The position numbers and the translations under genes were made by a program. Of a DNA stretch of 29,756 nucleotides, positions 1 to 29,756 are shown piece after piece (positions within the stretch are counted from its first letter, which is position 1; every line of letters starts with the position of its first letter). This DNA comes from a virus, in the IMG/VR virus record IMGVR_UViG_3300046837_000273, positions 1 to 29,756 of that record. The stretch is one strand, 5' to 3'. The notes beneath the pieces were generated by a model. It had not been told where the DNA came from. It saw only the letters and a list, made by a program, of their open reading frames with translations, and searched no databases.

Positions 1-562
1 ACGCGGCGGTGCGGATAGTCGCGCCCGTCACGGTTCCCGCTTCGATGGTGCCCAGGTCCGCGCTGAGGGCGGAGAGTTCCGCGACGGTGATATTTGAGGC
101 CGTGATCGTCGCGCTGGCGATGTTGGCCCCGACGATGGTGGAGGCGGCGATCTCGACGGAAGTGATCGTCCCCGCCGCGATCTGAGCCGCCGTGATCGTG
201 TGGGATTCGATGTCTTCGGCCTTGATCGTCCCTGCGGTGATCTTTTCGGAGGTGATCGAGTTGGCGGCGAGCTGAGCGGCGGTGATCGTGGCGGCGTGGA
301 TCTGTTCCGCTGTGATCGTCCCGGCTTTGATGTTGCCCGCTTCGATTGTTTCGGCGGCGATTTTTTCGGCGGTGATCGTTCCCGCTTTGATCTGGGCCGC
401 TTCGATGGTCCCGGCCTGGATTTTGGCGGCCGTGACCGATTCCGCTTTGAGGTGTTTGGTTTCGACGGATTCGGCTTCGAGCAGTTCCGCCGAGATCGTG
501 CCCGCTTCAATGTTGGCGGCGGTGATCGTGTGGGCCTGGATTTTGTCCCCGGTGATCGTGCC
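1..562 (-). repeat. 30-nt coding repeat array inside the tail fibre gene
   Basis: About 18 degenerate 30-nt units lie head to tail, each encoding one 10-residue xTIxAxxIxA repeat. The best conserved piece on the plus strand is a GCGGTGATCGT-like word recurring every 30 nt. Units stay in frame and vary mainly at protein-silent or tolerated positions, so selection seems to act on the protein. Such arrays can change length by recombination. Confidence 0.8.
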
Positions 563-736
563 GTCTACGAGGAGGTCGCCTTCCAGGGTTGAGGGCATAA
601 GGCGGTTCCCCTCAACGCTGCCCGAGGCGAGGATCATCCCCGTAAAGGCGGCGGGCATCAGGACATCGGGCCGCCTCAGTTCATCTTCGAGCCAGCGGCG
701 AAGGTCGCCCTCGGTTTGGAGGGTGCCGATGGCCAT
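1..736 (-). CDS. Tail fibre / receptor-binding protein with 10-residue repeats (3' end missing)
   Basis: The frame is open from ATG 736 through the left edge, so at least 245 residues are present and the C-terminus is missing. A short head (about residues 1-58) is followed by at least 18 consecutive 10-residue repeats of the form xTIxAxxIxA, for example GTITAEKIAA and HTITAANIEA. Regular repeats of this kind are known in phage tail fibres and tail-tip proteins, where they probably form beta-helical or trimeric shafts. The gene starts 5 nt after the preceding tail gene stops, at the end of a block of related tail genes. Its role in host binding is inferred from repeat type and position; the receptor-binding tip would lie outside the window. 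Confidence 0.75.
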   Translation of the reverse strand, partial: MAIGTLQTEGDLRRWLEDELRRPDVLMPAAFTGMILASGSVEGNRLMPSTLEGDLLVDGTITGDKIQAHTITAANIEAGTISAELLEAESVETKHLKAESVTAAKIQAGTIEAAQIKAGTITAEKIAAETIEAGNIKAGTITAEQIHAATITAAQLAANSITSEKITAGTIKAEDIESHTITAAQIAAGTITSVEIAASTIVGANIASATITASNITVAELSALSADLGTIEAGTVTGATIRTAA

Positions 737-741
737 TTGCG

Positions 742-1530
742 TTAAGCCGCCCGGAAGCTGACGCTGTCGAAGACCTGTATCTCGACCTCAGGTTCATAGA
801 CGGTCGGGTAGTTCTCGGCAACAGTGACCAGACCGGAGGGGTGGACGGCATACACCGAAACATCGCTTCTGCCGTATTGCCCGGTTTCCCGCTCGATTGG
901 AACCCAGGGAAAATAAACCGTTGCATCGGGGCGGTAGCCGGACGGAAGGGTGAAGATTTCACCGCCGTCGAACCCAGGATTAGCGCCGAGTTCGAGCCAG
1001 CTCGGTTCTTCTTCTTTTTCGTCGTCCCAAAACGGATACGCATTGAGAGTCGGCTGCACCCCGCCCCGGAAATGCACCACATCGAACGGGTCTTTGTAGA
1101 AGGCGAGCGAGGGGATTCCGAAGTCCAGGCGCTCGGAGTAAGGGTTCGGCTCCTCCCTGGTCCATTTGGTCCCGTATCCCGGATAGGTGCCGCCAGGAAC
1201 GATCAGCCAGTCCTGCGGCCCTTTTTCGGTTTCGAGCTTCGCGTATTCCGGCTCGCCGTTATCCCCAACAACGTGCCAGTCCTCGGGCGGCCCCGATACG
1301 CCCTCCCCAGGCATGAACCGAATAGACCGCCACTCTGAGCCGACTTTCGCTGCCGCGAAGTAGACGCCGTTGACCAGGCTTTCAAAGAACACTTCCGAAT
1401 CGGAGACAACGGCCGTCTCTGTAGCGGGGCCGAGAGGGCCGGATGCTGGGAAGCGGTCGTACCCAGTGGCATCGTAGGCCCCGACTGTGGTGCCGTCTGC
1501 CCAGGGAGTGTTTCGCAGGGTGATCGCCAT
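742..1530 (-). CDS. Tail-associated structural protein with FPEGT-family domain
   Basis: 262 residues from ATG 1530. The N-terminal 90 residues match the domain shared by the three genes upstream: an entry of the form WADGTTVGAYDA, a variable linker, then VFFESLVNGVYFAAAKVGSE. The rest is rich in W, Y, P and G with no motif I recognise, and ends in a hydrophilic beta-type stretch. It sits between the 200-residue family member and the repeat-bearing fibre, which suggests part of a fibre base or baseplate-like structure. That assignment comes from position and domain sharing. Confidence 0.65.
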   Translation of the reverse strand: MAITLRNTPWADGTTVGAYDATGYDRFPASGPLGPATETAVVSDSEVFFESLVNGVYFAAAKVGSEWRSIRFMPGEGVSGPPEDWHVVGDNGEPEYAKLETEKGPQDWLIVPGGTYPGYGTKWTREEPNPYSERLDFGIPSLAFYKDPFDVVHFRGGVQPTLNAYPFWDDEKEEEPSWLELGANPGFDGGEIFTLPSGYRPDATVYFPWVPIERETGQYGRSDVSVYAVHPSGLVTVAENYPTVYEPEVEIQVFDSVSFRAA

Positions 1531-1534
1531 TAGG

Positions 1535-2137
1535 TCAAATCGTTTCCAGCACCAGCCAGGTATCGGGGGCGATCTTTATGAGCTTGAAGCCATGATTGGG
1601 GTTCTTGATTTTCAACGGGCTTTTGTTTTCCACTTCGGCGCCGAATTCCCAGAATTCAACCCCCGCTTCGCCTTTGATTAAGACTTCCCCTTCGGTGTAT
1701 TCATCAGCACTACCTAGAACCCGGATTGTGGTGCCGACCGGAATCGGTCTTTTCGCTTCGGCGGGGATGGTCACGGTGAATTTGACGCCGGCCCCGGTGG
1801 GGATGTTGGGCAAATAAATGATCTTGCCATCGTCAGAGGGGACAACCGTGTAGTCGCCCGACTGTTCGTTGAAGGGGTCCACGACAGTCCCTTCCGCCCC
1901 TGCGACGAAGCCTACGTAGCGATAGACCCCTCCCACTTCAGCTACGGCGTAGTAGACCGCGCCCTGGGTCAAGCCGGAGAAGGTTACGGAGCCATCTTCG
2001 ACTTCCTGGGTATCTGCCGCAGAACCTATAGGCGCTCCTGAGGGCGGCCCGGTCGGCGGCCAGTTGGAGGCGGCGTAGACCCCGACTTCCGTGCCCTCGG
2101 GGAAGACATCTGGCCTTGTCAGCGTGAAGCCCGCCAT
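1535..2137 (-). CDS. Tail-associated structural protein with FPEGT-family domain
   Basis: 200 residues; the ATG overlaps the TGA of the preceding gene at 2137. Residues 1-85 carry the clearest copy of the shared domain: VFPEGTEVGVYAAS, a Pro/Gly-rich linker, then VTFSGLTQGAVYYAVAEVGG. The C-terminal half (about 90-200) is different, with TIRVLGSADEY and a final WLVLE, and looks like a second beta-rich domain. No enzymatic residues stand out. Most likely a virion tail or fibre component. Confidence 0.65.
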   Translation of the reverse strand: MAGFTLTRPDVFPEGTEVGVYAASNWPPTGPPSGAPIGSAADTQEVEDGSVTFSGLTQGAVYYAVAEVGGVYRYVGFVAGAEGTVVDPFNEQSGDYTVVPSDDGKIIYLPNIPTGAGVKFTVTIPAEAKRPIPVGTTIRVLGSADEYTEGEVLIKGEAGVEFWEFGAEVENKSPLKIKNPNHGFKLIKIAPDTWLVLETI

Positions 2138-2499
2138 CAGACCGAGAACTGGAGGTAGCCGACCGTGTCACCGACCGGGCCTGCCGCGCACCATTGGCCG
2201 CTAGTCAGCCCACGGACCTCGAGAAGGCCACGCGCCTTGACCGTTGCCTTAGCGGTCGGCTTGGAAAACGGCTCCCGTGCGAGGCCGCGCTCGACCTCGA
2301 CCTGATGGGCGGGCCAGAAGCCGACCTCTGTGCCCGGAGCGAAGCGGTGGTTCTTCACCACGACGACCGGACCCTTTGGCTTCGATTGGGTCGCTTCACT
2401 GGCGGCCTTCTTCGGGCCGCTGGACACTTCTTTGGGGGCGGTCCGTTTGCGCGACTTCTGAGCCGCTTTCTTCTTGGCTTTCGTTTTCGCTTTGGCCAT
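2137..2499 (-). CDS. Lys-rich N-terminal tail fused to FPEGT-family domain
   Basis: 120 residues. The first ~43 residues are a very basic, disordered Lys/Arg/Ala-rich stretch (AKAKTKAKKKAAQKSRKR), resembling histone-like tails. Residues ~45-120 are a compact copy of the shared domain: RFAPGTEVGFWPAHQ, then LLEVRGLTSGQWCAAGPVG. It is the shortest member of the local family and nearly the bare domain plus a basic tail. It starts 12 nt after the 194-residue gene ends. The basic tail could bind nucleic acid or a charged virion surface; this is speculation. Confidence 0.6.
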   Translation of the reverse strand: MAKAKTKAKKKAAQKSRKRTAPKEVSSGPKKAASEATQSKPKGPVVVVKNHRFAPGTEVGFWPAHQVEVERGLAREPFSKPTAKATVKARGLLEVRGLTSGQWCAAGPVGDTVGYLQFSV

Positions 2500-2511
2500 C
2501 GCTCAGTCCTC

Positions 2512-3096
2512 CTATTCGCCCGTGGTGAACAGGCAGGTGCGCTGGATTCCGCCGGCGCCGGACTCAGAGCCTTCGGTGACGGTCGAGATGGTCGCCGCCG
2601 CCCCGCCACCAGAGAGGGCTTCGGAACCGGCTACGTGTTCGAGGGTCGGCACGTTCTGGGCAGCCCACGCCTTGCGGAAGGTGATGATGTAGGGAGTCGT
2701 GCCGCCAGAGTTGCCCGGACCGCCGCTCACTTCGACATCGCCTTCCGCGACGTTGGAGAGGGCCACGAGGGCTTCTTTGACTTCGGTGGAGGTCGCGTTG
2801 TATTTCAGATCGGAGGTCGTTTGACCCGACAGTTTGAGTTTGTGTTTGCCACCCGTCGCGTCGACTTTGACTTTCTGGATCTCGTCGACGAACGCCTCAA
2901 GCACGTAGTCGGTATTGGCAGTGAGGCCCGTGAATTCGACCGCCCCTTCGGAGATAACTCCTGTCGCGGCCGGAGCGGGAAACGGGTGACGACCCTCGCG
3001 CCGCTCAACATCGGATTCCCCGAGGAGATAACAGCCAACGGCCGTACCCTCTGGGAAGAGGCCGGGGGTCGGGACTACTTTTCGTTCGACTGACAT
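2512..3096 (-). CDS. Structural protein: FPEGT-family domain plus phage beta-repeat domain
   Basis: 194 residues from ATG 3096, chosen because it directly follows the HNH gene and begins the family-like entry MSVERKVVPTPGLFPEGT. Residues 1-75 form the shared domain, ending VEFTGLTANTDYVLEAF. Residues ~85-175 resemble a beta-sandwich repeat common in phage and surface proteins, with YNATSTEVKEALVALSN, a GGPGNSGGTTPY loop and AAQNVPTLEHVAGS. An upstream in-frame extension to 3345 overlaps the HNH gene and does not look like protein. Probably a virion surface or tail component; exact role unknown. Confidence 0.65.
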   Translation of the reverse strand: MSVERKVVPTPGLFPEGTAVGCYLLGESDVERREGRHPFPAPAATGVISEGAVEFTGLTANTDYVLEAFVDEIQKVKVDATGGKHKLKLSGQTTSDLKYNATSTEVKEALVALSNVAEGDVEVSGGPGNSGGTTPYIITFRKAWAAQNVPTLEHVAGSEALSGGGAAATISTVTEGSESGAGGIQRTCLFTTGE

Positions 3097-3098
3097 GG

Positions 3099-3605
3099 CT
3101 ATGCCTCCACTAGTTCGCGTTTGGTGCGGCGGGGTCGCTGGTTTTCTGTCTGCTGTTTGCGTGTTGCCCACCGGCAGTTGTCGGGCTCGTAGTTGCCTTC
3201 GTTGTCGATGCGGTCGATGCTGTGGTCGGGACCGGGTTTTTCGCCCATGTCCTCGATGAAGTTCTCGAAGTCGTCCCAGCGCGCACAGACAGTGATCCCG
3301 CGAGCGCCGTAGTTGTGGTAGCTGCCCGACGATGGCGTGTTGCATCTAGACCGCATCGAAATCCATGTCGAGTAGAGAGGATGCCGGTCGTTGTCTTTCG
3401 CGTAACCGTGCCGTTCCTGAACGCACCCACAGGAACGGCTCGCGCCCTGCCGAATGAGATGGGCGTAGACCTCTCGCCTTTCGCCACACTCGCATTCGCA
3501 CAACCAGACCGAATGCCCTAGCTTGCCACGCGGCTCCGCAGGGGCAAGCACGGTCCACATGCCAAACTGCTCACCAACTGGAGGGGTTAGCCTCGGCCTC
3601 GGCAT
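3099..3605 (-). CDS. HNH endonuclease next to the portal gene
   Basis: 168 residues. An N-terminal zinc-ribbon-like segment (CECECGERREVYAHLIRQG ... CGC) is followed by YSTWISMRSRCNTP, the YGARGITVCARWDDFENFIEDMG stretch found in many phage HNH proteins, and then SIDRIDNEGNYEPDNCRWAT, the nuclease core. Its ATG overlaps the portal stop (ATGA). This is the usual pattern of a free-standing homing endonuclease inserted between structural genes. A truncated relative lies at the right edge of the window. Cleavage specificity cannot be read from sequence. Confidence 0.88.
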   Translation of the reverse strand: MPRPRLTPPVGEQFGMWTVLAPAEPRGKLGHSVWLCECECGERREVYAHLIRQGASRSCGCVQERHGYAKDNDRHPLYSTWISMRSRCNTPSSGSYHNYGARGITVCARWDDFENFIEDMGEKPGPDHSIDRIDNEGNYEPDNCRWATRKQQTENQRPRRTKRELVEA

Positions 3606-5551
3606 CAGGAACTCGCCCCCGCTGGTTCTGGTTCGGACCCGTTGGAGGAGGGCGCGCCTTCTGGCCCTCCGCCCTGACTCAGGGGCGGTTCGGAAATCTG
3701 ATTGGAAGCAGCTTCGAGAACTTGATGGATCTGTTCGTCGGGCATTCCCGCCTGTTTGAGCGCGTTGCCCACGGCGAGGACCGACTGCTCGGACGATGGC
3801 CCTGCGGGTTTCAGTAGGGAATCGGGTTCATCGACTCCGAATTTCCGCATCACGAGCGAGGCGACGTTGCGGTGGTCCAACTCTTCGAGGAACGGGGCGA
3901 GCGCATCGACCAACTGGACCGCTTCGGAGCGTTGTTCGGCTTCGTTGTGCGCTTCGGTTGAGCCGTCGATGGGTTCAACGTCGATGTCGGCGTTTAGCTC
4001 GGCGGGACCGCACTTGACGAAGGAGTAGCCCTGTGGGGTGCGAAGTTGCGGGTCGCCCGCGCCTTCGATGCGGACCGTCTTTGACTGTTTGTCAGAGACG
4101 ATGTGCTGGCGGAGCAGCTCGCGCATCTGCTTGGTGGTCGGGCGGAGCAGGTCAACCGTGAGGTTCTTCGTCATCTGCTTGATGCGGCGGTTCGCTGCGG
4201 CCTGCACCATCTGCGTTCCGGTCGCGGTTTCTTCGCCGCTCGAGCCGATCACCGCTTCGGACATCCCGGTCGTGCGCTCGATGTCGGACTTGAGCGCGTT
4301 CTCCTCCTCCACGCCGGAGTTCGGGACTTCCTTGAAGGGGATCGGGAAGATGGCGTCTCGTGGGTCGCCGTTGACGGGGATCATCGCTCCGATCCCGGTG
4401 ACGACATCGGCGGGGTTCAGCATCCCGCGAGAGAAGAAGTAGCCGCCGTTCATGGAGAGGGTGGCGGCGTCTCGGCGCTGCCCCCGCATCGCGTTCAGCT
4501 CGTACTGGAGATGCGCGATTGGCTCGGCTTGCCCGATGCCGACCAGCTCGTGCTCGACGATGGTGGGGCGGTAGATCTGGAAGGGGAACTCGCCGTGGAA
4601 GTAGGGGTTCGGCGCTTCTTGGACGAGCAGCCCCTCCGAGCCGCCCAGCACCGTGTAGACGTTGTCGCGGTCGTGGTACTCCCAGACCTCGAAAAGCTCG
4701 TTGCCTTCGGCGGCTTCGTAGGTGGAGAGGCCCGCCGCTTCGTAGCGTTCGGCCCAGACCTCGCCGCGCCCCTTCACCGAGGAGAAGCTCTTGACCTTTT
4801 CGAGATCCAGTTCCGCCCAGCCGCCCTCCTCGCCGCGTGTCTTGCGTTCCTTGCCCTCCGCGATCATGTCTTCGATGTAGCGGAGCGAGCGCCAGGTGCG
4901 GTGAATGACGTACTCGCAGGACTCCAGGTCGTAGGCGACGGGATCCCAGAAGAAGTCGAAGATGTCAACCGATTCGACTTTGGGGCCTTCGTAGACGAGT
5001 ATGTGGTCGTTCTGCGCAACCTTGTAGCCCGGTTGGCTCGCGTTCGGGACGACCTGCTTGTTGGAGCGGTACTTGCGCTCCCAGAAGGTCTTTTGGATGC
5101 CGATGCCGTAGCGGAGCCCTGAGCGGACGGTTTCTTGGAGCCGCCTCTCGTAGTTCATGCCCCGTTGGTAGCTTTCGATCAGTCGCTTGACTGGGTCGCA
5201 GGCGGCGATGGTTCCGGGTTCGTTGTTGTTGGGTTTGGCGATGATGGTCGGATCTGAGGCGAGGATGGCGGGCAGCACCGTCTCGATCACCGTGTAGATC
5301 CAGGGGACGAATAGGTCGTCTCCGAAGACGCGGCGGAATTCCATAGCCACCGTGTCTTTGTCATTTGGGGTCGTGGCTTGGGCGGCCCGCCGGCTCAGGC
5401 GCTTCCAGTTGCGCGAGAGTCCGTAGAAGCTGTTGAAGCGAGGGTCGAGATCCTTGTGCAGACGGTCGCTGGCTTCTTTGCGCCGCCTGATGAGCTGGAG
5501 GATCTCTTTCTGACCCTCCGACATTTCCTCGATGCTGGCAAGACCCGGCAT
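3605..5551 (-). CDS. Portal protein
   Basis: 648 residues from ATG 5551, 4 nt after the preceding gene ends; a longer in-frame extension is low-complexity and overlaps that gene. The protein has the long, soluble, mixed alpha/beta character of portals. The middle carries conserved-looking portal stretches: EHELVGIGQAEPIAHLQYEL, MRGQRRDAATLSMNGGYFFS, and VIGSSGEETATGTQMVQAAA with a helical stem following. It would form the dodecameric DNA channel at the capsid vertex and dock the terminase. TerL lies two small genes upstream, matching packaging-gene order. The Pro/Gly/Ser-rich C-terminal ~30 residues look disordered. Confidence 0.85.
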   Translation of the reverse strand: MPGLASIEEMSEGQKEILQLIRRRKEASDRLHKDLDPRFNSFYGLSRNWKRLSRRAAQATTPNDKDTVAMEFRRVFGDDLFVPWIYTVIETVLPAILASDPTIIAKPNNNEPGTIAACDPVKRLIESYQRGMNYERRLQETVRSGLRYGIGIQKTFWERKYRSNKQVVPNASQPGYKVAQNDHILVYEGPKVESVDIFDFFWDPVAYDLESCEYVIHRTWRSLRYIEDMIAEGKERKTRGEEGGWAELDLEKVKSFSSVKGRGEVWAERYEAAGLSTYEAAEGNELFEVWEYHDRDNVYTVLGGSEGLLVQEAPNPYFHGEFPFQIYRPTIVEHELVGIGQAEPIAHLQYELNAMRGQRRDAATLSMNGGYFFSRGMLNPADVVTGIGAMIPVNGDPRDAIFPIPFKEVPNSGVEEENALKSDIERTTGMSEAVIGSSGEETATGTQMVQAAANRRIKQMTKNLTVDLLRPTTKQMRELLRQHIVSDKQSKTVRIEGAGDPQLRTPQGYSFVKCGPAELNADIDVEPIDGSTEAHNEAEQRSEAVQLVDALAPFLEELDHRNVASLVMRKFGVDEPDSLLKPAGPSSEQSVLAVGNALKQAGMPDEQIHQVLEAASNQISEPPLSQGGGPEGAPSSNGSEPEPAGASS

Positions 5552-5555
5552 GGGC

Positions 5556-5990
5556 TTACTCCGAGAGCGCGGGCTCCGGAAGCTTCTCCTCGATGGGTTC
5601 GTCCTCCGGGGCGGCTCCGTTCTGGGGCGGCTCCTCGGGTTCGGGCTCCGCGAGTTCCGGGGAGGGCTCGCCCAGCTCCGTGACCGGGACGCCGAAGACC
5701 TCCTCGGGCGGCTTGGGCTGCACCATGCTCGCGTCACGGGACTCGTAGTTGATGGCGAAGCCCTTTGTCTCCCAGGGGCCGTCCTGTGTGGCGGCGGTTC
5801 GCAGGGTGATGATGTGAAGCTGGCCGCCGATCAGCTCGAGGCAGCGAAGGGAATCGACGAGGGCCATGATGGTCGGCGCGTCGGCGCGTTCGGCAAGGTC
5901 GAGGGCGGCACGGTGGGCAGCCTCGTCTCCGACCGCGAACCCTGCCTGCTGGTTCTCGGGGTAGACGACCTGGGCAAGAAGGCGCTCCAT
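5556..5990 (-). CDS. Hypothetical protein between TerL and portal, acidic Pro-rich tail
   Basis: 144 residues; ATG at 5990 overlaps the stop of the 90-residue gene. Residues 1-85 look folded (LAQVVYPENQQAGFAVGDEA, then LRCLELIGGQLHIITLRTAA). Residues ~90-144 are a Pro/Glu-rich disordered tail such as EPEPEEPPQNGAAPEDEP. I do not recognise the family. Acidic disordered tails occur in scaffold-like and head-assembly proteins, but position alone does not decide this. Confidence 0.6.
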   Translation of the reverse strand: MERLLAQVVYPENQQAGFAVGDEAAHRAALDLAERADAPTIMALVDSLRCLELIGGQLHIITLRTAATQDGPWETKGFAINYESRDASMVQPKPPEEVFGVPVTELGEPSPELAEPEPEEPPQNGAAPEDEPIEEKLPEPALSE

Positions 5991-6262
5991 CAGGTTCTCC
6001 CTTCTCGGATGGCGGCGAATACCTCGGGGTCGGAGGGATTGGCCAGCGGGTTCGCCTCGTGTTTGGCCACGACCGCTTCCATCTGGTCGGCGTGACGCTC
6101 AGAGCAGTCCCGACAGTGGCGCACCCATTTGGCTACGTGATCCATCGGGTACTCCCGCTTGCAGACCTCGCAGCGAAGCACGGGGGTTCCCGGCTCCCGG
6201 TGAAAGGCAGCGTGGGTCGGGAGGATGAGTCCTGTGGCGGTTTGGCTGACGGGGCTCGACAT
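5990..6262 (-). CDS. Small zinc-finger-like protein downstream of TerL
   Basis: 90 residues, ATG at 6262. Cysteine and histidine spacing CEVCKREYPMDHVAKWVRHC followed by RDCSERH suggests one treble-clef-like or C2H2-like zinc site in the middle of the protein. The rest is polar. It lies in a 57-nt gap after TerL and overlaps the next gene at its stop. A box shared with the TerL and repressor upstream regions (TGAATGGCACTCAG) sits 10 nt before its start. Function unknown; nucleic acid binding is plausible. Confidence 0.6.
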   Translation of the reverse strand: MSSPVSQTATGLILPTHAAFHREPGTPVLRCEVCKREYPMDHVAKWVRHCRDCSERHADQMEAVVAKHEANPLANPSDPEVFAAIREGRT

Positions 6263-6319
6263 GGGCGTTACCTGAGTGCCATTCAGGACGCACTTTGACT
6301 GCGCCAGCGGTCGGAAAGC

Positions 6320-8149
6320 TCAACGCAGCCGCGTGTCGTACCCGGAGATGTTGTGTGGGCGGGCGACGAACCCGCCTTCGGAAGAAGCGCCGGATTCCAT
6401 CAGCGGGCGCTCGCGGGCGACCTGTTGGGCGATCATGTAGGCGGAGAGCAGGTCGTCGAATTTCCCCGGCTCGGCCTCCGTGGTCCCTTTGTCGGTGCGG
6501 GTGTAGGTGCGGGCCTCACCCGCCAGCGCGCGCGACTTGATCCCGTCCTCCTCCTCTTTCAGCAGGGAGGCGAGGTTGGACACCATCTCGGGCTTCGTCC
6601 GCTGCGTCGTGTCCCAACCCAGGCGATGCTCGGCCTTCTCTGAGACGTTGCCGATCTTCTTGGCGCGGTAGATGAAGGGGTAGTGGAAGTCGTGATAGAG
6701 GATGCGGAGAACAGGCATCCCCCAGCCTCCGGTCCGCTCGATGGCGACCCATGCGTTGTTGAAGTAGAGGGCGGCGAGCAGGATGAAGGTCGCCAACTCC
6801 TCGGTTTCGATCCGGGACCGATACTCCGCAACCTGCTCGCGGGTTCGGTGGTCGATTACCTCGATGGCGTGGTAGTCGGACTCCTTCGTCGTTTCGGTGT
6901 TGCCGCCCGATACGTCGACGCCCATGATGAACTCGCGGCCCTTCAAGTCCTCGGGCAGCCAGAGCTTGAACGGGTGCGTCGGATTCGGCAGGCCGCGTTC
7001 GCGCTCTCGGAACTCGGCCGCCTCGGGAACCTGGATGGAGTCCCCTGAGCGGTTGATATGCGCCGCCATCCTCTCGGGCACGAAGTCTCCGATCAGCGGG
7101 CCGGGGTTCTCCGCGTCGGGCTGCTTGGGGTCGGTCAGGTCGATGCGGACGAAGAGTTGTTCGATGCGCTCGGGGAGGAAGACCTTTTGGCCGGTCGCCA
7201 CGAAAGCCTCGTGCGGCGTGGACGGCATCTCTTGGTGGAAGACGCGGATGTCGCCGCCGCACTTGTTGGCGATGAAACGCCGCCGCCAGTGAAGCTGCTC
7301 CAGCTCGAGCTTGTGGGCGGCGACCAGTTCGGGCTCCTGCTCGGCGTAGGGGTTGCTGCCATCCCCGACGATGAAGGCTTCCCGCTCGGTATCGGAGGCA
7401 AAGGGGAGGCGGTATTCAGGCTCTTTCCACCAGGGCCAGAAGAAAGCGATGAAGTCAGAGCGGCCTTCTTCGGCGTCGTCCCAAAGATCCTTGAACTCGT
7501 TGAAGCCGTTGGCGGTGGACTCCAGCAGGATCAGCGTGTCGGGATCGTCGGGGATCGCGGAGCCGAGGGCGGTGAGCTTCTGCATGATCTGCGGCCAGAA
7601 GGCGACCTCGGAGCCATGCAGCTTGCGGTATGTCCCGCCGCGCCCTGCCTCGAACTCGCCGGCTGTGTCGACGAGATAGCGAGAGTCGGGGAAGGGGCGG
7701 TCCCGGTCCGGGCCAACGAAGTGCATTTCCCGCTGGCGCTTGAAACCCCCGATGGCGGGCCGCAGGAGATCATCTGCGGGCAGGTTTTTGTAGATCGTGT
7801 CGGCCATGCGGTAGAGCTTCGCCCCGGTCTCGCGGTCGTGGGCGACGGTGAGGGCGTCACACCGCTCATGCAACGTGCAGTCGTGCATCAGGTCCACCTG
7901 GGCGTAGGTCGATATGCCGATCTGCCGCGCCTTCAGGGCCAGGCCACGTTGCGGTTTGCCTTCGGCTCGCTGTTTCTTCAGGGCGGCGTCTAGCTCGCGC
8001 TGGCCGGGTTTCGCCTGAAAGGGGATCAACTTCCCGCCCGCCTTCGGCACGATCTTGGCGAACTGCTCCCCCCAGAACAGCGTGTCCTCGTGCACTCGCC
8101 GGCGTAGAGCGTCGATCTCGCTCTGGGGGGCTGCGGTCGCCGTCGCCAC
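6320..8149 (-). CDS. terL: Terminase large subunit (ATPase-nuclease packaging motor)
   Basis: 609 residues from GTG 8149. The motor pumps DNA into the prohead and cuts it. An N-terminal ATPase shows a Walker A-like LKARQIGIST (about 72-81) and a Walker B-like TLILLESTANG. The nuclease domain has MGVDVSGG with Asp near 412, an IERTGG strand, and GKFDDLLSA near 563-570, the usual late acidic motif. Start is uncertain: a TTG at 8251 adds 34 residues but translates a stretch that looks non-coding and lies beside a hairpin; neither start has a clear ribosome binding site. The protein is complete, with no frameshift. Confidence 0.92.
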   Translation of the reverse strand: MATATAAPQSEIDALRRRVHEDTLFWGEQFAKIVPKAGGKLIPFQAKPGQRELDAALKKQRAEGKPQRGLALKARQIGISTYAQVDLMHDCTLHERCDALTVAHDRETGAKLYRMADTIYKNLPADDLLRPAIGGFKRQREMHFVGPDRDRPFPDSRYLVDTAGEFEAGRGGTYRKLHGSEVAFWPQIMQKLTALGSAIPDDPDTLILLESTANGFNEFKDLWDDAEEGRSDFIAFFWPWWKEPEYRLPFASDTEREAFIVGDGSNPYAEQEPELVAAHKLELEQLHWRRRFIANKCGGDIRVFHQEMPSTPHEAFVATGQKVFLPERIEQLFVRIDLTDPKQPDAENPGPLIGDFVPERMAAHINRSGDSIQVPEAAEFRERERGLPNPTHPFKLWLPEDLKGREFIMGVDVSGGNTETTKESDYHAIEVIDHRTREQVAEYRSRIETEELATFILLAALYFNNAWVAIERTGGWGMPVLRILYHDFHYPFIYRAKKIGNVSEKAEHRLGWDTTQRTKPEMVSNLASLLKEEEDGIKSRALAGEARTYTRTDKGTTEAEPGKFDDLLSAYMIAQQVARERPLMESGASSEGGFVARPHNISGYDTRLR

Positions 8150-8255
8150 TAGGCGGGTCGTCTCTGAGTGCTGAGTGCCATCCGAGACGCAATCTAGCTT
8201 CTCCGTCCCTGGACAAACGCGAGCAAGGCCCCGAAAGGACCCCAGACGCAAAACC

Positions 8256-8282
8256 AGCGCCGCCCTGATTTTCGGCGGCGCT
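8256..8282. promoter_or_regulatory. Strong stem-loop between TerL and plus-strand gene
   Basis: A perfect 9-bp GC-rich stem, AGCGCCGCC paired with GGCGGCGCT, encloses a 9-nt loop. It lies 6 nt before the ribosome binding site of the plus-strand gene and upstream of TerL. It could insulate the two divergent units or act as an attenuator. Neither flank has a good U-tract, so a simple terminator is less likely. Confidence 0.5.
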
Positions 8283-8299
8283 CACCACAGGAGAACAAC

Positions 8300-8851
8300 A
8301 TGAAGCGACTCGCCCTGGGCGCGGTCGCGGCCGTGACGTTGGCAATCGTGCTGGCCGCTCCCGCACTCCCAGAGAACAGCAAGAAGCAATCTACCCCGCC
8401 GCCTCAACGATGCCTATACCCGGCTTTCGAGAAGTTCAGCGCACGGGTCTGGGCGGTCGACAGATGGCAAAGGGGGGATCCGCCGCAGAAGACGATCCAG
8501 GCCGCCCACAAGCGGATCGGCTGCGCCCCGGTCGGACACCGCAAGGCGATGAAGAAGCGGTGGCGGGAGGACCGGGCCGCCTACTACCAGCACCGCTCCT
8601 CAAAGCTCTGGGTCGCCAGGGTCAAACCATTTGTCTACCCCGATGGGACCCGCTGGGCGGTCCCATATCCGATTGCCTGGTGCGAGAGCGGCGGCAACTA
8701 CTTCGTCGGGCCGAGCGGGGCCTACGGGCTGATCCCGCCGTTCCCACAATGGCTCTCGCCTCGAGAGCAGGACGAAATCGCGCATCGGCTCTACCTCGAA
8801 ATGGGTGAAGGTCCCTGGGCTCCCTATGAGGGCGGTTGCGCCTACCGCTGA
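8300..8851 (+). CDS. Secreted lysozyme-like / Rpf-type transglycosylase, moron-like
   Basis: 183 residues on the plus strand, against all neighbours. ATG 8300 has the ribosome binding site AGGAG 6 nt upstream. Residues 1-24 are a typical signal peptide: Lys-Arg, then AVAAVTLAIVLAAPAL. The C-terminal ~75 residues carry IAWCESGGNYFVGPSGAYGL and a closing PWAPYEGGCAY, matching the lysozyme-like fold of Rpf and transglycosylase-SLT proteins, with Glu in CESGGN as the catalytic candidate. It would act on peptidoglycan outside the membrane. Own ribosome binding site, opposite strand and downstream hairpins suggest expression independent of the phage operons, perhaps in the lysogen. Confidence 0.75.
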   Translation: MKRLALGAVAAVTLAIVLAAPALPENSKKQSTPPPQRCLYPAFEKFSARVWAVDRWQRGDPPQKTIQAAHKRIGCAPVGHRKAMKKRWREDRAAYYQHRSSKLWVARVKPFVYPDGTRWAVPYPIAWCESGGNYFVGPSGAYGLIPPFPQWLSPREQDEIAHRLYLEMGEGPWAPYEGGCAYR

Positions 8852-8876
8852 GCCTCGCTAGGCTGGGCCGCACATA

Positions 8877-8894
8877 GATCCTTCCCAAAGGATC
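8877..8894. terminator. Hairpin after plus-strand gene
   Basis: A perfect 7-bp stem, GATCCTT paired with AAGGATC, around a 4-nt loop lies 25 nt past the stop of the plus-strand gene, between two convergent genes. It lacks a long T run, so it may work together with the next hairpin. Confidence 0.4.
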
Positions 8895-8907
8895 AAACAT
8901 CCCGATT

Positions 8908-8935
8908 CGGCCCGCCTCCGTGCGGGTCGTTTCGG
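8908..8935 (+). terminator. GC stem with T-rich tail between convergent genes
   Basis: CCCGC (8911-8915) pairs with GCGGG (8922-8926) across a 6-nt loop, followed by TCGTTTCGGTT. Position at the 3' ends of the plus-strand gene and the minus-strand HNH gene fits a terminator of the plus-strand transcript. Confidence 0.5.
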
Positions 8936-8937
8936 TT

Positions 8938-10011
8938 CTAGGCCGCCTCTTTTTCCATTTCCCGCCGCACCAGCAGTTCGGCAGTTTTACGGGGCATCCG
9001 CAGGGCGGTTTGTCGGACCCGCAGCTCGTAGTCGGGGCCAAGATCCTCAGGGGCAGGTTTCGGCCGTAGCTTCGGGACCGCAGGCAAGACGCCCTCCATC
9101 GCGGCTCGTCGTACCCAGGCGCTCAGGCTCAGGCCGGCTTCAGCGGCTCGCTCTTTCATCCGGGCCTTCTCCCCAGGCGTAGCCCGCAGCGGAATAACCT
9201 CGGTGCGAGTGATCCTGGAAGGCTTCCCTGGCGACGGAGTTTTCGGTCGTTTTGGTCTCGGGGGAGGCGGGTTGCAAATCCGGCACCGCCAAGTTTTCCC
9301 AGACCAAATCCGCGAAGCGGTCGGTCCCGATAGGCCCAGGTCGTCAGCGACCGCACGAACCGTCTCGCCGCCTGCGACCCGCTCCCGCACCGCAACCGCC
9401 TGCTCCGGTGTCGCCGAAGAACTACCTCGAGCTTGCTGCCGCAGATGGCCAATATCGGCACATTGCGGTTTGCGCTCCTCCCAACGCTCTCGCCAGTGTC
9501 GATTTGAATGGTCGCTGGGCGCAATCACCTCCAGGTTCTCCAGGCGGTTGTCGGTCTTCTCCCCGTTGATGTGGTGGACTGCCATGCCGCTCGGGATCGG
9601 GCCGTTGGCACGTTCCCAGACCAGCCGGTGCTGCAACGCCCACTTCTCGCCCGTGTATTCCAACACGTAGCCCGCGTCGTTCTTCCGCGTTTCTCCGACA
9701 CGGCGGCAACAACTTCCATCGTGGCCCGCTACGAATCGGCGGGGCGAGGTGCCATCGGCTTTGACCGCAGGGATCTTCTCTCCGCAGCCGCACTCGCAGT
9801 CCTTGAGTCCGGCCTTCTGGACCGCTTGCTTGCGCCACGCACGGGCTCGTTCACGAAGGGCGTCCCGATCTGTCGGAGGGGCTTCCTGCACTATGTGAAC
9901 GTACCAATCGCCTCGGAGTGCAAACAGGTCGATGAACAGGGGATTGGTAGCCGCTGTATGGGACCCGCTGCGCGCCAGGGGGTGGGCGGTGTCGACGTGC
10001 GATCTAGGCAC
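8938..10011 (-). CDS. HNH endonuclease fused to HTH and ribbon-helix-helix-like segments
   Basis: 357 residues from GTG 10011; the first ~45 residues are doubtful and a later start is possible. Order: a CECGCGEKIP cysteine module (about residue 78), the HNH core with ALQHRLVWERANGPIPSGMA and VHHINGEKTDNRLENLEVI, then EQAVAVRERVAGGETVRAVA with SGPTASRIWSGKTW, which reads as a resolvase-like HTH, then a CRIC motif, and finally IPLRATPGEKARMKERAAEA with LSLSAWVRRAAMEG, resembling the ribbon-helix-helix of MobC-type proteins. HNH proteins beside terminases can assist cos cleavage, which is one option; a homing endonuclease is another. No frameshift is seen. Confidence 0.82.
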   Translation of the reverse strand: MPRSHVDTAHPLARSGSHTAATNPLFIDLFALRGDWYVHIVQEAPPTDRDALRERARAWRKQAVQKAGLKDCECGCGEKIPAVKADGTSPRRFVAGHDGSCCRRVGETRKNDAGYVLEYTGEKWALQHRLVWERANGPIPSGMAVHHINGEKTDNRLENLEVIAPSDHSNRHWRERWEERKPQCADIGHLRQQARGSSSATPEQAVAVRERVAGGETVRAVADDLGLSGPTASRIWSGKTWRCRICNPPPPRPKRPKTPSPGKPSRITRTEVIPLRATPGEKARMKERAAEAGLSLSAWVRRAAMEGVLPAVPKLRPKPAPEDLGPDYELRVRQTALRMPRKTAELLVRREMEKEAA

Positions 10012-10279
10012 GTGACCGATGTAGAGCTTGCAATTGACTAAGAGCGCAAAGGTAGACGTAGAGCCGAATGTTGGGCGGCTTGCTGACGACGATGCACACG
10101 CATGGGCCTAGTTGGGCCGGCGTCAAGGTGGCTTGACAGTGAACGCGCTTAGGCAAGCTGGTCCTCGCCGCCTAACGCGCTCTAGTTCTTCCTGCTGTGT
10201 CCAATGCCCTCCGGTCCGTGTTAACCCGCTACCGCTTAGGCAGTGGGGGGTAGTTCTGGGCGGGCTCTACGTCTCGTGT
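10012..10279. other. Gap between TerS-like and HNH genes; candidate packaging or control region
   Basis: 268 nt with no convincing gene. It holds a hairpin (10145-10178) and two of the CTTAGGCA boxes (10148, 10235). Only tiny frames of about 20-30 codons are open on the minus strand. Terminase genes on either side make a cos or pac site possible, but no cohesive-end signature can be recognised by eye. Confidence 0.35.
10145..10178. promoter_or_regulatory. Stem-loop in the TerS-HNH gap
   Basis: GCG-C-TTAGGC (10145-10154) pairs with GCCTAACGC (10170-10178), a 9-bp stem with one bulged base and a 15-nt loop. One arm contains a CTTAGGCA box. It may be a terminator without a U tract, or a protein-binding structure near the packaging genes. 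Confidence 0.35.
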
Positions 10280-10777
10280 CTACGTGGGTTGCCGTTCTTT
10301 CTGGGCGGCGTCGCGCTGTTCTCTGGCCAGCCGATCCCAAAGCGTCTCCTCTTTGGCTGGGGTTTGGCCGTTTGTCTGGGCGGCCCGGTACTTGCCCTTG
10401 TTGGCTCGCCGCTCGTCTTTCTCCATGTTGACCAGGGCTTTGTAGAGCCGCTCGACGACTGGAACTTGATTGGCGGTCATCTTGCCTGGGGCGGTCAGCT
10501 CCAGCTCGTGTAGTTCGCGGCAGATGAGATCGACTGCTCGTTGTTTAGCGGCTGCTACTGACTCGGCGGCGCTGTCTAGGGCGGTTGTCGCGCGGGCCTT
10601 CTCGAGGCGGGTGGTTCGGAGATGGTAATAGACAGTGCGCCGTGCGATGTCGACGGGATAGCCGAGCCCTGCCTCGTCGTTTACGAGCCGCTTGTGGATC
10701 TCAGAGCCGGGAACGTCCAGCTGGTCTAGGGCTGCGATGGCCTCCCGTACTGCCTTGACGTTGTGTTTCTTCGCCAC
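10280..10777 (-). CDS. HTH DNA-binding protein, probable terminase small subunit
   Basis: 165 residues from GTG 10777. Residues ~15-60 look like a helix-turn-helix: IHKRLVNDEAGLGYPVDIAR followed by RTVYYHLRTTR. The rest is helical, with a charged C-terminus (KDERRANKGKYRAAQ). Position as the last recognised DNA-binding gene before the HNH fusion and TerL fits the small terminase subunit, which recognises the packaging site and loads TerL. Sequence alone would also allow a general phage DNA-binding regulator, because small subunits are too divergent to identify by motif. Confidence 0.6.
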   Translation of the reverse strand: MAKKHNVKAVREAIAALDQLDVPGSEIHKRLVNDEAGLGYPVDIARRTVYYHLRTTRLEKARATTALDSAAESVAAAKQRAVDLICRELHELELTAPGKMTANQVPVVERLYKALVNMEKDERRANKGKYRAAQTNGQTPAKEETLWDRLAREQRDAAQKERQPT

Positions 10778-10791
10778 GCCTGGATTGTCGC

Positions 10792-10917
10792 TTAGGCAGT
10801 CGGATGGCAGGGTGCGGCGCGAAAACGGGGCTCTGAGAGGCCGTGTGCCGCCACGGAAGCGAGGGCCGCTTGGGATCCGTCACGGGTTTTCACGCTTGGT
10901 TGTATGTACGCGGTCAC
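10792..10917 (-). CDS. Possible 41-residue overlapping small ORF
   Basis: A GTG at 10917 shares a GTGA junction with the stop of the upstream gene and opens 41 codons: MTAYIQPSVKTRDGSQAALA and on to a TAA 14 nt before the next gene. It fills an otherwise empty gap and keeps the overlap pattern of the operon. The peptide has no recognisable motif, so it may be chance. Confidence 0.3.
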   Translation of the reverse strand: MTAYIQPSVKTRDGSQAALASVAAHGLSEPRFRAAPCHPTA

Positions 10918-11444
10918 TCGCTCAGGTTGCTCTCGATGCGGTCGATCAGCCATCGCTTCCACGCTTCGGACTCCGCGCCGCCGTAGACGCGCTCTTGGAA
11001 GTTTTCGAGCTTGTGGTCGGCTCTGCAAACAAGCTCGATGTCATCGAAGCGTTCGATGCTGCCGTTGTTTCGCGGTCGTTCGCCTGCGTCGAAAGCTGCG
11101 CCGGCGATCCCCTTGAGTACGTCGATAGGGCCGAATCGTCGTTCTTTGAGGCGCGGCGCGATCTGTTTGAACCGCTCGTGGCTGAACTTCGATCCTTCGT
11201 GTCCCGTGGCGAGTGCCCACCAAGTGAAAACCTGCTCGGCCTCTGCCCAGAGTTTCGATTCGCGGTCTTCTCGCTCTCGGCGTCCCTCTAGGCGGCTCAC
11301 CTTCGCGGAGAGGATTCTGATTTGCCGCTCGTGCTTCTCGATTACGGCGTCCTTGTCTACGCAGTCTGGGCAGCCTGCGTAGTCGTCAAAGTCGCCAGTA
11401 GCGGGGTCGATGAGCCGCCAGACTCGTTCGGTGTTGTCGCTCAT
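10914..11444 (-). CDS. Phage hypothetical protein with CxxC and coiled coil, replication-region type
   Basis: 176 residues from ATG 11444 (ATGA overlap with the HNH gene). N-terminus ERVWRLIDPATGDFDDYAGC gives a CPDC pair, then a coiled coil (AVIEKHERQIRILSAKVSRL), then a helical domain with FTWWALATGHEGSKFSHERF and SIERFDDIELVCRADHKLEN. A similar layout, with a CPDC start, a coiled coil and a final fragment about a rationed 'region of interest' helix, occurs in actinophage hypothetical proteins as I recall them. Function is not established; a role in replication is only suggested by the gene neighbourhood. Confidence 0.7.
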   Translation of the reverse strand: MSDNTERVWRLIDPATGDFDDYAGCPDCVDKDAVIEKHERQIRILSAKVSRLEGRREREDRESKLWAEAEQVFTWWALATGHEGSKFSHERFKQIAPRLKERRFGPIDVLKGIAGAAFDAGERPRNNGSIERFDDIELVCRADHKLENFQERVYGGAESEAWKRWLIDRIESNLSE

Positions 11445-11965
11445 GCCTTGGCCCGCCTGTGTCTCTTGCTGGCCTCGTTGCGGCATCGACGGCAGGCCTG
11501 GTGACCATCGGGCCTGATGTAGAGATTGCTCCCCTCGTAGGGATGGCCGTGCGGGCAGTGAGTTTTCCGAAGTCGTTTGATGCGCGCAACGTTCTCCGCG
11601 TGAGCCACGGCCTCTAAATGCGCGGGGTTAACGCAATTCTTTACTTCACAAAGGTGGTCTAGCTCTAGGCCATCGGGGATCGGGCCGCGCTCAAGTTCAT
11701 AGGCAAAGCGGTGAGCACGAACCGACTTTCGGCCAACGTCGAAATAGCCGTAGCCGTTGCTGCGCCTGCCCACCCAAAGCCAGCAATCATCCATCCGCTC
11801 CACCTTCGCCCAGAATCTTGCGGTGATATCCGTTTTAGGTTCGCGCCAGCCCTTGTAATGGCCGGGCGCAAACCGCGTTGGCTCACCCCTGACATGCCCG
11901 AGGTGTTTGCGTGTTTGTTTTGCGATTGGCGCTGGCTTCCCGCAACCGCACTCGCACAGCTTCAT
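11441..11965 (-). CDS. HNH endonuclease with CECGCG module
   Basis: 174 residues from ATG 11965. It begins MKLCECGCGKPAP and a FAPGHYKG segment, the same N-terminal cysteine module as the HNH fusion beside TerL. Next come CWLWVGRRSNGYGYFDVG, VRAHRFAYELERGPIPDGLE and LDHLCEVKNCVNPAHLEAV, the HNH_3-type core with catalytic His in LDHLC. The C-terminus has a second metal site (HCPHGHPYEG ... CRRC). It overlaps both neighbours by 4 nt, so it is a tidy operon member rather than a disruptive insertion. Probably a homing or restriction-like nuclease. Confidence 0.9.
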   Translation of the reverse strand: MKLCECGCGKPAPIAKQTRKHLGHVRGEPTRFAPGHYKGWREPKTDITARFWAKVERMDDCWLWVGRRSNGYGYFDVGRKSVRAHRFAYELERGPIPDGLELDHLCEVKNCVNPAHLEAVAHAENVARIKRLRKTHCPHGHPYEGSNLYIRPDGHQACRRCRNEASKRHRRAKA

Positions 11966-12279
11966 GGTGCGCTCCCCACCCAGCTACGGATCGCTTGGTC
12001 TAGCCGCTGAAGGTCTGGGCGGTCGCTAAGAGCCTCGTCTAGCAGTCCCTTGACCGATTCATAGGCTCGCCGCCACCTGCGGGTTTCCTCCGCCCACTCG
12101 CCTTTGCCTTCGCGCCAGCCTTCGCGGTGCGCTTGATCCTTTTGGCGGGTAAGGCTGCGGAGCTCGGCCTCTTGTGCGGCGACCATTTCGAGGAGTTCGG
12201 TTCGGGTTGGTTTCGGCTCCTCCCCTAGATCTCCGGTACTCCTAACGTTGCCTTGCTTCCCTACCTGCTGGCTGTTCAC
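11962..12279 (-). CDS. Coiled-coil hypothetical protein
   Basis: 105 residues from GTG 12279. Residues ~25-80 are a charged heptad-like helix: ELLEMVAAQEAELRSLTRQK and WREGKGEWAEETRRWRRAYE. The C-terminus DLQRLDQAIRSWVG may be a short amphipathic helix. No known motif. It is the first gene after a 94-nt gap with a hairpin, so translation may start anew here; it overlaps the next HNH gene by ATGA. Confidence 0.6.
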   Translation of the reverse strand: MNSQQVGKQGNVRSTGDLGEEPKPTRTELLEMVAAQEAELRSLTRQKDQAHREGWREGKGEWAEETRRWRRAYESVKGLLDEALSDRPDLQRLDQAIRSWVGSAP

Positions 12280-12284
12280 GTTGC

Positions 12285-12311
12285 GTCTCTCGCTGAGTTA
12301 GCTAGAGAGAC
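12285..12311. promoter_or_regulatory. Stem-loop before the coiled-coil gene
   Basis: GTCTCTC (12285-12291) pairs with GAGAGAC (12305-12311). An inner GCT/AGC pair extends the helix after a 2-nt bulge, around a GAGTT loop. It sits 6 nt upstream of GTG 12279, in the 94-nt gap (12280-12373). It could control translation or processing of the downstream operon; there is no T tract for a classic terminator. Confidence 0.4.
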
Positions 12312-12373
12312 AAGCCATGAACCCTTAGCCGTTGTGGTCGCGCGGACGCGAGTAGCACGAGATTCGGAAGTCG

Positions 12374-12805
12374 TCAAGCCGCTTCCTGTTCTCGTTGTTC
12401 ACGCAGGACTGCCGCCGCGAGTTCAGACCGCCTAGCCGTTGCGGAGGGACGTTCGGCGTATCGCTTGGCGGCTCGCTTCTGCCGTTGACGCTTGCGCGAC
12501 TGTTGTTTGAGCCGCGCCTTGTCTTTTGACTTGGATGTCCCCTTGAGCGGCTGCGCCGGCTGATCGCGCAGGCCACCTTTCTCGTGAAACAACCGATGGC
12601 ACCGCGTACACAGGACGGTTAGATCGGCGTCCCGCTCTTCGCCCACGCGAGCGTAGGTGCGGTGATGAACCTGTAGGCGGCGCTTTGAGTAGCAGACCTG
12701 GCAACGGTGGTCGGCGCGTTCAAGTGCGCCTCGTCGCTTGGCCTTCCACTCAGCCGATTCCAAGTACTGGCTGTATTCCTCCTTGCGAGTGGCTTTAGAG
12801 GCCAT
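12374..12805 (-). CDS. HNH endonuclease, compact
   Basis: 143 residues from ATG 12805; GGAG lies 8 nt upstream. Residues ~8-70 hold the HNH core: EEYSQYLESAEWKAKRRGAL, CQVCYSKRRLQVHHRTYARV and LTVLCTRCHRLFHEKGG, with two CxxC zinc pairs and the catalytic HH. The C-terminal half is a long Lys/Arg-rich helix (KDKARLKQQSRKRQRQKRAA), likely for DNA contact. It is close to McrA/5-methylcytosine-type HNH proteins as well as homing nucleases, and to the HNH seen near phage packaging genes. Target unknown. Confidence 0.9.
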   Translation of the reverse strand: MASKATRKEEYSQYLESAEWKAKRRGALERADHRCQVCYSKRRLQVHHRTYARVGEERDADLTVLCTRCHRLFHEKGGLRDQPAQPLKGTSKSKDKARLKQQSRKRQRQKRAAKRYAERPSATARRSELAAAVLREQREQEAA

Positions 12806-12929
12806 TTCGCTCGCTCCCGTTACGTGCATAGGCGGCGGATTGGCTACCGCTCCCACGCAAGAGCTGCCCCTGCGGCTTCTCGCTCAACCCCTCTGGGCTG
12901 GCCTCTTGACCGCAGGCGCTAACTGTCAC
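12795..12929 (-). CDS. Possible 44-residue overlapping small ORF
   Basis: GTG 12929 forms a GTGA junction with the previous stop, and 44 codons run to a TAA 11 nt inside the HNH gene. The product is polar, Gly/Ser/Gln-rich and has no motif. It fills a gap of about 120 nt in a region where every gene overlaps its neighbour, which is the only support. Chance is not excluded. Confidence 0.28.
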   Translation of the reverse strand: MTVSACGQEASPEGLSEKPQGQLLRGSGSQSAAYARNGSERNGL

Positions 12930-13177
12930 GGCGCAATGTCTTCCAGCGCCAACTGGAAGGAATCTCGGTGTTCAAGTTCGGTAATGCAGACCGCACATTG
13001 GCCGTTGCTCTTGCCCGCCTCGTAGTAGCGGCGGGTGCAACGGGGGCACTCAAGTTTGGGGCGGTGCGGTCGGTTGATCTCCGCCGCTGCGAGGTAGCCG
13101 TCGATTTCCTCTTGGGCGGCTTTTTCGGCCCGCCTCCGCGCAACCCAAAGCACCATCTCGGGGCTCAGGTCGCTCAT
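12926..13177 (-). CDS. Small protein with two CxxC pairs
   Basis: 83 residues from ATG 13177. A helical N-terminus (MVLWVARRRAEKAAQEEIDG) is followed by CPRCTRRYYEAGKSNGQC and AVC, two CxxC pairs about 16 residues apart, a classic zinc ribbon. The C-terminus is a short acidic helix. It overlaps the previous gene by ATGA. It belongs to a run of small zinc-ribbon-like proteins in this operon; partner and function unknown. Confidence 0.6.
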   Translation of the reverse strand: MSDLSPEMVLWVARRRAEKAAQEEIDGYLAAAEINRPHRPKLECPRCTRRYYEAGKSNGQCAVCITELEHRDSFQLALEDIAP

Positions 13178-13497
13178 CCGAGACGCCTCTGGGCCGCTCC
13201 GAGCTTCTTCTGAGCTGACCGCCACGCCTCGGCATCGACACCCGGAGCGAGCCGTGAATGACTGAGCGCCTCTAGTTGGGCGGGTAGGAGGTAGATGCGG
13301 GTTCCAGAACCATCCCTAGAAGCCCTCCTGGAGCCTCCGTTACGCCCTCTCGCGGCCTCTATCCGTTTAGCCGTAGGTCCGGACCCCCGGCGCTCTCTGT
13401 TGTGCCACGCGGCCCTGCAAGTTTGGTCGCAGAATCGAGCACCGCGCCGCTGTGTCACAAGGCGTTGGCCGCACTCGTCACAAGTCCTACCAGCCAT
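13174..13497 (-). CDS. Small zinc-binding protein, CDEC/CDQTC
   Basis: 107 residues from ATG 13497. The start carries CDECGQRLVTQRRGARFCDQ then TCRAAWHNRERR, a cysteine set typical of small treble-clef or MYM-like zinc proteins in phages. The C-terminal half (YLLPAQLEALSHSRLAPGVD) is a separate helical part. A longer reading to 13554 overlaps the previous gene without protein-like sequence. Function unknown; nucleic acid binding likely. Confidence 0.6.
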   Translation of the reverse strand: MAGRTCDECGQRLVTQRRGARFCDQTCRAAWHNRERRGSGPTAKRIEAARGRNGGSRRASRDGSGTRIYLLPAQLEALSHSRLAPGVDAEAWRSAQKKLGAAQRRLG

Positions 13498-13708
13498 AGT
13501 CAGGCTCTCCTTTCTCGGCTTCATCTGCGAAGCGTTCCTCTGCGGCTGCCTCATTCTCGTCTAGGACCGCACCGCAGGCTTGGCACCAGACTTCGTCTCC
13601 AACCTCGGCATCGCACTCAGGGCAGAAATCGAAGTGCTCGTTCAGGTAGACGCCGCAGTCTCGGTCGGTGGTTCCGGGCGGGAGATTGGAGAGGCCGCTC
13701 ACTTCCAC
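13487..13708 (-). CDS. Small acidic zinc-ribbon protein
   Basis: 73 residues from GTG 13708; a second GTG two codons later is possible. CPECDAEVGDEVWCQACG is a zinc ribbon of two CxxC knuckles 9 residues apart. The tail (ENEAAAEERFADEAEKGE) is very acidic. It overlaps both neighbours by about 10 nt. Acidic zinc ribbons can mimic or contact transcription proteins, but nothing here shows a partner. Confidence 0.6.
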   Translation of the reverse strand: MEVSGLSNLPPGTTDRDCGVYLNEHFDFCPECDAEVGDEVWCQACGAVLDENEAAAEERFADEAEKGEPDYGW

Positions 13709-14073
13709 GCCTTCCTCGGCTCGACGTACTTGCGCTTCTGGCCTGAGTAGATGAGCGGTTTGCGCTTACGGGCGGCTCGTCTGCGCCGCTTCGTCTCCAT
13801 CTTGCGGGCGCGATGCTCGGGGTGAGAGCCGCCTCGCGTGATGATCGTCAGAACGTGGCCTTGAGCAACCGGAGCCACGATCCCGTCCGCAACTTCCAGG
13901 TAGTAGTCGGCCTTCGTCTCGCAAACATGGACCCACTCGGGGGCTTCGTTGATCCGCTCGGGATCCATCGAGAGAACGGCCTCAAGCTCGGTGCGAGCCG
14001 CCTCCGTGTCCAGCGTCGGGCGTACTCGTTCCTGGTAGCGGTCTACGGCATGTTGGGAGATCGACAGCTTCAC
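13699..14073 (-). CDS. Phage hypothetical protein, SQHAVDRYQERV type
   Basis: 124 residues from GTG 14073 (GTGA with RusA). It begins MKLSISQHAVDRYQERVRP, then a beta-type middle (YYLEVADGIVAPVAQGHVLT IITR split across two strands) and ends in a Lys/Arg-rich tail (KMETKRRRRAARKRKP). The opening 'HA..RY.ER' signature occurs in phage and bacterial small proteins that may be RNase-like or RelE-like, but I cannot identify the family. The basic tail suggests nucleic acid binding. Confidence 0.6.
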   Translation of the reverse strand: MKLSISQHAVDRYQERVRPTLDTEAARTELEAVLSMDPERINEAPEWVHVCETKADYYLEVADGIVAPVAQGHVLTIITRGGSHPEHRARKMETKRRRRAARKRKPLIYSGQKRKYVEPRKAWK

Positions 14074-14486
14074 GCCGGCCTCAGCACGATCTCGGTGCGG
14101 GAGCGATCTCCGTACCTCTTGGCCGCGACTGTTCGGACGATCCGTGAGTCGTCCTTGTAGGCGTTGCCGTTCAGCGCGTCCTCGATCAGCTTCACGAGGT
14201 TGGATAGGTCGGGGCGGCCCGTAGGCTCGGGGCGAGCTGAGGGCTTCAGCTTCCCCGCGTTCCGCCCGCTGCCGAAATGGGATGCGGGCCGCTCAAAGTA
14301 GAAGTCGCACTCGAGGATCAGCGGTGCGTCGTCCTCGAAGCGAGGTTCGCCCGCACGCACCCAGGCGTCGACGACCAAGCCGATCTGAGTCGATGTGGGA
14401 CCGGAGAGGTAGCGGCCGCCAAACTGGCCGGCGCTGACACGGGAAAGCGGGACGGGCTTGCCGAGCAGCCGCAACTCGATCCTCAC
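14070..14486 (-). CDS. rusA: RusA-family Holliday junction resolvase
   Basis: 138 residues from GTG 14486, near the usual ~120-140. RusA dimers cut four-way DNA junctions, and phages use them to clear branched DNA before packaging. The core motif GRPDLSNLVKLIEDALNG with NAYKDDSRIV spans residues 90-117, with acidic candidates D93, D103, D112 and D113. The position that is usually the second Asp of the PDxD motif is Ser here (S95). An N-terminal strand (RIELRLLGKPVPLSR) matches the family. It sits in the early operon with the annealing protein and nuclease further upstream. Confidence 0.9.
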   Translation of the reverse strand: MRIELRLLGKPVPLSRVSAGQFGGRYLSGPTSTQIGLVVDAWVRAGEPRFEDDAPLILECDFYFERPASHFGSGRNAGKLKPSARPEPTGRPDLSNLVKLIEDALNGNAYKDDSRIVRTVAAKRYGDRSRTEIVLRPA

Positions 14487-14701
14487 GGACGCACCGCCTC
14501 GGGCTCGTGCTGATCCTCTCGCCAGCCGCTACAGGTTCCAGGGCAGGGATAGGCCGCTCCGCAGGCTGGACAGATGTAGGTGGGAGGTGAGAGGGATTCA
14601 GGTCGCAGGGCGGTCAAAAAAAGAGGAGCCGCCCCCTCCCCCCCCACACGAGCCGGAATCGTGTCTCCCCCCTCGATGGGTTTGGGCGGTCTGGAGGTCA
14701 C
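14483..14701 (-). CDS. Small zinc-ribbon protein
   Basis: 72 residues from ATG 14701 (ATGA overlap). Residues ~42-58 read YICPACGAAYPCPGTCSGW, a CxxC pair followed by CPGTC, which forms a plausible zinc knuckle. The N-terminus is Pro/Gly-rich and likely flexible. Another member of the local run of cysteine-paired small proteins. Confidence 0.55.
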   Translation of the reverse strand: MTSRPPKPIEGGDTIPARVGGEGAAPLFLTALRPESLSPPTYICPACGAAYPCPGTCSGWREDQHEPEAVRP

Positions 14702-14982
14702 TCGCCGCCCACCTCCTCAATGGCCGACCGTTTAGCGAACCGTTTGGGGCGGTTCTCCTCGGGCTTGCCGCCGAACGGTTGAACCTTCGTCAGCTTCTTC
14801 CCTTCGGGTGTCAGGTAGCCAGCAAAGAGGGCATCGGAATGCTCGCAATGGCCGTCCTCGTAGTAGTGGCCTTTGCGCCCGAAGCAGGCGAAGTGGTACC
14901 ACCGCTGGCCAGGCACCCGAAGCAAGAACATCAGAGCCTTCGGACCCGCCTTGTTGTCGCCGTAGGGAGCTACCCAGAGCAT
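14698..14982 (-). CDS. Hypothetical protein with His/Cys-rich centre
   Basis: 94 residues from ATG 14982, one base past the previous stop. The start looks folded (MLWVAPYGDNKAGPKALMFL), and the middle WYHFACFGRKGHYYEDGHCE could hold a metal site (H, C, H, H, C, H). The tail is basic. I do not recognise the family; small phage proteins with this aromatic/His pattern are usually of unknown function. Confidence 0.55.
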   Translation of the reverse strand: MLWVAPYGDNKAGPKALMFLLRVPGQRWYHFACFGRKGHYYEDGHCEHSDALFAGYLTPEGKKLTKVQPFGGKPEENRPKRFAKRSAIEEVGGE

Positions 14983-15312
14983 TCAGCCTCCCTCCCCTTT
15001 GGTGTCGTCTAGGAGGGCGGAGAGGCGGTCGGCGGCTAGACCCTCGGCGTTGGCGCAGGAGGCATGGTGGGTCTGCCGCAACCCCCCAAATCGGTGCTTG
15101 TCCGCTAGTTCCTCGTCGGCAGCCTGAGCCGCTCGCAGCCGCTCAATCTCCTTCTCTACCCCGTCCCTAAGAGCCTCGTAGTGGGAGGCCGGGACTACCT
15201 CGACAACACCGATCTCAGCCAATACTCCACCGTGACGATGAGGCGGCCCATACTTCTCGACCTTCTTGCCGCACTCCTGGCAAACGTAGATCGTCCACCG
15301 CTCAACACTCAT
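14983..15312 (-). CDS. Small CxxC protein with helical C-terminus
   Basis: 109 residues from ATG 15312 (ATGA overlap). The start MSVERWTIYVCQECGKKVEK has one CxxC and a nearby His pair (PPHRHGG), enough for a zinc site. Residues ~45-109 are helical (EALRDGVEKEIERLRAAQAA). An in-frame extension upstream overlaps the previous gene and lacks protein character. Function unknown. Confidence 0.55.
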   Translation of the reverse strand: MSVERWTIYVCQECGKKVEKYGPPHRHGGVLAEIGVVEVVPASHYEALRDGVEKEIERLRAAQAADEELADKHRFGGLRQTHHASCANAEGLAADRLSALLDDTKGEGG

Positions 15313-15698
15313 CTGCTTGTCTCCTGTTGTGGGGAGGAGTAGAGGCGGGCTATTTCTCGGCAATGAGGGGCATCGACTGCCTCGTGTTGAATCTTGGCCA
15401 GCGCCTCCTCGGCTCTTTCGGCGCGGGCCTTGAACTCGTCTTCGCCCTCCCGAGCTTCTTCTCGGCCCTGCAAGTAGTGGCCCGCTGCGCAATCGGGGCA
15501 GGCCGTGACCTTCCCGGCGTCGTGGTAGGCGCCACCGTTCCCGCAGCGAGAACAGGACCGGCCGAAAAGCTCCTCGATGGTATCGGCGGCGTTGGAGAGG
15601 AGAGCGGCGTTGGCTTTTGCTTTTCCGGGCGTCGGGACCATGCCGTTGTTGAAGTCCCCGGCGATTACTCGTAGCTTGTCCGCGACTTGGCTACCCAT
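15309..15698 (-). CDS. Zinc-ribbon protein with helical tail
   Basis: 129 residues from ATG 15698; the longer reading to 15815 is rejected because it overlaps the previous gene. N-terminal helices (VADKLRVIAGDFNNGMVPTP) lead to a zinc ribbon CSRCGNGGAYHDAGKVTACP with DC, then a long charged helix (EEAREGEDEFKARAERAEEA). The ribbon resembles those of DnaJ-like and RNA polymerase-associated small proteins, but no specific family is clear. 8-nt overlap with its upstream neighbour. Confidence 0.58.
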   Translation of the reverse strand: MGSQVADKLRVIAGDFNNGMVPTPGKAKANAALLSNAADTIEELFGRSCSRCGNGGAYHDAGKVTACPDCAAGHYLQGREEAREGEDEFKARAERAEEALAKIQHEAVDAPHCREIARLYSSPQQETSR

Positions 15699-15993
15699 GG
15701 CCTTGTCTCCGGTTGAGGATTCCCCAGGCGGCCAGTAGCTTCTGAACCGCCGAGTCAAGGTTGGCGGCTCGCTCTGGCTCCTCGTTCTCGGCGGCAGCGT
15801 GAATGAGATCGGCAAGCTCGCCCTTCGTCAACTTCCCCGCCACCATCTCTCCCCGCTGCTCGCTAGTGATCCGCCCAGGCTCCTCTACTCGCTTCTGTAG
15901 CTGTTCGATGAGGGTGGCGGCTTCCCGCAATAGCTCCGGGTTGACCGAATGAAGGGACCGCAGCCGCTCCACGATCTCCTGTGACTCAGGCAT
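15691..15993 (-). CDS. Helical hypothetical protein
   Basis: 100 residues from ATG 15993, starting 8 nt before the stop of the upstream gene. Almost entirely helical: EIVERLRSLHSVNPELLREA, ATLIEQLQKRVEEPG, then a Lys/Glu-rich KLTKGELADLIHAAAENEEP segment. No metal or catalytic motif. It resembles the many short helical phage proteins of unknown function in early operons. Confidence 0.5.
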   Translation of the reverse strand: MPESQEIVERLRSLHSVNPELLREAATLIEQLQKRVEEPGRITSEQRGEMVAGKLTKGELADLIHAAAENEEPERAANLDSAVQKLLAAWGILNRRQGHG

Positions 15994-16603
15994 GATCCTT
16001 CTCCTCGGTGTCTGAGAGGGCGGCGACCAACTTCTCGTAAGCATCCATTTCCGCGACGATCCCGCCGCCACAAGCAGCGACCCAGCGGGCGTCTTGGAAC
16101 TCCTTGAAGGCGCGTTCAGCCTCCCGCAAGCGCCCTGCTCCTCCCTGCTCGGGTTGAAGGTGAGGGAGAACCTGTCGAAGAATCGAACGTGCTCGTTCCC
16201 GCTTAGTTTCAGTCGGGAAGTCGGCAAGGTGAACTAACTGCGCGAGCAAGTCTGCCGCCTCGTCGCTTACCGCCTCTACCGCCCGCTCAAAGCCCTCCGG
16301 TGGGTCGGTCCCACTATCTGCCCTAGAAGTTGGATCGGAGTCGCTTTGTCCAAGTGGGGTTGGCTCGGGTTGGGAATGGTCGGGACAGTCCAGGCACTCG
16401 GGGGCACCTTCTTCTTGGGCGGCTCCGCAAACTTCCTTACCAGGACAGCGCCGCTCCTCCCCTAGCTCGGGTTGGTCGAGGGCGGCGAGTACGTCGTCGT
16501 AGCGCACAAGAGCGCCGAACCGATCAGGCTCCTGCCCGCCCGGTCCATCGTGGAAAATTGTCCACCGCTTCAACTCCTCCAGCCTCTCACGTAGGTCGCT
16601 CAC
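15986..16603 (-). CDS. Hypothetical protein with CPGKEVC cluster and FERAVEAV segment
   Basis: 205 residues from GTG 16603, which overlaps the previous stop. An N-terminal helix (LRERLEELKRWTIFHDGPGG) is followed by a cysteine group, CPGKEVCGAAQEEGAPECLD with C, then a Pro/Ser/Asp-rich linker, then FERAVEAVSDEAADLLAQLV and a helical end. FERAVEAV also opens the 59-residue protein at 18706-18885. A start at 16681 would overlap deep into the previous gene. Family unknown. Confidence 0.55.
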   Translation of the reverse strand: MSDLRERLEELKRWTIFHDGPGGQEPDRFGALVRYDDVLAALDQPELGEERRCPGKEVCGAAQEEGAPECLDCPDHSQPEPTPLGQSDSDPTSRADSGTDPPEGFERAVEAVSDEAADLLAQLVHLADFPTETKRERARSILRQVLPHLQPEQGGAGRLREAERAFKEFQDARWVAACGGGIVAEMDAYEKLVAALSDTEEKDHA

Positions 16604-16842
16604 GACTTCTCCTTTCCTTTCGTCTCGCTGTCTATTCGGATGAGGTCGGGGCAGCGGAGAGCGAGGGGTTCGGTGGTCCATTCGCGGTAGCCGCCGTCTT
16701 TGGGGTCAGGCGGCTCCCAGTCAACTCGCACCCGGTGGAAAAGCCCATCCCCGTTCGATGCCACGGTTCCGACGCGCCCGTCAGGGACCCGCACCCGATC
16801 TCCAACTCGCAGCTCCTCTCCCCTTGCGTCCTGTATGTGCAT
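16600..16842 (-). CDS. Small SH3/KOW-like beta-barrel protein
   Basis: 80 residues from ATG 16842, sharing one base with the methyltransferase stop. The pattern RGEELRVGDRVRVPDGRVGT then VASNGDGLFHRVRVDWEPP is typical of a small SH3-like or KOW-like beta barrel, a fold often used to bind DNA or RNA or to sit on a polymerase. The assignment comes from the strand-turn pattern only. It lies directly behind the C5 methyltransferase. Confidence 0.55.
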   Translation of the reverse strand: MHIQDARGEELRVGDRVRVPDGRVGTVASNGDGLFHRVRVDWEPPDPKDGGYREWTTEPLALRCPDLIRIDSETKGKEKS

Positions 16843-17729
16843 TAGATGGCCTCTTGTAGTTGGGAGCGGGTCATGCGTTCTTGCTCGTAGTCGAGGATTC
16901 GCCGGCCGATCCACTCTGCGATTTGCGGGACGAGGGAATCTCCGAGGGCGGCAAGACGGTCCACCTGGGCGGGTATCCCATGAGCCATTCGACCCACATC
17001 GGGCTCACCAGCAGCCCACGGGTTCTCGGCTTCCCACTCTGGAGCCAGTCCATCGCCAGAAAGTCCTCGAGCTGATGGCGGTGCTCCCCCGATTCCGCCC
17101 TGCTCCACGCCACCCCGTGCTTTCCCATCGCTGCCCGCGGTGTCGGGAACATCTCCACGAAATCGGTCAGCGTGACTCCGCTGTTGTGGCGGCTGCTCCC
17201 CTTCCGGCCGGCTGTCGCATTTCGCGCTGCTCGACCGTCGGCAACTGTCGGCGTCGGGGTACGCAATGACCCAGAGCCGGTCGCGGAGATGAGGGGCGCC
17301 GAAGGAGGCAGCGGGTAGGCAGTCCCACTCCGTGTCATACCCGAGCGCGGCCAGGTCTCCGAGAACTCGGCCAAACCCCCGAGCAAGGAGTGCTGGGACG
17401 TTCTCCACGACGACGTAGTCGGGTCGAAGTTCGCCAATGAGTCGGCTGAACTCGCTCCAAAGACCCGACTGCTCACCTGCGAGTCCGGCCCCCTTGCCGG
17501 CGTAGGAGAGATCGGTGCAGGGGAAGCCGCCGCAGAGGAGGTCGATTGGCGCGAGGATTCCTGCGTTGACCGTCCGAACATCGTCGTAGCGCGTGGCGCC
17601 AGGGAAATGCTGGGCGAGGACGGCTCGGCGGTAGGGCTCCCGCTCGACTTGCCAGACCGTCTGCATCCCGCATCGCTCGAAACCGAGGTCGAAGCCGCCA
17701 ATGCCCGCGAAGAGAGATCCGACCCGCAC
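16842..17729 (-). CDS. C5-cytosine DNA methyltransferase
   Basis: 295 residues from GTG 17729. It transfers a methyl group from AdoMet to C5 of cytosine. Motif I is SLFAGIGGFDLGFERCG (5-21), motif IV is GGFPCTDLS with catalytic Cys71, motif VI ENV is at 109-111, motif VIII is RDRLWVI (149-155), and motif X is ALGDSLVPQIAEWIG near the end. PCT replaces the usual PCQ. The target-recognition region (about 160-250) is Gly/Ser/Arg-rich and short. No restriction enzyme is beside it, so an orphan, anti-restriction role is likely. A second frame is open along most of the gene (see findings). Confidence 0.93.
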   Translation of the reverse strand: MRVGSLFAGIGGFDLGFERCGMQTVWQVEREPYRRAVLAQHFPGATRYDDVRTVNAGILAPIDLLCGGFPCTDLSYAGKGAGLAGEQSGLWSEFSRLIGELRPDYVVVENVPALLARGFGRVLGDLAALGYDTEWDCLPAASFGAPHLRDRLWVIAYPDADSCRRSSSAKCDSRPEGEQPPQQRSHADRFRGDVPDTAGSDGKARGGVEQGGIGGAPPSARGLSGDGLAPEWEAENPWAAGEPDVGRMAHGIPAQVDRLAALGDSLVPQIAEWIGRRILDYEQERMTRSQLQEAI

Positions 17730-17731
17730 AA
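16871..17731 (-). other. Long second-frame ORF overlapping the methyltransferase gene
   Basis: 286 codons from TTG 17731, in the +1 frame relative to the methyltransferase, without a stop until 16871. The product contains SSWRTSQHSLLGGLAEFSET, WPRSGMTRSGTAYPLPP, LRTPTPTVADG, GVTLTDFVEMFPTPRA and WVEWLMGYPPRWT. I recall these phrases from phage and bacterial proteins annotated near or as DNA methyltransferases. A high-GC genome produces long chance frames, and the start codon is weak, so this is a candidate overlapping gene only. Confidence 0.3.
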
Positions 17732-18103
17732 TTACCCCGCCCCCTCCCCACTAGGACTCTCTGACCCGGACTCGGCTAGTGATATGGCGCGGTCGAAGGC
17801 TGCGAGAACGTCTTTGTGGTAGTTCGTGTCGTTGAAGGGCGCGATTGCTCTGGCCCCGCTGCCGATGGAGCGGATGCCGCGCAGTACGAACTTCAGGCCG
17901 GTTCGTCTACGTGGCGCACCGCTCTCCAGTTCAAGCGCCCCGCCCATGCACCAACAGGTCGCTGCGGGGGAGTCGATCCGAACCTTGCGGCCCTGACTGT
18001 CGCGGGCAGCCACTCCCCGTGTCCAGTTCTCAATCGGCGTAATCCGCTTCCTCGCCGCCCTCAGAACCTCGACGGTTGATCGGTCCTGTTTCCTCTCCCC
18101 CAT
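17732..18103 (-). CDS. DUF6197-like protein
   Basis: 123 residues from ATG 18103, ending 2 nt before the methyltransferase start. It shows the layout I associate with DUF6197: an N-terminal helix (EVLRAARKRITPIENWTRGV), a CWCMGGALE core with two Cys, then FNDTNYHKDVLAAFDRAI near the end. No enzymatic activity is established for the family as far as I know. Here it lies between two DNA methyltransferases, so a link to DNA modification is possible but not shown. Confidence 0.65.
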   Translation of the reverse strand: MGERKQDRSTVEVLRAARKRITPIENWTRGVAARDSQGRKVRIDSPAATCWCMGGALELESGAPRRRTGLKFVLRGIRSIGSGARAIAPFNDTNYHKDVLAAFDRAISLAESGSESPSGEGAG

Positions 18104-18705
18104 TACGCCGCTACCTCAGGGTGGGGAAGCTGGGCGGTTTGTAGGCTCTCGTCTCCCCAGTAATCCCAGCCGAAGCGGGCGCGGCGGGCGAACATCTCAA
18201 GGCGGGGTTCGGGACTGACGCGCTCAACGAGATCGAGGAAGGCGTCGGGCTTGGCAGAGTGAATCGGGCCTTGCACGTAGGGCCGAGGCCACTCGAACCA
18301 CGTTCGGTCACAGCGGCTCCTCGCCTTGAGGGAGCCGCGTCGGCAGAACAGGACGAACTCCGAAGAATTGACGAACGTACCGCCGAAGCCGAGGCCCATC
18401 GGCGGCTTGCACCATGTCAGCAGGGTCGAAGGCTTGAACCCCCAGGACCGGGCTATGTCGTAGGCGTCCTCGAGGAAGGCGTTGACGGTCCACAGATAGA
18501 GATGAGCACCAGGGGCAGCGTGGTCGCGGACTGGCAGCGCCGCAATCTCCTCCACGGACATCCGGTCATACGGAATCCGTGAGCGCTTACCGGCCACACC
18601 CGCACCGGATGTATCCCAACGCCCGCCCTGGGACTCCGTTCGAGGTCCGCTGTCCTTGAGCGCCCACGGCGGGTCCGCAACAATCGTCCGGTACTTGCCG
18701 CTCAC
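18103..18705 (-). CDS. MT-A70 family adenine N6-methyltransferase
   Basis: 200 residues from GTG 18705. It would methylate adenine N6 in DNA using AdoMet. The catalytic DPPW is at residues 11-14 (IVADPPWALK). Further family stretches are ELPVRDHAAPGAHLYLWTVN-like (LPVRDHAAPGAHLYLWTVNA), GFKPSTLLTWCKPPMGLGFG and a final EMFARRARFGWDYWGDE. Length matches phage MT-A70 proteins. With the C5 enzyme one gene away, the phage may protect its DNA at two kinds of bases. No cognate nuclease is obvious. Confidence 0.92.
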   Translation of the reverse strand: MSGKYRTIVADPPWALKDSGPRTESQGGRWDTSGAGVAGKRSRIPYDRMSVEEIAALPVRDHAAPGAHLYLWTVNAFLEDAYDIARSWGFKPSTLLTWCKPPMGLGFGGTFVNSSEFVLFCRRGSLKARSRCDRTWFEWPRPYVQGPIHSAKPDAFLDLVERVSPEPRLEMFARRARFGWDYWGDESLQTAQLPHPEVAA

Positions 18706-18885
18706 CTAAACCGCCCCCCTACTCGAAGACTCAAGCTGGACGGCTTCTAGGGCGGCGCGAGCCAGAATCCGTGCCTCGACATCCTCGTCCTCAATGCCTC
18801 GCCCGCGAAGGTCGCGTTCACGGATTTCGTGCTTAACCGCCTCAACCGCCCGCTCAAATCTTTCATCACTTACCTGGCCCTTCAC
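18706..18885 (-). CDS. 59-residue helical protein with FERAVEAV segment
   Basis: GTG 18885 shares a GTGA with the previous stop, and the frame runs 59 codons to a TAG directly before the MT-A70 start. The product (MKGQVSDERFERAVEAVKHE, then IRERDLRGRGIEDEDVEARI) is helical and charged, with FERAVEAV also found in the 205-residue protein at 15986. Position, full use of the gap and peptide character favour a real gene. Confidence 0.55.
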   Translation of the reverse strand: MKGQVSDERFERAVEAVKHEIRERDLRGRGIEDEDVEARILARAALEAVQLESSSRGAV

Positions 18886-19268
18886 CCCCCCACCCCCTGA
18901 GCCTCAACCGGGGAATTCAGCAGCTCTCCGAGATCAGCCAGCAAGCCTTTGGCGGCGGCCTCGTTTTCTGCCTTCAGTAGGGCGAGGCAGCGTTGAGCGA
19001 CGAACGAGGCAACCGCTGCCCTCGTCGCAACCGGGCCCCCTTCTGCGTCAACTGCCGACGCAGCCCGTTCGATGGCGGCGGCACGAGTGCGGCCAGAGCC
19101 TGCGGCGCGGCCAGTAATGCGCTCGGTGACGGTCCAGCCAGAAAGTCGCTTGCCCTCAAAATTCACGGCCCGATGAACGACCATCGGGACGCCGGATAGC
19201 TCGACCGCATATCCCTCGATCCCGTAGGACGCCTCAAGGAAATTCGCCGTGACGGTGGCCTTCTTCAC
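18882..19268 (-). CDS. Hypothetical protein, beta-strand start and helical end
   Basis: 128 residues from GTG 19268. The start is beta-rich (ATVTANFLEASYGIEGYAVE, then SGWTVTERITG), followed by an Ala-rich helical half (RCLALLKAENEAAAKGLLAD). No motif or cysteine cluster. The beginning resembles a small beta sheet of nucleic acid binding proteins, but this is weak. It overlaps the short ORF before it and the 59-residue gene after it. Confidence 0.52.
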   Translation of the reverse strand: MKKATVTANFLEASYGIEGYAVELSGVPMVVHRAVNFEGKRLSGWTVTERITGRAAGSGRTRAAAIERAASAVDAEGGPVATRAAVASFVAQRCLALLKAENEAAAKGLLADLGELLNSPVEAQGVGG

Positions 19269-19321
19269 GCCGCCTCCCTACTCCGAGCCTCAACCGGGTT
19301 GTAGTGGTGGGCGTCAACCAT
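19265..19321 (-). CDS. Possible 18-residue leader peptide
   Basis: ATG 19321 lies just inside the end of the upstream gene and opens 18 codons (MVDAHHYNPVEARSREAA) whose TGA forms a GTGA with the next start. It fills the only gap here. It could couple translation of the two genes, but so short a frame may be chance. Confidence 0.25.
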   Translation of the reverse strand: MVDAHHYNPVEARSREAA

Positions 19322-19676
19322 CGCTCTGCCCCGGTGGGTGGATGTATTCGACGACCTTGCCGCCTTGGATGCGGGCGACGGTCGGGTTGAAGCCAGGCCA
19401 GTAGGTCTGATCCATCGTCTGGATGCGGTCGTGAAGCTCCTTCGCCTTCTCCTCGGGCATCAGCCACTCACCGGGGATGCCATCTGAAAGCGGCTGTGAG
19501 GAAGCGCCCTCAAGCGAGTTGTAATCGACCAGCGCCCGTTTGCCGCTCTCGTCCTCTCCGATGACGGTCCATCCGCTTGTCGCATTGGGATCGCCCGCCC
19601 ACTCCCACCAGTCGGCGTCACGCAAAGACTGAGTCATCTCCGCGATGTATCCAGAGCCTGTCTTTTGCTCGCTCAC
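19314..19676 (-). CDS. Hypothetical protein, Trp-rich
   Basis: 120 residues; ATG 19676 overlaps the previous stop by ATGA. Trp- and Asp-rich start (LRDADWWEWAGDPNATSGWT), a beta-type centre and a C-terminus with DQTYWPGFNPTVARIQGGKV. No family recognised. The Trp/Asp/Gly mix suggests a compact beta protein such as a small inhibitor or binding domain, but there is no supporting motif. Confidence 0.5.
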   Translation of the reverse strand: MSEQKTGSGYIAEMTQSLRDADWWEWAGDPNATSGWTVIGEDESGKRALVDYNSLEGASSQPLSDGIPGEWLMPEEKAKELHDRIQTMDQTYWPGFNPTVARIQGGKVVEYIHPPGQSDG

Positions 19677-20221
19677 GCCGCCGCCCCTTCGACTTCTTCG
19701 CGATGCTCCACGGGTTCAAGCCGCATCCGGGCCTGGGCGATTCCCCCTGCGTCTCGGACGGCCTGTAGCTGCTCGTCAAGGGTCAGGTAGGGCAGGGAGC
19801 TGATGCGGCGGTGGTCAACGTCTCCGTGGCAGCCGTCTGGGAAGGGACCGCAGGCCGGGAAGATGCGGTCGGGGTGGACGTAGAGGGTCGCGGAGCCGGG
19901 TGACTTCGGTTCGTCGTGCTCGCGGCCCAGAACGTGAGCCGCCTCAAGCTTGCGATCGGTCCGCTTGCAGATCCGGCAGCAGCCCTCCTCCTCGACCTTT
20001 GCGCGAGCGTCGGCCCAGTCTCGCTTCGGTTGACTGCGCCTCAACCCAGACCCCCGCCACCCCTCTCCCTCTCGTTTCTTGCTGACTTGGTGGAGGGGGG
20101 TGTCTCGCTTGAGCGCTTTGCCGTAGGTCAGGACTAGGCCGTGCTTCTCGCAGCGATGGAGTTCGCGGGAGCGGGTCATACCGATGTCGACTTCACAGCC
20201 GCTCTCGCAGGTGAACAGCAT
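19673..20221 (-). CDS. HNH-like zinc endonuclease
   Basis: 182 residues from ATG 20221. An N-terminal cysteine stretch (MLFTCESGCEVDI) is followed by KRDWADARAKVEEEGCCRIC, then RKLEAAHVLGREHDEP and a loop with CGPFPDGCHGDVDHRRISSL. The CxxC, the AAH and the CH...H pattern fit an HNH-type nuclease, possibly NinG-like, with a long acidic/Pro loop between. It is more divergent than the other HNH proteins here, so the nuclease call is less secure. Confidence 0.7.
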   Translation of the reverse strand: MLFTCESGCEVDIGMTRSRELHRCEKHGLVLTYGKALKRDTPLHQVSKKREGEGWRGSGLRRSQPKRDWADARAKVEEEGCCRICKRTDRKLEAAHVLGREHDEPKSPGSATLYVHPDRIFPACGPFPDGCHGDVDHRRISSLPYLTLDEQLQAVRDAGGIAQARMRLEPVEHREEVEGAAA

Positions 20222-20415
20222 CAGGCCGACTCCCCGAAGAAGCTCCTGTGGCTCTCGACGACTTCAAGAAGGTCCGAGCCGAGAAAGACCTCGACCTCCA
20301 TGCGCTCGATCTCGCCCAGTTCGGCACAGACCGCTGCGTCTAGGTGGGCGGCCTCCTCGAAGCACTCGACGGATCGGATGCGGCCCTTCTTCCGCTTGGC
20401 GACGACCTGGATCAC
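20221..20415 (-). CDS. Hypothetical protein, 64 residues
   Basis: 64 residues from ATG 20415. Basic start (MIQVVAKRKKGRIRSVECFE), then EAAHLDAAVCAELGEIERME and a mixed end. Small alpha/beta protein without a recognised family. It opens the downstream operon just left of the 252-nt gap beside the integrase, so it may be the first gene read from a promoter there. Confidence 0.45.
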   Translation of the reverse strand: MIQVVAKRKKGRIRSVECFEEAAHLDAAVCAELGEIERMEVEVFLGSDLLEVVESHRSFFGESA

Positions 20416-20667
20416 GCCGCCTCCCGCTGGGGGCTAACGGGGTCGCACCCTGGCTGCGAGCGAGTTGCTGACGCCCCACAGAGCCGCTCAGAGCCGTTCA
20501 GGCACGAATCCTTCGCCCCTTTCGCCCCACACCCCAGTCGGAGGAAACCGCCTCTTAGAGCGGCGCAGAGGAGATTCGCTGGGACCGAATGGAAAGCGGC
20601 TGATGCAATTGGCTGGCGGCGAATCCGTGCCTGGCGAGGGGCGAACCGCATACGTAATAGGTGCGTC
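20416..20667. other. Repeat-bearing gap near integrase, candidate attP
   Basis: 252 nt with no convincing gene. TTCGCCCC occurs twice in direct orientation (20512, 20521) and once inverted as GGGGCGAA (20638). AGGCACGAATC at 20500 has an inverted partner near 20621 (GAATCCGTGCCT). GAGCCGYTCA is repeated in tandem at 20481-20500. Such spaced direct and inverted short repeats are typical of integrase arm sites and att regions, but no core identity to a host gene can be shown here. Confidence 0.4.
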
Positions 20668-20859
20668 TTAACCACGGCCCCGCTCCGTGTCCGTAAAGAG
20701 GTAGCGGAGTCCCGGCTCAATCTCGGCCATCTCACGAAGCTGCGCCAGGGACCTTTCAGACCTCTCCTGCGGGGACATCGTTGACCGGATGCGGTTCTCC
20801 TCGCGCTGCATCTCTCCGAGCTGCGCTACCTCGCCGGTTCTCCAAAACTCGGGCATCAT
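20668..20859 (-). CDS. Small helical protein after integrase
   Basis: 63 residues from ATG 20859, overlapping the integrase stop by ATGA. Helical and charged: MMPEFWRTGEVAQLGEMQRE, then SERSLAQLREMAEIEPGLRY. No motif. Coupled to the integrase by the overlap, it might be co-produced with it, but there is no direct hint of function. Confidence 0.48.
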   Translation of the reverse strand: MMPEFWRTGEVAQLGEMQREENRIRSTMSPQERSERSLAQLREMAEIEPGLRYLFTDTERGRG

Positions 20860-22028
20860 CCCGTCGCCTCCTCTGTCTTAACCGCCCTCAACGGAGTCGG
20901 CTCGGAGAAGGCACGACGCAGACGTTCTCTGGCCACCTCGTTCCGGGGATGGCTGTAGGTCTTTTTGAACAGGTCCCCCCCGTCCTCGTGGCCCATCATG
21001 ACCGCTGCAACCCACGGTTCGACACCGCGCTCTGCCATGACGGTCGCTCCGAAGTGCCGCAACTCGTAGAAGTCCATCGTCGGGTCTTTCGGGTTGCGGA
21101 CCGCCCGGAATTCCGCGCGCCGGCCTGGTGAGAGTCCAGCTTCAAACGCGGTCTTGACGGGCTGCCAGTAACCGGAGAGAGACGACTGCGTAATCCGCTG
21201 GTCGAGCTTGCCCGGAAACAGGATCTCGCCGCCCGTGATTTGGCAGATAGGGGCCGGGACACGGCGAGGCAGATCCCTGATGGCCTGAACAGCAAGAGGC
21301 GGGATGAACGGCAACTCGCGCGTCTTGTTGCTCTTGGGAAGCTGGATGCGCCGCTTGTGGTACTGGCGTTCGATCCGGGCCTTTTCGTTGGCGAGGTCGA
21401 TGTCGGCGCGGTCTAGGCCGAACAGCTCGCCGGGGCGGATCGTCGTGTAGGCCGCGAAGATGATGATTGAGCGGAACACCGGCCCAAACTTCTCCCCGTG
21501 GGCCGCAAGAGCCAGGTCGGCCAGAGTCTCCAACTCCTCCTCGGTGATCGGCACGATGTCTTTGCGGCCCCGACCCTTTGAGACGCCCAGCTTGGAGAAG
21601 GGATTGGACCCCGGCAGGATCAACCGTGAGCGCCGCGCATCTTCAAACATCACGCTCAGTTTCGGGGCGTCGTAGGGGTGCTTACCGGCGTAGCGCACCG
21701 CCTCATCGACGCCGTACTCGTTCAGCTTGCGCTTGCCCTCTGAGTCCTCACGTTCGGCAAACTTCTTGGCCGCCCGGTCATAGGCATCGTTGGTCGAATC
21801 CTTCTCGCGTGGGAAGTCTCGGTTCCAGCGGGCGGCAAAGCTCGTGACCGTCTCCAGGTGAGCGGGCAGCCGGCGCAGTTCCTCGATCTTGGCGAGAGCG
21901 GCTTCCGTGGCTTCCTGCTCGGTGTCGAACGTCCCGCTCCATGCGTGGCGGTTCTGACCTGGGATCCAGGGGCAGGCGGTCCACTTGTCGCCCCGTTTCT
22001 TGACGCCGAACCTTTGCTTCTTAGCCAT
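20856..22028 (-). CDS. int: Tyrosine integrase
   Basis: 390 residues from ATG 22028, overlapping the excisionase by 8 nt; the reading from 22067 adds a non-conserved head. An N-terminal arm-binding part (about 1-50) and a core-binding part (55-150) precede the catalytic domain. Catalytic candidates: R198 (TTIRPGELFG), K235 (SNKTRELP), R324 and H325 (YELRHFGATV), H347 (MMGHEDG) and nucleophile Y358 (KTYSHP). The first position of the usual HxxRH box is Tyr (Y321). The protein would recombine attP with a host attB. Integrase plus excisionase and repressor genes make the phage temperate. Confidence 0.95.
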   Translation of the reverse strand: MAKKQRFGVKKRGDKWTACPWIPGQNRHAWSGTFDTEQEATEAALAKIEELRRLPAHLETVTSFAARWNRDFPREKDSTNDAYDRAAKKFAEREDSEGKRKLNEYGVDEAVRYAGKHPYDAPKLSVMFEDARRSRLILPGSNPFSKLGVSKGRGRKDIVPITEEELETLADLALAAHGEKFGPVFRSIIIFAAYTTIRPGELFGLDRADIDLANEKARIERQYHKRRIQLPKSNKTRELPFIPPLAVQAIRDLPRRVPAPICQITGGEILFPGKLDQRITQSSLSGYWQPVKTAFEAGLSPGRRAEFRAVRNPKDPTMDFYELRHFGATVMAERGVEPWVAAVMMGHEDGGDLFKKTYSHPRNEVARERLRRAFSEPTPLRAVKTEEATG

Positions 22029-22260
22029 TCGCCGCTCCCCTCTGCTGGCCCGCAAGCCAGTCGTCAACCTCAGAAGGGACGAACATACGCTTTCCGTTCC
22101 TCATCTGGGAGGGGCAGCCGCGATCTCGACAAGCCAGCTCGAGCCAACGCGTGGAGCGGTTCAGACGAGCCGCCTCCTGCTTCTTGGTGTTCAGGATGGA
22201 GGCGGGGCGTCCGAAGTCGACGACGACGAGGTTCCCATCTGTGGCGATCACTCCGGGCAT
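22021..22260 (-). CDS. xis: Excisionase-like MerR-type HTH protein
   Basis: 79 residues from ATG 22260. A winged-helix/MerR-like DNA-binding protein: SILNTKKQEAARLNRSTRWL, then a wing RNGKRMFVPSEVDDWLAGQQ. Size, fold and position immediately upstream of the integrase, with coupled translation, are typical of recombination directionality factors. It would steer the integrase toward excision. A general HTH regulator is the alternative. Confidence 0.75.
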   Translation of the reverse strand: MPGVIATDGNLVVVDFGRPASILNTKKQEAARLNRSTRWLELACRDRGCPSQMRNGKRMFVPSEVDDWLAGQQRGAANG

Positions 22261-22454
22261 CAGGCGGCCATATCCTCCACGGGTTCGACCTCTTCCGCCG
22301 AGCCTCCCGGACCCCGCTCGATGTTGACCGCCGTTTGGAGGCGGCTTCTACCGGAGGCGGCGTCGGGGTTCAGGGAGTCGTCGCCGTCGAGCCGCGCCAA
22401 CAGAGCCTCCGCCTCACAGACAGGAAACTCAATCGCTACGAATCCGGGCCGCAT
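22260..22454 (-). CDS. Hypothetical acidic protein, 64 residues
   Basis: 64 residues from ATG 22454, overlapping neighbours at both ends. The start MRPGFVAIEFPVCEAEALLA may form a strand and helix; the end (RGPGGSAEEVEPVEDMAA) is acidic and disordered. No motif. Its place between the nuclease and excisionase genes gives no clear hint. Confidence 0.45.
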   Translation of the reverse strand: MRPGFVAIEFPVCEAEALLARLDGDDSLNPDAASGRSRLQTAVNIERGPGGSAEEVEPVEDMAA

Positions 22455-22672
22455 CAGGCAGACCTCAGCGACGGGGCGAACTCTGCTTCGGCCTTGTCGA
22501 GAGCCTCGCGGAGATCGTCGAAGCGGACCTCGTTGCCGTACTGGTGGCCGTAGAGGCAGACCGAAGCTGGGGAGTCGGCTTCGCGCAGCTCCAGGGGGAC
22601 GGATCGTTCCTCGCCGCCCGGTCCAATGCTCGGGACGGTGATGACCGTGTCCCGCTCAACTCGGATCGACAT
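22454..22672 (-). CDS. Hypothetical protein, 72 residues
   Basis: 72 residues from ATG 22672, starting 17 nt inside the Cas4-like gene. Beta-rich start (SIRVERDTVITVPSIGPGGE), one Cys, then a helix (DDLREALDKAEAEFAPSLRS). No family recognised. The overlap implies co-translation with the nuclease. Confidence 0.48.
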   Translation of the reverse strand: MSIRVERDTVITVPSIGPGGEERSVPLELREADSPASVCLYGHQYGNEVRFDDLREALDKAEAEFAPSLRSA

Positions 22673-23834
22673 TGTCGCGCTCCTCTTTCGTCAGTTTGCG
22701 GACGGCGTACTTCGTGGAAGACCGCTCTTCTATGTAGGGCTCCTCGTTGACCTCCTGGCCGGCGAGGGTGGCGCGGGCTACCTCTGCCTCAAGACCGGGG
22801 ATGTCCTTGACCGAGCGTGACTGAGACACGGTGGCGTCGAAGGCGTAGTCGCCCACGTAGACGATCCCGTGCTGCTTGAAGAACTCGCGCAGCCCGGTTT
22901 GGAGGCGTTCCCCCTCGCGCTTCAGGGCCAGTTTGTGTGAGAGCGCGTCCTGGGCATCCTCCAGCGTCTCGATCTGCTCTACGTGCCGCAGATTGGCGGG
23001 GATCGGACACTCGTTGGGGGCGGGGCAGCGACCGCACCAGGAACCATCGCGGGCGGGCCAGTCCCCCGTCTCCAGTGAGGTCTCGAAGGCAAGGATGTTG
23101 CGCTCGAGCGAGGTCTTGAACTCGTACAGCTCGTGTTTGCTCCAAACGGCTTCGCGGACGAACAGCGCGCCCGTCTCCTCATCACGAATACGTGGGAAGA
23201 CTTCGTAGAAGAGGACATCGTCGATCCCCGCGCCGAGATTCTGGTCGGAATCCTTGAGCGTCCCGAACAACAACGCCATCCCGTAGAACTGGCCCTGGAA
23301 TGAGCGGTCGGTGTCTTCCTGCTTTCCGGGGAAGCCGCTCTTGTAGTCGATGACCACCAGCGTCGAGCCTGTGGCCTCAGCGCGGTCCAGGCGGCAGGTG
23401 CATTTGAAGCCGCTGATCTCAACTTCCATCGACATCTCGATCCCCAACAGCGTCTCGGGGTCGACCGTCCCGAACGAAGAACGCGCCCAGTTCCACATCA
23501 TGCCGCGAACCCGGTCCTGCTCGGAGGCGGAGAGGACGAGGTCGGTGCGATCCTCCATGACCGCCTCGGCAATCTCGCGCGCCATTTCCTCGGGGATCGT
23601 CACCTCTCCGCTGTCGAGCATCAGCCGCTCGGCCCGCTCGATTGCCTCGTGAAGCGCGACGCCGCGATCTAGCTCCAGCGAACCCGGCCCACCGTCATAG
23701 AGGCGGTAGAGATAGGCGGAACGAGGACAGACGTTGTGCTTGGAGAGGAGCGTCTGAGAAAGGGTCTCTGGTGTCTCGATGTTCTTCTTGACAGGCGGGA
23801 AGCTGCGGAGGCTCTTGGTGGCGGTCGCGCTCAC
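22656..23834 (-). CDS. Cas4/RecB-like PD-(D/E)XK exonuclease with Fe-S cysteines
   Basis: 392 residues from GTG 23834. Motifs: GVALHEAIER with H62, CRLDRAE with D150, VVIDYKSGFP with D163 and K165, and QGQFYGMALL (180-189). Four cysteines, C36 (NVCPRSAYL), C267, C270 and C276 (CGRCPAPNECP), match the [4Fe-4S] clamp of Cas4 and AddB. The protein would resect DNA ends to a single strand. With the Rad52-like annealing protein upstream, it forms a phage recombination pair like Red exo/beta. No CRISPR array or cas genes are present, so the Cas4 label refers to fold only. Confidence 0.9.
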   Translation of the reverse strand: MSATATKSLRSFPPVKKNIETPETLSQTLLSKHNVCPRSAYLYRLYDGGPGSLELDRGVALHEAIERAERLMLDSGEVTIPEEMAREIAEAVMEDRTDLVLSASEQDRVRGMMWNWARSSFGTVDPETLLGIEMSMEVEISGFKCTCRLDRAEATGSTLVVIDYKSGFPGKQEDTDRSFQGQFYGMALLFGTLKDSDQNLGAGIDDVLFYEVFPRIRDEETGALFVREAVWSKHELYEFKTSLERNILAFETSLETGDWPARDGSWCGRCPAPNECPIPANLRHVEQIETLEDAQDALSHKLALKREGERLQTGLREFFKQHGIVYVGDYAFDATVSQSRSVKDIPGLEAEVARATLAGQEVNEEPYIEERSSTKYAVRKLTKEERDNVDPS

Positions 23835-23947
23835 AGCTTCCTCTCAACCCACGCCGTAGCCCCGATCCCGATGAGGCAGCCGACGACGATGAGAAATAGG
23901 ACGCGGTCGTCACGCAGGGGAGCTAGGGCGGCGAGGACGTTAAGCAC
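23831..23947 (-). CDS. 38-residue single-span membrane protein
   Basis: GTG 23947 overlaps the Rad52-like stop, and the TGA overlaps the nuclease GTG (GTGA). The peptide is MLNVLAALAPLRDDRVLFLI, then VVGCLIGIGATAWVERKL, with one clear hydrophobic span of about 18 residues and charged ends. It bridges two recombination genes exactly. The tidy junctions and membrane character favour a real gene. Confidence 0.5.
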   Translation of the reverse strand: MLNVLAALAPLRDDRVLFLIVVGCLIGIGATAWVERKL

Positions 23948-24737
23948 GGGACCGCTGCTCCAGTTCAGCGACGAGCCGTTCCAGACCCTCGTAGGAAGTC
24001 GTTGCGCCGGCGAGTTGCCGTTTGAACGCTGCCTTCGTCAAACCCTTCGCCTGCTCTTTGGTCAGACCCTCGTAGAGCTTTTGGGCGGCGTCGATCAGCG
24101 CGTGGGCTTTGGCGTCGTCGAGCGGATCGTCCTGAGCAAGTTCGGGCTGCGGCGGTCCACTGGCGGGAGTGTCGGCCTCAACGTCTCCGACCGCTTCTGC
24201 CGCGTCTCCGTGGTCGAGGACGGGGCCGAACTTCGCTTCGATGTTCGGGAGCCAACTCGTGTAGGTCTCGCGCAGATGAACCTCGCCGTCGCGGGTGAGG
24301 CTGTAGCGCGCCTTGCCGTCCTTCGTTTTCTCTTTCTTCAGGTGGCCGGTGTCAACCTCCAGCCACTGCTTCTTCAGCGCGTAGAGAGAGACTCCGACTC
24401 CGAAGTGAACCGCCGCCCGCTTCAGGGAATCCGAGACGAGCCCCTTGCCCTCGTAGCCCGATCCAACGTCTGAGCGGGTCACGTTGTCAATCGTCAGGTC
24501 GCACCACATGAGTCGACCGTCTGGGCGGTAGGCGGGGGACCACAAGTCTCCGACGACGAGGTTGAGCCGCTCAATGACGAGCCTGGCATCCACGAAGGGC
24601 ACTACCAACGTCCCGGCCTGCGTTTTCCATCTAACGGCCTCGGCTGTGAAGGGGCGGCGCAGATGCGGGAGAGCGGACTTCAGACCGAAGGCGGGAAGCG
24701 ACTGGTCGGCCAGAGCTTTCGGGTCGTTGTCAGACAC
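23940..24737 (-). CDS. Rad52/22-like single-strand annealing protein
   Basis: 265 residues from ATG 24737, starting 8 nt inside the repressor-type gene. The Rad52-type core spans about residues 15-150: GLKSALPHLRRPFTAEAVRW, WSPAYRPDGRLMWCDLTIDN, SDVGSGYEGKGLVSDSLKRA and AAVHFGVGVSLYALKKQWLE. The C-terminal 100 residues are acidic and helical, as in other annealing proteins that contact SSB. It would bind and anneal single-stranded DNA for phage recombination. The nuclease lies two genes downstream. Confidence 0.9.
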   Translation of the reverse strand: MSDNDPKALADQSLPAFGLKSALPHLRRPFTAEAVRWKTQAGTLVVPFVDARLVIERLNLVVGDLWSPAYRPDGRLMWCDLTIDNVTRSDVGSGYEGKGLVSDSLKRAAVHFGVGVSLYALKKQWLEVDTGHLKKEKTKDGKARYSLTRDGEVHLRETYTSWLPNIEAKFGPVLDHGDAAEAVGDVEADTPASGPPQPELAQDDPLDDAKAHALIDAAQKLYEGLTKEQAKGLTKAAFKRQLAGATTSYEGLERLVAELEQRSRA

Positions 24738-24972
24738 CGGCCGACTCCGTCTCCCACCCGAGATCCGCCTGACTTACCCCGAGGACTTTGGCGATCTTCT
24801 TGCGCCGCTCCTCGTTGGGCCTCAGTCCCTTGCGGTAGCGAGAGACTTCCTGCTGGGAAGTTCCGACCTGCTCGGCAAGGTCTGTGTTGCGGATCTCCCG
24901 CAGCCACATCAGGTAGTCGAGCGGGATCTTGCCGGGGGGCGTTCCGTGGGCTGGGGGGTGAGTGCCATTCAC
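24730..24972 (-). CDS. XRE-family regulator (Cro/CI-like) opening the early operon
   Basis: 80 residues from GTG 24972. A compact helix-turn-helix, LREIRNTDLAEQVGTSQQEV then SRYRKGLRPNEERRKKIAKV, with a typical XRE ending VLGVSQADLGWE. It is the first gene of the long leftward operon and overlaps the annealing protein. A TATAGT sequence (24981-24986) ends 8 nt before the GTG, so the transcript could be leaderless. Orientation opposite to the plus-strand XRE gene suggests a CI/Cro-like switch, with this protein as the Cro-side candidate. Confidence 0.85.
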   Translation of the reverse strand: MNGTHPPAHGTPPGKIPLDYLMWLREIRNTDLAEQVGTSQQEVSRYRKGLRPNEERRKKIAKVLGVSQADLGWETESAGV

Positions 24973-25108
24973 TTCCCAGAACTATAGGCATACCCCTCGG
25001 CGGAAAAAGGGCAGACCGCCCAAATCTTTCCCAAAAACCCCGGAAAGTGCGTAGAGTTTGGGTCGCAGGACTTAGGCAGGCCATAGCTGGACGAATAGAA
25101 ATCAGGCC
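24973..25108. promoter_or_regulatory. Divergent control region of the two XRE genes
   Basis: 136 nt between divergent regulators. On the minus strand TATAGT (24981-24986) is a good -10 for the leftward operon. CCCAAA occurs twice (25019, 25030) with an inverted TTTGGG at 25057, plausible operator half-sites. A CTTAGGCA box lies at 25071 just before the plus-strand gene. No confident -35 is visible on either strand. Confidence 0.6.
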
Positions 25109-25423
25109 ATGAAGAGCAACCGGCCATTCACAGAAACGCTGAAGTCCCTTCTCGACATGGAGCAGATCAGCCAGCGAGAGTTAGGCCGCCGCTGTGTCGA
25201 AGAGAACGGCTGGGGTTCAAGCCGCACCATCGCTCAGCTTGCGAAGGGGGAGCTGCAACCCAGCTTCGGGGCGATGGAGAACATTGCTAGGGCGTTGCGG
25301 ATCTCGCCGGCGACCTTTGCGGAGTATCGGCTGATGGCGGCGCGGAACAAACTCGATCCGCGTGAAGTCGGCCTGAAGCGCGCCCTGAAGACTCTTGAGG
25401 TCTTTGAACGCGCTCTCGCATAA
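25109..25423 (+). CDS. XRE-family regulator (repressor candidate)
   Basis: 104 residues on the plus strand. A helix-turn-helix covers about residues 18-70: QISQRELGRRCVEENGWGSS, RTIAQLAKGELQPSFGAMEN and IARALRISPATFAEYRLMAA. The C-terminus is a short helix without a LexA-like protease domain, so prophage induction by RecA-driven cleavage would not work directly on it. Divergent from the leftward XRE gene, it is the best candidate for the lysogeny repressor. The initiation site is weak (no clear ribosome binding site). Confidence 0.85.
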   Translation: MKSNRPFTETLKSLLDMEQISQRELGRRCVEENGWGSSRTIAQLAKGELQPSFGAMENIARALRISPATFAEYRLMAARNKLDPREVGLKRALKTLEVFERALA

Positions 25424-25568
25424 GGCGCTCTACGTCCAGGCCGCACCGATAGGCGAACAGATGGAAGTCGCCTCCTGGTCTGGTGCGGGCCAGAGCCACG
25501 GACCAGACGAGCCCGATGCCCGACGCGATGTAGAACGGGATTTCCTGCACAACCCTCAGAACAGACAC
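25287..25568 (-). CDS. Possible small membrane protein antisense to the plus-strand regulator
   Basis: 93 residues from GTG 25568 with an excellent ribosome binding site, AAGGAGG, 7 nt upstream. The first ~55 residues look like protein: a hydrophobic span (IPFYIASGIGLVWSVALA) and DFHLFAYRCGLDVERLMRER. The last 40 residues read as the antisense of the regulator gene. The 137-nt overlap with a real gene on the other strand argues caution, but this is the best ribosome binding site I noted near the switch. Confidence 0.4.
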   Translation of the reverse strand: MSVLRVVQEIPFYIASGIGLVWSVALARTRPGGDFHLFAYRCGLDVERLMRERVQRPQESSGRASGRLHADRVCSAPPSADTPQRSPARSATP

Positions 25569-25690
25569 CTATACGCCTCCTTGTCTTCTCACCCCTGCGG
25601 TGAGTGCTGAGAGGCAATCAGGTCACATGAAAAAAAGGAACCGACCGCTTTTGGGGATGGCGCAATTTGCGGGAAAACGAGGAGCGGACA

Positions 25691-25924
25691 CTAGCCGCCG
25701 AGCATCTGGGCGAGGGATTTCTTCCCCTTGCCGAGAACCTTGTTGGCCTTTGCGACGATGGCGTCGTATTCGGCCTTCGAGATGCGGCCCGCCTCTAGCT
25801 GTTGTTTCGCACGGGCTTTGGCATTCGCGGCGTGGGAGGCATCGGGCACAGGGTAGGACCGCCCTTTGCCCGCGAACTGGTTGGGCTTCAGATTGCGGCG
25901 CTGGGCGGTCGTTAGGCGAGTCAT
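25691..25924 (-). CDS. Small Lys-rich phage protein
   Basis: 77 residues from ATG 25924, overlapping the previous stop by ATGA. MTRLTTAQRRNLKPNQFAGK, then SYPVPDASHAANAKARAKQQ, is a pattern I recognise from short conserved phage proteins sitting near structural genes (RNLKP.QFA ... PVPDASHA.NAKAR). Function is unknown. It is the last gene of the right-hand late operon. Confidence 0.7.
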   Translation of the reverse strand: MTRLTTAQRRNLKPNQFAGKGRSYPVPDASHAANAKARAKQQLEAGRISKAEYDAIVAKANKVLGKGKKSLAQMLGG

Positions 25925-26178
25925 CAGCCGATGCTCTTGTTTTTGACATCTACCCCGGCGATGATCTCAAGCGCGTGTTCGAGCTGCTGTTTGTCGGTCG
26001 GCTCGGGCTCGTTCTGGATGGCTTCGCGCAGGGAGTCCATCGTGGCCGCGAGCTGGGAGTTCGGCTGGGGCGGTATCCCTGATCGCTGGGGCGGCGCGTG
26101 CTGCGGCATCCCGACTGGGCCTCGCGGTGGAGGCCCCGCTTGGCGTCCGTAGGGAGGGCTCAAGTTTTCGCTGGCCAT
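25924..26178 (-). CDS. Hypothetical protein with Pro-rich start
   Basis: 84 residues from ATG 26178. The first ~45 residues are Pro/Gly-rich and disordered (SPPYGRQAGPPPRGPVGMPQ), the rest forms helices (LAATMDSLREAIQNEP, EHALEIIAGVDVKN). No motif. It lies 3 nt after the holin-like gene and overlaps the last gene of the operon. Confidence 0.52.
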   Translation of the reverse strand: MASENLSPPYGRQAGPPPRGPVGMPQHAPPQRSGIPPQPNSQLAATMDSLREAIQNEPEPTDKQQLEHALEIIAGVDVKNKSIG

Positions 26179-26181
26179 CGT

Positions 26182-26346
26182 TCAGTCTCCCGGAAAGATC
26201 AGGCCGAAGCAGAAGGCTCCGACTGTTGAGAAGAGGCCGCCGATCTCGACGGGTACGTCAACGCCGTGGATCAGGCTGAGGCCCCAGGCGATGATCCCGC
26301 CCGCCGCAGCGCCCGCCGTCGCCGCCGTTGTCGTGGTCTTGTTCAT
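26182..26346 (-). CDS. Holin-like protein, 54 residues, two membrane spans
   Basis: 54 residues from ATG 26346, sitting 5 nt after the endolysin-like gene. The short polar start MNKTTTT is followed by two hydrophobic spans, AAATAGAAAGGIIAWGLSLI-like (residues 8-26) and EIGGLFSTVGAFCFGLIF (34-51), joined by HGVDVPV. The GVDVP.E turn between two spans is common in small phage holins. It would form the membrane hole that releases the endolysin. Size, topology and place beside the peptidase support this. Confidence 0.68.
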   Translation of the reverse strand: MNKTTTTAATAGAAAGGIIAWGLSLIHGVDVPVEIGGLFSTVGAFCFGLIFPGD

Positions 26347-26351
26347 GGTCG

Positions 26352-26978
26352 TCAGTCCTTCCGAGCGTGGTTGTCAAAGGCCCGGTAGCGAACTTCGGTG
26401 CCGGGGCCGAACTGGTCGAAGGTGCCGGTGTCGACTTCAGGGACGCCGTGCTGGTAGACGGTCGGACCCTGGCCCGTCGACATCGCTACGTGGAAGCCGG
26501 TCCCTGAGCCGAAGACGACCGCAACGCCCGCGTGGGTTTCGGCGTAGTGGCGGTCCACCACTTTGCCTTCGGTCAGGATCGAGCCGGTGTAGCCACCGTT
26601 GATGTTCGGACCCTTGAGCCCGCAGCAGTAGCGGAGCATCGTGTACCACCAAGAGCAGTCCGTGCGATGGCCCTCGCCGGCTGGAACGTTGGTCAGCGCG
26701 TAGCCGATGATCCAAGTCCCGGCCTCGCTGTATTCCAGTCGGAAGATGCGGTGGGCAAGTTCCATCGCGTAGAGGAGCCGCTCCTCTGGCTTGCCGCCCC
26801 GGACTTGATTGCGGCCGACGCGGTGCGGCTTGTTCAGCTTCTTGCGCCGTTCGACCGCTTCTTTCAGTTGGAGCGTCCGGTGCTTGACGATCTTCCGCCA
26901 AGCGTTGCGGACCGCCTCAAAGTGCTTCTCGCGGGCCTTCCCTTCGACCAGACGCTTGCGGTATTCCTCAACGGTCAT
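26352..26978 (-). CDS. NlpC/P60-like peptidase, probable endolysin
   Basis: 208 residues from ATG 26978; longer in-frame starts overlap upstream genes. An N-terminal charged helix (EEYRKRLVEGKAREKHFEAV) precedes the peptidase, about residues 75-200. Nucleophile Cys lies in HRTDCSWWYTMLRYC, catalytic His in GTGFHVAMSTGQG, and the third polar residue may be in the following VYQHGVPE. NlpC/P60 enzymes cut cell-wall stem peptides. With the holin-like gene next and no signal peptide, it is the likely lysis enzyme. Confidence 0.75.
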   Translation of the reverse strand: MTVEEYRKRLVEGKAREKHFEAVRNAWRKIVKHRTLQLKEAVERRKKLNKPHRVGRNQVRGGKPEERLLYAMELAHRIFRLEYSEAGTWIIGYALTNVPAGEGHRTDCSWWYTMLRYCCGLKGPNINGGYTGSILTEGKVVDRHYAETHAGVAVVFGSGTGFHVAMSTGQGPTVYQHGVPEVDTGTFDQFGPGTEVRYRAFDNHARKD

Positions 26979-26991
26979 GTAGCTGAGAAGT

Positions 26992-27022
26992 GTGACCCAC
27001 TCAATGGACAGAACGGGGTCAC
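26992..27022. promoter_or_regulatory. Stem-loop between the lysis gene and membrane protein
   Basis: GTGACCC (26992-26998) pairs with GGGTCAC (27016-27022) in a 7-bp stem around a 17-nt loop. It fills the only gap between 27025 and 26978. It may tune transcription or translation before the lysis genes; no clear U tract follows. Confidence 0.35.
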
Positions 27023-27024
27023 GG

Positions 27025-27405
27025 CTACTTCGGGTAGAGCGCCTTGCAGTTGACGGGCGCGATGCGGCGAATCGTTGCTTCGTTGGCTTCCCGCTGTTCG
27101 CGCAGGAGACGGTTGAGTTCGGAGGACGGGATTTGGGGGAAGTAGCGGCGGATCGTCGCTGGGTCAGAACGCTGCACCTGTTCGCGGAGCATGTGCTGCA
27201 CGGCTTCGCGGAGGGGGTTTCCACTCCGCGCACAACTCTTGACGAGGCCATTACGCAGTTCTCTGGTGAACCGCTGCGTTTCGGTGATGCTTTCCTGCCG
27301 GAGATACAAGGCGGTGCCAATTGCGGCCGAGGCGAAGAGGATCGACAGCACAAGGACCACGGCGGTCCACTTCGCCACGCGAGTCGGCAGCTGGCCTTTA
27401 CCCAT
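27025..27405 (-). CDS. Single-span membrane protein of the late operon
   Basis: 126 residues from ATG 27405, overlapping the previous stop. Lys/Arg-flanked hydrophobic span at about residues 13-33 (WTAVVLVLSILFASAAIGTA), then a long charged helical part (TQRFTRELRNGLVKSCARSG ... REQREANEATIRRIAP). Two Cys (56-60 region and near the C-terminus) could form a disulfide outside the membrane. Between an XhlA-like protein and the endolysin, it may be part of a lysis or injection complex. Confidence 0.6.
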   Translation of the reverse strand: MGKGQLPTRVAKWTAVVLVLSILFASAAIGTALYLRQESITETQRFTRELRNGLVKSCARSGNPLREAVQHMLREQVQRSDPATIRRYFPQIPSSELNRLLREQREANEATIRRIAPVNCKALYPK

Positions 27406-27664
27406 GACCGATCAACCCCGCCACGGCAACGGCGAACATAAGGAAGGTGGCGGCCCCTGCCCAGAGACCGCGCAGGACCCACTTGAGTTGCCCTTTGATC
27501 TCCCCGAGGTCTTCGTGGATGTCCTCAAGGTCTGCGGACATCACGGCGATCTTCGTCTCCTGGCTCGCTGCCGCTCCGCGCAGGACCGCAAGTGAATCGT
27601 GATTGGCGTCGATCCGCCGCTCGTTGTTACGAATGCGCTCTTGAAGTGTGCCGAGAGCCTCCAT
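27398..27664 (-). CDS. XhlA-like coiled-coil/membrane protein
   Basis: 88 residues from ATG 27664. Helical charged N-terminus (LQERIRNNERRIDANHDSLA, then EDIHEDLGEIKGQLKWV) followed by a C-terminal span, WAGAATFLMFAVAVAGLIG (68-86). This layout matches haemolysin XhlA-type phage proteins that sit with holin and lysozyme genes and assist lysis. It overlaps both neighbours. The family name is inferred from layout, not a unique motif. Confidence 0.65.
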   Translation of the reverse strand: MEALGTLQERIRNNERRIDANHDSLAVLRGAAASQETKIAVMSADLEDIHEDLGEIKGQLKWVLRGLWAGAATFLMFAVAVAGLIGHG

Positions 27665-29559
27665 CAGAGTCGTTTCCTCCTGAGAATCGCCTGCACGATG
27701 CCTTCGGGTTCGCTTGCACCTTCTTCTCGGGCGGCTTCTGCCTGCTCTCCGGGGGTCAGGAGATCGGTTGCGGTGGAGAGCAGGGGATTGAGCGGGCGCA
27801 GGGAGGGGCCGGCGTAGGAGCTGCCGCGCCACTGCTGCTGAGAGGAGCCTGCGCTGGTCGTCCCTCCGATGGCTCCGACTCCAGCGGGACCGGAGACGAT
27901 TTCTCCTGCGGGACCGATGCCGGCTCCGGGGAGGACCGCCGATTCCTTGACCGCCACTTTGCCGCCTCTGAAGTGCGGCCGGATGATCCCCTCGACGCCC
28001 CGCGTGTCTTCCGCTACGGCGTATTCCGAGACTTCGTTGGACCAGTTGCCCGCGATCATCTTGCCGCCGCCCACGTAGAGGCCGATGTGGTCGCCCTGCC
28101 CGATGACGATGATGTCTCCGGGCTTGGCTTTGCGAACGTCCGTGCCGATGTTGGTGCCTTCTCTCCAGGTCATCCAGCTCTGGGAGTTGGCAGAACCGGG
28201 AGGCGGCGTCATCCCACGGCGCAAGATCCCTGCGGTGACGAAGGCGGCGCACCAGGGTTCCGCCGCGCTGATGCCCGCCTCGTTCGCCCATTTCAGTTGC
28301 AGGCGTGAGCCCTCCTGCGTCCCGAGCAGAGCTTTGGCCCACTGGACGAAGCCCTTTGCGTCGGCGCGGACGAAGACGGTATGAGCCGCTCCGGGTGCGT
28401 GTTCGATGTCGCCCCCTGCGGATTTCGTCGGGATGCCGAGTTTCTGGGCCTGCTGTTTGGCGGCAGCGAGAGCGGCGAGTGCTTTCGGGTTGGATTTCAG
28501 GCTGACCTCGGGGAAGGTGCGGCGCAGGGCATCGCCGTACGCGGAGGTTGCCCAGCCCGAGTTGCCGATGGCGTTGATCTGCTGCTGGGGGGAGGAGCCG
28601 GCGCTGGCGAGGATGTGCTGGATGCCGGGAGAAGCACCGCCCCACTGGCCTTTCGTGAATGCCGCCGCCGCTTTGGCTGCACTCACGGGGTTTGACCAGG
28701 CCGCCTGTTTGGTGATCGCCCCAGGTCCCGAATCGAAGTAGCCGATGTTGAGCCAGTTGTGGTTGCCTTCGGCTTCGCGCTGAGTTGCTGCGCTGCCGGA
28801 CTCCTCCGCGAGAGCTTGGGCGGCGACTACGCGGGGGTCGAGGCCGGTGAGCTTCGCGTAGTGCTGGACGAAGACCTTTTGGCCGCGAGTGAGCGGGCCT
28901 TCGACTCCGGTTGAGTGAGCGACGACCTGCCGCGCGTGTTGGAGTCCTCGAGCTGCCTGCCGCGTTGCCGGGATCGTCAACCTGCCTTTGCGGTTGACTC
29001 GCTCGGTTCCTTTATGGGCGGACTTGAGGAGTTGGTTGACGGTCGGGGTGCCGAGTGTGCGCCGCCCGAGGAAGGAGGAGACGCGCTGGTTGGGGGCGGT
29101 GACTACCTTCGCCGCGTCCTGAGTGAGCGTGTTGACGCCCTGGGAGATCGTGTGCAGGAGACCGGAGGCGGCTTGGCCCGCTGCTTCAGGGGCGGCCTGC
29201 TGGGGTTTGACGCCGAGCCTGTGGGCCGCTTCTGCCGTTTCATGGGCGGTCGGTCCGGGGGTGATGAGGTCCGCGAGGTAGGCGATGGGGTTGGAGCCGC
29301 TGTAGCGCGGGCGGGAAGTGCGAGGAGTGGCGGATGGGGGACCTTCTTCGCGCCGCTGCACCTGGGCTGGGGCGTGGTAGGAGCTGCCCGCGTTGCTCTT
29401 AGCTTCCAGGGCAGCCTGTTCGTTGTGCGCCTGTGTTTGGACCGGGGCGTGGTACGGGCTGCCAGCGTGGCTCTTGTGTTCCGCACCTGGGCTCAGACGC
29501 AGGTATTCGCGGCCGGGACCGAAGCGGCGAGAGCGGCCAAGTCCGTAGCGGCGGCTCAT
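27664..29559 (-). CDS. Virion-associated lysin: glucosaminidase-like plus CHAP/NlpC-like domains
   Basis: 631 residues from ATG 29559 (ATGA with the HNH gene). Residues 1-75 are low-complexity with a duplicated element (HAGSPYHAPVQTQ and NAGSSYHAPAQVQ). About residues 225-345 form a lysozyme-like glucosaminidase: FVQHYAKLTGLDPRVVAAQA, LAEESGSAATQREAEGNHNW with Glu as the catalytic candidate, and LNIGYFDSGPG. About 430-540 is a CHAP/NlpC-like peptidase: AEPWCAAFVTAGI with Cys, and KPGDIIVIGQGDHIGLYVGG with His. The C-terminus is Gly/Ser/Pro-rich. Such two-headed proteins open the host wall during DNA entry. Confidence 0.85.
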   Translation of the reverse strand: MSRRYGLGRSRRFGPGREYLRLSPGAEHKSHAGSPYHAPVQTQAHNEQAALEAKSNAGSSYHAPAQVQRREEGPPSATPRTSRPRYSGSNPIAYLADLITPGPTAHETAEAAHRLGVKPQQAAPEAAGQAASGLLHTISQGVNTLTQDAAKVVTAPNQRVSSFLGRRTLGTPTVNQLLKSAHKGTERVNRKGRLTIPATRQAARGLQHARQVVAHSTGVEGPLTRGQKVFVQHYAKLTGLDPRVVAAQALAEESGSAATQREAEGNHNWLNIGYFDSGPGAITKQAAWSNPVSAAKAAAAFTKGQWGGASPGIQHILASAGSSPQQQINAIGNSGWATSAYGDALRRTFPEVSLKSNPKALAALAAAKQQAQKLGIPTKSAGGDIEHAPGAAHTVFVRADAKGFVQWAKALLGTQEGSRLQLKWANEAGISAAEPWCAAFVTAGILRRGMTPPPGSANSQSWMTWREGTNIGTDVRKAKPGDIIVIGQGDHIGLYVGGGKMIAGNWSNEVSEYAVAEDTRGVEGIIRPHFRGGKVAVKESAVLPGAGIGPAGEIVSGPAGVGAIGGTTSAGSSQQQWRGSSYAGPSLRPLNPLLSTATDLLTPGEQAEAAREEGASEPEGIVQAILRRKRL

Positions 29560-29756
29560 TTGGCGACCACCTTCCGCTTGTTTTCGTTTTGCTGCTTGAT
29601 AGTCGACCACCGGCAGTTCGCTGGGCGGTCTTCCCGCTCGCACTCCTCGCAGTGGCCGCACCAGTAGCCACTGTCGTTGTCGATGCGGTCGATGCCCCCC
29701 GTCGCCCAATCCGGCTTCTCACCCATGTCCTCTAGGATGGCGGGAAACGACTCTCG
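29556..29756 (-). CDS. HNH endonuclease, N-terminus beyond the window
   Basis: 66 codons from the right edge to a TGA at 29556. IEDMG-like start (ILEDMGEKPDWATGG), then IDRIDNDSGYWCGHCEECER, NCRWSTIKQQNENKR. It aligns with the C-terminus of the HNH at 3099-3605 (IDRIDNEGNYEPDNCRWATR) but has an inserted CGHCEEC metal-knuckle. The stop overlaps the tail lysin start. Likely a homing nuclease; the N-terminal part cannot be judged. Confidence 0.8.
   Translation of the reverse strand, partial: RESFPAILEDMGEKPDWATGGIDRIDNDSGYWCGHCEECEREDRPANCRWSTIKQQNENKRKVVAK

Follow-up and report, generated by a model that had tools for sequence, protein, structure and literature searches.

In the phage genome analysed here, one stretch of DNA very probably encodes a two-polypeptide C5-cytosine methyltransferase, with one chain in each of two overlapping reading frames. 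This view is based on sequence comparisons. Frame 0 (alpha) would give rise to the catalytic subunit with motifs I-VIII, a disordered linker and motif X, and the +1 frame (beta) to a second subunit with a conserved N-terminal block, a target-recognition region and motif IX. The N-terminal block of beta, which lies over the alpha motifs V-VIII, probably docks on alpha, and in such a complex the two polypeptides could rebuild one complete and active enzyme. The rebuilt enzyme would methylate the phage DNA, most likely against restriction by the host. In the recognition region the DNA would serve beta, and the alpha reading would merely be kept free of stops. The features of the locus in the window (the whole analysed virus record of 29,756 bases) are the following:

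16842..17729, minus strand: alpha, the C5-cytosine methyltransferase ORF, 295 aa with a GTG start (PF00145, phrog_363, AF2/Foldseek)
17250..17729, minus strand: alpha residues 1-160, motifs I-VIII (GGFPC 67-71, ENV 109-111), according to the Pfam match and alignment A4
17013..17240, minus strand: alpha residues 164-239, unconstrained linker, according to frame-0 dN/dS in relatives and AF2 pLDDT
16899..16964, minus strand: alpha residues 256-277, motif X (RLAALGDSLVPQIAEWIG), according to alignment A4; AF2 pLDDT 94-98 for residues 271-295
16871..17731, minus strand: beta, the +1-frame ORF, 286 aa from TTG; the true start is uncertain and may be internal, near codon 51-66
17276..17458, minus strand: beta residues 92-152, N-terminal block (SWRTSQ..FSETWPRSGM.RSG.AY.LPP), overlapping alpha motifs V-VIII, both frames constrained
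17015..17260, minus strand: beta residues 158-239, variable recognition-like region (TPTPTVADG ... FPTPRA ...), according to +1 dN/dS in relatives
16952..17014, minus strand: beta residues 240-260, motif IX (LVSPMWVEWLMGYPPRWTVL), according to profile matches

An earlier note on this DNA had claimed that the frame +1 to the methyltransferase has no stop for 286 codons, and this ORF is indeed present at 16871-17731 on the minus strand. All phrases quoted in that note were found in the +1 translation, and the same DNA stretch reads EPDVGRMAHGIPAQVDR in one frame and SPMWVEWLMGYPPRWT in the other. The outer TTG start of beta overlaps the GTG start of alpha. Each +1 codon is composed of positions 2 and 3 of an alpha codon and position 1 of the next one. 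The middle base of the +1 codon is thus the wobble base of alpha, so that at this position, the most informative one of the +1 codon, the two sequences hardly depend on each other.

The virus record also contains portal, RusA, integrase and Rad52-like genes and, within its 30 kb, at least three HNH endonuclease genes (8938-10011, 11441-11965 and 12374-12856), one of them joined to a NikA-like domain. Directly upstream of alpha and beta, at 17732-18705, an MT-A70 adenine methyltransferase gene (PF05063, 5.9e-16) and a DUF6197 gene are located. Thus, two DNA methyltransferases lie side by side in this phage.

The assignment of alpha as the catalytic chain is based on matches to PF00145 (E=1.5e-40, residues 2-160), phrog_363 (E=1.4e-77) and TIGR00675 (6e-35, exceeding the family cut-off). 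The residues F69-P70-C71 and E109-N110, characteristic of a C5 methyltransferase catalytic domain, are conserved in alignment A4, and motif X is present as RLAALGDSLVPQ at residues 258-269. At residue 264 (16938-16940) this motif reads LGDSLVPQ, with D at a position where relatives nearly always have N. Since a nearly invariant residue is replaced, the copy in the window may be impaired or less active. In the AF2 model of alpha most of residues 1-160 were predicted with high confidence, and residues 191-229 (pLDDT <50) were modelled as disordered. When this model was used in a Foldseek search, the top matches were M.HhaI and M.HaeIII over ~163 columns; judging from the model, the part of alpha matching M.HhaI (327 aa) is the catalytic domain. 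A motif-IX profile detected no motif IX in frame 0 of the window.

The same profile scored 39.4 bits in the +1 frame, and the C-terminus of beta (LSPxWVEWLMGFPxGWT) sits at the position of motif IX. In profile-profile comparisons the +1 motif IX was matched to the motif IX that fused methylases have in frame 0 (prob 97.4) and also to the canonical motif IX (prob 89.6, E 1.9e-6; these are pairwise values, not database E-values). In the single-chain actinophage methylases L146 and L147, the segment equivalent to beta residues 158-239 is read in the frame of the catalytic domain. That the predicted +1 product supplies motif IX and the target-recognition region is supported by the sequences.

Beta matched phrog_1008 (E=1.7e-23, residues 49-260), as did the +1 protein of phage Wile (7.6e-95). 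The +1 proteins belong to this family, the label of which (DNA methyltransferase) is silent on the overlap with a methyltransferase gene in another frame and on a subunit role. No family was matched by beta in Pfam and NCBIfam, and a PDB profile search with the +1 family gave no match; for the N-terminal block, neither a solved structure was found by sequence nor a curated family. AF2 on beta alone gave a model of low confidence (mean pLDDT 58.5, pTM 0.25) with no fold. The open-access literature yielded no paper describing the overlap in this family; phrog_10089 in PMC9409062 was a false match for phrog_1008.

For the window alone, the openness of the +1 frame is weakly unusual, with a longest run of 285 codons vs 174 expected from synonymous shuffles (p ~0.04). 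In 20 methyltransferase genes with less than 50% GC, the mean length of the longest +1 run is 226 codons vs 92 expected from such shuffles, with p < 0.01 in 95% of the genes. The +1 frame of the window scored 227.8 bits against a profile for which only low-GC relatives had been used, and 500 shuffles with the alpha protein kept fixed reached 87.6 +/- 14.4 (maximum 133). The corresponding values for the N-terminal block of beta are 105.6 bits vs 41.1 +/- 8.9 in synonymous shuffles. A chance ORF due to high GC was rejected, since genes of 39-50% GC also have an open and conserved +1 frame, and a similarity forced by the methyltransferase protein was rejected by the synonymous shuffles. Since loci selected with the +1 protein could be biased, loci fetched by the methyltransferase alone were used as a check, and the signal was kept in them.

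Both frames are under constraint, and the boundaries of this constraint differ along the gene. At conserved four-fold codons the wobble bases of alpha vary freely before codon 62 (mean KL of 0.13 bits) and are fixed only within the overlap (0.48 in codons 62-165 and, most strongly, 0.69 from codon 230 onwards); GGG at alpha codon 130 was present in 108 of 108 diverse genes. When the genes were chosen by the methyltransferase alone, the KL was 0.14 (codons 5-60), 0.38 (99-163) and 0.44 (240-260). The dN/dS ratios were calculated from 14 independent pairs only, and an earlier count over 721 non-independent pairs was left out because swapped recognition regions blurred the two-frame signal. For alpha and beta, respectively, the ratios were 0.24 and 1.13 in codons 1-60, 0.26 and 0.63 in codons 61-163, 1.25 (0.97-1.68) and 0.40 (0.27-0.53) in the variable region, and 0.48 and 0.37 in codons 240-260. 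In relatives, constraint on the +1 frame begins at alpha codon ~62-99. Only the +1 frame is constrained in the variable region, and therefore the DNA in this region encodes the +1 protein, the alpha reading being free. Some pairs of genes (L023/L043, L074/L075 and similar pairs) are at least 90% identical over their first 480 bases and then diverge sharply, which looks as if the recognition segment had been exchanged.

Regular stops in the second frame of homologous genes, or substitutions without constraint beyond the methyltransferase frame, had been named in the earlier note as evidence against a coding second frame. Openness, shuffles, wobble bases and dN/dS all revealed the opposite. Three options had been considered there, namely mis-annotation, translation of both frames and frame switching, and conservation supports dual coding. 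The translation of beta in this phage is predicted from the conserved sequence.

The placement of motif IX in the two frames is complementary. Among 67 genes it was found in the +1 frame only in 53, in frame 0 only in 11 (in three of these, L111, L112 and L122, it was assigned by eye) and in both frames in none; the remaining three are without assignment. In-frame fusions to methyltransferase N-termini, a search for which had been recommended, were found in actinophages: in the fused methylases DillTech15 gp66 and prophiFSAT01-1 gp6 the segment corresponding to the C-terminus of beta lies in frame between the catalytic domain and motif X. In the split genes of RemusLoopin, Wile and TaylorSipht, the segment is located in an overlapping +1 ORF, which starts inside the first ORF. 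This second ORF holds the recognition region together with motifs IX and X, and in the actinophage relatives L141, L142 and L148 both motifs are likewise in the second subunit. The idea that the C-terminal region can switch frame thus holds true in evolution, since in actinophages this part is either in the +1 frame (split) or in frame 0 (fused); what conservation supports in the gene itself is dual coding.

The naturally fused forms would also be in line with programmed +1 frameshifting, by which the N-terminal half of alpha would be joined to the +1 C-terminal half, giving a single-chain enzyme with no separate translation of the +1 frame. In the split actinophage genes, the shifted product would even be complete, because the +1 ORF carries everything from the recognition region to motif X. 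However, the constraint on both frames over ~100 codons (61-163) is not required by a single slip site, the shifted product of a gene of the window type would lack motif X, which is in frame 0 there, and beta has start signals of its own in many relatives. We therefore regard frameshifting as improbable.

The proposed pairing of two subunits agrees with the genomic association between beta and alpha. When GTDB genomes were scanned with the +1 protein, 80 loci were kept, which are spread over many phyla (Proteobacteria, Verrucomicrobia, Planctomycetes, Spirochaetes, Actinobacteria, Bacteroidetes, Synergistetes and others). In 78 of them beta is paired with a methyltransferase in the +1 relation, 74 overlapping and 4 with the methyltransferase just upstream in the same register; the two exceptions are a cut contig (L177) and a locus with an odd register (L221). 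Beta is present in 15 of 369 genomes of the class to which an Acinetobacter genome belongs, and in all 18 loci examined from this set and the preceding search it is paired with alpha in the +1 register. A free-standing +1 protein was not confirmed at any of the 80 and 18 loci. With tblastn, beta matched 224 phage records. Of the viral contigs retrieved by alpha or by beta, almost every one with the methyltransferase also has the other protein in this +1 register.

This linkage speaks against the possibility that the +1 frame encodes an independent protein (e.g. a counter-defence factor) without a part in the methyltransferase reaction, and so do the location of the gene's only motif IX in beta and the in-frame fusion of the C-terminal part of beta to the catalytic domain in relatives. 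An independent protein could explain a conserved N-terminal block outside the solved structures and curated families, and also the persistence of the N-terminal signal in some single-chain methylases, but on balance we consider it an unlikely solution.

The N-terminal block is still recognisable in the +1 frame (z 3.9-5.0) of the fused actinophage methylases (L110, L123, L139, L146 and L147), which have motif IX in frame 0. Its retention there suggests a recent fusion of a split ancestor. Low-GC single-chain methylases (L104:2766-3164 and L118:2712-3140) have a canonical motif IX in frame 0 and also a +1 ORF of 133-143 codons, the N-terminal block of which is related (z 3.1-3.4) and the C-terminus different. 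The N-terminal +1 signal in single-chain methylases (z 3-5) is not fully accounted for by the subunit model; it may reflect ancestry or a second role.

The least probable explanation is that the +1 frame is untranslated and that RNA structure, DNA signals or codon bias, aided by high GC, conserved the wobble bases: the GC-rich window with its modest p value for openness alone would fit, but the open frame and its sequence persist at 39-50% GC, the variable region is constrained as protein in the +1 frame and unconstrained in frame 0, and the distant canonical methyltransferases L111, L122 and L138 gave no +1 signal.

Starts of beta embedded in alpha are present in relatives. An internal Shine-Dalgarno sequence followed by ATG was found for beta in 30 of 87 genes vs 9.8 +/- 2.7 expected. 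Some relatives start both proteins almost together (ATGAATG); in others beta begins within alpha, near codons 44-66. The window itself showed no internal start of beta with a Shine-Dalgarno sequence. The option of mis-annotation is correct insofar as deposited records annotate one frame or the other, but conservation supports dual coding and not a spurious frame. In Rctr197k only the +1 frame is annotated although a methyltransferase ORF of 257 aa is intact, and in E. coli PT62 and the Acinetobacter phage ABMM1 only the methyltransferase (alpha) is annotated. The copy in E. coli PCP07014 (L231:1500-2261) is flagged as a pseudogene and has an internal stop in the methyltransferase frame.

Methyltransferases composed of two polypeptides are known, and in M.EcoHK31I the coding region of the small subunit lies within that of the large one, in an overlapping frame. 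The larger subunit of this enzyme, which recognises YGGCCR, carries motifs I-VIII and X, and motif IX is in the smaller polypeptide, according to PMC3404938, citing Lee, Kam and Shaw (1995). Similarly, alpha of the window contains motifs I-VIII and X, and motif IX is found in the other polypeptide. However, the predicted recognition domain of M.EcoHK31I is placed in the larger subunit in the literature, whereas in the window the recognition region is assigned to the +1 chain by dN/dS in relatives and is disordered in the alpha model. The locus would thus work like M.EcoHK31I, but with the recognition region in the other subunit it was not classified as a member of this type. In addition, M.EcoHK31I is one restriction system, and the arrangement described here is that of a large phage and prophage family. 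M.AquI (CYCGRG) also consists of two polypeptides, being split in the variable region, and its second polypeptide carries motif IX (PMC3404938). The split actinophage genes resemble M.AquI most. In contrast to M.AquI, in which motifs IX and X are in the second subunit, motif X of the window is in alpha, and a long coding overlap like that of the window pair is not reported for M.AquI in PMC3404938. Finally, in a known phage methylase gene with a homing nuclease insertion, a second protein is also read out of frame within the methylase gene, but the nuclease is a mobile insertion in the third frame and, unlike beta, not a conserved methyltransferase subunit.

Based on these observations, we consider it rather likely that the locus represents a widespread class of phage and prophage enzymes, in which catalysis is encoded in one frame and recognition in the overlapping +1 frame, together with an overprinted docking domain without known structure or curated family. 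The specificity of such enzymes would be changed by swapping the recognition segment of beta, the matching alpha stretch being a linker that arises as a by-product. If this is true, the two same-strand genes overlap over a long distance (~200 codons are double-coding), and the pair is very widely distributed. The overlap would account for the two unrelated-looking proteins that are both named DNA methyltransferase and for annotations in which one frame is kept and the other is dropped. Further, phage methylases could seem inactive when only one of the two frames is expressed. Last but not least, the locus would be a ready system for studying the evolution of two proteins in one sequence.
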